Source: Sinohyriopsis cumingii
Taxonomy: Eukaryota > Mollusca > Bivalvia > Unionida > Unionidae
Assembly: GCA_028554795.2 (NCBI GenBank)
Contig: CM068839.1
Coordinates: 42,963,117-43,027,116 of the forward strand
Direction of reading: 5' to 3'
Length of the DNA: 64,000 nt
In this document: in pieces, positions 1-64,000 of the stretch
Position numbering within the stretch: the stretch's first letter is position 1
Layout: every line of letters begins with the position of its first letter
Position numbers and translations under genes: made by a program
Notes under the pieces: generated by a model
The model's input: only the letters and a program-made list of their open reading frames with translations
Told to the model about the DNA's origin: nothing
Database searches by the model: none

Positions 1-1165
1 TTGACGGATTCCGCTCCCATCGAGTTTGAAATCAAAGGACAACCCGAAGATTACATCGATCTGAATAGCAGTTACCTGTATTTGAAAGTGAAAGTTATCA
101 AAACGGACAACACCAATCCAGGAGGCGATGCTAGAGTAGCTCCTGTCAACAATTTCATGCATTCCTTCCAGCATGGATACTTACCCATATCGTGCCTACC
201 TGGAAAATCTCTTGACGTACGGAAAAGAAGCCAAGAATACTCATCTGGATGCTTGCGTGGTATGGAAACCTGACACGGCAGGTGAAGGCACGTTTAGCGA
301 CATAGTCCTGACAGAAGATGACAATCCTCACAATGTGGGGTTTAACGACCGTCGTAAGAAAATTCTGCAAGGGCGAAGTTTAGAACTGATGGATCGTTTG
401 CATTTGGACATGTGGTTACAAGAAAAGTATTTGCTGAACGGGGTGGATATCCGTCTGAGACTGAATCGTAGCAGTGCCGCTTTCCATTTGATGGCCCATG
501 CCAATGAATACAAAACTATCATTCAAGAAGCCCGACTTTACGTGCGTCGTGTGGAAGTGTTACCTAAAGTGGGAAACGACGTCAGTCAGACGTTGAGCAG
601 AACGACCGCCAAGTATCCGATGTGACGCGTAGAAGTGAAAACGTTCACCATTCTCGCTGAACAGCGATCCATGATCGAAGATCATCTGTTCCAAGGACAG
701 TTACCCAAACGTTTGATTGTTGGTATCGTCAGGAATTCAGCCTTCAACGGAACCCACGATCAAAATCCTTTTGAGTTTCAACATTACAATGTATCCAAGA
801 TCGAAGTCAGTCGCGACGGCAAGACCTTGTGTACCCGACCCTTTGAGCCCAACTTTGGTGTCGCGAAGAATTATTTGAGATCGTACTTGTCCCTGTACGA
901 AGCCACCGGACAATTAGGAACCAACACCAGTCACGGTATTTCGTACGACGAGTATGCAGGAGGCTATGCTTTGTGGGGTTTTGATTTCACTCCAGACCAA
1001 GGCAGCGACGAGGGACATTTCCACCCTGTAAAATCGGGTCAGATTCGTGTGGAACTTCACTTTGCAAATCCACCTCCAGATCACACAGTGAACGTCCTCC
1101 TGTATGCAGAATTTGACAATACCATAGAAATCAACAGTTTGAGAGAAGTCATTCTAGACTATTAG
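1..1165 (+). pseudogene. Polinton capsid protein, F54H12.2-like (fossil, partial)
   Basis: The product resembles the protein family annotated in many invertebrates as 'F54H12.2-like', which belongs to Polintons and is taken to be their capsid protein, probably the double-jelly-roll major capsid. Family landmarks are visible: an opening with SAPIEFEIKGQPEDYIDLNS, a PYRAYLENLLTYGKEAK stretch, a DRLHLDMW...KYLLNGVDIRLRL core, a QGQLPKRLIVGIVRNSAFNG block, and a C-terminal VELHFANPPPDHTVNVLLYA...EIN motif. It would act in the virion shell. The copy begins at or before the window edge and is broken, with about two breaks. It lies 5 nt upstream of the next gene, as in a compact viral transcription unit. 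Which capsid class it forms rests on memory of the family. Confidence 0.78.
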
Positions 1166-1170
1166 AAGCC

Positions 1171-1674
1171 ATGGAAGACTGTTATCCCTCTTTACCTAGT
1201 GGAGAAACTTTGGAGATGGAATGTGAGGAGACCGGGGAAGAAGAAGAAGAATCCCAAGACGAAGAAGTTATCATGATGAAGTCAAGATGGCCAGAACAAG
1301 AAGCCCATTTAGTCTCCTGTTTTGCCAAACACTTGGTCGAAAAAATGACGGAATTGATCAAGAAAGAGTGCTATGGATGTCAAAACGATCATCCCAGTCA
1401 AATTCAACACGATAAATGCCTGATGCTGAGTCAAGAAGAAAAATTGAACGAGTATCTGGACGAAGCTTGGAGTCTCATCTCGGACGAAGTCGTGTTGCAT
1501 CAGTGGTATAAAGACTTGCGTGAACATTCTTGTCCACCATTAACCACTCAAGAGGTTCATCGTATCGAAGCTCTTCTGAATCAGAGTGGGGAGACGAAGC
1601 TAAACGCCTTTTACTTGTCAGACATTTTCAAGCAAAAAGTCAGTATCGAATTGGTCACTTATCATTACCTGTGA
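1171..1674 (+). CDS. Acidic Polinton protein with Cys/His cluster, function unknown
   Basis: A reading frame of 167 residues with an ATG 5 nt after the capsid gene's stop; it looks whole. The N-terminus is very acidic (a run of Glu around residues 16-32). The middle carries a possible metal-binding cluster, ECYGCQNDHPSQIQHDKCL, with three Cys and two His within about 20 residues. The C-terminal half is helical and polar. Its tail runs into the region of the protease gene. I do not recognise a characterised function. Position between capsid and protease suggests a virion or packaging role, but that is inference from context only. Confidence 0.55.
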   Translation: MEDCYPSLPSGETLEMECEETGEEEEESQDEEVIMMKSRWPEQEAHLVSCFAKHLVEKMTELIKKECYGCQNDHPSQIQHDKCLMLSQEEKLNEYLDEAWSLISDEVVLHQWYKDLREHSCPPLTTQEVHRIEALLNQSGETKLNAFYLSDIFKQKVSIELVTYHYL

Positions 1675-1679
1675 AGAAG

Positions 1680-2256
1680 AAAACCACACAAATCAATGGA
1701 TACCTGAGAACTTTATTACCTTTTGAACCACAGTTCGTACACGGCTTCTTGGAATCCTGTCGTCTGTACTAAAGATGAACTCCCTCATCGCAAACCTCAA
1801 GACCATCTAGCTTATGTCATCAACACGGACGACAGTCATCTCCCAGGAACCCACTGGGTAGCGGTTTACTTTCCTCAAGAAGGATGTGTGGAATATTTTG
1901 ATTCGTATGGATTGCCCCCTTTGGAAGACGATATCATCGACTTTATGAGAAGAAATGCTCAGACCACCCGATTCAATAATGTGAATTTACAAGGCACAGA
2001 TTCCTTGGTGTGTGGACAATATTGTGTGTATTTTCTGCATCATCGCAGCCTGGGCTATTCCTTAGAACATTTAGTGACTCATTTTGATCCTCGTTCTTCT
2101 TCTAGAAATGATGTGAAAGTAGATCAATGGTTTTGTGACCATTATGCTTATCTTTTGTCTCAAGCTAGGAAACGTAGTGTCCATCAATGGCCTAATGACT
2201 TCCAACAGTGGAAATCACAATTTCATTCACAACGTTGTCAGCCCTGTTTAAAGTAG
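1680..2256 (+). pseudogene. Polinton adenain-type cysteine protease (fossil)
   Basis: The product resembles adenovirus protease (adenain) and the Polinton PRO protein, of the C5/C48 cysteine protease fold, which trims capsid precursors in related viruses. Family motifs are clear: the catalytic His in GTHWVAVYF, the acidic residue in VEYFDSYGLPP, and the Gln and nucleophile Cys in LVCGQYCVYFLHH. These come in the expected order and spacing, and the C-terminal part is well preserved. The gene is broken, with about one break near its front part, and the start was not settled. Downstream is an AT-rich gap of about 170 bp before the two small cassettes. A host SUMO/ULP-type protease was considered, but the motif wording and the capsid neighbour favour Polinton. 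Confidence 0.8.
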
Positions 2257-2430
2257 AGTGTTAATTGAAAAAAAAATGTTTGATGTTATATTGTTGAGTT
2301 ATTGTTAAAAAATCTTAGAGTTGTTTGAAATTTTTTTAGAATAGTGATGGGTAGTATAAAAAAGTCAGTGAGTGTTTCTTTTAAGTCCGCGCCTTGTTTG
2401 GTCATGATCTAGGTAAGATCAATTTTGTTT
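2257..2430. other. AT-rich spacer with an extra TATA-like and GTCCGCGC motif
   Basis: A non-coding gap between the protease gene and the first small cassette. It contains TAGTATAAAAAAG near 2354 and AAGTCCGCGCCTTG near 2382, which echo the GTCCGCGC and TATAAA parts of the two 40-bp blocks downstream, though in a different order. It may be a decayed third copy of the control block. Confidence 0.35.
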
Positions 2431-2470
2431 TAGGGGATGTTTTCCCTCACGTCCGCGCTTTTAGTATAAA
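2431..2470 (+). promoter_or_regulatory. Cassette 1 control block with TATA box
   Basis: A 40-bp block beginning TAGGGGATGTTTTCC, with a GC-rich core CACGTCCGCGCTTT and ending in TATAAA (2465-2470). It matches the block at 3114-3153 at 37 of 40 positions. The TATA box lies about 50 bp before the first ATG of the small gene at 2519. The repeated use ahead of two otherwise different genes makes a promoter the natural reading. Confidence 0.65.
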
Positions 2471-2518
2471 TTGAAAATCGCTCGGCAGTCTAGCTACCCT
2501 TGTTGATTGATCAAGAGA

Positions 2519-2809
2519 ATGAACACCAGAATTGCAAAGCTTCTAGAACTCCAGATGCACCTGGAATATGCCAGGCACATACTAAATGAACTGGTCGCGG
2601 AGGCCATTGTCGAAGAGGGAAGGATGAAATTGGAGGAGGAAAGAAGAAAAAAAGAAGAGGGGGAAAAGGAAAGAGGAAATTTCAGAATCCCAGAGACAGA
2701 AAATTGGGATTATGAAGCCACTTATCCCGCCTCTGCTCTCCCCCAAAAAAGAGTGAAAAGAGACTGGGGAAGAAGATGTGTGTGTGGTGCCAGGCCAGGA
2801 AAGTGCTAG
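2519..2809 (+). CDS. Small lysine/glutamate-rich protein of cassette 1, unknown function
   Basis: An intronless reading frame of 96 residues starting MNTRIAKLLELQMHLEYARH. The first half is predicted to be one amphipathic helix. A highly charged Lys/Arg/Glu stretch follows (residues about 41-58), then a Pro- and Arg-containing tail with a late Cys pair (CVCG). I do not recognise the family, and it is not a core histone. The ATG at 2519 is chosen because it is the first ATG after the TATA box. The stop is 34 nt before a histone-type stem-loop. It looks whole. The compact layout (TATA, short leader, intronless frame, stem-loop) resembles a replication-dependent histone gene. Confidence 0.55.
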   Translation: MNTRIAKLLELQMHLEYARHILNELVAEAIVEEGRMKLEEERRKKEEGEKERGNFRIPETENWDYEATYPASALPQKRVKRDWGRRCVCGARPGKC

Positions 2810-2843
2810 CATTAGATAGGTGCATCTGGAGTTAAAAACAAAC

Positions 2844-2883
2844 AGCCCTTTTCAGGGCTACCGAAACCTTTAGAAAAGAAATA
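2844..2883 (+). terminator. Histone-type 3' stem-loop and purine-rich box, cassette 1
   Basis: The 16-nt hairpin AGCCCTTTTCAGGGCT (2844-2859) has a 6-bp stem and a TTTC loop. It is preceded by AAACA and followed by ACC. Canonical metazoan histone mRNAs end in GGYYYU-UHUH-ARRRCC, with an A-rich 5' flank and ACC on the 3' side; this copy differs only in the basal pair (A-U for G-C). About 12 nt further on, AGAAAAGAAA (2872-2881) looks like the histone downstream element that pairs with U7 snRNA. In histone genes such signals give a cleaved, non-polyadenylated end. Confidence 0.75.
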
Positions 2884-2944
2884 GTAATCGATTTGCCAAT
2901 GTGTGTATGTAGAGTAGTGTGAATATAAACAATCTTTTTTTTCC

Positions 2945-2977
<33 letters not shown>

Positions 2978-3113
2978 TAAGCGCTCACGTACGTTTGTGT
3001 GGATAGTAGATTTGGGTTTAATTTTAATGCTTTGCGTGTGTGAATAGTAGATTAGGGGTTTGTTTATTGATGCTTCACGTATGTGGATAGTAGATCATAT
3101 GAAATGAGAAAAG
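2884..3113. repeat. GT microsatellite and short direct repeats between cassettes
   Basis: A (GT)n run at about 2947-2973 is followed by three loose copies of a roughly 50-bp unit containing GTGGATAGTAGATT or a close variant (about 2998-3095). No gene is visible. Confidence 0.6.
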
Positions 3114-3153
3114 TAGGGGATGTTTTCCTTCACGTCCGCGCTTTAACTATAAA
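3114..3153 (+). promoter_or_regulatory. Cassette 2 control block with TATA box
   Basis: The second copy of the 40-bp block, starting TAGGGGATGTTTTCC and ending TATAAA (3148-3153), with three differences from 2431-2470. It lies about 85 bp before the ATG at 3239. The match stops sharply at the block edges while the flanking sequence differs, which points to selection on, or recent copying of, just this block. Confidence 0.65.
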
Positions 3154-3238
3154 ACTAACAGTGTTTGCCATTGGAGCCCATTCCACGGAATAAGCAAACA
3201 AGAAGATACCAGCAGCTTCAGCTTTGTATAACAACCTT

Positions 3239-3805
3239 ATGGGAAGTTGGTACTGGATGGTGGATGGATTGAATGTAGCAGAAAGGCTTGAACAGGAATG
3301 GAGGCATGCAGTGACAAAAGATTTCGTCTCAAGACAAGTAACCAGCCTCCACTTAGCAATCGATATTGTGAAAGAAATGATAGAGAATGAGGAGAAGAGA
3401 ATCAGAGGTTTCATTAACCCACCGTATGTGAAAGTGGGCAAGTTGAAAGAAGCCATAGTTTATGTGACGAGTGTAAGGTGTTTTTCAGAAGACATTGTAG
3501 AATGGACAGATTGGTCTTTTGTGAAGTGGGGCTTAGACAAACGTAAGAAAGCGGAAGAAGTAATGAGGAAAGTGCTGACCGAAGAGGTCAAGAACATCAA
3601 AGAAAAGTGGTCAAAGGAAAGAAAAGAAGAAGAAAATAGAAAGAAAAAGGAAGAACTAGAGAAACTAAACGCTAACTGGATGAAAATCCAACAGAAGTTC
3701 CGAGCCATGGGTCACCCGGACTGGATACCGGAAACAGAAAAGAAGAAGAAGAAGAAAGGAATGATGGAAAAAATAAGGGGATGGATAAAGAAGTTAAGGA
3801 GTTAG
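3239..3805 (+). CDS. Lysine-rich protein of cassette 2, unknown function
   Basis: An intronless reading frame of 188 residues starting MGSWYWMVDGLNVAERLEQE. The N-terminal two thirds are mixed helical with several Trp. Residues about 108-146 form a long charged helix rich in Lys and Glu, likely a coiled coil, and the C-terminus is strongly basic (a KKKKKKG run at residues about 168-174, then WIKKLRS). The basic tail could bind nucleic acid, but that is inference. I do not recognise a family. The first ATG after the TATA box was taken as the start. The stop is 27 nt before a perfect histone-type stem-loop. It looks whole and shares its control block and 3' signal, but not its protein sequence, with cassette 1. 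Confidence 0.58.
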   Translation: MGSWYWMVDGLNVAERLEQEWRHAVTKDFVSRQVTSLHLAIDIVKEMIENEEKRIRGFINPPYVKVGKLKEAIVYVTSVRCFSEDIVEWTDWSFVKWGLDKRKKAEEVMRKVLTEEVKNIKEKWSKERKEEENRKKKEELEKLNANWMKIQQKFRAMGHPDWIPETEKKKKKKGMMEKIRGWIKKLRS

Positions 3806-3828
3806 AAGAAGAAGAAGAAGAAGAAACC

Positions 3829-3872
3829 CAAAGGCCCTTTTCAGGGCCACTCCAATTTCTCGAAAAGAGATC
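3829..3872 (+). terminator. Histone-type 3' stem-loop and purine-rich box, cassette 2
   Basis: The hairpin GGCCCTTTTCAGGGCC (3833-3848) fits the metazoan histone 3' stem-loop consensus at every constrained position: GG base, pyrimidine-rich 5' arm, loop UUUC, purine 3' arm, CC end. It is flanked by CCCAAA upstream and AC downstream, as in histone mRNAs. GAAAAGAGA at 3862-3870, 13 nt downstream, sits where the U7-pairing downstream element is expected. The distance from the stop codon (27 nt) is typical for histone genes. Confidence 0.82.
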
Positions 3873-3929
3873 GACTTTTAATTGCCTACCCCTTTTTTAT
3901 TTTTTTTATTTTTTAAAAAAAAAAAAAAA

Positions 3930-4235
3930 TCCCATGTTCAATTCCCCTTGTCCCTAGAATTTCTTTTTTTTCTCCCATGTTAAATTCCCCTTGTCGCTAA
4001 ACAGGCCCACGATTTATTCCCATGTTCAATTTCCCTTGTCGCTCAACAGACCCACGATTTATTCCCATGTTAATTTCCCATTGACGCCAAAGCGACCCAG
4101 GGGTTTTCGTAATGTTAAATTTCCCTTGACGCCAAAGTGACCCAGGGGTTTTCGTAATGTTAAATTTCCCATTGACGCCAAAGTGACCCAGGGTGTTTTT
4201 TAATGCTAATTCCCCTTGACGCTAAAGTGACCCAC
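3930..4235 (+). repeat. 45-bp tandem repeat, about 7 units
   Basis: Units begin CCCATGTTAAATTCCCCTTG or TAATGTTAAATTTCCCTTGA and contain GACCCA near the end; period about 45 bp. Early units carry ...CACGATTTATT and later ones ...CAGGGGTTTTCG, so two subtypes sit side by side. It follows an A/T-homopolymer-rich stretch (3890-3930). It may be the subterminal repeat of the Polinton, but no terminal repeat was found to prove it. Confidence 0.7.
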
Positions 4236-4944
4236 TTAACTACTGCCGTAATATTCTGCAAAAACCAAGCAAATAACTTACTGGCTTTTATGAAGCTTTG
4301 TCTTTTCTTAGAATCTCCTAAGTTTTACCACCAAATTACGAATGACTCTCTCGGAGTAACACTATATTACACAGCAATCTTCCACGGCGATACTAAATTT
4401 TCGCTTGTTAGTTAGAAGTTATAATTCTGATCGAAATTGTTACCACACCCTCTATCTCAATTCCGATTGGATGTCGCTTTGGTTCGATCCAATAAAACTT
4501 AGCGGACAATGTCCTTCTCGCTGTCTGTCCACGTGAGGACGGATTTAGAACACACCCCGTTCCTCGCTGGTTCCTCTGATCTTAAGACAAAGCTGTAACA
4601 CATAGGTGGGAAGTCGCGCTATCTAACGCCTGTGCCGATTCAAGATGCCGGATATTCTCTCTCGTCACGGTAACCTTGCGTAAGAGATTACATCTAGCCT
4701 GCAGCAATGTTCAAACATTAAACATGGCTTGTAATAATACCTTAGTTTATACACGACTTTCGAACTGGGACCGAGTAAACTTGACACCCCCACGCTTGAG
4801 AATAGCGGGATTTTATTCCCCCAAAATTGGTCAAATGCAAATGTGCGTTACTACACGCAATAAAAGAAACAAAATCATAACGAAGCTAAACGCTGAGTAC
4901 GAACACGAATATACACACAACATATAGTTATCTACAGAGCGATC
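4236..4944. other. Non-coding stretch between Polinton and Ty3/Gypsy remnants
   Basis: About 700 bp of mixed composition. Short open frames here (for example 4203-4415 and 4676-4927) resemble nothing I know. It could be the terminal part of the Polinton or the flank of the Ty3/Gypsy remnant. No repeat ends were recognised. Confidence 0.4.
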
Positions 4945-5350
4945 TATGCCATTTCAGCGCTCCTGCTCATGAAATCGGCACATACGTTCTCGGTTCCTTT
5001 CACGTATCTAAAGTGCATCTGGTACTGTTGTATGAACAGCGACCATCGCATCAAGCGTCCATTCGACAATTTTGCCAACGAGATAGGCGAGGGGTTGCTG
5101 GTCGGTATCCAATATGAACTTCCGCCCGTATAAGTACCAATCGAACCGTGATATCACGAACACAATTCCGAAGCATTCCCTCTCCGATACGGAGTAGTTC
5201 TTCTCGGCAGCAGACAATTTCCGACTGCCGTGGGAGCAGAGTTTCTACCGCCTGAGAGGGTGAGATTGGCTTGCATACACCGCCAGCCATTTCCCCTAGT
5301 GAGATTAATCTACAAATCCCCTCCCACCTGACGGAGCCCCTCCTCACACA
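4945..5350 (-). mobile_element. Ty3/Gypsy retrotransposon RNase H remnant (fossil)
   Basis: On the minus strand a stretch with SAAEKNYSVSERECFGIVF followed by SRFDWYLYGRKFILDTDQQP matches the RNase H region of Ty3/Gypsy polyproteins, where E-x-NYS-x-E-x-E and F-x-TD-x-x-PL are diagnostic. The fragment is short and broken (about two breaks). No long terminal repeats were recognised, so it is probably a scrap rather than a whole element. Age cannot be judged well. Confidence 0.75.
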
Positions 5351-7231
<1,881 letters not shown>

Positions 7232-7418
7232 ATGGATCGTTTAAGAGATATTTGTGTTCTGCAAACGTTTATACTTGTTATATGTTTGCCAAAACTTTAT
7301 ATAGCTTTAGAAGATGTAACAACACGTGTGTTACAAGGGGAAAACAGTGGCATCATCGCTGCGTTTGGGGATTTTAATGCGGATAAACTGACTGACATAT
7401 TTGTCATTCGAGAAAATG
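7232..7418 (+). CDS. ITFG1: ITFG1 exon 1, coding part: signal peptide and first FG-GAP loop
   Basis: Starts at ATG 7232, giving MDRLRDICVLQTFILVICLP, a good signal peptide, then ALEDVTTRVLQGENSGIIAA and the loop DFNADKLTD. An in-frame ATG at 7109 would add 41 residues ahead of the signal peptide and is disfavoured. The exon ends in phase 1 at a GTGCGT donor; the split codon is Gly. Confidence 0.85.
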
Positions 7419-9852
7419 GTGCGTGATGAGCTCATTCCATCGTGATTGATCCCCGTAGACCCAGTGCATTGTAGTTAGGGATAACTGATGATTTTAAAAA
7501 ATGTAATTAAAAAAATCGTTTGCAGATAATAATAAGGTAGAATGCTAAAAATGAAGTATTTTGGTAGCATGTCTTCCTATTTGATTTTGGTCAAATTTAA
7601 AGTGTTTTCATCTATGACGTTTTTCAAAACCACTTAAAAATTATTGTTCCAAAATTCTGATCAGTTTAAATTTCTCATCTTAAAATCTTTGAAATATTTT
7701 TTCTTCTTCTCTTTTTAAGTTATCACGAATCCTTTCAGTTATATAAGCAAAGACATAGTTTTGAAGAGCTTTAAAACTTACAACACCCCGTCCCACTTCA
7801 TGATACATATCCACATTAAAAAAAAATAACACTTTTTTATGTCCAATTTGGCTTTATTACTCACACACATAAAACATTAATTCTGGACCCATTTCCTCCA
7901 AAAAGAGTTGAATCTTTTGTTATTTTTTTAAGAATAAATAAAAATGCAACTTGACTACAACTAAAATGTTCCTCGTCATGACAGTACACCTCTCCCCCGA
8001 TGTCTCACACATCATGGTCCAAAAACATCGACCACACTATAAGTGAGGCATGTGTTATCGAGGGACCTATAAAAAAAAAAGCCAAAACCAAGAAAGGGAT
8101 CGACGTAAAGGCAAAAGGGTGGGTGGGTGGGTTGGTAGGTTATAGTGTTGAATCTCAATTTATAATCTTGCTGAGATTAACTGTGAATAGATATCTCTTC
8201 ATAACGGTGTACTTTGTTTATTTTTTCCACATAGAGCAACATTAATTTCAGGATAAATTACAGTTTATTGAGGAGATCATCAAAAACATTATTCCACACG
8301 GTTTCCGTTCGCTTAACATGTGTACCACTTCACACATTGTGTACTACATCACTGATTTGTGTGTTGAATTGGATACATTCTAGTTTTATTGGATGATCCA
8401 AATTAGACAGGTTTTTTTAATACAAAAGATTGACACTCTTTTCTTGAAACATTGTTGATCAAACTTTTTTCTATCTCTGCATTAAAAGTAGCTAATATTT
8501 CTTGTTTTATTCATATCAATATTCTGTTTAATATTTTCAAATAATTGATGTAGCATTAATAGAAGTACAACTCCAAGTCAGTGTATGGTTGTACCAGTGG
8601 AAAGTACCACCACATCATCAGTCACTTTGCATAGTGATAACAATAGGCGAGACTACTCTTATTAGCAAATATATCCCGGTGCCATTTTTCAGGAGCAGGT
8701 TTTCTAACTGATGTACCTTGCCGAGATATATTGTTGACTTCTCTACAACTGATCATGATATGGATTAATCTAATGTCAAAATGAAATCATAGCACAAATA
8801 TTAAGATGACTAAATACAAGCTGATACAAGATTTTGAGAACGGAGAAAAATGAAACCTGTTTACATGAGGCAACCATACAGAAACTATGCACTACCAGTT
8901 TTGTTGAAGCATCATCCCATGTGCAAGATTCTACTAATTACTGCTTTCTCCCTAAAGTATAAAATTTTAAAAACATGATCTTAATTGATATATTTTTGTT
9001 ATTAAAATGATGAGGACTTGTTAATAGACCTTGCATGTAACTAATTTTAAATTTTTTGGAATATTTCGCTTTTATGAGAAATTAATATCTCGGTCTCAGA
9101 ATTTAGAATGGATCGAAGGTATATTTAGGGTTATGTCTACTGTTGTTATTGTTGATATCACAAGTTTCAGTTAAAAGAGATGGTAGAAGAGGGGTGTTGT
9201 TTCATCATAAATTATACCCCCTAAAATGGCATTGATATATATTTACTAATAAGATTAGTTTCCCTCTGCAGGTTATTGTTAATATAGTCATAGAAAAATA
9301 TAATCCTTTAACCGCATTGGTGTATATTAGGAAAATGTCATCCGATTGTTAGCATTATAGGGATTAAATCATTTAATTTTGGGGGAAAAGGGGTGCCTGA
9401 CACCAAGTTCCAATCTTGATGATATGGTTTTGGATACGATGTATAGTATTCTCACAGAATGTATAGTATTCTCACAATGTATAGTATTCTCACAGAATGT
9501 ATAGTATTCTCACAATGTATAGTATTCTCACAATGTATAGTATTCTCACACCATCTCATTTGTTTGTACCCCCATGCTGTTTAAAAAAAAAAGGTATCAG
9601 TGATATAAAAAAATGCACAAAACTTTGTCATTTCAATCGTTGATTTATAAATTCTAGCCTGATTGTTGCCTGAGGGTCCCAAACACTGCCAGCTTATTGG
9701 TGTTTCAAATCAAATGGGAGTTTCTTTAGCAATACAGTTGCCATATAAGCTTGGGCCAGTCTGTGTTTACAATTAGCAGATGTAGTTTGCTATATTGATA
9801 ATCTCAATAATTTTTCATTTTTGAAGTTGATTTCTTTGAACACACAAACATA

Positions 9853-9917
<65 letters not shown>

Positions 9918-12900
9918 GGGAGTTCCTGCTATTTATTTGTTCAGTTTGTTTTAGAAATATCTAGACATTGCAAATATTGGATACATGCAACACAGTTTTT
10001 ATTGAAACAGACCATTCTAGAAACCAGAAATGGACAGCAAGCAGTATGTGTGCTTGTTTACATCGGTAGCTTCCATTTGCATTGAAATGTCACTAAATCA
10101 ACAGTGCTAGGGACCCCTTGGTGACAGTCAGGTTAGAAATTATTAATTACTGAATTAAATGACTAAGATTTGTGCATTTTTTAAAAATATCATTGATGCT
10201 TTTTCATTTAAAAATAATTAGGGTGTACAAACAAATGGTAGGGTGTGTGAATACTATATGTTTTCTCTCAGTTCAATGAAAAATGAGGTTTAAAGTCAGC
10301 ACTAATGTAACTTTAGAACAAACACAAGGTAAAGGTTGTTTTATTTTTCCATTTAGTGTTCACCCCACCCCCAATTTAAACAACTAACAGTATTTGTTTA
10401 AAATTTCTAATGTGACAGCAAGGGGTTTGCTAATACTGTCACATTGTTCACATTTCAAACCAAATGGGTTTCTTGACTAATTTGGTCACTACATTTGCAT
10501 GGATGAGTCTAGTTTTTCTGACAACAGATATGATGAATTTCACTGTCTGAATATTTCCATAACTTTGGGAATTACATCCCTTTGAGCACATATATGTAAG
10601 AGTTACACCTTTTTATTGTTTTAAATTTATTTTTTGAAATATTAAAACTAGACATTGCAAATCTGGGATGCAGATGACACCATTTTTACTGAAAATTGAA
10701 TGTGTAGAGATCCAGAAAAGGACAGGGAGCAGTCTGTTTGGGTGTTTACCAGTAAATTGACAGCTGCTGTTTGGTATGGAACATGAACAAGATGATAGTG
10801 TTAGAGTATGGGTTATAAACTATAAAATTGATATATGAAAGTACTGAGTTTTGTGCACTTTTTATATCCTTGATATTTTTAATTTTTATGTATAAGCAAA
10901 TGCTATAGTTATTTTGTTTCTTGTATGCAATTTCAATATAGTTTTCTCAGGGACTTATGGGGGCACTCTACAGACATGACATACTTCTGAGAGAGTGACA
11001 GGTGTAAGGTGAAATTTTTGCATTAGCAGCATGCACTATTGAGAGAATTTTGGCCTAACTCTATGTACCTCGACTGAAATTACTTTGGATATTGTACTTG
11101 TGCTTTTGATTAAATGAAGAGTGTGTGTGATTTGGATTTTTAATGTAGCTTAAACAATTTTTCAATCATATCACTACAGTGTCTGCATTGTGGCAGTTTA
11201 TAGTGATGTCTAGCACTGGAGCATCATGCTGCAGTCATGTAGCATCATGTCCCACCCAGTCACATTATCCTGACACCAGGATGAAGGATGGAAAGTTTGC
11301 CAAATTTGCTGATTCGACTTATACTCCACAGTGACTTATAGGCTGGCAAATACAGTATATGACATTTTGGGAGCCATACCACAATCGTTTTATATCCAAT
11401 TCAGACCTTGCTGTAGTGAATTCACACTTAGTTACATTGTCTTGAGTGCCCATAAATCATTGCAATCCTTTTCATGTTACAGTTATGAATTTAGGAATTT
11501 TTGGAAAAGTGTTAATATAGGTTACATAAATATTCAAGGCATCAGAGGGAAAATTTATAAAGTAAAACTCATGTTAACTTCTCCAGAGAACAGTACATAT
11601 GTTTGGCATCTCAGAAATAATGTGGACTGAAAGCAGACTGATAATTTCCTCTGCATTGATGGAAATGGCAAACCTGATCAAGAGACAGGAAGGCATGAGG
11701 TAGCATTATCCTTGCGTTAAAAATGGTAAATTTTTCAAGAGAAGGATTGATCTTGAATCTGAAGAAGTTTAATTGATATGGATTTAGATTATCTCAGAAA
11801 AGCTTCAGTTGTTGACTTGAATGAACATTTTGAATTTGAAGTAGAGAGTGTTATAAATGAAGAGAAAGAATGTTACATATTAGGTGATATAAATAGATAC
11901 CTCCTAAATGGACAGATACAGAAAAAAATGGTTGGATTTTGGTGAACCATTCTGGATTTTGCAAGTAGATAATGAACCCACAAGTGTAACATCAAATTCA
12001 AAACACTTATGGACCATATATACACAAATATGCTAGAAAATGTTTAAAGAATTTCTGTTCCAAAAATTGGCCAATGGAATCTTTCTACATTTTGTTTTCG
12101 AAAGAAAGCATATTAACAATGTATAGTACAAAATTGTTCCTAAATCCATTATATACAGGTTATTTTTTAAAACTTTCCACGATGATAATTTCTTGCAAGA
12201 TTTTGTGCAAATTCCCTGGGATACTATCAAACTGGGATACTATTGACGATATTTTAAGCACTTGATTTGAGTTTGGAAGTTGTTAATAAACATGCACCTT
12301 TTGAAGACATAGAGTGAAGTAAGATCATCAATCTGACTGGGTAATCACAGAAATTTTACATACTCCCACGCGAAAAGATGAGACCACTTGAAATCTGTAC
12401 GTAATGAAAATGTATACACAATCTAGAGAAAAAAAGGTAAGCACAATGATTAAACAAGCAAAGAGAAACCAATACTAACAAATTCTCAAAGACATGAAAA
12501 ACAAATCCCAAAAAATTTGAAAGCAGGGAAGTGCAAAAGTAAGATAAATGATCACTATTTAATAATTGTACCGATGTTTATGATACCGATAACATTGCAA
12601 ATATGTTTAATGAATTCTTTGCAAAATTGCAGAACATAAGTTAGACTCAGATCATTCGGAACTAAAATCATTTTTGTTCCACAAAAAATCTTAAAAAATA
12701 CTTAATTTGAAATTCTGCAAATGAGTTCTGATTTTTTTTTAATTACCTAAAACACATTGATGTTTCTCAATCAATAGGGCTTGACAGGATACATGTAGGT
12801 GCAAGACTTCTTATGACAGCTGCATCTGCAAAGGCCGAAAGTATTACCAGTATTACCTTTCTATGTAGTCAGTTTGAGAACAAGTAAATTTGCCCATTCT

Positions 12901-14570
12901 TGGAAAACTCTAGTTGCACCACTACATAAAACTGGATCAATAGAGGATGTAAATAGCTTTAGACTAATATAAATTCTTCTATCCCTTTCCAAATTACTAG
13001 AAAAGCATGTACACAGTTCTTTTATGAACTATCTCAGCAATCATAATCTACTTCACGAAAATCAATCTGGCTTTTAATAAGATCATTCTTGTGAAACTAT
13101 CTCTGAATGACAAGTGTCTGAAAGTCATAGATTAAGGATAGTTTGTTGGTATTGTAGTGAATGATTTTCAAAAAGTGTTTGACCTAGTTGAACATGAAGT
13201 TGTTGTTATTGTATGGTTTAACGCCATTTTTCAGCACAAGATAGGCTATACATGGCAGCCAGTATAAATGGTGGAGGATGAACCTGGGAAAACCCCAGAA
13301 AGAACCACAGACTCACAAGGAGCTAATGGCAAGCTTTCTCACATACCCATATTGGCCAAATCCGAGACTCAAACCCATTCAGACAAAGGTGAGATGGCAG
13401 TGATCTGTAATGGAGAGCACTTTAGATCACTTGGCCACCCGGGGGATAGAACCTAAATTTCTTGAAAACTTAAAAATCTATCAAGGTAGTGAAGATATGC
13501 TTAAGTGATTCACATCCTAATAGGTCTCATTAGGTACAGTAACATTATCTGAAAATAAAACAAGAATTTGTGGAGTACCACGATGCTTGATCTTGTTATT
13601 TATTCTATTAATAAATAATCTCCACTTGAAAATAGGTGATACAGACCTCAGATATGGTGCAAGGAAAATGTTATGATCCTCAATATGGACAAAACAAAAA
13701 TTTACATGACAAAAAGAGCAAGATTGCAAATTGATATGCTGCATGTTCTCTTTAATAATATTGCTCTGAAAATGGCTTATTTTGATACAATTGTTGGATT
13801 ATTTGTAGACTTTAACTTTGCAATGGTTTTATTATACAGATTATATTCAAAAGAAACTAAACTTTTATCTCTGGCTCTTAAAGAAATCCATTCCATTACA
13901 GTACTAAGTTATTTTTCACCAAAGTTACAATCATTTGCATCATGACTACTCAGGTCTAATTTGGTGTAGCACAGGAATGAGAAAATTTTCCAGACTTCAG
14001 GAAAGGGCATTGCAAATAATTTTTGATCAGCAGCTAGATAATATTTAACCATGCCATGCTAACAGTTAAAGTATTACCAATACATGAAAGGATATTCTTT
14101 AGGATTAATGACAGTATGATGTTTAAGGCATCTACAAAATCTGTTCCCATTTACTTGAATGCCATTTTCCAGCAAAGAGAATCTGTTGGTAGTCCAGAAC
14201 GAAGATCATTACAATTTTAATGTACCAAGGCCAAAAAAATGGATCTATTTAAAAATAGCTTTTAATTTTCATGTGCTTATATTCGGAATAAGATTTCACA
14301 TGATTGTAAATCAGGTCAAAGTATTTCTTCCTTTTGTAATAGGTGTATTAGATGGAAGAAATCATAAAATAAAATAAACATATGGTGTTGTTGTTAAAGT
14401 ACAAGTTACACATATAGCATTTATATGAATAGTTTGTGTGTGTGTATGTGTGTGTGTGTGTACATAATACAATTAGATTGTATATACATAATAGAGGTTC
14501 TCAAGGTTGGTAAGTTCTAAATTGTAACTAATCGAATCACCATCTGAAAATAAAGTGTTTATCATTATTA

Positions 14571-14605
<35 letters not shown>

Positions 14606-17600
14606 AATAATATTATAGCAAATGTATCATATTACTTTCAGGTACTGTTCTCCAACTCCTGCTGGCTACTCAGGAGAAGTTTTCTCAGGAGACTTTTAAA
14701 TCTGTCCTGCTTTACCCATCTGAGAACAATAACACTGCCATCACCAGTGTTGTGCCAGCTGACTTTGATGGGGACTCCAGAATGGATGTTCTTGTCACAA
14801 GAAAAATGGTTGGCCAAGACAAGACCAATAACTTGACCAATGTCACCATATACTGGGGCATAGCTGGTGGGCTTGGTATGTAAATTTTTTGTTTATTAAC
14901 ACTTCCAAAACTGGACACTGTCAGGACTGACAGTATGGATCATGTTATAGAAGTGACCAGTATACGGAGTTTAGAATGGCCTTATTGGGTCCATAATTTG
15001 TGGTCAGGCTGCTGAGGGAGCCATTTTGTCATATAACCATTTTGGGGAAGTTTCAAAGAATCAGGGCTCAGACTTGTTGCAAGCCATAGGTGACAGACCA
15101 GTATTTTTCTTTATCACCCAGTGCTAATTTGGCTGAGATTTTCTTGTTTCTCATGAATATTCATATTCCTGTTTAACCAGTCACATGAGTACCATATATA
15201 CTCGCGTATAAGCCGAACAATTTAGGAAAACAAAAATGCCTAGAAGAAGGGAGAGATTGGCTTATCCAGTGTTTAAACTTGACAATTTTTAAGTCTTTAA
15301 GTTGACTACTGTAATTGCTGTAAATCTTAGGACATGAAAAAATAATCTGTTCCTTGTCGTAAGACTTATATGCATTTAAAAATAATTATTTTCGGTGTCC
15401 AGACACTTATTAAACTGTTAGAAAGTACTATGCTTGATTTTGTTATTATTTTGTATGTGCATATTTTTTATTTCTCCAGCACAAAATTAAATAAAGGTAA
15501 ATACAGACTTCATAAATCACGGGCAGGTTGAGTTTCCCAGGGAGATCAGACTGAATTATAATGTACAGTACTTAACACAGCACAAATCGTACATAGGGTC
15601 ACCTAAATCCTTATTTATTCCCAAACATATTAGATGCAGAGTTTGCTTTATTCTTTGTTTTGACCAAATTGCATTCTTCCATATAATATTTCAGCTAGTC
15701 TTTAATATGCACGAGTTACTCTTTTTCAGTGATATAAGCAATCCTACAAATTGAGGTAATATTTATGAAAAGGTTCACACGTTTAATTGTACAAGGCACA
15801 TAACCAGCATAACTGTTTCATGTTCATGAAGAGTGGTAGTAATAAAGCCTAAAATTCTGATTATTGATCAACTAAGATAATCTATTTTAGTTTTGTGTTT
15901 TGGCTAAACAACATCATAACTTTCCACACAGTGGAAAGCTTGCTGTTTCGGCGTCTCCTTTGTTGATAATTGTCGAATTTGTCTTTCATTTTCTGACAGC
16001 AATACAGGCCAGGCAATCATTAAAACTCTGAAACTGTCTTGTGTTAAAGAGGGGATTTTTACCAGAAACTATACCAGTATATTGATGTGTAATTTCCTTT
16101 CATTCCTTAATATTATCATGAATACCGTAGTTTTGTAAAATGGGGTGTAAGGCATACCTGTAAACTTTTAAAAAGCCAAGTAAGGAGACAGAATAAAAAA
16201 GGGAGATTGGAACCTAAAATCGGAAGGTTTTTCATGGCATTTTTAAGCCTTGTTTTCACTAATCTTCTGGGTCCAATAAGCGTGAAATTTGTAAAGGATG
16301 TGCCGTTTCTCCCTGTGACTTGTCTTATTTCCTTCAGGATGTGCCTTATTTTCATATTCAGTTCAGCTGTGGTCAAACTGCATAATATCTAATGGTTAGT
16401 TTTAAATAAACAAGCACGAAATCCAGTGTGACTAATTAAAAGTTAATCCTTATCGATGCATCTGTTTTGTGAAAATGACTGGCCCTCCGTAATAATTAAA
16501 AGAAACCGTGTTCTACACTACTGCATGTTATGCAAGCACCAGCAATTGATTGGCAAATAAAGGATGTCCAATTTTATTGGACTAAATGTTCCTAAATAGG
16601 CAGCCTCACGGTACTGTACATGTGGCAACTATTTTGCCCTCATATATCTGACCTTATTTGCTTATTGTCAATTTGTAAGGCATTTAGTATTGTTTACTAT
16701 TAAACATGTATTCTGAATTAGTTTTTTGAGGACACATATGCTGCATGTTATGTATTTTCATTCCTTCTTTTAAATTAATGATGGTGCCCATTTTTTCGAC
16801 TCTAAGGGATGTACTTCAGCGTAATGTACTTCATTCAGCGCGTGTTCTAACTTACATTGTACATGCAGTGGTGCCATTATGTACATACACTCAGTATCTA
16901 ATTACGAGAGTTGAATCAAACTATATTGTTGTTCTTTGTGTTGTCATACTGGGATCACATTTTTATGAGTTCGGTATTTAAAATTTCAGGGCAAAAATAA
17001 AAATGTAATTACTGGTACATTGATATAAAATGTCCAATGCAATAACACATAAACAAACAATAATTGAGTCAAAAGAGAGTGGTAGTGTTACAGCAACCCA
17101 TGATTGCTCAGTTCTTGTAATCGCTTTATCAAGTTATACACAAATCTGAATTAGGCAGAAACAATAAGAAAATAGAAAATTAAATAAATCACATTTCAAA
17201 CAAGTTTATACCATTTCTTCTTAATAATCATACATGTCAACCCTGAGAGAAGTATATGTGTAATTTTTGTAAATATAAATTTGCCTAAATAAATGCATTT
17301 AGAACTTACTGCTTGCATCCTGTGATGTCTCGGAGTTGTGGTTCGGCTTATATGTGAGTCTTGCAGTTTTTGGTGTTTATACCTTTTCAGTTGGGGAGGT
17401 CGGCTTATAAGCGAATGGGTTTATACACAAGTATATACGGTAAATTATTCTTGCCATATTGATCCAGTAGGACCTTTCCCACTTTTTAAATGGTCCACTC
17501 AAAGTTTCTCTTGCAAGCACAGTCACTTATCTGTCAATAAAACGACATTTTTGTTTATGCGTACTCATCAAAAATAAGAAAATCTTAGCACAGGCAGACA

Positions 17601-20600
17601 TGGGTGATAAAGGAGCATAGCAGGTTATTGCTAGTGGTTTTTGACGATGGGCTCAAACTAGGATACTCGAATCCCCTCAAGATCAATCGTTCTTTTTAAG
17701 AGGCAGCCATATTTATTCTTCTTTGTGACAATACCTTTGAATGTCTGCTACAATGCTAGGCTTCTCAGAAGTGTTCAATTTGTGTCAGTACATTGATAAG
17801 ATGCTTCTGGGATCAAAGCAGAACATGTTTGTGATTACAGTTTTATATGAAGGCACAACTTAAAAGCAAGTTTTTACTATGGGTCATTTCTAAAGTTGAT
17901 TCTAAATGGAAATCATTCACATACAATATAAAGGCCATTTTTATGTTCCAAAAGTGATTTTAGTCTCATTTTAGCCCTGTTGAATCTTCTTTTGAACTTT
18001 TTATTTGCTAGAAAATGAAATAGATTGATATTGATCTGACATATTTATTATCGTTTTTTTTAATTAGATATACCTTATGTAGTATGTGCTAAATTATTTG
18101 CTAATTAGAACAGGAACATAAACTTTTCATGTCTGGTTAGTAGTTTTTAAATTTGTTACTCTTATTATGTACTGCATATTGTGCTTGTTTGTAAGATGTT
18201 GCTGGCACCATGTGCTATAACTTGCATGCAATTCATGTATGTGCTTGTTTGTAAGATGTTGCTGGCACCATGTGCTATAACTTGCATGCAGCTCATGTAT
18301 GTGCTTGTTTGTAAGATGTTGCTGGCACCATGTGCTATAACTTGCATGCAGCTCATGTATGTGCTTGTTTGTAAGATGTTGCTGGCACCATGTGCTATAA
18401 CTTGCATGCAGCTCATGTATGTGCTTGTTTGTAAGATGTTGCTGGCACCATGTGCTATAACTTGCATGCAGCTCATGTATGTGCTTGTTTGTAAGATGTT
18501 GCTGGCACCATGTGCTATAACTTGCATGCAGCTCATGTATGTGCTTGTTTGTAAGATGTTGCTGGCACCATGTGCTGTAACTTGCATGCAGCTCATGTAT
18601 GTGCTTGTTTGTAAGATGTTGCTGGCACCATGTGCTATAACTTGCATGCAGCTCATGTATGTGCTTGTTTGTAAGATGTTGCTGGCACCATGTGCTATAA
18701 CTTGCATGCAGCTCATGTATGTGCTTGTTTGTAAGATGTTGCTGGCACCATGTGCTATAACTTGTATGCAGCTCATGTGTGTGCATGCATGCACATCTTG
18801 TTGCTCACCGAGAGAACACAATTACTTAAGGATTGACTGTTTATTTTTTTTAATTCAACGAACTATGAACCCAAAAAAATGCTTTGCAAACTGTGTAAAC
18901 CATGAAGCCAGTCCTTATGATTAAATTCAGCAGCATAAATACATGTAGTTAAAAATACTCATAATTTAATAACATTCTTTTGTTTCATAAGGTGCACTAA
19001 TACATAAGAGTGAAGATTCTTGATGAATATCTACAGCCAATCAGAAAAAAGCATTAAGTCAAAAAATCAAAATCCATACTTGCACGATAGAAATCATCAT
19101 CCACAAAGACTGTGTCATTGTGTTCAGGCTAAACAAGGTTTTGTTCTTCATTTTGATCAATGTTTAAGACTGTTCAAATTCACCCTGCAAAATACCATCA
19201 TGTCTTCACATCAAGATATGTAAAGACGATGTTTATTTATTCATTTAAAGTCTATTTCATTTGTAACATTGGTAAAGATGTCTCATTTATTTGAAAAAGG
19301 TAAAGTATTTGGTTCATGATTAAAATCTTACAAAAGAAGACTATACAGGCCTTAATATATTATCTAATACCTCATATGTCAAATGTTTGCATAACTCATG
19401 TTCTCTTTTTTTTCTTTCTTTATTTTTGTTTTATTTTATTCTGCCAAATAAATTTCCATATTGTAATGGTATACAGATTTCATATCATATGTTAATACAT
19501 ACACACTGATGAATTTCTCATGGTACCATCATGTCTTTAACATCAAGATATGTAAATAGACGATGTTTATTTTTTCATTTATAGTGTACTTTACTTGTAG
19601 GATTAGTAAAGACATCTCATTTATTTAAAAAAAATATCCAGTATTTCGTTCAGAATAAAAATCTTATGTAGGAAGTCTGAGTTTGAGTGATCCAATATTC
19701 TAATATAGTCCTCAGGTGGGCATGGCTTTAAAAAAATTGGGTTCATACAGATGTGAACCAAAAAAATTGAAAAGGGCTTGGCCATTGAGATTGCTTTAAA
19801 TTGTATTTATATTTGATTTGTGCCAATTTCAGTTTACACCATATCCTCAAGAATGCATCTGTAGCATAAATTAAGCATTACCTGTATGTAAATTTGTGGA
19901 TTTGGGGGAGGAAGGTTTATGTTTTTCTTCTTTTTTGATGATTGTTTAAATTTGGAGATGAAATCTATGAACATTGGTCTTCATGATCAAAAGTGACGGG
20001 ATAATATTTTGAAATGATTTCTGTTCAAGAGGCCATGTTCTATAAAAAGTAGTTATGAAATTTCCAAGATATTTTGACAGATATGTAAAATAAATAGTGT
20101 AACAAATTTAATTATCATCAATGTTTCTTTATGGTTTAAAGTTTGACATTGGATAGAAATTATAATTTGATGCTGCATGTTTTCTTAAAGACTAATTGAT
20201 TATACTTTAAAAACCACTTGCACAGTAATTTACTTAGCAGGTTTGATGTATTGTTGACCCTAGTTAATTGATGTGTCAATCTTGCAGGTGAACATTTCTG
20301 CTTACCAGAACTTTTGGTGGATCAGCCTCTTGTCCTTGAGTAAGTTGTCTATGTATTTGTTTTCAGATTTGTTTCCATTTAAGTACATCTAAAGCATTAA
20401 TTGGCCTGTGTTTGGAGGGCTTTCCTTTGCTATATCACCTGTTATAATTTTGGATGTAATACATTCATGCTATGCTACAAACTTTACAAGAAAACAAATT
20501 TTGGTTTTGATAATCTTGAAAACTGATATAGCCACTTTGTCCAAGTTGGACCTCAGCATTCATCCATAGATCTATTTAGCCATTATTTAGATTATTCTCT

Positions 20601-23600
20601 ATTCTTGGCACCGAAATTGCCATTAGCACAAAATGAATATGCAGGGTCTGTTAGTTGAGCTCTACATCTGTGCAGTGTATGCCACATTTCTATACCTAAA
20701 CATGTACATATTGTAAAAAATACTACTTTCAATATGGTACAGTGCTTGTGTACATACACAGCCGCCAAGGTAAAAGTATGTTAAGACATGCACTTGTAAC
20801 CTCAAATACAACCTGCCAGTAAATGCAAAGTCACATCAGTAAAATGTGAGAATTTGCAACCGAAATGCAAGTTGCCAGTAAACAACCTTCACTTCCATCA
20901 AGGTTTAAAATATTTGAAAATCCATGGATGTATCAAGGGAAGCGGCTTTGAATATCTGGTTGCCCAGACTTTTTTGTTTCCTATATCCATGCGTCTGTTG
21001 GTCATATATTGTACAAATTTAATTCCACTCAGTGACATTCAAAGACTTCAGTGAGTTTCAGTAAAGGTTTGCTTTGAGTTCAATATTAGAAGGCAAGGAT
21101 TACAGTTTATGCCAGAGAAAAGGGCTCCCTGCTCCCTTCCTGCAGGGCATAGCTTACGCTATTTTTCAAGTAAAAGTACTGAGGGTGAGGGTGGCATGAA
21201 TTATACTCATTTTTCCAGTATCAAGTCCAGTGTGGCATTGATTACACTGTTTATCCAGTGACAAGACCAGGGGTCATGAATTACACTCTTTCAAGTGACA
21301 AGACCAGGGGCATGGATTACATTCTTTTTCTAATGATATGACTTGGGTGGGGTGGGGGTATGGATTACATGATTTTTCCAGTGACAAGACTAGGGAGCAT
21401 GTATTCTTTTTCCAGTCACAAAACCAGGGGGCATGAACTATTCTGTTTTTCCAGTGCAAAATCACGGGTATGGATTGCCCTGTTTTTCTAATAAGAAGAC
21501 CAGGGAACATAGGTGAACTGTTTTTCCAGTGATAAAACTTTGGGGAAGGGTTATTGGATTACACTAATTTCCAATGACCAGATCAGAGTGGCTTTCTAAT
21601 GAATAGTCAAGAGTAAGTGGTGGGCTTATTATGTTCTTAGTAGATATAATTTTGTAAACACTGAGAATGAGTATGGACTTGTCATCAAGGATAGATTTAT
21701 TGACAAATAAATACAGTAAGATTGATTTTTGTTCAGAATTTTACTGTTTCACTGGAAATATGTGTAGCTTTATTTAAGTTGCTACAGTGGAATCTGTCTT
21801 GAAAGACCACCCCTTCTGCCAAAACATAATGGTCTCTCATGACAGGTGGTCTCTCATAACAGGTTATAACACTATATAATCTCTAAATCTGTACATGGAG
21901 AACCTGGTCTCTCAAGACAGGTGGTCTCTCATAGCAGTGGTCTCTCAAGACATTTTTTACTGTATATCCTTTCCGGTTGCATAAGTGAAACATTACTTTT
22001 TAAGATTAACAATGACCTTTTGTTAACAAAAAATATAAAGACTGTTATTAGATGTGTTAATTGGAAGTGGAGAGAAGGACGTTCATGGGATATGATAATT
22101 CATTGTAAAGGAAGTTATATATTTGGCAGCGAGATCTCTGGTTTGACATTATTGAATTATTGCAAGTTTTTATTGACATATATTCTAGTCTATATGTTTT
22201 ATGAGCAAAATGGAGGTGAAAAAAAGACATCAGCTATGTTATAATTATTTGCCAGAGTTGCATGAAAGTTAAATAACGTACAGTTTTAAAAATCTGCTTT
22301 AAGGGAAGGGCAGAATGCATATTTCTGTTCTTTGAGCTTGATTTCAGCCACTGAAATTCTCATTTCCATTTATCATTGATTTTCATGTGATATTTCAGTT
22401 GCTTGGATTTTAGGATTGGGAAATGAAGCATAGTTAGATAAACTTTAAACACTGAACCCAAACCCACCTCTGTTTTAAGCTGATTCAACTTCTTAGTAAT
22501 CCAACCAAAATCAGTTAATGTCTTTCTGATCACACATAGTATAATCCATGTCAAAGAACTTCAAACACTGAAGCCAACCAACCCTGCTGAGACAATCAAA
22601 AGGGATGTTAATTATTTTATACTGTTTAAATATAGCAGCTAAATTGTCTTGCCTTGCTTAAGCCAATTCAAAGGCATGTGATTGCAGGCAGTATTACTGT
22701 AAATAAATATTCTTTCCTGCAAGCAAGGTGTGAAAAATAAAGGAAAAAAAAAATCAATAATAAATTTGCAAATGCTTGAGGTTTCAGTTAGTGCTGTGGG
22801 GGATGAGAGACAACTCATCTTGGGAAAAATTAATGACAGAGTATAGATTCTTTGGTTTTTTAAGTCCTTCTTATGTTTGATGGGAGGTAACTCAAATTTA
22901 GGTAGATGATTATTCCATATAGAAGTCTATCTCCCATGGATCTTATTCCACTTATGGTTGTACCTAATACAACAGTAGAAATAAGGAAATCATAGTAATT
23001 CCTCCAAAGTTGTTTCAAATGTTAATATAAATTCATTGTGACATGTTTGGAAAAGAAAACTGAGAAATATTACAAAGCTTATATAGAAAGGGCCAGAAAC
23101 AGCAATATCTCTGGAGTTACATTCTTAAATTGGTATCGCATCAACATTCTAGACCATCAGCATTCTCAATACTTAATGCTAATAATGTTTGTATTGTATG
23201 TAATGCTGATATATTTGTATTGCCTGTAATGCCGATATGTTTGTATTGCCTGTAATGCCAATATGTTTGTATTGCCTGTAATGCCAGTATCTTTGTATTG
23301 CCTGTAATGCCGATATATTTGTATTGCCTGTAATGCCAATATGTTTGTATTGCCTGTAATGCTAATATGTTTGTATTGCCTGTAATGCCAATATGTTTGT
23401 ATTGCCTGTAATGCCAGTATGTTTGTATTGCCTGTAATGCCAATATGTTTGTATGCCAATATATTTGTATTGCATATAATGCTGATATATTTGTATTGTA
23501 TGTAATGCCAATATGTTTGTATTGCATGTAATGTTGATATGTTTGTGTGGCGATATATTTATATTGCATGTAATGCCAATATATTTGTATTGCATGTAAT

Positions 23601-26600
23601 GCTGATATATTTGTATTGCCTGTAATGCCATTATATTTGTATTGCCTGTAATGCTGAGATATTGTTATCTCTTTATCATTGATGATGCCAGCAGTTTGGG
23701 CAGCGATAGTATGGTCATTGTAAACAATGTTAGTGATTATGTGCTCTCTTAATGTTTCTGAGAGGCTCATATTGTTGAAATCAGTTGCTGTATCAACTGA
23801 AACTTTGTAAATAATGTTAGTATATATCTTAAAGTTTGTTTCCACAGATGTTTAGAGTTTTGATTAAGCATTCTGGCATTATTGTGAACATGTTTAGATT
23901 TTTTAAAATCCATACCATATATACTTGCTTATAAATTGAGTCAAACTGCAAACAAGAAAGATCCTGATCTGCCAAGTCATAATACACCTTTAGATGAGAG
24001 TCAGTGTTGTTTGTTCTGCTGATAACTCCATACAAACTGCACAGACTCAGATCTGCCAATGCATTATGTGATGGCAGATCTGTATCTGTGCAGTTTGCAG
24101 TTGCACTCATCTTATAAGTGAGTATATATGGTATATTTTCTGCATCATTTGCTGTACCCAACTGAAACATTGGGATAATATTAATGTTAAGTTTCTACCT
24201 GATGCGCAAGGGGTTTTCTTGCCAGCATAAACAGAAAGCTTCATGATTATCATGACATTCAGAGATAAGATATGGTTTTCCTCAGAATATTTCTTTTTAC
24301 AGGATATTATATTTTGCTTGAATTACAGTGCCAATGGGGACATGATTCCAGATCTTCTTGGGGAGACGCAACCGGGTCAGAGACTTTATTTTATTTTTAG
24401 GTGAGTTATGTGTCCTCAGTTATGTTAACTTGACTTTTGCCAAGCAAGACAACAGATTTTAATCTTAATTTTAGCCAAAAACTAAGAAGTGGGCAAATAT
24501 ACAGAACTCATTTTTTATCTGTTAATGGATTCAGTTTTCCATATTTTCTTTCTGGGCTGTAGATCTTATATTAGTGCAGTGTTCTCAGCACCATTCCTCC
24601 TCCACATCTGCATTGCCAGGAAGCAATCACAAAAGTGTTGGCTAAGGTCTGTGCCATTGAGAACTTCCACTGTACATGGACATCACCTCACATCCAGCAG
24701 TCTGTTTGACTTTGAGATGACCAATCTGGTTAGGTTCATTGTCAGAGGATATGACAGCTACTTCCACATGGAATGTCGAGTGGTCTTCAGCAGATGTTGT
24801 AAACCACTCCTATTGTAGCTGAGCCTGAGCCATCTGTCTGCCTTCCTGGCTTCAACCTTCCATGTCATCTGCGGACCACACTGAACCGCTTTCAGACAGG
24901 ACAGTGTTGTTGTGCAGTCAGCCTTCTCTGATGTGGCCAGGCCACTAACTCTTCCTGTTGCTGTGGAGCTGTTCAGACCATGTTACACAGTGTGAACAAC
25001 TGTCCACTAACAAAGTCCCTGGTGGACTGCAGGCTCTGCACCTTGCTGATGATGACGTTGTTAAATGGCTGAGCATGCATGCACTAATGATAATAAGTGC
25101 AGTGTTTTGTATCTTGGATTCAGTGTGTTTTATGCACCTAACCTGGGAGGTGATGACCTACTTTTCAGTGTTGCACATTGTTTTTAAATAATATATCTGG
25201 ACTCTGAACAATTTATCACACATAGTCAGGAGGTTTCAAAGTAGATACATCTTGGGGTGAATATATATTACACCTAAAGTGGTCACTGTCATACTTCCCC
25301 AGGCCTATTTAACATGGACTGGTTCAAGCCCTAATTAACTTATCACCTATTGCCACTAAAATTTAATGCATATTTGTCTCAGTATAAAGTAGTGTCATAT
25401 ACCCAGTCTAATTAACACCAAGGTCAACTTAATAGAGATCTGATGAACATAAGTTAGAAGTTATGTTCTGTTAACTTTTCAGATCACCAATCAAATTACA
25501 GTTTCAGATTTATGAAATTGAGAAATGTCATTTACAACATTTCTAATGATAACCCTACCTAACATGAAATGCAATGCTTTGTCTGGCTAGTTGTGGGTAT
25601 GTGAGAAAACTTGCCAGTAGCTTATTGTGGTTCGGTGGTTCTTTCTGGGGTTTTCCCGGGTTCTTCCTCCACCATTAATACTGGCCGCCATGTATAGCCT
25701 ATCGTGTGCTGAAAAATGGCATTAAACCCTACAACAACAACAACAACAACAAATTGTCTGGCTAGTTACTAAATATAAGTTGACTGGGAATTCCCAATGT
25801 CATCAGAACATTAACCTTTATTGGTACCATCTATACTCGCTTATAAGTTTAGTCTAACTGCAAACTGTGCAGAGCCAGATCTGCTGTCACATAATATGCC
25901 AGCAGATCTGGGTCTATGCAGTTTGTTAGGAATAATCAGTAGAACAAACAGCGTAGACCCTGATTTGCAGGTGCATTATGCTACAACTGATCAAGATCTT
26001 GGTTGTTTGCAGTTTGACTCAACTTATAAGTGAGTATATATGGTAACTATTAATAAGTAGATCTCCATTTCAATCCAGTTATTTGTTTACCAACTTGGGT
26101 GCAATGCAATTTGTTTTCTATAGTTTACGCAACGTCATTTAAATAGAACGCCCATCTGACTCTGTAGACTTAGTGTGCCTTCTGGGTTTTTCTCACTAAC
26201 CATTCTAGCTAAATGCAGAAATGCACACTGGAAACCTGTAGTGAATCTCTGCCTTGATAATGCATGCACAAGGAGGTCCAAAAACAGACTGAAGTATAAG
26301 TGAGGCTTGAGGCGCCTCAAAAAATTAAGAAATGGATGGACATTAACATTGAAAAGAGAAACTGAGTTTTACGGGGTTGGGTTTAAATGGATGAATACTC
26401 ATTTTGAAATTGCATGGGGAATAAATAGTTTTTTAATGAAGTTGTTCACTTTTTGTGTATAGATTACATTCATTTTGAGGTAAATTACATTTATTTTCAA
26501 GATAACCAATCTTTGAGAGGTTATTAAAAACCTTACTCCATACATTATCATTTTTTCACTGCTGTTTCATTATGAATGTGGATACATTCAAAGTGTTATT

Positions 26601-29600
26601 CCGGATTCAGAACAGAAATTGTTTTTTTTTTTAAATAGAGAAAAAACATTAAAACTTAATTTTTTCTATCAGTAAAATAAATGGATTTTGACTTTTTTTT
26701 AAAGTAAACATTAAATTTTTGTACACCGTGAGAAAGCCTCAGATTGCAAATTTAAGTTTCTTACCAACTTGTATCAAACTTCTCCCTAATAAACCCCATC
26801 TATAAAACTTAGCTTTCCATATGCTTTGGTTACACTTTCATATGAGTAGGATAAACCATTGATTAGATACTGGATTATTTTACTTATATAATAATATTTC
26901 AAATGATGTTATTGGTCAATTCAGATGAGTCAACACATGACTATGACTGCTAGCTTATATATGTGAGTTCATGCATTGAGTCGATGAGGTCCATTTTAGA
27001 CATCCAGTTTTATAGTGGGTGCACAGGTGGCTGAAGAGGCTGATGTGTGCCCAGAATATTCAATGACATTATGGACAGGGGATGGCAGCAACGCAGATCA
27101 TAGGGTAACTTTCTTGGCATTTCCTGGCCTGTATCCGTTGTTTTGCTGCAGCTGACCTGTTGGTCTTGCAAGCTGCAGCACCTTTTGCCAGTGGAGGAGT
27201 GCAACACATCCCTGTCCTGGGCAGTCAGCTCACATGTGTCATAGCTAATGCCAAAGTTGTTCAATGATGTCATCAGGGTGTCCTTATATCATTTTGTTCT
27301 GGCCTGTTTTGTTGCATTTTTCTTGTTCAAGGTCGCCATAGAAGAGTTTTTGGAAAGTAGGTTGTCTGGCATGCAAGCTACATGGCCTGCCCATCACAAC
27401 TGTGACTGCATCAGGATGGTGTAGATACTGGGCAGGTTTGCATGGGCAAGGATTTCAGTATCCAGGATCCTGTCTTCCCACTTGATGTTGAGGAGTCGAC
27501 TGAGGCAAGTTGTGTGGAATTGGTTAAAATTTATCGTATGGCACTGGTACAGTGTCTGGGTTTTGCAGGCACATAATAGTGCAGTGAGTACTGTTGTTTT
27601 GTACACCTTCAGCTTTGTCTGTAGACTAATGTCTCTTCTGTTCCAGACATTGGCTTGTAGTCTGCAGAAGGCTGTGGTGGCCTTTTTAATCCTGGCATTA
27701 AATTCATCATCGATTATGACATTCTAGGACAGAGTGCTGCCAAGATAAGCGAACCTGTTCACTGCGCTCATTTGATGGTCATTGACAGCGATCTTTGGCT
27801 CAGAATATGGGTTTCTTGGGGCTAGTTGTTATATTATTTCAGTCTTCTTTGTGTTGATCATAAGGCCAAAGTTTGTACAAGTATCAGAGAACTTGCTGAT
27901 GCTGCATTGCATGTCAGCTTCAGAGCCAGTGTTGAGGGTGCAGTCATCAGCAGATAGTAAGTCTGTCTCAGATGATGCTCGTCATGGCCTTAGTTTTCCT
28001 TGAAGCCTCCTGAGGTTGAACAGTTTGCCACCAATTTGGTATCTGATGCCAATTCCCACGTAACCATTTCTGAAAGCATCAGTGAGCATGACTGAGAACC
28101 TGAGATTGAAAAGTGTTGGTGCTAGTACACAGCTTTGCTTCAGTCTGTTTGAGACAGGAAAGGGCTCAGATGTCTCACCATTGTCCCAGTCTCTAGTTTC
28201 CATGCTGTTGTGGAATTGCTGCACCATGGTGACAGATTTCCTTGGGCTTCTGTACTTGGCTATAATCTTCCACGGGCCCTCTCTACTAACAGTGTTGAAG
28301 GCCTTGGTCAGGCCGACATAGGTGGAGAAAAGGTCAGATTATCCTCCTGGCTTTTCTCTTGCAGCTGAATAGCAGTGAACAGCATGTTGATGGTTCCACG
28401 CTACTTGCATAAACCACACTGGCTTTCTGGTAGGAGTCTGTGGTCAAGGTGTGATGTGAGACGGTTGAGGAGAATCCTGGTGAGTATCTTGCTGGCGATG
28501 GTGAGCAAAGATATACCTCAGTGGTTGTCTTACGCCTGATGATTTCCTTTGCACTGATACAGGTGTATAATACTAGCATCCTTGAATTCCTGTGAGATTG
28601 TTTCTTTCTGCCATAGGAGCTGAAACAACTAATGGAACGTTTGAGTCAGAACTGCACTGCCTTGTATATCTCAGTTGGGATTGAGTTTGAGCCAGGAGCC
28701 TTGTCTCTAGAGAGCAGATGTAACTTTTTCTGGGTCTCTAACAGGGTTGGTGGATCATCCAGTGATTCATTGACTGGGGTAGACAATCAATGGCTTCATC
28801 GTTGATGGATGTTGGGCAGTTCAGGATGCAGTTGAAATGTTCAGCCCACCTTTCGAGGATCTTCTCTTTGTCAGTGATTAGCGTGTTCCCATCCACACTA
28901 ACGATTGGGGATGATCCTGATGATGAGGGGCCATAGACTTCATTAAACTCTTCAAAAAACTTCTTCATATCATGCTTGACAGCATAGCTTTGGGTCTCAT
29001 CAGCTTTGTTACTCAGCCAAGGGTCCTGGATTTGCCAGGGTTTCTGTTGAACAGTCCAACATATGTTATTGAAGGCATCTTTTTTTTAAAAGTGGATTTT
29101 GGATTATTAAGGTATGCTTTATGTATGTGAGGTTTTTCATCCAGCAGCTAAGTGTTGCCCAGGCTGCCTACACATTCTGGAAGTCCAGAGGGGTGGATTG
29201 AAGATGGTTTTCTAGAGTGCTGACAAAGGTCGTTTTGGAGTTAGAGTTCTTCAGCTTGGCAATATTCAGCCCTTTTGGAATCTTCTTACCTTGCAGGCAT
29301 CTCATTGGTTGGATATGGATGTTTATCTTGGAGACTACAAATTGGAGGGCAGTCCAACATTCTGCACCACTCATGGACTTGGTCACCCATACATCCTGCT
29401 TGTTCCCCATCCTGACTATTCGTAGTCGATGAGATGCCAGTGCTTAGATCAGGGATGCATCAGTGTCGTCCTGTTGTGGGTAGGGAGGTGAAAAAAGGGT
29501 TGGTGATGAGCATTTCATGCTATGCACAGGTCTGAAGCAATAGAAAATTATTATCATTGCAGTCAGTGGCCAGTGCCATACTTTCCACTGACCCCTTCCC

Positions 29601-32600
29601 AGGAGATGTTGTCAGAGTCAGCTCTTGCATTGAGGTCACCAAGTGTAATGAGCTTGTCAGATTTGGGAACAGAAGTTATGATAGAGTGGATTTCTTCATA
29701 AAATTTGTCCTTTACTTCTTCCAGATTGTCCATGGTTGGAGCATAGGTACTTTCTTCCATTCAACAGGGGGAGTTTCATGGTCATAAGCCAGTTGTTCAC
29801 ACCCTTTCGAAGTCCAGCTAGCTTGCTAACAAACACTGTATTCTCTGCAAAGCTGTCTCTAGCCTCATGTTACTCGTCACTTCCTCTTCCACTCCGAAAG
29901 AAGGTGTAGCCAGTGCTTCTTTTATATAATTCGACTTCTCCTGCGAGGCAGGTTTCACTCAAGGTTGTAATGTCGATGTTGTAATTGGCTAGCTCTCTGC
30001 CAATCAGGGCATTTCTCCTCTGAGGTCTGTCACCATCTGTCCAGATGTGTGTGCATGTTCCATGTACTGAGGGCGAGAGGAACGATCTTCATCTTTTTCT
30101 TTGTTGTATGTTTCCACCACTGATATAGGGTCCCCACCAGCTGCTGTTAGCTGCTAGGGAAAGAGGGAGCAGGCAATTTTTAGGGCACCTTTTCTAGCCC
30201 CTTTCTCGTGCCATGGAGAACAGTTTAAATCCTAAAATGGGCTGCTCAGTCACTCAGGGGTCTGCCAAATTCCACTGCTGCTCTTTGTCAGTGAAGAACG
30301 AATATATCAATTCATATGCCTGTGTGCAGATTTGCAGCTATGACTGCCAGTGTACCCACCGCTGCTGCTAAATCGCATATCCTTTGTCACAGGACTTTGG
30401 GGATAAAGATGACCAAGTGACTTGTGCAATGACTTGGTTTAAACAGAGGAAGAGTTGTGCATTGTTGACCTCACTCTCTCGTCCAAGACCATCTTGATCC
30501 AGTGGCAAGACAAGGTCAAGACAGCTGGAGATGGAATGAGATGCATTGGATGTCTAGGACTACCTATGTGCCTCATCGTACTCTGTGAGCTCCACAACAC
30601 ATTGCTAAGAATCGCCTACCTGTCCGTTGAACTTCCTATCCATTTCCTCCACTCATTCTGCCAAATCCAGTCTTCACATGCTTGAGTAGGCAAGCCCTAA
30701 CTCACTGAGGGTTGAAGACCCATCGGCTACCCTGACCTAGTTTAGCCCGCCAGTCAAAGCAGTTTACTGGGATGTGGCCGCTGCACATGTTACAGATTCT
30801 TGGAGCCACAGGTGAGAGCTGGGTGCATCTGGGGACCAGAGTTGGATGAGCTACCCCTGAAAGGCATGACTGTTCCCCCACCAGAGGTGCTACCTCTCCA
30901 TTACACTCAGATAGGTAGGATTTGTATTCTATCCCCTATACTTCATTTGATGTATAAGAAGTAATTAATGTGAGAAAACAGAGCAGGTCGGCTTTTAATT
31001 GATTGCAACAGTGTAGCAAATACTTCTGCAGATCAAAACACAGTCAGCACTTAATTATGCTCTCATCACTTTGACAGTTGATTGACACTTTTCACATTTG
31101 AACACAAGAGGGCATATCACATCTATGATGATTATACTGATAACAAAATTAAACTGTAAACTTAAAACATAAATTTCACTTTTAATTGGGCACTTACAGA
31201 CATTTTCTGTGATAAAATGAGTGATATGATCTAGGTTTCATTTATCCAGTTTTATGTTGATTGTACTCATGGTAATGAAATTGGGGCCTATTTTGGGGGA
31301 ATTATTCTTAGTAAGAAAAAATGAGTTCCTTGCTTGCCCCTGCTTTATAAGTGGGTTTGTCTGGACAATTGAGTATCATATCATGATTTTTATTGTATTT
31401 TTCACATATATTTATTTATGCAAATATCAAGATGTTTAAAACAAACAGGATTTACAGGACATATTCATAAAATACAGACTTGAATAATATACTTCAGATT
31501 GTAGTAACGGATGACAACTAGTTGCTGCTGAAGTATTTGAAAGTACTGTAGAGTTCTTGCCTGGAATCTTGGTCTAAACCTTAGGTTTTGATACAGTATT
31601 CTTAAAATATTTATACAAATTAATAATTATCCAAGAACTATAGTGGAATACAAACATAAATTGCAACAGAACTAAAATAAAAGATGGAAGGAATTGGAAA
31701 GACTGTGACATTGACTAAAAGGTTTTTCAGCAATTCTTTATCAGAAGTCTTGTTCAGTTACTGATATGTTGAAATAGGAGAACAAGTGCACCCATTCTAC
31801 TAAACAAACACTTTTTATTTTGCAGCTTTGGATTTATTTCTACAACAGGAGAATGTAAAACAACCACAGAGGATTAAAGGGAGTTAGTACTGTTTGATCA
31901 AATATTTTATGGGTACATTACTCACTAAAATCCTGTTAAGTGAAAAGAGAATTTGTTTAGTAATTAATACATTTTAAAAGTTTGATGACAGATTTCATTT
32001 GATTTTTTTCTCAATAAGTAAGTTTGATTGAAAAGAATTTTTAAAAATTCTTTTTATTACACGTAAGTTATGTAAAGTTTAGGTGATTGTAGCTGAACTC
32101 AGAGATTTAAATGCAATATTTGTATGTCTTATGACCAATATTGTTTGGACCAGGCACACAAAAATTGTCTGTCAGTTGACATTGAGTAACAAACAGTTTT
32201 CAAAAGCAATTATTTTGGTCATTATCCTTTGCAATTCAAGTTATAAGACTGCTGTCTAATAAATAATTTGAAATTTATGTGTGTTGTTTAATCTCCTTAC
32301 CTCATGAAGTTGTCAAGATTTTTTACCTGAAAGATTTTCCTTAGCCATTTAGTGTAGCATGACATGCAACACTGAGTCCTAACCCATTCATGTGTTGATC
32401 TAGCAGCATACCATTGTATTAAAGACCTTAAAAACATCTGTGTCATCTGGAACCTAATTACAAATAAAATGCAACATACTAACAACAAGTAATCTTTATC
32501 AGTGTCCAGAAATTATTTTTTCAAAATATTTTTCTCTTTGAATGAAGTTCTGTGGTCAGACATGTTGATTGATAAGTCATGTAATTTTTGAGGTCATATG

Positions 32601-35600
32601 TCTGATGTAGATTTCTAATAACCTAATAATGATCATTTGTTTATTTTCATGCATAAATTATCCTTTTTTTGCTTCAGGACAAACATAATTCTGAAAACTA
32701 AGATTGCAGTTTTGCAAAGAAACAGCATGACGGTTGTTGTTGTTGTATGGTTTAATGCCATTTTTCAGCACAAGATAGGCTATACATGGCGGCCAGTATA
32801 ATTGGTGGAGGAAGAACCCTGGAAAACCCCGGGGAGAACCACCGACCCACGAGAAGCTACTGGCAGGCTTTCTCATGTACCCACATTAACTGAGCCTGAG
32901 ACTCGAACTCACGCAGAGGTGAGATGGCAGTGATCCGTAACGGTGAGCGCTTTAGACCACTCGGCCACTTGGGGCCCCCAACAGCATGACAGAAAGATAG
33001 CACAAAGTTAAGGGTAATACTGATGGTGAAGCAAGAGAAAATCCCTAAAGGAAAACTGCAGATTTTGCTAACTTTTCTGGAACATTTAATAATCAGACTT
33101 GTCAAGTTTTCTTTCATTTTTTTTTTGGAATAATATGTTTTCTTATTGCAGAAATTTAATTTTTATGACTTCAATTTTGAAAACATTGTATGGTTTGAGA
33201 GATAAGAAAATTTCAGGAACCCTGGTTGCAACTCAGTAGTTCAGATTCAAGTAATAGATTGTATGAGAGCTTTTATTTGATTTGTTCTTTTTTTATAAAT
33301 AGGAACGGAACCTTTACTAAGTACGCTGTATGTAATGGGACAATAGAAGGCCTGCCACCACTTACACAACCTCAGAATGGTGCATTTGTTGACCTTAACA
33401 ACGACCTTACAGCAGGTAGGAATAGAAAACGAGGAGGGTAATAAGAATGTTTTGTCTGAAGTGTGTCAGAATGTATTGATACAAGTTTATTTTTAAATGG
33501 CAGCCACCGTATTATATTTTGTGATACAGAAGGTCCTATCTGCATTTTTTTTACACTGTCAATGTCGTTGTGTCTGTCTGTATTTTTTTACGCTGTCAAT
33601 TTGTTTATGTGCACATCAGCTAGTTGTACAGAAGTTCCAGTCTGTATTGTGTGACACTGTCCATATGTTTATGTGTACATCATTTAGTACTTGTCATAAA
33701 ACCTCATTACAAGTATAATATATGCTGTAATACATGTTCAGAAGGACTGGTTTTGATTTATTATGCTTGAAAATGCTTGTAGTGGAAGGTGTGTGATTTG
33801 GATTTTTAACGTAGCTTTAACAATTTATCAGTCATATTGCTACGATGTCTGCAGTGTGACAGTTTATAGTGATGTTTAGCCCTGGGGCATCATGCCGCAG
33901 ACATGTAGCATGATGTCTCACCCAGTCGCATTATCCTGACACCAGGCCGACCAGTCCTAACACTAACCTCTTGATGCTGAGCATTTAGTTGAAGGAGATA
34001 CAGTCCTTTCTATAAAGGACAGGCAAGGGACATAACAAAATAATAACTAAATTGTTCTTCGTTGGCAGGTGATCTTTATATATAATGCCAGTACTATCAA
34101 TGTGCAGAAAAAATAAACATCCACAAGTGATGTTAAAGACATACTTAACACACCAATAAAAAGTACTAAACAATTTTATTTAGCCTTCAGTAAAACATAT
34201 ATAATCAGTGGATCTTTTTGGTGTTGGTTTTGTTCAAGAACAATTGAAGAAGTAGTAAGCAAATTACATTAAAAAATGTTAACACCAAAGTTATTTAAAG
34301 ACAGCAATTTGTAAAACTGTAAAGAATAAAACAGCAGTTTAGGTGTTCAAGTTTTACTTTATTTAACCGTGTCAGAGCCCCTTAACTTTGAAATGTTCTC
34401 AACAAAAACACATCTGAACATTCATTAAACTTATTTTTTATTTGATGAATATTCTGCTTTTCTTTAGCAAAATTAGAAACAAAATTATCACACAATAAAG
34501 GCACATTAGTTTGATTATTTACAGATAACCTATACATTATGATTATTGCTAGACAAAAGTATACTGCAGAATATGATAATGCAACAAATTCTTCTTGTAA
34601 TGTTCATGTGTTCCAAGGGATATAACTCAACTCTCAACATAATGTAATTTACAGAATTATTTGACAGTTACCGAATAGGATGAACTACTTCACTCTGTTT
34701 TCTGAGGAAATGTACACAAATATGGCGCTGTGCTAGAATGAAAAGTCCATTAAGCATGAAAGGCACAAAGGATGCCAGTGTTAGGGCCAAAGTCAGGTTA
34801 GATATTATAAATCAATGAATTAATTGACAAAGTTCTGTGCTGTTTTTATCACAATAAAGATTTCCATTATTGAAATTGGTAGGGGAGTACAAACAAATGG
34901 GGAGGTATGTTCAGATTATACTTTATATGTATTCATCAAGTTATGAATGCTTAAGTTAAATACTGAATGTTAACTACTGCATTATAACAGAAGTAAGATA
35001 CAGATCTTATAAGTATAATTTGTGTATGCATGTCATGGAGAGGGGTGTATTACATTGTGATATTGCCCATCTAACTATCTGTCCATTTGTTACCAAAATC
35101 AACAGTTACCAGAATGTATTGATGGCTTGCGCTTGGGGTAAGGAAGAACCGAATTGATTTTGGGGGCAAAAGGTTAAATAACAAGGTGACTGCAAGAAGA
35201 ACCGAATTGATTTCAGGGGCAAAAGGTTAAATAACAAGGTGACTGCAAGAAGAACCGAATTGATTTCAGGGACAAAAGGTCAAAGGCCAAGGCAACTGCA
35301 AGAAGAACCGAATTGATTTCAGGGACAAAAGGTCAAAGGCCAATGTGACTGCAAGAAGAAAAAGAGTTTCTGCACAATAACTTGAGTTCTTCACTATCTG
35401 CAGCTATCAGTCATTGTGGATGGCAAGCACTTGAGATAATGAAGAAACCTATCAATTTTGAGGTGAAAAGGTCAAAGCTCAGCTTCAGAGTGATTGGAAG
35501 AAGAAATATGGTTTCCACAAAACAACTTGAGTTGTCAGTCATCTGCATTTACCAAACTTTGGATGGCTTGCACATGGGATATGGAAGAAGCCTGTTAATT

Positions 35601-38600
35601 CTAGTTTGATAAGGTCAACAATCAAGGTCACTGACTGAAAGAAGAAAAAGATTTCTGCACAGTAACTCCAGTTCTTCACTATCTACAGTTACTAAACTTT
35701 GTAGATTGCTTTTTCTTTGGACAAAGAAGAAGCCTATGATTTGGGGTGGAAAAGGCAAAGGTCAGGATTACTATGACTGAAAGTGAACAGGTTGTTTAAG
35801 CACAGTAACTTGAGTTGTCACCATCTACAAACTTAGAGATTGTTTGCACTTATGATAAAGAAGAATGCTGCTGTCATTTATGGGGTGAAAAGGTCAAGGT
35901 GAAAATTACTGTGACTGAATGGGGGAAAAAATGGTTTTCACACATTAGCTTCAGTTGTCCCCCACCAAATTTCCTCCATAGTTTGCATTCGGGATAAGGA
36001 AGAAGCCTTTTGATTTGTTTAAAAGGTCAAAGGTCAAGGCTAATCTAACTGAATGGTTTCAGTACAATAATATTAGATTTACATCTCAGAGTTGGACCAG
36101 ATTTTGTGGGTGGCTCGTGCTATGGGCAAGGGAGAAGCATACTGATTTAGGGTTTGAAAAAAAGTATGAACAGAGGAAAATTATTTCTCTATAGAACTTC
36201 AGTTCTTGATGTTCTGTCACCAAAGGTCCAGATCATTGAGGCCCATTTAGTAATCTCCTGAGTCAGCAATACCCTATGCCCACATAGAGGACTGTTAAAC
36301 ACAAATCTGGTGTATAATGTAATGGTCACAGTACACTGTACTCTTGTTCCAATATGGTTTGTAAAAATAAATAATTATCATGACAGAATGTTTGCTTCAT
36401 CACCTAAGGTTATCATTTATGTCTAAACCTGACTGATACTAGTGTTTTTGTTATTATAATCTGGTACCCAAACTTGATAATGGGAGTGAAGTCCAAGTAG
36501 GTGGGGTGACAAACCAGCACTATAACTGGCCAGCTGCATTCATGAGAAAATGAGTATATTTTATTTTCTATGGTATATCAGGAAATTCAGGGGAAATGTA
36601 ATTAATGTTACATGTCTCCACCTGAAGATGCAAGCGGAAATCAGAAATTAGTGACAGGTTTGATTCATGTATAGATTATAATGTTTGCATGTTTTCAATG
36701 AATAAATAAAAACTAACAAATACAGATTAATGCTACATGAAAAATTAAGAAGTTTTCTTGACAGCATGTATTAAGGGCATCTTTTGTGTGTGTATTAACA
36801 AACCAGACTAGCTGCATTCATGAGAAAGTGAGTAAATTTAATTTCCTATGGTGTATCAAGAAATTCAGGATAAATGTAAATATTGTTACATGTCTCCCCC
36901 AGAACTTGCAAGTGGGAATCAGGAATTAATGACAGATTTGTATTCAAGTATAGAGTATTATGTATGTCTGATTATAATAAGTAAAAATACCTGACTCCCC
37001 TGGGGGTGTAAGATTGATAATATTTTTTTTTTAAATCTTGTCAGAACTGGATGTCAAATTATATTTTTTTAAATTCCTTGCAACAGAAAGTATGTATCAG
37101 ATTTTTTTTTACATGTGTCTCAGATGCACAACTGTGATTAAAGGAAAATACTGGGTTAGTCCCAAGGAGGGCCTTTGTTATGCTTCATTGTATCAATATA
37201 CAGTGGTCCCTTACTTTAACACTGTTCAGGGGGAGGTAAAAAGGTGTACTAATTCATTAAAGAGGTATCAGCATATAGTGATCTCTTACTTTAACACTGT
37301 TCAGGCGGAGGTAAAAAGGTGTACTAATTCATTAAAGAGGTATCAACATATAGTGATCTCTTACTTTAACACTGTTTGGGCGGAGGTAAAAAGGTGTACT
37401 AATTCATAAGAGAGGTATCAACATACAGTGGTACCTAACTTTAACACTGTTCAGGAGAAGTAAAAAGATGTGCTAATTCATTAGAGAGGTATCAACATAT
37501 AGTGGTCCCTTACTTTAACACTGTTAAGGGGAGGTAAAAAGGAGTACCAATTCATTAGAGCGCTATCAACATATAGTGGTCCCTTACTTTAACACTGTTC
37601 AGGGGGAGGTAAAAAGGAGCACTAATTCATTAGAGAGGTATCAGCATACAGTGGTCCCTTGCTTTAACAGTGTTCAGGGGGAGGTGAAAAGGTGTACTAA
37701 TTCATAAGAGAGGTACCAATATACAGTGGTCCCTTACTTTAACTATTCAGGAGAGGTACAAATGTGTGCTATTTCTTAAGAGAGGTATCAACATACCATA
37801 GTGGTCCATTACTTTAAATATTTCAGGGGAAGTAAAAAGGTGTACTAATTCACAAGAGAGGTATCAACATACAGCGATCCCTTCCTTTAACACTTTTCAG
37901 GAGAAGTAAAAAGATGTGTTATTTCATTAGAGAGGTATCAATATGCAGTGATCCCTTCCTTTAACACATTAACCCCTGGAGGTTTTTGTCGTTTTTGCCT
38001 GAAATTCGAGTAGGAAACACATTTTGAAAGCTATTTCTGAATAAATCCTAATTAATCAACTTCCAGGTGGTTTTCCAATAACATAATGCCTATTTGTGTT
38101 AGAAACATCATTTTTCATTGGCTGGTTGGCTCGTGCATGAGCAGAAGGGTAAAAGTTAGAGTTCTTTTCTTTTTTTATTGCTTAAAGGACCTATTATTTT
38201 CATATCGAGAACACTCATTATTCCAAATGCCCATTTTATCCTACCTTTTGCAAAGGTTCATCAGTCTGTTTGCAGTTCATACCAGTGTGCCTTAGATCTG
38301 AGACCAAAAAGTCTAAAATTCAAACACAAAATTGGACTCTGACCAAAAGCGAATTTTGGGTGGCAAAAAATGAGGTTTTTCCCTCAGTATTTTGTAGTGC
38401 AGCTAGAACTTCCAGATTTTTTGGTATCATTGTAGAGCTACATCTGTCTACCTTTCTATAATACCACCCACTTTAGTGTACCTTACATGAACTTGACGCT
38501 ACAGAGCTTGGCAGTAGGCTACTACCTCCTGCCATGTAAACTTGTCACCAGGGGTTAATGTGTAACATTGTTCAGGAGAAGTAAAAAGATGTACTATTTC

Positions 38601-41600
38601 ATTAGAGAGGTATCAACATACAGTGATCCCTTCTTTTAACTATTCAGGAGAAATAAAAAAGTTTGTTATTTCTTAAGAGAGGTATCAACATACAGTGGTC
38701 CATTACTTTAAATATATTCAGGGGGAGGTAACAAAAAAAGGTGTGCTATTTCATTAAAGAGGTATCAGCATACAGTGATTCCTTACTTTCACATTATTAA
38801 GGGGGAGGTAAAAAGGAGTACTAATTCATTAGAGAGGTATCAACAGATATATGTGCTAATTCATCAAAGCGGTATCAACATATAGTGATCCCTTACTTTA
38901 ACACTGTTCAAGTGGAGGTAAAAAGATGTGCTAATTCATTAGAGAGGTATCAACATATAGTGGTCTCTTACTTTAACACTGTTAAAGGGGAGGTAAAAAG
39001 GAGTACCAATTCATTAGAGAGGTATCAACATATAGTGGTCCCTTACTTTAACACTGTTCAGGGGGAGGTAAAAACGAGTACTAATTCATTAGAGAGGTAT
39101 CAACATATAGTGGTCCCTTACTTTGACACTGTTAAGGGGGAGGTAAAAAGGAGTACTATTTCATTAGAGAGGTATCAACATATAGTGGTCCCTTACTTTA
39201 ACACTGTTCAGGGAGGGGTAAAAAGGAGTACTAATTCATTAGAGAGGTTTCAATATATAGTGGTCCCTTACTTTAACACTGTTAAGGGGGAGGTGAAAAG
39301 GTGTGCTAATTCATTAGAGAGGTATCAGAATACAGTGATTCCTTACTTTAATGATGTTCAGGGGGAGGTGAAAAGATGTGCTAAATCATTAAAAAGGTAT
39401 CAGCACACAGTGATTCCTTACTTTAACACTGTTCAGGGGGAGGTAAAAACGAGTACTAATTCATTAGAGAGGTATCAATATATAGTGGTCCCTTACTTTA
39501 ACACTGTTCAGGGGGAGGTAAAAAGGAGTACTAATTCATTAGAGAGGTATCAACATAGTGGTTCCTTCCTTTAACACTGCTCAGGGGAGGTAAAAAGGTG
39601 TGCTAAGTCACCTTATACTGAAGCAAGTTCAATTAATCTTCCTAAAAATGGGCTGCCTGACCTTATTTTAAGATAGTTTAATCTACATATTTTCACTCAT
39701 CTGGCTGTGAAGTAAATTGATCTTATAGTATGGCCCAATGTTGGGTTTGCATTAAAATCTTGCATAATTTGTTCTTTGTCAACATTATTTTCTTAACTTT
39801 TCAAAAGCCACTGGACCAGTTTCTGACAGTCTTGGTAAGAATTGTCCTAAGGAGATGCTCTACTAAATTGTGAATTTTCCAATGTGATTTCTATAATAAC
39901 TAAAATTGAAAACCTATTCCAACCTTGTATCCAAAATGGCTCTGCCAGTTTAGATAAAAATTGTTTGGAATGTTTTTTAACAATTCTTTATCAAAAGTTT
40001 GTTTCATGGCTCTCCTAGTGATGGTGAGGCTTTGGTAGGAAATATATGAAAAACCTATTTTCAACTTCTCCAGAACTGAAACAGTTTCATTCAAACCTGG
40101 TCCAGCTGGTGATATTCAAAGTAGAAATACATTTAATATATCTCATGCCACTAGTTCTACCAAACTGCTGGATACTATCCGCAGTTGTGTCTTTTTACAC
40201 ATACCTTACAAAAGCGTACTTTGGAGCTATGCCATCGTCTCTCGTAGACGGACGGATGCCAAGAGGATTACTTTTTTTGCCCCTTTAGACCAGTATTTGC
40301 AGGTGAGTGATGTCAGGCTCACATGGGATTCTTCTTTTTTGTACAAGTTTCACTTATTTAAAAAAAACACATCATTTTCTATTGCAGACCTCTGTGTTAT
40401 GTCCATGTTTAATGGTTCAGCTCAGCTGGAAATATGGCTATATGAGGTCAGTATAAATAAACATTTCTTATGTAATATAAATGTATCCTTAATTGTTGAT
40501 ACATTACCACAATCATTTAACATCAGCTTGTGTCTCAACTTGTCTTAACAATTTTATACCCATTTTTGAATGTATAAACTCTTTAGTTGTGTATATTTAT
40601 GAAGTACACATTTTAAAGCCAATACTTGTAATTGTATATTGAGTAGATTTCACATACAAATAAATAAATTTTGTGTGATGAAAATGCATGTTTGTGTGTG
40701 AGATATAGATTTTAAACATAGCTTTAACAATTTGTCAGTCATATTGCTATGATGACTGCAGTTTGTCAGTTTATAGTGATGTCTAGCAGTGGGGCATCAT
40801 GCTGCAGGCATGTAGTATGATGTCCCACCCAGTCACATTATTCTGACACCAGGCCAACCAGTCCTAACACTAACCTCTTAATGATGAGTCATTTGTAAAA
40901 TTTGGTTATCATGATTCCTTCAGAACAGATGGATTTATCAACATGCAGTTTTCACTGAAAGATGTCTTATAATGTCTAGTTGGTCCTGAATGAAAGACAT
41001 CTTATAATGTCTAGTTGGTCCTGAATGAAAGATGTCTCATAATATCTAGTTGGTCCTGAATGAAAGACATCTTATAATGTCTAGTTGGTCATGAATGAAA
41101 ATGCTACTCATCTGAAATCCAGTATGGCCACCATTGCAGCCATCTTGAAATTTTTTGTGTGGCTACACCTCCTAAATGGAAAGTCATATTGACTTAGGGC
41201 TGTATTGGAAGATGTTTATGGTGTCATGTTGCTCGTCATTGAAAATGGTACCAATCTGATTCCCAGTATGGTGACCTGATCTTATCGCTACTTCAGAATT
41301 GATGACATGGGATTGAAACCAAAAGACTTGTTAGAATATCTAGTTTGTCCTAAATGCAAATGGAGATGATCTTATTTGAATATGGCTGCTACAATAGACA
41401 TTTTACAAATCTTTTTATGGCTACTTTTCTTGAATGGTAGTTTTCACCAGAAGTCTTCCAGGGATGTCTAATTTGTCTGAAATGAGAATGACTACAATCT
41501 TACATCTAATATGGCTGCCACAGAGACTAATTTGAAAATCTTACTGCACACAAATATCAGAGATGGTTTCAATGCTCCACAGAAGAAATAGTCTTATTTT

Positions 41601-44600
41601 TTAGTTCCTTGAAATTGTTAGGAACATGGGGGGTGTCAGTACCTTCAGGGGACTCTTGATATGTTGTTTACATCACCTGATGGCAAGAGACAAGTCACCC
41701 TTTTTTCTTGTATGCATCAGCAAATGGCAGGACATAAGGTATGATGTTTCTGACAGTGACAGTGATATTATTGGTGTTGTGAATGTTACAGTTCTCTATA
41801 CAAGTTCTTACCTGTAAGATTCATAGCACCAGATGCAGATGATACACTGCATTATATGGACTCCTTGATCTATCCTGATGACAGTGGCTGTACCACATTC
41901 CATAGAAACTTTGTTCTATCTTGATGTTTGTGGCTGCACCACATTCCATGGAATCCTTGTTCTATTCTGATGTTACTAGCTGCACCACATTCCATGGGAT
42001 CCTTGTTTTATTCTGATGTTACTAGCTGCACCACATTCCATGGATTCCTTGTTCTATCCTGATGTTAGTGGCTGTACCACATTCCATAGAAACCTTGTTC
42101 TATCTTGATGTTTGTGGCTGCACCACATTCCATGGAATCCTTGTTTTTATTCTGATGTTACTAGCTGCACCACATTCCATGGATTCCTTGTTCTATCCTG
42201 ATGTTAGTGGCTGCACCACATTCCATGGAATCCTTGTTCTATCCACTTGCATTGGCTGTACCACATTCCATGGAACCCTTGTTCTATCCAGCTGACATTG
42301 TAACACATTCCATAGAATCCTTGTTCTATCTTGATGGTAGTGACTGCAACAGCATATTAGTCAGTGTTAAGATTTTGAGCTAAAAGGTTTTAACATCATG
42401 CAAAGGGAGGATATATCACAGTGCAGTGCACATTTTGTAGGTGATACATAATAATTCCATGGAGTCTGAATTCCACTTTTTATTTTATCAACCCAAGATG
42501 AATGCTTGATTCTAAATTAACCTCAAAGTTAAAGTTTTTTACTTTTTAGTTATTCAGTACCATTTTCCCCACCTTCTACAGATTTGGAATTTAGCTTAGG
42601 GGCTTATATTTTGTTTACCTGTGATTATCAATTATCCATGCTTATGCTAATGACACTGATTTCTGTCCCTGCAACAGGAAAGGCTAAACTGGAAGAAAAC
42701 TGTACCAGTTGAAGGGACAATGGTCATTGGACAGCTGGCGATAGCCGACTTTAGTATGTATTATTGTTATATAAGACTAGATGTATGGAAACTGTTAGCA
42801 ACATTTAGTTTTCCAGCATCATTATGGCCAGTTAGTAATTTGCTGATTCTAATTATATTAATTGTAGTTTAATTTGATTCCTTTTGTAAGTTTACTTTAA
42901 TTTCTTTTTTATCTTGGAATGCATAGATTTATTTGTTTTCACAGTATGGTGATTATTGTTGTGATATAAAATTATATATATATATACCTCTCACTTGATA
43001 ACTCATAAACACAAAATCACAGACCACAGTATAAGGGTGAGTTACCATATGACCTTTAAAAATGACATCCTGGCTGCCATCGATAATGAGAAAATTGGGG
43101 GGCAGCTGTTAAATGTTTTTTTTACCCGTTTTATAATGGTATTGTGAATAATTGTCAATATAATGCTTTTCTGTAAAGATTATCTTTATTTTCAAGATAA
43201 TCAACATCTTGAAAGATCATTAAAACCTTACTCCACTAGGTCTCAACACACATCACATATACCTCCAAAACATTGTGTATTACACCACTGCTTTTTGCAA
43301 GTGAATGTGGATACATTTAAGTGTTATTGTTAATTCACAGCAAAAACAAGGTTAACTTTTTTTCAAAAATTAAGGACATTTAGTTTGTGAAACAACAGCC
43401 TTGAGCAAACCTCAGAGTGAAAATTCAGGAAATTTAAGTTGACTACAAACTTTGCAACTCACTTCTCCATAATGAACCATATTTTTGAAACAAAGCTTTT
43501 GATGCACAGAGTATTCTTTTTGTTTGCTTCTTTTGCTGTCATTGGTCACATTTGCAAATAGGATAAACTAATAATTAATGTTTGATGGTTTAATTATTTT
43601 ATCTGCATAATAATATTCATAACAGTATGCAAGTGGTCAGTGGAAATGAGCTGACTTGACACACTTGTGATGACGTCTAGCTCTTATGCAGGTAGGATTC
43701 GCATGCCTTTTAACTTTCTAAAAATTATTATTCCACCCCCTTATTACAAAGCATCTCTTTTTGAATTGATTGTAACAATTTGTAACAATACAGCAAATAC
43801 AAATAGGAGATCAAAACACAGTTGGCACTTAATTGGGTTCTCTGAAAGGCTAGAATACATAGCTGTGACAGTAGATTGACACTTTTCATGTTTAAAATAA
43901 AGAGGGCATATAGCATATATGATGATTACGCTGAATTAAAAAGTAGAACTAAAGTATAAATTTCACTTGACAAAACTTATGTAATTGGTATTTATTTCCG
44001 AAAGTGTTGCTTTTGGTAGGCATTACTTAAATTTTCATGGATAGAAATATCATTAAATGTTATTTACAGTGTACTGAAAATTGGTTTTGTATAGAAAACA
44101 ACAAAAATAATGTCTTCTTTTTTAAATTTGTGAGAATTGGTTTGTATAGAAAACAACTAAAATATATATCTTCTTTTTAAATTTGTGAATTTTGTTATGG
44201 TCAATCAGACTTCATGACAATAACTGCTGTTTTTAATGTTAAAATGAATGATTTATCAAAGTTTTCAATGTTAAAATGAATGATTTATCAAAGTTTAATT
44301 TATTTGTTTTGATCACAATTTTCTTCACATTCCAAAAATAAGGCCCAATTCTTCTGGTATTTTCTGTTACAAATATGGGATTATTTTCTTTACTGTCAGC
44401 ATTTGTAGAAAGAGTTATTGTGGCTTTTTTTACCTGCAACTGGATGTTATATCTGACAATCTTGTGATTGTAACAAGTTACATACTTTTCATTTGATTGC
44501 CACGAGATGTGGTAAATGTTATGGGCATCATCTGAAAATGTGCATGCCTACAAATGACTTCGCTCGTACATATTTTGTTACAGTTATTACCCATTTTGTT

Positions 44601-47600
44601 TTGTGGCTGAATGCCATGCATGACGTAATATTGTGAATACAGAAATTCAGGACATATTATGGCCATCGTCAAAAGATGCACATATCGACAACTGACTGCG
44701 TGCCTTTGATTTTTGTTGAGTTACTGATCTTTTTGACATGCAACTGTTTGTAGTGTATGACATAATCTTGTGAAGACAACTATTCTCTTATATTTCATTG
44801 GATCAGTATGAAATTGTATGCATGCTTTGGCTATTACTGGAAGATGCACATTATTATGGTCTTCTTGCAATTTTCATTAGAGTTATTGCCCTTTTTGTCC
44901 TGCAGCTGAATGCAATGCAAAACAGAATCATGTGACTGCAACTTGTCTTGCTGTTTTTATGGATTAATGTGAAACTTGGTTCATGTTATGGCCATCATCT
45001 AAACATGTTCCTATTGACAAATCTTTGTATTTCCATTAGTTTTGTCAGTGAAAATATGCATGTTTACACAGCCATTTTAATCACACTATTTTTTTGAAGA
45101 GTTATGCACCTTTTTTGACTTTAGACCCATCTCCATCATGGTCATAGGAGTGGGAGGTTGAGAGGTAGTATTTATGTAATAGTTTTTTTAACTTTTTTTT
45201 GAGTGTGCATAAAATAGTAATACACCCATTTTAATTAGGGTGCATTATGTCATGGCATCCATCAGTCCATTACCATTTGATTGTCCAGCCTACAACTTTG
45301 TAACTGTTTGAGAGATTTTATAAAACTTTGTACAAGTGTATATCACAGTAAGACAAGGTATTAGGTAACATACTCTTGGCTCAAGATTCACATCAAGGGA
45401 AAATGCAATTCTGTGACTTTTTTTGTATCTGTTTATGGAGTATAACCTTTGAACCACTCAACATATTTTAATGAAAATTTGCCTAAACATATATCTTGTT
45501 TGGATGGTATGTCTTGTACTATAACTAGAATGGCAACAAATTCTCAGTAGTATAATCCATGACACAAGTCAAAAATGTGGTCTGAAATGATAAATGGTGA
45601 TGGTTTAAAATTTTTGTGACATTGTTGCTTTCCAGCGGCTGTTGCTAAGAACAGTTACATTTTCTGTTATTTTTTTACAACATTTTTCAGTTTGCACTGG
45701 AATAGGGAGAACTGTATTTTGTGATGTATATTTGTAGTTATATCATTCAAAGTGTGCAGTTTATTGACTGTATTAATATGACAAGCATTTGGCTTGGATT
45801 TCAATCCCATGATGCTTTATATGCCATAGTGTGCATTCAGTGTTGCCAAATATAGCTAGTATTACTACAAACAGTACTAGACTTTATGATCTTACTAAAA
45901 TTATTAATAAAGTATGTGCTCTGGTCTTTCATATAAATTATTTATCAAGGGAGGGAACTCAGGTTTAGGTAAATGATATAGACCTGATAGTTATCATTCC
46001 TTTGATTGTGAAACTTGAAACATTAGCAGAACATGTTTTTAAAAGGACTTCCCATTAACTTCTCAAATAATGTTTTATACTTTTATATAAATTTACTTGT
46101 GATGCAATAAGAAAATATTTAGAAATTATTAGAAAGATTATTTTCAGTGGTTTGTATTGTAGACCTTGAATAGCAACATCTCTTGAAGGTATGTTCTTCC
46201 ATGTGATCTTATGTAAATTAGTATCACAGCAACCCTCCATGATATTAGTATTCTCAGTACTTGTATCATGAATTAGTATCATTGCAATCCTCCCAGACAT
46301 AAGCATTTTCAATACCTGTATTGTTAATTACTATCACAGCAACCCTCCATGATATTAGTATTCGCAGTACTCGTATCGTAAATTAGTATCATTGCAACCC
46401 TTCAAGACATCAGTATTCTCAGTACTTTTATTGCAAATCAGTATCACTGCAACCCTCCAAGATATTAGTATTCTCAGTACTTGTATTGTAAATTAGTATC
46501 ACTGCAACCCTCCAGGACATCAGTATTCTCAGTACTTTTATCATAAATTAGTATCACAGCAACCCTCCAAAACATTAGTATTCTCAGTACTTGTATTGTA
46601 AATTAGTATCACTGCAACCCTCCAAGATATTAGTATTCTCAGTACTTGTATTGTAAATTAGTATCACTGCAACCCTTCAAGACATCAGTATTCTCAGTAC
46701 TTTTATTGCAAATCAGTATCACTGCAACCCTCCAAGATATTAGTATTCTCAGTACTTGTATTGTAAATTAGTATCATTGCAACCCTTCAAGACATCAGTA
46801 TTCTCAGTACTTTTATTGCAAATCAGTATCACTGCAACCCTCCAAGATATTAGTATTCTCAGTACTTGTATTGTAAATTAGTATCACTGCAACCCTCCAG
46901 GACATCAGTATTCTCAGTACTTTTATCATAAATTAGTATCACAGCAACCCTCCAAAACATTAGTATTCTCAGTACTTGTATTGTAAATTAGTATCATTGC
47001 AACCCTTCAAGACATCAGTATTCTCAGTACTTTTATTGCAAATCAGTATCACTGCAACCCTCCAAGATATTAGTATTCTCAGTACTTGTATTGTAAATTA
47101 GTATCACTGCAACCCTTCAAGACATCAGTATTCTCAGTACTTGGTATTGTAAATTAGTATCACTGCAACCCTCCAGGACATCAGTATTCTCAGTACTTTT
47201 ATCATAAATTAGTATCACAGCAACCCTCCAAAACATTAGTATTCTCAGTACTTGTATTGTAAATTAGTATCACTGCAACCCTTCAAGACATCAGTATTCT
47301 CAGTACTTTTATTGCAAATCAGTATCACTGCAACCCTCCAAGATATTAGTATTCTCAGTACTTGTATTGTAAATTAGTATCATTGCAACCCTTCAAGACA
47401 TCAGTATTCTCAGTACTTTTATCATAAATTAGTATCACAGCAACCCTCCAAAACATTAGTATTCTCAGTACTTGTATTGTAAATTAGTATCATTGCAACC
47501 CTTCAAGACATCAGTATTCTCAGTACTTTTATTGCAAATCAGTATCACTGCAACCCTCCAAGATATTAGTATTCTCAGTACTTGTATTGTAAATTAGTAT

Positions 47601-50269
47601 CACTGCAACCCTTCAAGACATCAGTATTCTCAGTACTTGTATTGTAAATTAGTATCATTGCAACCCTTCAAGACATCAGTATTCTCAGTACTTTTATTGC
47701 AAATCAGTATCACTGCAACCCTCCAAGATATTAGTATTCTCAGTACTTGGTATTGTAAATTAGTATCACTGCAACCCTCCAGGACATCAGTATTCTCAGT
47801 ACTTGGTATTGTAAATCAGTATCACTGCAACCCTCCAGGACATCAGTATTCTCAGTACTTTTATCATAAATTAGTATCACAGCAACCCTCCAAAACATTA
47901 GTATTCTCAGTACTTGTATTGTAAATTAGTATCACTGCAACCCTCCAAGATATTAGTATTTTCAGTACTTTTATTGTTCATTAGTATCACTGCAACCCTC
48001 CAAGACCTCAGTATTCTCAGTACTTGTAAAAGTCATGATGAATAAATGATGAAGCAAACATTAATTGTTTCTTTCCAGATGGTGACCAGTTAGCTGACAT
48101 TTTGTTACCTGCTTGTTTGGATTCAGAGTGCAATAAGAGTGACATCTTTGTACTGGTTGGAGACAAGGTGGGAATTTAGGTTGACAAGTCAGTTTTGTTG
48201 AGTCCATATCAGTTTAGAGCAAGATACAACAGTCACATTTCAGATGCTACAACATCATCAACATTTATGCTAAGATCTTGGTTTCAGTTTTTATTTTACT
48301 CTGGGCTTGTCATGTAGGTCTTGGTAATCCCGTTATTCAATTTTTAAACTGCCTATTTATGTTCATTGTACAACAGAGTCTCACAGATTATAATAATTAT
48401 TCTTGAGGAGTCAAATATTTGGGAAAAATAGTGTTTGAAGTAGAGGAAAGGGAAGCGCATAGAAGAAACTGCCTTCCTTTGGTCGGCAGCTACCATGGCT
48501 CACCAGTGTTTAAACTTGCAATTGTCATTGTGTTGTCTAGGTCTCTTCCTTAAGATTTAAGTAGTCAATGAATCCAAGATGACATTTTTGTCAAGAGTCA
48601 TGCCTTCTAAAATTAACAAACAACAAAGTTAATGGTTAAGAGTTATAACTATATAAATTTAGATTTACTTTATATTTTCCACTGTGAAAATAACACAGAT
48701 AATGCAACTTTAATCTGTTGATTCAAAAGTTTTGTCTTGCATGGGTCAGTTAGATTTCAGAGAGTAATGATTTCTCTAGTGGCACTGTTTTACGAATTTG
48801 TTTCCATTTTGAAAATGATCTCAAAATAATTAGCAAAATACTGTGTGCTATAATTAGAATGAAGTGTCTGTTTTGCCTCAGGCTTTTATGATGAATACTT
48901 CAAGAGGCATTTTTGCTGCTTCAGAAAGAAAATAAATGGAATATATTAAATAATTCAGCTGTTTGTAGTAAGATAATTATGTGCATCCAGTAATCTCAAC
49001 ATGTATCTTGATAAAAATACCTACAGTGACTTCAATTGGTTCATAAGATTCCAAGGCTGTTGAAATGATTTATCTTTACCATATATACTTGCTTACAAGT
49101 TGAGTCCATCTGCAAGCAGTATGGATCCTAATCTGCCATCATGTAATGTGCTTGCACACTAGGGTCTGTGTTGTTTGTTTTACTGAATACTCCTGAAAAA
49201 TTGCAGAGGCCCAGATCTGTTAGTGCATTTTGTGGTGGCAGATCTGGGTCCATGAAGTTAGCATTTGAACTTAACTTATAAGCAAGTATATACAATAATT
49301 GTGACTGGAAGCCCTGGTTGGCTGAGCAGACTAAGTTGTTCACCTTTACAGGTCATGGTCATCTCACTTCTATCCACGTGGATTTGAGTCATGGGCTTTA
49401 ACATGGGCATGTGAGAAAGCTAGCCAGTAGCATCCCATGGGTTGGTGGTCCTTTTCAGGGCTTTCCTGTGTTCTTCCTTCACCTGAAATATTGATCTCTA
49501 TACATAGCCTATTATATGCTGAGAAATATAATCCACAACAACAACAAAGAATATTAATTTGGAATTGAAGATTATTTGTTATTAAGTATTGATGAGGTTA
49601 TGAATAATAAGAATAGATCATATGGAAATTTACTGTCATTGGTGGAATTTTCATGTTGGACATTTGCATTCACTTAGATTATGAAAGCTGAAACTTTGCC
49701 ATCTCTTTTGTGGAGCATAGATTTAATGGTCAGCAAGTTTCACTGTCAGATACTTGCATGGTGGGCCACCAGGTAAAAACTAGTATCCCATATTTGTAAT
49801 CTAGAGATGGCACTTTCTTATAAAACTGTTGGCTGTAAGACTTCCCATTTCCTTCTATTAACAACTGTTCACCCTTCTTTAAATTAATTCATTTTTAACA
49901 ATAGAGAACAAGTCATGGTATCAAGCTGTTGCACACCGTGATACCTGAATTAAACACAGGGTATTTTAGACCCAGTGTTTCCGTTTGTGTCGGACTCAAA
50001 GCACAAGATTTGTTGGATCCTAACAGTAAAAAAGAAGAACTTTCATTTCAGTGGGAGCCTCTGAACATTCGGTTAGATAATGACGGTCTGTCCTGGGGTT
50101 TTATTCAACCTGATCACACACCTGTGTCTTCATATCTGTATATACCAATAACATTACGTGTGGGAGACTTCAATCTAGATGGATTTCCAGACCTATTAAC
50201 TGTTGTTGGAAATGCGACAAGGTATGTCACTACAAGAAAACTTACTAATATCTATATCTCTCCCTCTCT

Positions 50270-50314
<45 letters not shown>

Positions 50315-53300
50315 TACATACATACATACACACACACACACACTCACACACACACACATGCCTTGGTTGGTATTAAGGCTCACCCAGCATCTTATGAGAA
50401 CCAGATTACCAGCACAAAATGACTAAACATTTGTGATCAATGTATTACATTAGTTAGTGGTAGCATTTGTTTGTATATGCCCACTGCATGGTAGAGACTG
50501 TTTCCTTATATTGGCCATTAATGCATCCATCTGTTCCCAATTTTGCTTCCACACAATAACTCTTGTTCGCCATGATCTACAGTTTTCCAAACTTTGTAGC
50601 TGTCTTGCATTGTGAGTAAGGACAATACATGTTGTTTTTTAAATCAAAAGGTCAAAGGTCATGGTTATTGAGACTGCAAGAAGAAAGATGGTTTCTGAGA
50701 GTAACATTATTTCTGTATTAGAGACCAATCTTTGTGGATGGCTTGTGCTTTGGGTAAGAAGGAATCCTATCAATTTTAGGTACAAAAGGTAAATGGTCAA
50801 GGTCATTGTGACTGTATGAAGACAAATGGTTACCACACAATAACATTAGTTCAACAGCATACACTTGGACCAAACTGTATGGACAACTGCCACATGTGGT
50901 AAAAAAGAAGCCTATTGATTTTTGGGTCAAAATATCAAAGGTCAATATTATTGTGATTGAAACATTGAAAATGTTTTCTGCACAATTTTTTTTTTTAAGT
51001 ATGTACCTTTACCAAAGTCTGTAGAATGACTCACACATTGGATAAGGATGAAGTCAATTGATTTTGGGGTAAAAAGGCCAAAGGTCAAGAATACTGTGAC
51101 TTAAAGAAGAAAAATGGTTTTGCATAGTGACTATAGTTGTAGACCATCTACCTTGCCCAATGTTTATGGAGGGCTTACGTTTATGATATGGATGGGGCAT
51201 AATTGATTTTGGCATCAAAAGGTTAAGATTGTTGTGGGTCAAAGAAATTGGCTTGGAGAATAACTTTTCGAGTAAATTTCTTGAACAAATGTTGTGGAAG
51301 GCTTGCAATTAGGGTAATAAAGAAACCTATCGTGTTGTCCAGATCTGTAAATTATCTGTAATCTGTTTGACGTTTTCTTGAAGTGATCTACCTGCAGATA
51401 TCACCATTGTTCACATATTTTTCTACTGAATCACATGTATATGATCATATCCAAGGTAAATTTCTTTTCACATGTGAATCTGTGTGTAGAAAGTTACTTT
51501 TAAAAAATATCGCTACAACTGTATTCATAAGTATTAGGAAGAAAGCTTCAAAAGTTGCCAGAATACTATCATTCTAGCTCTTGATTGCCTTATTAATCAT
51601 GCTAGATTGGTTACCTCTCCTCCATCTTCTCGTCTCCCCCTCAAGGAATTCATCTAGATCAGAGGTTCCCAAACTTTTGGGGCCACCACCCACTTGGTCA
51701 TCCTCGTGCCACTTACCTTACCCTGTAAAAAGCATTATTGAACATTAGTCCCCCTCCTCCAGTAATCCCACCACCCCTCAGGTGGCTGTACTGCCCATTT
51801 TGGGAACCACTGATCTAGATATATTGGTTTTGTATTTTAAGTTTTGTGTGCATGTGATCTAAAAAGCTACTGACTAATTTTTTGGCAGAAACCTTTTGAC
51901 CTGATTAGATTTTCAGGCCATTGTAGCAATTTGTCAGATTTGTTACACATATATGCACTTATATTACAATGTTGTTTTATGTCATTCAATTCCCTCATTA
52001 TTTTTCCTTTTTGTATGCCTCTGAGGTAGAAACATTTAGCATGTGGGTTGTAAATTTGTGGGTGTGAAGGTGTTTTTGTTTAAAGTTCCTGTACTTATGT
52101 CTCAGTATAACCTTATCCAAAGTTATATCATATTTGGAGTAAAGCATTATCACATACTCCTCATCTCTCAGAACGATTCCCACCTCAGGGTTCTGACCCT
52201 AGAGTGGGGTCATGGGGTCAAGATTTATGCATGTAATAGGGGCACATTCTCTCCTGATCCACATCATAATGGAAAACAGTATTAGCACATAATAGCCTTC
52301 TCTCAGTACCATTCCTGTCTCTGAGCTCTGTCCCAGTGTGGGACCATATGGGCCAAAATTGTAATGAAGACTCAGTTTGTTAAAGTTTCTTTCATGACTT
52401 GTGTATCTGTAACCTTTTACCTGATTCATATGTTATTTGTAATACAGTGTCAGTAAATCCCCTTTTCTCAGTGCAACTCCTGCCCCTGGGTGAGACTTTA
52501 GGGTCAAGAAAGATAGTGAGGAGAAAGTTTTGGTCAAAGTTGTTGGTTCAGTTTTTGTCTTCACTTATATTCCAGTAATCACTAAACATACGTTTAGGAT
52601 ATAACCTTCACACACTGGCCTTAATCAATTCTCCTTCTCCTTCCCCTATGTAAAATCCCTGGGTGGGGTCATAATTTCATTATGTAGGACATCTCTAACT
52701 TAAAGGTTTAATTCCATCTCCTTTACTTTAATTAAATTTTCATCCAATCCACAATATATTTTGGAATATTTTATTTAGGGCAGCTTTTGGGTAAAGTTTT
52801 GATTTCATATTTTTACTTGATGTTTAATTCATTGTACTACAAATTAAAATTTTTGCATGATCCCAGATTCCACTCTCCCCTTTACTGTGTTCTCCTCAAG
52901 GTTGCTTTTCTGGGACTGCTAGATTCAGGAAGTATTACACCTTTTGGATAACTTTTTGTCCATTTATTTAAATAATCCCTCACTCAAGTCAATTCATTGT
53001 TAGAATATTTTATGATGTCTTACTTCCCTTCTTCCTGTACCATTCGTGTGCATGGGATATAATTGGTGGGTTTGTGGGATTAAGAAGTAAGATGCTTTTT
53101 AATAATTTTAGTGAGTTACATTGCGGTCAGTTTTCTGGTATTGTTATCATCAGCAGTTTGTTGATATTTCGGTTAAAGTGTTTCATTTACTTATTTCTTG
53201 ATCCCCTTTATGGATTATCATTATATTTGGCATGAATCATCATAAACCTTTGACATTTATTTTATGCAACATATTTGCTTGCCCCATTGACCTTGGGGTG

Positions 53301-56300
53301 ATGGTCACACTTATAGAAAATGGGTGATTTTTGTTAAAGTTTTTATTTGCTTATTCTTTCTAAATACCTTGATAGATTTATTTCATATTTATGATGATTT
53401 ATTGTGAAGCTAAGGCAATTACTTCTGTGATATGTCTGGTCAGCCTTTTTCAGCTTTGGTGTCTGAGTCACTCTATAGCAATCTTCAGTTGTGGGTTCAT
53501 CATGGAGGCCATGACCTTGCTAACGTAAAATATAAAATATATTATTATTATTATTACACCACTCCCTCGATAACTTGCGCACATCGGGGTCCAGAAACAT
53601 CGACTGCACTATAAGTGAGGCGCGAGTTATCGAGGGACCTATAAAATAAGCCCAAAGCCAATAAAGTGATCGACAACATAAAGTAAAAATAAGGGGGGGT
53701 GTAGGCAGATTATAGTGTTGAATACTCACTTTATAATCGTGCTGAGATTAACTGTGAATAAATATCTTTTTATAACGGTGTACTTTGTTTATTATTTCCT
53801 CGTAGAACAACATTAATTTCAGGATAAATTACAGTATATTGAGGCGATCATCGAAAACATTATTCCACGTGGTTTCCGTTCCCTTAACATGTGTACCCTT
53901 TAACACATTGTGTACTACGTCACTAATTTTTATGTTTTATTGGATACATTCTAGTTTTATTGTTTGATCCAAATTAGACTTTTTTTAATATACAAAAGAT
54001 CGACTCTTTTTGAGAAACAGTGTCGATCGAACGATAGATTTGATTGCGATAGAAGTAAAATGGAAAACAAAAGACAAGGGTTAATCAGTACTAAGATATT
54101 TAATGGGTCTACAAATTTAAAACAACGTAAATTAGAACAAGTTAATACTTGCCGTTTGTGCCACGCTTGACAAATATCAATTCACTTTTTGAAAAAAATC
54201 AGTTAATTTTTTGTGTTTGTTACTCCTTGGTTTCTCTGCCGCCAAGCAAAATCCCTCAGATTTCTCAACTGCATGAGCTTTACGTAGTCAACATTTTGGG
54301 TGTCCAGCCACTTTATGGCAATATCAAAAGATTTGATTGCTTCCTGTGCAGAGGGGGGAGGTGGTGCAACATCTGCGTCTACATCACTTTCAACACTTGT
54401 GGTACTCCAGTTAGAATCGTCTTCTGCTGCAAATTTGTTCGTTATAGAATTAATTATTGTTTAATCTGACATGTATTCGGCTGTGGGGCAATCATTGTCA
54501 GCACAAATCCACTCCTCCATGTCATCAAGAGAAATGCCCATCTCAGGACCATGAGTCTGTACGAATTTCTCCGAAACAGCCTCGGCATTAATGACATCAG
54601 TTTCACTGAAACCTTCAAAGTCACTATCATCGTCACTGTCTCTGTTACTGTTTTGCTTTACGTCAAAGGCAGCTCCAAGACCCTTAATTCAGCACCCCAG
54701 GTCTCTTGTAATCGATTTTTTAATGCAACGAACACTTCCCCAAGTTGATGATCAAAACAAAGCCGGCATGTAATTAGGTTCTCATAGAAGTACTCACAGG
54801 TTTCAATGTGACGGTCGATTGACTCTTTTCATGTTTTCAATGAACAGAATATGTTGTGATTATAATGTTTACACTGAAATGGAATTAAAGGATTAGAATG
54901 TGACTTTCACACAGGAAGACGTTTAATTGGTGTTTATTTCATTCTCTCTTGCCACCTGTTAACATTTACCAGAAGTTTTCATTGATTGCTATTTCACCAG
55001 ACTGTTTATTTACAGTATACTGACAACTATTTATCATAAAAACGTACAAAATATATGATATTTTTAAACAGAGGTCTCACAAGGATTTTAAAACTGGGTC
55101 TTTCTGCCTCTGAATTCCATCACTAAATATCAGTACTTTTTCTCACCCGGCTGCCAGTCAAAGCCTTTGAACTAGTCACCTAGCTATTGCATCACGTTCT
55201 TTTTTTTTATGTACTCTTATAAAATGGCAACATGTATGTACATCAAGGAGTCTTTCAGTCACAGAATTATTCATTGTAAATATCAGCACAGCTAACTGAT
55301 CAACACATTTTCCCACAAAGCAGGTGGCTGAAACAGGACTGGCAAATCTTTGAATTTTCCCATGCACCTATTACATGCGTACGGAGGACTCCTGCCTCAG
55401 TGATTTTCTGCGTCCCAGATCAAAAATTGGCATCCAAATATGCCTAATTAAGCGTTTTCAAGATCTCTGAAATTAATTCTTATTTAGAACTTGCAAATTT
55501 CAAAATATGGATTCTATTTTTACGGGCATTAATCACCATTTTCGATGATAAAACGAGCAATGTATCAAGGTTTATATTACCAATTCTTATCGTAATTTTT
55601 TCACGTTCAGCGTATTTTAAAGATATTTTAAATACATTTTCTCTGGAAAAAATCGGGAGCCAAGACAGACACCATGTTATAAGCGGGATCACGAGTTATC
55701 CGGGCGCGAGTTATCGAGGGAGCAGTGTATTATTATTATTATTATAAAATATAAAAAGTCTTATCCAGTTTATTGCATTCTTGCCTATCACTTTGTGCCA
55801 CTCTTGCTCTTGAATTATATCTCTTGATGTTGGTCAGAAAGAATGATATCCATTTTACTCCCAGTTTGGAATATATAGCAACATTATATATTTCTTTACC
55901 TCCTATGACATTCTTTCCCATGAGTCATGCCCCAGGTTGGGTCTTACTGAGTCATGAGGTTATGCCCCTTTGATATATCAATATATTGTTTCAGGGGCAT
56001 ATAACGTGTTTCTTGTTGTTTTGTTAGCTGTACCAATCATAAACCAAAAGAGCTTATGGGGCAGTTTGCATTCCCTTGTCTGCATTCCCTAGTCAGTTCT
56101 AAATGAAAATGATGCCAGTCATTCCGTAAGATTGCCATGACAGCCTTCATGAAAATCTTTTTGTCACTGCACCACCTGAATGGATAATCATTATGATATA
56201 GAGTTTTCACCAAAAGACTTCTATGATGTCTGCTTTGTCCTAAATAAATATTGTGCCAATCTGACCTCCAGTATGTCCACTGTTTGAAGATCTTGCTGTT

Positions 56301-59300
56301 GCTGAAGAATATCAGAGATAGTTTAAACACTCAGCAGTTAAAATTAAGAAATGGTCTTGAATTCCTGGAAATTCTTTACACCCAGTAGAGTGTCATTCCC
56401 TTCTAGGGACTCTTTGAGTATATTATGACACAGCCATGTTACAGTATAACTCATTGTAAATTGAGCTTGATGGAGGTCATTTTATTTAGGAAATTTTGCA
56501 TATGTTGGAGCGATTTGATGAAGACATAATGGTTGGGATAGAAAAAATATGCACGATTTTCACATTAAGTTGAATTTTGGGCATGAATTTTGAGAAATTA
56601 TCATTAATTTGTATTACTTATAATAGACCCTGCTTTTATCTTTCAAGTACGGCATTATAAAGAACTGACTACTGTATTTCTTTAAGCAACGAAAAACTTA
56701 CCAATTTTGTGCCCATGCAGTGCCAAAATACTGTGAATTTTTATTTGTAGTTACCAGTTTGTCTGTGATTTCTTGAATGCTATAAGTCACAAATTAAATG
56801 ACTTGTAAGCAAAGATACATCTATGAGGATAACAGGACCTGATTCCTCATCCACAAATTTACAAAGTACAACAGTATCACAAATGTGCAAAGGACAAAAA
56901 TATCATGTTTTGCAAAACCACTGTTTACTTTATATCTGTTTTGCAGTCTTTCTATTGTTATCCATGTCGTTTATCTTTTGCAGATCTTTACATAGAGGGT
57001 TGATCCTCAACAATATTGCCTGTAATTCCTGCCCATTAAGACGAACTTTCTCTGCAGACTGGTCAACATGGCTGGAAGGACATGAAGACATTACTTTGCT
57101 ACCAGCTTTCTTTGATCTCTATGAGGATGTACGTAATGCCAGAGTAGATTTTTTTAAAATAACATCAGAGTAGACCTTTTTTTACAATAAGTAATCAAGT
57201 GAGAGTGGTTTCCCTTTCAGCCAAGTTGAGTACAGTTTTTTTCCTGCATTTTTAGAAACACAGTTTTTAAATCTACTATATGTTGGTGGACAACATATCC
57301 TAATACAGCTCCGACTTGTTATAACACGCTGCATTATATCATGATTCTGGATATATCACTGTGTAAACCATTATATTGTATTTGAATTGGTCCATCAGAT
57401 GTATGACACAGTGGATTTACAAAAAACAACATGAAGTTTAATATTATTTTTTTATTTCCTTTTTAAAACATTTTTATTTGATAATTATTTATCATTCCAC
57501 AATTCCACAGGACCAAACTTAATTGAATTCTTTAAAATCTAATCAAGAAGGTCAAAGTACAGGTATTATTTGAGTCACAAAACTAGCTCTCTGACCTGAC
57601 TTTTTTCGCTTTGATTTACCTGCTGTTGTCCAGTCTTCAGCTTATTCTAATATAAACGATTTCTGACAATAATATCATCCCTGGTCAGCAGAGTTTTTCA
57701 TAGCTGTTTACATCTATTATACAGCAAGTTCTTTCAGTTTGTACTAAGCACACCTGACAACTTAGATGTGAGCTTAAGGTGGCTTCTGTTATGGAGACCT
57801 CAGAGAAAATCACTAAATTTGAACTGGCAGTCATCTACCCTCACACATACCATGGTAAGGGATTGAACCTGAGATGGTAGAGGTGTGAAGTAAGTTAGTT
57901 ATCACTGCGCTATCCAAACCCAATGCTGGAGGAAATAGTAAATATTTATTTTACTCTGTGATGTCATTTGTACATGTATAATCTACAGCAACACTTGTTA
58001 AAATAGTAACTTCAAACTTTGAGACCGTTTTGGAGGCCTAGTGGTTAGAGTGTCAACCTCAGATGCGTGAGGTCGCTGGTTTGAATCCCGGCTGAGTCAG
58101 ACCAAAGACTTATAAAAATGGTACTTACAGCTGCCTTGCTGGGTGCTCAGCATTAAGAGGTTAGTGTTAGGACTGGTCAGCCTGGTGTCGATAATGTGAC
58201 TGGGTGGGACATCATGCTACATGTCTGCAGCACAATGCCCTAGTGCTAGATGTCACTTTAAACTGCCACACTGCGAACATCATAGTGATATGACTGAAAA
58301 ATTGTTAAAGCTATGTTAAAAATCCAAATCATGCACACACAGACACTCACACACACATTTGAGATATGATTTGCATTGTATTTTATATTTTGCACAGCAA
58401 ACCCTAATGTGGAAAGGGAAAGAGAAGAAAAACATAAGAGAGGGAGAGATCATTTGGATAATTCCAAATGAATACTGGTTTCTAATGACACATTTGTTAC
58501 ATAAGGGTCTATATTGTATGGAAATTATCAGATTTTCTTTATCACTGTCATTTGTATTTCATTTCTATTTTGAACTATGTTAATTTCATCCATTTTAGTC
58601 TTTATAAAACAGTTCATTTTTATTGCTTCAGTGATGTGTATTTCATGTCAGTTTCATATATCTGTGTGACTAATAAAAGATGAAATTATATCATTATATT
58701 TATAATTATTGATAAAGTTACCTAAAAAAAACATTAAATGGAAAATGAACAAACAATTAGAGATAGTTTGCTGCCCAGCCTCCCCCACCCCAAAAAATAA
58801 CAAAAATCCATGGAGTTTTGGTGTAAGTCCAGCTTAATAATTAATTTTGTTCCTTTTTTTATAGATTTGAGATAAAAAGAGCTTCTACAATGTTGGAATC
58901 AAGCTTGCACTAACTCATTAATGTAAATACAATCATGTAAATGTTGATCCTGGTGTACAAATTATTCCTTTTTTTTTTCTTAGGGGATCCTTGATGTTGT
59001 GGTTAGTAGTGTGATATCCAGTAATGCGTCAGTTATAAGAGTTTGGAAACACAAGTTTGATGATGATGCCTCATTTATCAAAGTGATGGGTAGGTCTACC
59101 TTGATATGGTTCCTGTTATTTTAAGTTTGGAAGTCTTTTGCTAGCACCTTATATTATTCTTTACAGACATTTTACATGTAGTCAATATATCTATGATTAT
59201 ATTGGCGTAAGTCTATATAAATTCCTTTAATATAATCATGTATCCTATAATTCCATATAAATTCCTTTCATATAAATCATGTATATTATAATTCTATATA

Positions 59301-61607
59301 AATTCCTTTATTATAATCATGTATCCTATAATTCAATATAAATCCTTTTAATATAATCAAGTATCCTATAATTCTATATAAATTCCTGTTATATAATCAT
59401 GTATCCTGTAATTTTATATAAATTCCTTTAATATAATCATGTATCTTATAATTAAATTCCTTTCATATAATCATGAATCCAAATATACATGTACTATGTA
59501 GAATCCAGGGATATGTACTTTCCTTTTTAGTACATAGGCATCAATTTTTAATTCTAAATTCATGTATATACCTTGAATTTCTAATTAGAAATCCAGTGAG
59601 TTTGTTCATTGGCTTTGTTAAATTCCGCTTGCATGGTGAGTGAGTTCTGGTACACCTTGAGTCATTACCTTTATCTTTTTTCATCCTTTTTTGGTATGAA
59701 AGCTGGTACTTGAAAGCTAGGTAATAGGTGATTACACGTCTTACAAGCTCACTTCAAGCTTGGAATTGTAATTCTCTAATCTGTTGGAGAATAGTGGTGT
59801 CATTTTGTACACATTTCTTTCATATTACCATATTTCTGAGCATATGTTATGGGATTTTGGGGTTATGAGCTTTCCAATATTTAGGGTATATGTCATTTTA
59901 TAATTATAATTTCATATATGCACATTGGGTTTGTGCATATATATGTGTGTTAAATTCCACTTACCTAGTGAGTGAATTATACAGCATCTGAAGTCCTTAC
60001 TCTTAACTTAGTTCTATCCATTTGATTTATTTAAATTTCATGGCTGAATGAGTAAAGCCTCAGGTGCTTGAGAGTTAGATGATAGATGCCATTACTCTTG
60101 TATGAATTCAATTCCTGCTTGGAACATATTACAACTGTCTAACCTAATTGATAATATCAGTGTCATTCTGTATAAATATATATAAATTCTCTCATAAAAT
60201 CACATATCCATTCAATGTGAGATCTAAGGATAAATGATTTTCTCTGCTTGGTATATAGGTTTTGATATATAGTTATCATTTCAAGTAGACACCTCCTTGC
60301 ATTTATAAATAAAACTGATGTGGGATTGTGCATATAGGTGAATGTTAAATGTTGCTTACCTGTTGAGTGAATTCTTATGACCTAGAGTCCTTACCTTTGA
60401 TATATACCTGTTAAGTTTATTGGTTGTCTGCCACAAGTTAAAGATATCAAAACAACACATGCCAAGTTTATTGGTTGCCTGCCATCAGTTAAAGATATAA
60501 AAACAACACCTTTCAAGCTTATTGCCTTAGGCATAATTTTGCAACATTTCACACATAAACAGCTCTGCAGTCTTTTCAGAATGTTTAATAATTAACTTGA
60601 TCAGTTCTGGTTTTGCTAATGCTTCATTTGCAGTATTATTCTTTCATTATTTACTTTTTGTCTTGAACTATTTATTTGCTAAAAATTCTTTTCAGAAACA
60701 AAAAAATACTAGAATTCATCCTAGAACAGTATCTTTAGAAAGTCTGATGATTTTGTAAAAAAATTCTTTGCAGGCAGATATAAGGGCTAAAAAACACATC
60801 CCTCTCAAACAGGACATGATTAATTCAGCCAGCCTGGTAATTAGCTCATCAAAAATGTATTTGAGGATGATAATAAGTTTAATTTTGCTGGTGATATCAT
60901 GAGGTGGGGTCTAACTATAGTATAAGTTGTTTTAAAATTGTTTTATGAACTGGCACCTTGCCTCACAGAGTTACATGACATTGCATGAGGGATTGTTGTA
61001 ACAACTTTATAGTAATGCATTTGGGGAAGTCAGGTAATTTAATGATTTGACAAGTATAGAGACTGAACAGTAGGCATTCACATCTCCACTGTCTTTTATT
61101 TTTGTTTAGTCTAGTGTGTTTTGAGTAATGATTAAACATTAAGGACTGTTCCAGTAAAATATACATGGGATCCAGGGAAGGATCTTTTAATATAGAATAG
61201 TCACCCTTAGATGCAATTTAAAATTTTCTGTTTTCATATGAACTCTTCGGGTAATCTGAGTACCCTAGCATATATTTTTTAAAAAGTGCCTTGCCTGGGT
61301 ACCATGTACGTTTAAATGGAATAGCCCTAAGGAATACATAGTGTCTGAATAGTTGAATGATATAATTATGGTTACTTTATGTTAAATGTCTGGCACACTG
61401 AGTAAGAAAACAATCATTTAAGCTTTAACAAAGTTTGTGTCATACACTACATAGCATTTTAGACAGAGACATTTTAAAAAAACAACATTGGTGGAGACTT
61501 TTAGATGCACATTGTCATTCAAACTACAGAGGAAACATACATTTCCATTCCAATGCATTTCAGTGGTCAGTGGCCTTTGCTCTAATGACTGTCCAGGTGG
61601 AAATGAG
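7232..61607 (+). CDS. ITFG1: ITFG1 / T-cell immunomodulatory protein orthologue, 12 exons, 3' end outside window
   Basis: A predicted secreted-then-anchored type I membrane protein with an FG-GAP/integrin-alpha-like beta-propeller ectodomain. In mammals it is called TIP and linked to T-cell modulation and cell adhesion. Twelve exons (1,494 nt) splice in frame with GT-AG junctions. Family marks in order: signal peptide, GIIAAFGDFNADKLTDIFV, SVVPADFDGDSRMDVLVTR, LVLDANGDMIPDLLG, AFVDLNNDLTAD, IADFNGDQLADILLPAC, SWGFIQPDHTP, IPITLRVGDFNLDGFPDLL, FFDLYEDGILDVVV and VVSGLCSNDCP. Each matches a block of vertebrate ITFG1 recalled from memory. Seven D-x-(D/N)-x-D-like calcium loops are present. The human protein is about 612 residues; roughly the last 110, with the membrane helix and short tail, are missing because the window ends. 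Confidence 0.93.
7987..8480 (-). mobile_element. pogo/Tigger-like DNA transposon, copy 1 (one end)
   Basis: After a TA dinucleotide the sequence begins CACCTCTCCCCCGATGTCTC and continues with CTATAAGTGAGG and TTATCGAGGGACC. It aligns through AACGGTGTACTTTGTTTATT and TTATTCCACACGGTTTCCG with the complete copy at 53557. Homology fades after about 8480 and no opposite end was found. Strand follows the transposase reading in the complete copy. Confidence 0.75.
9439..9550. repeat. 18-20-bp tandem repeat, 6 units
   Basis: Units are ATGTATAGTATTCTCACA, two with an extra GA. The unit equals the outer end of the inverted-repeat element that follows, so the element terminus itself has been multiplied. 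Confidence 0.9.
9530..10260. mobile_element. Long-inverted-repeat (foldback-like) element, copy A
   Basis: The left arm (TATTCTCACACCATCTCATT then TTGTTTGTACCCCC, through AAATGCACAAAACTTTGTCA) is the inverted counterpart of the right arm ending near 10260 (TACAAACAAATGGTAGGGTG then TGTGAATACTATA). Arms are about 200 bp and diverged. A (TA)n run (9855-9916) lies near the middle. No coding potential. A related one-armed piece is at 34790-34950. Confidence 0.7.
9855..9916. repeat. (TA)n microsatellite
   Basis: About 60 bp of TA repeats inside copy A of the long-inverted-repeat element. Confidence 0.92.
10390..10910. mobile_element. Long-inverted-repeat element, copy B (diverged)
   Basis: Shares internal blocks with copy A in the same order: a TTTCAAACCAAATGGG-type block (10457), CTAGACATTGCAAAT (10649 versus 9961), GACAGGGAGCAGTCTG versus GACAGCAAGCAGTATG, and TTTTGTGCAC near the right end. 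The outer terminus is not preserved. Confidence 0.6.
11112..11285 (-). repeat. SINE-B, 3' part
   Basis: Contains GTGATTTGGATTTTTAATGT, TCATATCACTACAGTGTCTG, GCATCATGCTGCAG and CCCAGTCACATTATCCTGAC. Matches 33788-33985 and 40690-40895 in the same orientation and 58023-58345 in the opposite one. The tRNA-like head is missing here. Confidence 0.8.
13195..13448 (-). repeat. SINE-A inserted in the LINE
   Basis: Minus-oriented tRNA-derived SINE. The low-coordinate end is the 3' tail (GTTGTTGTTATTGTATGG), followed by CAGCACAAGATAGGCTATAC. The high-coordinate end is the degraded tRNA-like head (CACTTGGCCACCCGG). It interrupts the LINE reading around its VEHEV motif; GAACATGAA on the left and GAACCTAAA on the right may be a decayed target duplication. 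Confidence 0.85.
14562..14603. repeat. (ATT)n LINE tail
   Basis: About 13 ATT units ending the CR1/L2-type LINE. Confidence 0.9.
14642..14875 (+). CDS. ITFG1: ITFG1 exon 2: second FG-GAP loop
   Basis: Acceptor TTACTTTCAG, donor GTATGT, phase 1 at both ends. Encodes TVLQLLLATQEKFSQETFKS, then SVVPADFDGDSRMDVLVTR and NNLTNVTIYWGIAGGLG. The loop DFDGDSRMD is a textbook FG-GAP calcium site. N-glycosylation sequons NNT, NLT and NVT are present. The acceptor lies 40 bp after the ATT tail of a LINE. Confidence 0.92.
15190..17442. mobile_element. 2.25-kb DNA transposon with TACC(A/G)TATATACT ends
   Basis: The left end TACCATATATACTCGCGTAT then AAGCCG is mirrored at the right by GTATAAACCCATTCGCTTAT in reverse complement and a final GTATATACGGTA. 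Subterminal copies of GGCTTATA sit at both ends. If TA is the target duplication, the element is 15192-17440. No transposase was recognised; the longest internal frame (16116-16376, minus) resembles nothing I know. Ends are shared with the three short elements at 23913, 25825 and 49077. Confidence 0.7.
18181..18780. repeat. 60-bp minisatellite, 10 near-perfect units
   Basis: The unit begins GTGCTTGTTTGTAAGATGTT and ends CAGCTCATGTAT. Only a handful of substitutions exist among ten units, mostly in the first, seventh and last. Because 60 is a multiple of three and the unit lacks stops in several frames, open frames of over 200 codons appear on both strands; they are not genes. The near identity implies recent expansion or homogenisation. 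Confidence 0.97.
19190..19680. repeat. Direct repeat of about 150 bp, two copies
   Basis: Copies at 19190-19335 and 19525-19680 share CATCAAGATATGTAAA, GACGATGTTTATTTATTC (with variants), and ACATCTCATTTATTT or GTCTCATTTATTT. Copy divergence is moderate. Origin unknown. Confidence 0.7.
20288..20339 (+). CDS. ITFG1: ITFG1 exon 3 (52 bp)
   Basis: Encodes GEHFCLPELLVDQPLVL and two bases of the Asp that opens the third calcium loop. Acceptor CTTGCAG, donor GTAAGT; enters in phase 1 and leaves in phase 2. Too short to be found as an open frame; recognised by frame continuity between exons 2 and 4 and by the family pattern PLIMD in human ITFG1. Confidence 0.85.
21180..21600. repeat. Degenerate tandem repeat, period about 40-50 bp
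   Basis: About nine loose copies of a unit containing CCAGTGACAAGACCAGGGG, then CATGAATTACACT or variants, and TTTTTCCAGT. Spacing varies, so this is an old array. Confidence 0.75.
21785..21962. mobile_element. 178-bp MITE with GGTCTCTC motifs
   Basis: TA flanks both ends. The left end CAGTGGAATCTGTCTTGAAA then GACCACC is mirrored by GGTCTCTCAAGACATTTTTT then ACTG at the right. Internally GGTCTCTCA is repeated five times. The TA duplication fits a Tc1/mariner-superfamily miniature element. No coding potential. Confidence 0.7.
23185..23660. repeat. 26-bp minisatellite, about 17 units
   Basis: The unit is close to TTTGTATTGCCTGTAATGCC followed by AATATG. Because 26 is not a multiple of three, reading frames rotate through it. 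The minus-strand open frames (about 90-230 codons) are repeat artefacts. Confidence 0.93.
23913..24133. mobile_element. 221-bp MITE with TACCATATATAC ends, copy 1
   Basis: The left end TACCATATATACTTGCTTAT then AAATTGAGTC mirrors the right end ACTCATCTTATAAGTGAGTA then TATATGGTA. AGATCTG and CAGATCT motifs repeat inside as a palindrome. Related to 25825-26045 and 49077-49297. Confidence 0.78.
24329..24400 (+). CDS. ITFG1: ITFG1 exon 4 (72 bp): third FG-GAP loop
   Basis: Encodes DANGDMIPDLLGETQPGQRL and YFIF, with the first Asp shared with exon 3. Acceptor AATTACAG, donor GTGAGT; ends in phase 2 inside an Arg codon. Confidence 0.88.
   Translation, partial: CQWGHDSRSSWGDATGSETLFYF
24550..25190. 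other. Unclassified GC-richer block
   Basis: About 640 bp that is clearly less AT-rich than its surroundings. It is open over about 109 codons on the plus strand (24489-24818), with no homology I recognise, and reads as broken frames on the minus strand. It may be an old retrosequence or an exon-like remnant of a mobile element. No ends or repeats define it. Confidence 0.35.
25590..25755 (+). repeat. SINE-A, 3' part, plus-oriented
   Basis: Contains CTTGCCAGTAGCTTATTGTG, GGGGTTTTCCCGGG, TTCTTCCTCCACCATTAATA, CTGGCCGCCATGTATAGCCT and ends in (CAA)n at about 25735-25753. The tRNA-like head is missing. Confidence 0.87.
25825..26045. mobile_element. 221-bp MITE with TACCATATATAC-type ends, copy 2
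   Basis: Starts TACCATCTATACTCGCTTAT and ends CTTATAAGTGAGTATATATG then GTA. Inside are inverted AGATCTG/CAGATCT motifs and a duplicated GCAGTTTG. Same size as copy 1 at 23913. Confidence 0.8.
26241..31385 (-). mobile_element. pogo/Tigger-like copy 2, split by a nested LINE
   Basis: The left half (26241-26960) begins after TA with GTGAATCTCTGCCTTGATAA and aligns with the complete copy at 53557 through GTATAAGTGAGGC. The right half (about 30912-31385) continues with AGGTAGGATTTGTATTC, GATCAAAACACAGTCAGCAC, TTGACACTTTTCACATTTGA and CTTTATAAGTGGG. The copy at 42987 has the joined sequence without a gap (CTCTTATGCAGGTAGGATTC), which fixes the LINE insertion point. Confidence 0.75.
26961..30911 (-). 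mobile_element. Non-LTR retrotransposon (LINE), minus strand, about 4 kb
   Basis: Reads right to left. The AP-endonuclease starts near 30085 (minus), with PLALSTWNMHTH, RPQRRNALIGRELANYNIDI and TTLSETCLAGEVELY, then KLITLGDLNARADSD. The RT region includes EKILERWAEHFNCIL (about 28850), SCVLAPTLFNLRFSVMLTDA (about 28120), and the C-terminal LLCACKTQTLY...CLSRLLNIKWEDRIL...AHANLPSIYT near 27430-27580, then AQDRDVLHSS. This layout fits the large family often annotated as 'craniofacial development protein 2-like' endonuclease/RT. Several stops and shifts mark it as dead. About 800 bp beyond the endonuclease (to 30911) is its 5' region. Confidence 0.85.
32732..32979 (-). repeat. SINE-A, full length, with 11-bp target duplication
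   Basis: Minus-oriented. The 3' tail is at the left (GGTTGTTGTTGTTGTATGGT) and the tRNA-like head at the right (CTTTAGACCACTCGGCCACT). Reverse-complemented, the head carries A box-like TGGCCGAGTGG and B box-like GAGTTCGAGTCTC. The core holds CCACCGACCCACGAGAAGCT and GAAAACCCCGGGGAGAACC. AACAGCATGAC occurs perfectly at 32721-32731 and 32980-32990. It is the best copy in the window; its (GTT)n tail is short. Confidence 0.92.
33303..33415 (+). CDS. ITFG1: ITFG1 exon 5: fourth FG-GAP loop, first part
   Basis: Encodes RNGTFTKYAVCNGTIEGLPP and NGAFVDLNNDLTA. Acceptor TATAAATAG, donor GTAGGA; ends in phase 1 within the codon of the last Asp of the loop DLNNDLTAD. Two sequons (NGT) are visible. Human ITFG1 has HAFIDLTEDFTAD at this place. 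Confidence 0.88.
33788..33985 (-). repeat. SINE-B, 3' part
   Basis: Matches 40690-40895 and 11112-11285 over GTGTGTGATTTGGATTTTTA, GCATCATGCCGCAG, CCCAGTCGCATTATCCTGAC and CCAGTCCTAACACTAACCTC. Confidence 0.85.
34790..34950. repeat. One arm of the long-inverted-repeat element
   Basis: AAAGTCAGGTTAGATATTAT, AAAGTTCTGTGCTG and GTACAAACAAATGGGGAGGT match the right arm of the element at 10120-10260. No opposite arm was identified. Confidence 0.65.
35120..36220 (+). repeat. AGGTCA-rich dispersed repeat array
   Basis: Degenerate units of about 120-130 bp built around AAAAGGTCAAAGGTCAAGGC, then TGACTG(C/A)AAGAAGAA and a CACAATAACTTGAG segment. The left part shows a recent 58-60-bp amplification of GAACCGAATTGATTTCAGGG (four units, 35145-35345). 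The same family is at 50480-51330. I associate it with mollusc genomes. Confidence 0.78.
36505..36965. repeat. 170-bp direct repeat, two copies 280 bp apart
   Basis: Copies share AGCTGCATTCATGAGAAA, AGGAAATTCAGG or AAGAAATTCAGG, GTTACATGTCTCC and GGGAATCAGGAATTA (with variants). Confidence 0.7.
37190..39605. repeat. 75-bp minisatellite, about 24 units in two blocks
   Basis: The unit contains TATAGTGGTCCCTTACTTTA, ACACTGTTCAGGGGGAGG and TTCATTAGAGAGGTATCAAC. Blocks are 37190-37968 and 38559-39605, separated by the piggyBac-type element. 75 is a multiple of three, so open frames appear (123 codons near 37038-37409; 229 codons at 38885-39574). They read VVPYFNTVQGEVKRSTNSLE repeatedly but sit in an intron and vary as DNA, not as protein. 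Confidence 0.93.
37973..38554. mobile_element. piggyBac-type non-autonomous element, 582 bp
   Basis: Flanked on both sides by TTAA (37969-37972 and 38555-38558). Ends are CCCCTGGAGGTTTTTG on the left and TTGTCACCAGGGG on the right, an inverted CCCCTGG. TTAA targeting with CCC-type ends is the piggyBac signature. The interior has no transposase motif. It lies within the 75-bp minisatellite and so is younger than that array. Confidence 0.85.
40388..40446 (+). CDS. ITFG1: ITFG1 exon 6 (59 bp)
   Basis: Completes the Asp and encodes LCVMSMFNGSAQLEIWLYE. Acceptor TATTGCAG, donor GTCAGT; ends in phase 0. The LEIWLYE end parallels FEIWEN in human ITFG1. Confidence 0.87.
40690..40895 (-). repeat. SINE-B, 3' part
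   Basis: Shares GCTTTAACAATTTGTCAGTC, GCATCATGCTGCAGGCATGT, CCCACCCAGTCACATTATTC and CCAGTCCTAACACTAACCTC with the other SINE-B copies. Head missing. Confidence 0.85.
40960..41600. repeat. Degenerate repeat with CAGTATGGCCACC motif
   Basis: A 33-34-bp subrepeat (AAAGACATCTTATAATGTCT then AGTTGGTCCTGAATG, 4 units, 40970-41100) leads into longer units with AATCTGATTCCCAGTATGG and ATGGCTGC. A related stretch is at 56090-56330 (ATCTGACCTCCAGTATG). Confidence 0.65.
41877..42345. repeat. 46-bp minisatellite, about 9-10 units
   Basis: The unit is close to GGCTGCACCACATTCCATGG, then AATCCTTGTTCTATCCTGAT and GTTAGT. Short open frames through it are artefacts. Confidence 0.92.
42678..42753 (+). CDS. 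ITFG1: ITFG1 exon 7: fifth FG-GAP loop, first part
   Basis: Encodes ERLNWKKTVPVEGTMVIGQL and AIADF. Acceptor GCAACAG, donor GTATGT; ends in phase 1 within the Asn codon of the loop DFNGDQLAD. Confidence 0.87.
42987..44450 (-). mobile_element. pogo/Tigger-like copy 3
   Basis: Begins after a TATATA run with CCTCTCACTTGATAACTCAT and CAGTATAAGGGTGAGTTACC, the eroded terminal repeat. It aligns in order with the copies at 26241/30912 and 53557 through TTATTTTCAAGATAATCAAC, GTGAATGTGGATACATTTAA, GATCAAAACACAGTTGGCAC, TTGACACTTTTCATGTTTAA and AAAATGAATGATTTATCAAA. The right end is eroded near 44450. It has no intact frame. Confidence 0.75.
44460..45130. repeat. Degenerate tandem repeat, period about 180-200 bp
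   Basis: About four units with GTTATGGGCATCATCTGAAA or GTTATGGCCATCATCTAAAC, AGAGTTATTGCCC and TTTTGT...CTGCAGCTGAATGC. The style is common in mollusc repeats. Confidence 0.65.
46195..48027. repeat. 55-bp minisatellite, about 33 units, with subtypes
   Basis: The core is AGTATCACTGCAACCCTCCA, then a variable AGATATTAG/AGACATCAG/GGACATCAG/AAACATTAG, then TATTCTCAGTACTT and TGTATTGTAAATT/TTATTGCAAATC/TTATCATAAATT. The subtypes follow each other in recurring orders, a higher-order pattern. The array ends about 50 bp before exon 8. Confidence 0.95.
48079..48167 (+). CDS. ITFG1: ITFG1 exon 8: fifth loop, second part
   Basis: Encodes NGDQLADILLPACLDSECNK and SDIFVLVGDK. Acceptor TTTCCAG, donor GTGGGA; ends in phase 0. 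LLPAC...C parallels LLPGCEDKNC in human ITFG1. The acceptor is only about 50 bp after the end of a 1.8-kb minisatellite. Confidence 0.88.
49077..49297. mobile_element. MITE with TACCATATATAC ends, copy 3
   Basis: Starts TACCATATATACTTGCTTAC then AAGTTGAGTC and ends ACTTAACTTATAAGCAAGTA then TATACAATA. It holds the same GGCAGATCTGGGTC core as copies 1 and 2. The right terminus is eroded. Confidence 0.78.
49306..49553 (+). repeat. SINE-A, full length, plus-oriented, diverged
   Basis: Head with A box-like TGGCTGAGCAGAC and B box-like GTGGATTTGAGTC, core with CTAGCCAGTAGCATCCCATG and CTTTTCAGGGCTTTCC, and tail CACAACAACAACAAAG. The oldest-looking full copy. Confidence 0.85.
49905..50221 (+). CDS. 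ITFG1: ITFG1 exon 9 (317 bp): sixth FG-GAP loop
   Basis: The longest exon. It encodes RTSHGIKLLHTVIPELNTGY, a linker with LLDPNSKKEELSFQWEPL, then LSWGFIQPDHTPVSS, IPITLRVGDFNLDGFPDLL and TVVGNATR. Acceptor AACAATAG, donor GTATGT; ends in phase 2. Human LWGFVPFVDEQQP and IPITLHIGDYNMDGYPDAL align directly. The segment between residues LNTG and FQWEP is longer than in human and may be lineage specific. Reading past the donor gives low-complexity Tyr-Ile, so the splice site is needed. Confidence 0.92.
50272..50356. repeat. (TA)n and (CA)n microsatellites
   Basis: A TA run (about 50272-50311) is followed by CATA units and a CA run (about 50328-50356), starting about 50 bp after the exon 9 donor. 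Confidence 0.92.
50480..51330 (+). repeat. AGGTCA-rich dispersed repeat, second site
   Basis: Degenerate units of 120-130 bp with AAAAGGTCAAAGGTCATGGT, GACTGCAAGAAGAAAGATGG and CACACAATAAC. Same family and orientation as 35120-36220, more diverged. Confidence 0.78.
51660..51812. mobile_element. hAT-type MITE, 153 bp, with 8-bp target duplication
   Basis: Ends CAGAGGTTCCCAAACTTTTG and TTTTGGGAACCACTG form a terminal inverted repeat of the hAT style. ATCTAGAT flanks it perfectly (51652-51659 and 51813-51820), the 8-bp duplication expected of hAT elements. No coding capacity. Confidence 0.9.
52080..52700. repeat. Degenerate repeat, period about 150-200 bp
   Basis: Loose copies of a unit with CTCAGAACGATTCCCACCTC or CTCAGTACCATTCCTGTCTC, then GAGTGGGGTCATGGGGTCAA or variants, and TTAAAGTT. 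Four or more old units. Confidence 0.6.
53557..55727 (-). mobile_element. pogo/Tigger-like DNA transposon, most complete copy (2,171 bp)
   Basis: Ends CACCACTCCCTCGATAACTT and AGTTATCGAGGGAGCAGTG are inverted repeats, with TA on both sides (53555-53556; 55728-55729); GCGCGAGTTATCGAGGG recurs near both ends. The insertion split an (ATT)n tract. Minus-strand remnants of a transposase C-terminus appear at about 54180-54660: FEGFSETDVINAEAVSEKFV, EEWICADNDCPTAEYMSD, and EAIKSFDIAIKWLDTQNVDY followed by VKLMQLRNLRDFA. This matches the tail style of Tigger/pogo (DDE_1) transposases. The catalytic core was not found, so the copy is internally deleted or eroded. Confidence 0.82.
56090..56330. repeat. 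Dispersed repeat related to 41200-41600
   Basis: Shares AATCTGACCTCCAGTATG, CACCTGAATGGATAATCATT and GAAGAATATCAGAGATAG with the intron 6 repeat. Confidence 0.6.
56984..57128 (+). CDS. ITFG1: ITFG1 exon 10: seventh loop, first part
   Basis: Encodes SLHRGLILNNIACNSCPLRR, the block DWSTWLEGHEDITLLP and AFFDLYED. Acceptor TTTTGCAG, donor GTACGT; ends in phase 0 between Asp and Gly of the loop DLYEDGILD. CNSC parallels the CNNASC pair in human ITFG1. Confidence 0.9.
57300..57480. repeat. Interspersed repeat, copy 1
   Basis: CAGCTCCGACTTGTTATAAC, GGATATATCACT, TTGTATTTGAATTGG and TTATTTCCTTTTTAAAACAT recur in the same order at 61725-61915. Probably an eroded DNA transposon end. Confidence 0.55.
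58023..58345 (+). repeat. SINE-B, full length with tRNA-like head
   Basis: The head contains an A box-like stretch (GGCCTAGTGGTTAGAGTG) and a B box-like CTGGTTTGAATCCCGG, the internal RNA polymerase III promoter of tRNA-derived SINEs. The body contains GCATTAAGAGGTTAGTGTTA, GGACTGGTCAGCCTGGTGTC, AATGTGACTGGGTGGGACAT and a 3' GTTAAAAATCCAAATCATGC. It defines the family whose headless copies are at 11112, 33788 and 40690. The head is too diverged to be a working tRNA. Confidence 0.9.
58984..59089 (+). CDS. ITFG1: ITFG1 exon 11
   Basis: Encodes GILDVVVSSVISSNASVIRV, then WKHKFDDDASFIKVM. Acceptor TTTTCTTAG, donor GTAGGT; ends in phase 1. Human GILDIVVLSKGY and ADAYFVKVIV align. One sequon (NAS). 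Confidence 0.9.
59090..61563 (+). other. ITFG1 intron 11 (2.5 kb)
   Basis: Holds a 42-bp tandem repeat (59205-59478) and a short direct repeat of about 54 bp (CAAGTTTATTGGTTG...AAAGATAT, 60410-60520). The rest is AT-rich with no nameable feature. Confidence 0.75.
59205..59478. repeat. AT-rich tandem repeat, about 40-42 bp, 6-7 units
   Basis: The unit is close to TATAAATTCCTTTAATATAA, then TCATGTATCCTATAATTC. It starts about 115 bp after the exon 11 donor. Confidence 0.9.
61564..61607 (+). CDS. ITFG1: ITFG1 exon 12 (44 bp)
   Basis: Encodes VVSGLCSNDCPGGNE with its first Val codon shared with exon 11. Acceptor GCATTTCAG, donor GTATGT; ends in phase 0. SGLCSNDCP is identical to the human segment, which fixes this tiny exon. 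The next exon (expected to start near PFGVNQPGPY) was not found before the window end. Confidence 0.88.
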
Positions 61608-61724
61608 GTATGTGCATTTTATTATATATTGTATGAACTGTTGTATTGTAATGTCAAACACTGACATGATGCAGTTGATATGCCTTATGTGTTGCTTTGT
61701 GGCTGTGCAAAGTTTTGAAATTAC

Positions 61725-61915
61725 AGCTGTCTCTTGATATCATGTGCATTGTTATAATGCAAGTCTGGATATAATGCAGAGAGCACTATGGACTCCATGG
61801 CCCAAATTAAACCATTGTATTTGAATCAGTTATCAAATTTTTCAGAATATGGGTTGAAAGAAAACAGCATTAAGTTTAGTATTTTAACTTTATTTCCTTT
61901 TTAAAACATCATTAT
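61725..61915. repeat. Interspersed repeat, copy 2
   Basis: CAGCTGTCTCTTGATATCAT, GGATATAATGCAGAGAGCAC, CATTGTATTTGAATCAG and TTATTTCCTTTTTAAAACAT match copy 1 at 57300-57480. Confidence 0.55.
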
Positions 61916-61959
61916 TTAACACAGTTGGATCATACCTCCATACATGTTGCTGTTCTCTG

Positions 61960-62005
61960 TATACTGCATTTCAGTCAGTAATGCTGTTCTCAGTACACTG
62001 CAGTT

Positions 62006-62075
<70 letters not shown>

Positions 62076-63240
62076 CTGTTCTCAGATCTGCAGTTCAGTC
62101 AATAATGCTGTTCTCAGTATACTACAGTTCAGTCCATAATGCTCTTCTCAGTATACTGCTATTCAGTATATAATGCTCTTCTCAGTATACTGCAGTTCAA
62201 TACATAATTCTGTTCTCAGACTACTGCGGTTCAGTCAGTAATGCTGTTCTCAGTATACTGCTATTCAATACATAATGCTGTTCTCAGACTACTGCAGTTC
62301 AATATCTAATGCTGTTCTCAGACTACTGCAGTTCAGTACATAATGCTGTTCTCAAAATACTGCAGTTCAATACATAATTCTGTTCTTAGTATACTGCAGT
62401 TCAATACATAATGCTGTTCTCAGTATACTGCAGTTGAATACATAATGCTGTTCTCAGTATACTGCAGTTCAGTCCATAATGCTGTTCTCAGTATACTGCT
62501 ATTCAATAAATAATGCATTTCTCAGTATACTGCAGTTCAGTCAATGTGCAGTTGAATACATAATGCATTTCTTAGTATACTGCAACTGAATGCATAATGC
62601 TATTCTCAGTATACTGCAGTTCAGTACATAATGCTGTTCTCAGTATACTGCAGTTGAAGACATAATGCTGTTCTCAGTATACTGCAGTTCAGTGCATAAT
62701 GCTGTTCTCAGAATACTGCAGATCAATACATAATGCTCTTCTTAGAATACTGCAGTTCAGCACATAATGCGTTTCTCAGTATACTGCAGTTCAGTATATA
62801 ATGCTGTTCTCAGTATACTGCAGTTCAGTCAGTAATGCTGCTCTTAGTATACTGCAGTTGAATAGATAATGCTCTTCTCAGTATACTGCAGTTTAATACA
62901 TAATGCTGTTCTCAGTATACTGCAGTTGAAGACGTAATGCTGTTCTCAGTATACTGCAGTTCAGTACATAATGCTGTTCTCAGAATACTGCAGTTTAATA
63001 CATAATGCTGTTCTCAGTATACTGCAGTTGAAGACATAATGCTGTTCTCAGTATACTGCAGTTCAATGCATAATGCTCTTCTTAGTACACTGCAGTTCGG
63101 CACATAATGCATTTCTCAGTATACTGCAGTTCAATACATATGATGTTCTCATTATACTGCACATCTTTATATAACAATGTTATCAGTATACTTCAGCTCA
63201 GTATATAGAGCTGTTCTCAGTATAATGCGGTTCCATACAT
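61960..63240. repeat. 34-bp minisatellite, about 35 units
   Basis: The unit is close to CTGTTCTCAGTATACTGCAG, then TTCAATACATAATG. A (TA)n run (62011-62072) sits inside the third or fourth unit. Units vary by a few bases, and edges are more diverged than the middle. Confidence 0.95.
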
Positions 63241-63689
63241 AACAAATTTCTGATCATACTGCAATTGTTACAACTCTATGGTTTTAAACTAAGTAATACA
63301 AAAGGGCAAAATCCAACAAGTTTTGTAAAATTCATTAAACAATTTATTTCCGTATAATACAAACTGAACATTTTAAAAGAACTTACGGTATTGTGAATTA
63401 AATTCCAAATAGTCCTACAAGTTCTATCACAAGTCCAAAGTATAGTGTATGGTGCATCTTTTGAGAGCTGCCCCTATTCAGCCAGGCTGATCTTTTTGTT
63501 TGCCCTTCTTGAGCCTAGAAGTGCTTTTTTTCTTGTCCAGCAGTATTTTGCAACTTTCATTTCTTCACTAATTTTCTCAAGATGAGCTCCAGAGCCTATC
63601 ATTTGATTTTGCCAGTGAAGTTAGGGTGCTTTAAAGCATTGATATTTTAAGGGTCACATTCATGCACTGCACTGTCCTTATAATGCCAA

Positions 63690-64000
63690 TGTGATCAAAT
63701 TCCACTTGATAAAAGCCACCTTTCCCAGCACCACAGTAACATACTGTATAGTGGCCAACCCTGATCAAAAGCCACTTTTCCCAGCATCACAGTAACTGTA
63801 TAGTGGCCAACCCTGATCAAAAGCCACCTTTCCCAGCACCACAGGAACATACTGTATAGTGGCCTACTCTGATCAAAAGCCACCTTTCCCAGCACAACAG
63901 TAATATACTGTATAGTGGTGGCCAACCCTGATGAAAAGCCACCTTTCCCAGCACCACAGTAATATCCTGTATAGTGGCCAACCCTGATTAAAAGCCACCT
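63690..64000. repeat. 56-bp minisatellite, 5 or more units, cut by window edge
   Basis: The unit is close to AAAAGCCACCTTTCCCAGCA, then CCACAGTAACATACTGTATA and GTGGCCAACCCTGATC. It continues past the right edge. A minus-strand open frame of 76 codons through it is an artefact. Confidence 0.93.

Follow-up and report, generated by a model that had tools for sequence, protein, structure and literature searches.

Terminal genes of a high-copy Polinton-type element carry histone-type 3' ends and promoter motifs and may be expressed as imitation histone genes

Replication-dependent histone genes of metazoans (Rfam family RF00032, Histone3) are single-exon genes with a TATA promoter whose messages end through the SLBP/U7 pathway. 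A short distance past the stop codon lies a hairpin with a 6-bp stem and a UUUC or UUUA loop, preceded by an A-rich flank and followed by AC, and a purine box lies 13-14 nt downstream. Apart from those of histones, no metazoan mRNAs are known to arise by this hairpin/U7 route. Polinton/Maverick elements and the related adintoviruses are recognized by terminal inverted repeats (TIRs), a 6-bp target duplication, AGTAGT termini, a type-B DNA polymerase and a protease. We know of no description of histone-type promoters or 3' ends on genes of animal Polintons, and none appeared among the papers listed in literature searches. The only earlier hint that we found in the literature is a count, in an RNA scan of polinton-like viruses and virophages, of six histone-type hairpins among other RNA classes (PMC12220804). 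In the accessible part of that report the six are given as a number only, with no genomes, gene ends, box, promoters or role, and the same authors' cryptophyte set contains no histone-type hairpins. Adomaviruses, which are related to adintoviruses, carry 'Histoid' genes that, according to the accessible part of the source, code for histone-like proteins (PMC11071296). This is likewise a virus-histone connection in animal DNA viruses; there, however, the protein is histone-like, whereas in the element described here only the gene signals are.

The window, a 64-kb stretch of the Sinohyriopsis cumingii genome, contains the right end of a Polinton-type virus-like element of which this genome holds thousands of copies. 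Two histone-type hairpins had been noticed here by a sequence-only reading, and both lie within one insertion, 11.2 kb long, that has TIRs of 421 nt and is flanked by a 6-bp target duplication. The features of this copy are as follows.

1-1165, forward strand: broken gene, candidate Polinton capsid; split between two reading frames and interrupted by an in-frame stop; without hairpin
1171-1674, forward strand: element ORF of unassigned function, 167 aa; without hairpin
1723-2256, forward strand: adenovirus-type protease-like ORF (Pfam Peptidase_C5, PF00770, 15.4 bits, under the cut-off of 21.3); without hairpin
2375-2392, forward strand: H4-type promoter motif of gene A2, TTTCTTTTAAGTCCGCGC (host H4: TTTCTTTTAGGTCCGCGC)
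2434-2458, forward strand: histone-type promoter motif of gene A2, GGGATGTTTTCCCTCACGTCCGCGC; TATAAA at 2465-2470
2519-2809, forward strand: gene A2, 96 aa, single exon; median dN/dS 0.21 over A2 of 12 copies, the window's included
2844-2859, forward strand: histone-type 3' hairpin of gene A2, AGCCCTTTTCAGGGCT; outermost pair A-U, not G-C
2873-2879, forward strand: GAAAAGA, core of a histone-downstream-element-like box, gene A2; starts exactly 13 nt past the hairpin
3117-3141, forward strand: histone-type promoter motif of gene B, GGGATGTTTTCCTTCACGTCCGCGC; TATAAA at 3148-3153
3239-3805, forward strand: gene B, single exon, rich in lysine and glutamate; 188 aa if translated from this ATG, an uncertain start
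3824-4244, forward strand: right TIR, 421 nt, 97.6% identity to the left TIR (L095 515-929)
3833-3848, forward strand: histone-type 3' hairpin of gene B, GGCCCTTTTCAGGGCC; just within the right TIR
3862-3868, forward strand: GAAAAGA box of gene B; starts exactly 13 nt past the hairpin
4245-4250, no strand: target-site duplication GCCGTA, 6 bp; repeated directly outside the left terminus (genomic C16:42956114)

The Polinton identity that had been proposed is borne out by structure: TIRs, 6-bp duplications and, in another copy (L042) outside the window, a type-B DNA polymerase (PF03175, E 3.9e-36). Element TIRs measure ~420-440 nt and the termini begin AGTAGT; in the window's right TIR the gene B hairpin and box at the inner edge are followed by 45-nt tandem repeats, and the terminus reads ...CCCACTTAACTACT. 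A full-length copy is flanked by the 6-bp target duplication TACGAT, and the outermost hairpins of one full-length copy lie ~17 kb apart. The gene at 1-1165 we take for a putative Polinton capsid gene, without a family match; candidate capsid ORFs gave no hit above the Pfam cut-off and none in PHROGs. A match to an A32-type packaging ATPase in copy L004 (PF04665, E 1.2e-05) perhaps comes from a neighbouring copy, because it lies on the opposite strand beyond that copy's TIR. Searches of IMG/VR with the protease, one capsid piece and PolB revealed no relatives. The hairpin-plus-box pattern found 16 stretches there, of which three could form six pairs including G-U and none had the GGCCC/GGGCC stem; one contig retrieved via the hairpin pattern was rejected as a chance match, lying within a 784-aa ORF. 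Host histone genes or pseudogenes were also rejected as an account of the window, since none of the ORFs belongs to a histone family by sequence match and the ends of the copy are of Polinton type. The element differs from known Polintons in the histone-type 3' ends of its terminal genes and the histone-type promoters of A and B, and from replication-dependent histone genes in encoding proteins not recognizable as histones and in being a virus-like mobile element of thousands of copies.

Both window hairpins consist of a 6-bp stem and a 4-nt U-rich loop and are present with all flanking parts, sense to their ORFs. The ORFs end 34 nt (A2) and 27 nt (B) upstream, in agreement with the distance of about 30 nt first reported, and the purine box, placed 12-14 nt downstream in that account, is GAAAAGA at 13 nt in both. 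A proposed check with the Rfam Histone3 model gave a mixed result: the hairpin of gene B scored 36.9 bits (E 4e-07 in a 64-kb scan), above the gathering score of 34, but that of gene A2 scored 29.7 bits (E 1.7e-05 in a 6-kb scan), below it. The scan detected no further site at a gathering score in the rest of the 64-kb window. In 12 loci the model reported 21 element hairpins, and 9 of these passed the cut-off, including 0 of 10 A-type hairpins, which unlike those of histone genes open with an A-U pair; host histone hairpins passed in 6/6 cases. Likeness to histone genes was judged directly against the host's own five, which lie in an 8.3-kb repeat in the same genome. These end in GGCCCTTTT[CTA]AGGGCC (H1: GGTCCTTTTCAGGACC), with the box GAAAAGA (GAAAAGG in H2A) 13 or 14 nt past the hairpin. 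Element and host signals match in stem, loop, flanks, box and spacing, which supports the earlier suggestion that a Polinton may use host histone 3'-end processing.

Exact copies of the two hairpin 18-mers were counted across the 2.9-Gb genome, with the reversed patterns as controls. GGCCCTTTTCAGGGCCAC occurs 18,491 times (9,108 + 9,383) and AGCCCTTTTCAGGGCTAC 19,967 times (9,878 + 10,089), and both controls gave 0; because of this recurrence by thousands, chance hairpins, already judged very unlikely, are excluded. The description of two hairpins holds for the window copy but understates the element, one full-length copy of which has five by coordinates. The hairpin is present at the same genes in many related copies, though not in every copy. 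GAAAAGA follows 86 of 88 element hairpins at distinct places (81 at 13 nt, 5 at 14 nt), and 76 of 81 hairpins with distinct flanks are preceded by the end of a same-strand ORF of at least 55 codons, 10-90 nt upstream; median distances from stop codon to hairpin are 24-29 nt. In element hairpins the loop remains asymmetric (TTTTC/A) and the 5' flank A-rich, and the 3' flank is mostly AC. Sequences around hairpin and box vary among cassettes; hairpin, box and spacing scarcely do. Within the loci retrieved, a peptide pattern located fifteen copies of gene L; all have the box (15/15), with an exact hairpin in 13 and one G-U wobble in 2.

Covariation was assessed in 17 chosen hairpins (5 histone, 12 element), in which 99% of cells were paired. 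The outer pair changes between G-C and A-U and the third between C-G and U-A, the U-A coming from host H1. The covariation score was reached by 0/500 shuffles, the count of pairs changed on both sides by 45/500 and the number of pair types by 416/500. In A2 flanks, conservation was 0.990 for the hairpin and 1.000 for the box, compared with 0.869 for other columns and 0.964 for the best other 16-column stretch; such simple counts are biased, because most hairpins were collected by the exact hairpin pattern, and we give these values no weight.

Intact-length ORFs were present for 31/33 A, 3/15 B, 10/18 M and 14/15 L hairpins. Of 28 A-type entries, 22 went into the dN/dS analysis, while 5 were set aside as short, frame-changed or odd and 1 was moved to B2; the analysis also used 12/13 L, 10/10 M and 7 B2. 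Decayed copies fall outside it by design, because only intact-length ORFs were entered. Medians in the five gene groups A1, A2, B2, L and M were 0.11-0.33, and every usable pair was below 1. The ORFs of these five groups are under purifying selection, as judged from sequence comparison. For the window's form of gene B, the single usable pair gave 0.28. No Pfam match to a histone domain was obtained for A2, B, L or M; structure models were of low confidence for both gene B (AlphaFold, all-helical, mean pLDDT 61.5) and gene L (pLDDT 48.3).

A new observation is a 25-bp promoter motif common to both window genes and host histone genes. It is found in the host H2B, H1 and H2A promoters, with identities of 24/25 to H1, 23/25 to H2B and 20/25 to H2A (on the other strand), and is absent from H3, one of the five host histone genes. 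Host H4 carries a variant, and the element has counterparts of both motif types; the H4-type motif TTTCTTTTARGTCCGCGC occurs in 10,004 copies in the genome. In comparisons of A and B promoter regions with host histone promoters, the best ungapped match scored 18-23 in 6/6 cases, against shuffle maxima of 13-15 (100 shuffles each). One copy (L043) has 23 nt in common with H2B and 21 nt with H4, all identical. The longest exact match of the window copy to the host is 13 nt, no better than shuffles, and its signal is significant only with one or two mismatches allowed. Promoters of the left-end genes L and M each scored 10, a value attained or exceeded by 92/100 and 89/100 shuffles, respectively. 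Of the first 100 promoter motifs listed (C1, 0-6.7 Mb), 58 are followed on their own strand, at 350-900 nt, by an exact hairpin and 0 have one on the opposite strand; shifted positions gave a mean of 0.5 and at most 3. For the remaining 42 no exact hairpin lies in that range, and some of these are second motifs or mutated copies. Because the promoter motif is shared with host histone genes, the case for S-phase-linked expression of the element genes, which we infer from such signals, is strengthened.

Candidates for the host factors were also sought. A candidate U7-like RNA family of three genes begins with TCTTTTC, the complement of GAAAAGA, but scores 13.8-17.9 bits against an Rfam cut-off of 34, and the pattern that led to it is no commoner than its control (16 vs 20). 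A whole-genome search with the Rfam U7 model gave no match, and its controls were silent too. Predicted pairing of the gene A2 box with the U7-like RNA is -8.2 kcal/mol, narrowly short of the value that marks off the strongest 5% among random stretches (-8.4); for the box of one decayed copy it is only -5.5 kcal/mol. An exon-wise genome search for SLBP gave no match at E 0.001. Of four weak matches the best scored 21.4 bits (cut-off 27), and the two inspected by eye were unlike SLBP. Host SLBP is nonetheless implied to exist, because the host has canonical histone genes.

Several other explanations bear on these data. It is possible, though we consider it unlikely, that the promoter motif is a general host promoter element, or one that moved from elements into histone genes, and so carries no information on histone mimicry. 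The motif has 30,300 copies in the genome, only histone and element promoters were compared, and H3 and the left-end genes are without it. Its occurrence in H1, H2B and H2A, the H4 variant and the presence of both types in the element argue in the opposite direction, as do six control stretches (protease, capsid, PolB, a histone spacer and two host stretches) in which promoter matches remained at shuffle level. The 3' ends, for their part, might have a dual use, with SLBP binding the hairpin for translation or stability and 3' ends arising mainly by downstream cleavage and polyadenylation, an arrangement that we regard as improbable. The hairpins had been described as standing instead of poly(A) signals. 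This is correct for both window genes, since AATAAA and ATTAAA are absent from the 150 nt downstream of each, but it does not extend to all copies: 11/33 A-type and 7/18 M-type flanks contain one of the two signals, compared with 55/392 background windows. Against dual use, these signals are rare after B (1/14) and L (2/15) hairpins, and the box is retained at exact spacing, for which U7-dependent cleavage is the best explanation; downstream poly(A) signals also serve as a fail-safe in histone genes.

Passive capture, in which the element once took up pieces of host histone genes and has since carried promoter and hairpin fragments as functionless passengers, would account for the resemblance at both gene ends, and amplification alone could spread the copies. 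We give it little credence, given the lack of a histone domain in A2, B, L and M by Pfam, the correct placement of signals at both ends of the unlike ORFs A1, A2 and B and at the 3' end of L and M, the purifying selection on A1, A2, B2, L and M, and the divergence of cassette flanks around a hairpin, box and spacing that hardly change. Least probable, and in our judgement very much so, is a DNA-level TIR signal for replication start, packaging or integration in place of an RNA signal. In the window copy each TIR does have a hairpin ~5-10 nt within its inner edge, and visual inspection of a full-length copy shows the same, but the A1, A2 and M hairpins are at least ~0.8 kb from the terminal ones. 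Such a signal would also leave unexplained the same-strand ORF ends just upstream, the preserved asymmetry of loop, flanks and 3'-side GAAAAGA, and the same set on host histone genes.

We therefore favour, with a probability of about 0.78, the reading that the small terminal genes of the element are built as imitation histone genes, expressed by the SLBP/U7 route in S phase. This reading draws on anatomy, the match to host histone genes at both gene ends, sense orientation, recurrence and purifying selection on most ORF groups; all RNA-level steps are predicted from these, as are expression in S phase and the involvement of SLBP and U7. Each hairpin-ended cassette comprises a TATA promoter, a short single-exon ORF, the histone hairpin and, 13-14 nt on, the GAAAAGA box. 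Host histone promoter factors would drive transcription of the A and B cassettes during S phase, SLBP would bind the element hairpin, and U7 snRNP would pair with the box. Cleavage after the hairpin would then yield a stable, non-polyadenylated mRNA, to be exported, translated and destroyed like histone mRNA. With cassette expression in S phase, the accessory proteins would therefore appear just when the host replication machinery is open to element DNA.

More broadly, it is probable that a Polinton-type virus family disguises its accessory genes as histone genes, using host histone-type promoter elements and SLBP/U7 signals that give tail-less mRNAs made only in S phase, and that amplification has placed up to ~38,000 histone-type 3' ends in one genome (the sum of the two exact hairpin counts, if all lie in element copies). 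If so, the element would amount to a natural experiment showing which parts are enough to make a histone-type gene, and there would be a reason why messages of such viruses could escape RNA-seq with poly(A) selection. The Polinton life cycle would be tied to S phase, and element 3' ends could compete with host histone mRNAs for SLBP and U7; the copy number raises the question of how the host keeps both available for its own histones.

Both hairpins that close the A2 and B genes in the window were confirmed, together with every flanking part that the sequence-only reading had described. Its statement that the two genes lack poly(A) signals also held, no AATAAA or ATTAAA being found within 150 nt downstream of either. 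Against the Rfam Histone3 model (cut-off 34), the gene B hairpin scored 36.9 bits and the A2 hairpin 29.7 bits. Exact searches of the 2.9-Gb genome revealed 9,108 + 9,383 occurrences of the 18-mer GGCCCTTTTCAGGGCCAC and 9,878 + 10,089 of the 18-mer AGCCCTTTTCAGGGCTAC, with none for either reversed control. Among the first 100 A-type places listed, 72 formed 36 same-strand pairs, representing two genes, A1 and A2, with hairpins 768-886 bp apart in 35 pairs and 1,365 bp apart in one. Among the first 100 listed places of the other hairpin type, 26 formed 13 divergent pairs (the left-end genes L and M), spaced by 1,058-1,101 bp in 12; many L hairpins are missed by the exact pattern because they end in AG. 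Hairpin counts, rather than counts of the copies themselves, give an estimate on the order of ten thousand element copies.

The window copy is 11,247 bp long, and the genes of a full-length copy were pieced together from parts of different copies:

C16:42956114, left terminus of the window copy, 7,003 bases before the window begins
Window 1-4244, right end of the mobile element, right terminus at 4244
Gene order in the window copy: broken capsid-like gene, 167-aa ORF, protease-like ORF, then hairpin-ended A2 and B
Full-length layout, left TIR: an outward hairpin ends gene L, which encodes a basic product of 76-78 aa
Gene M: inward-reading, with its own hairpin
CCHC zinc-knuckle gene: reads from the other strand than M
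PolB and structural-type genes: between the CCHC zinc-knuckle gene and A1
A1, A2 and B: right part, one hairpin each; B reads into the right TIR

The TIRs of the window copy are 97.6% identical over 421 aligned nt, and GCCGTA flanks both ends as a 6-bp target-site duplication. A second, full-length copy on contig C1 has a 440-nt TIR alignment (97%), a TACGAT/ATCGTA duplication (taken from its terminal sequences) and outermost hairpins at 1188888 and 1205826, 17 kb apart, with three further hairpins between. Another copy, L042, carries a type-B DNA polymerase ORF (PF03175, 3.9e-36), next to which lie two BIR (inhibitor of apoptosis) ORFs (L042 966-2131). On such sequence features we call the element Polinton-type. 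The broken gene at window 1-1165, which we take to be a candidate capsid gene, is in pieces in two frames with an in-frame stop; in copy L044 a single frame of similar length is open throughout. In the window copy the TIR starts 9 nt ahead of the gene B hairpin, so both terminal genes end within the TIR. Tandem repeats of 45 nt occupy window 3930-4234 within the TIR, and in other copies the terminal hairpin is likewise followed by comparable repeats. Elsewhere, a ~66-nt tandem repeat (HELHASYSTWCQQHLTNKHI units) at window 18127-18924 leaves several frames open on both strands, and non-LTR retrotransposon-like ORFs (CCHC knuckles, endonuclease and reverse transcriptase, judged by eye) adjoin the element end at L043 3126-7000, perhaps inserted in it.

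Gene B exists in two dissimilar forms, and no A1 was seen in the window copy, where A2 is present. Comparisons restricted to ORFs of intact length gave median dN/dS values of 0.11 for A1 (43 of 45 pairs usable), 0.21 for A2 (56/66), 0.11 for B2 (7/21), 0.15 for L (30/66) and 0.33 for M (35/45), with every usable pair of these genes below 1; the window's form of gene B yielded a single usable pair (0.28). A Pfam scan covering A2, B, L and M gave no family that reached its cut-off.

The 3' ends of the element genes were compared with those of the host histone genes, which lie in 8.3-kb repeats with H3, H4, H2B, H2A and H1. These ~8.3-kb quintets are spread over many small contigs (e.g. C531, C801 and C941), as would be expected of what is probably a large array with an incomplete assembly. 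The same kind of hairpin ends all five histone genes, 27-38 nt after the stop codon, followed by GAAAAGA (GAAAAGG in H2A) 13 nt past the hairpin in H3, H4 and H2B and 14 nt past it in H2A and H1. Element genes have median stop-to-hairpin distances of 24-29 nt (range 11-63), and of the 88 element hairpins found at separate places in these loci, 86 are followed by GAAAAGA (13 nt in 81, 14 nt in 5), the two exceptions being B-type; because the loci were collected by exact hairpin patterns, this count tests the box and not the hairpin. A less hairpin-dependent sample, albeit from loci chosen by that very hairpin or one close by, was 15 gene L copies found by peptide pattern: GAAAAGA was present in all, the exact 16-mer hairpin in 13, and the other two had one change that leaves a G-U pair. 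The more diverged L/M pair at L054 350-1480 has a gene L hairpin with a G-U pair and altered 3' flank, and an intact GAAAAGA.

In a set of 17 hairpins (5 histone, 12 element; odd ones deliberately included), 99% of cells were paired and both sides had changed at two of six pairs. Its covariation score was attained by none of 500 shuffles; the number of both-side-changed pairs was matched by 45 and the pair types by 416. An Rfam scan of 12 loci (E ≤ 0.01) picked up 27 hairpins, the cut-off being reached by 6/6 histone and 9/21 element hairpins (0/10 A-type); two mutated element hairpins (L054 gene L, L087 gene B) went unreported.

A2 and B are preceded by a 25-bp motif, GGGATGTTTTCC[ATC]TCACGTCCGCGC; a TATA-like box usually follows it at 6 nt (for 43 of 66 distinct motifs). 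Host promoters match it at 24/25 positions for H1, 23/25 for H2B, 20/25 for H2A (other strand) and 16/25 for H4, which has its own variant; the best H3 match, 14/25, is at chance level. In copy L043, the H4 variant TTTCTTTTAGGTCCGCGCGTT is identical over 21 nt upstream of A2, where the H2B form also matches over 23 nt. All six A/B promoter regions scored 18-23 against host histone promoters (shuffle maximum 13-15); scores stayed at the shuffle level, 10-12, in six control stretches and also in two L/M promoter regions (100 shuffles each). Exact matching with the window copy alone reached only 13 nt, also attained by shuffles. The whole genome contains 14,960 + 15,340 occurrences of the motif and 10,004 of the H4 variant, with none for the reversed controls. 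Among the first 100 motifs listed, 58 were followed at 350-900 nt by an exact hairpin on their own strand and none by one on the opposite strand (shifted-position control among matches listed: mean 0.5, at most 3). In the other direction, an exact motif was found 350-900 nt upstream of 51 of the 67 A-type hairpins in the same stretch. Window 6001-64000 and L042 1-6200 contained no motif, and a loose hairpin pattern occurred once and zero times, respectively.

Three loci share TCTTTTCAAGTTTCTCTAG followed by the hairpin GGCAG-AUAAA-CUGCC or its G-U variant, and an exact genome search for the Sm-like site and hairpin, omitting the 5' part, returned precisely these three (control, 0). Their 5' start is complementary to GAAAAGA, and they are likely, though unproven, U7 genes, with Rfam U7 scores of only 13.8-17.9 bits. 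Pairing with the box is predicted at -8.4 to -14.0 kcal/mol in the five histone genes; of eight element examples, seven give -8.2 to -11.4 kcal/mol and the decayed eighth -5.5. Among 500 random element stretches, the top 5% starts at -8.4 kcal/mol. The base preceding TCTTTTC differs among the three (A, T and C in L090, L091 and L092), differences that would fit the three box kinds of histone and element genes, GAAAAGAT, GAAAAGAA and GAAAAGAG. A search of the host genome identified no SLBP.

The one earlier hint found is in the non-coding RNA section of PMC12220804, where six matches to 'histone 3'UTR stem-loop' are counted, without further comment, across a set of genomes of polinton-like viruses and virophages; the paper's cryptophyte genomes contribute none. 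Passages of PMC11071296, on viral histone-like proteins, of PMC5799277, PMC8363768, PMC12721341 and PMC11244446, and of PMC6713331, which has SLBP in its reference list only, have no bearing on histone-type ends of Polinton genes. A search mostly outside the subscription literature turned up no account of Polinton genes with histone promoters or with such ends and a downstream box, an absence that does not establish novelty.

The A and B genes are most likely expressed the way histone genes are, every RNA-level step being inferred from the identity of their sequences to those of the host histone genes. The promoter motif common to element and histone genes would direct A/B transcription in S phase, and the U7 machinery would cut the transcripts after the SLBP-bound hairpin, and the resulting mRNAs would not be polyadenylated. 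Genes L and M have only the 3' half of this histone-type program.
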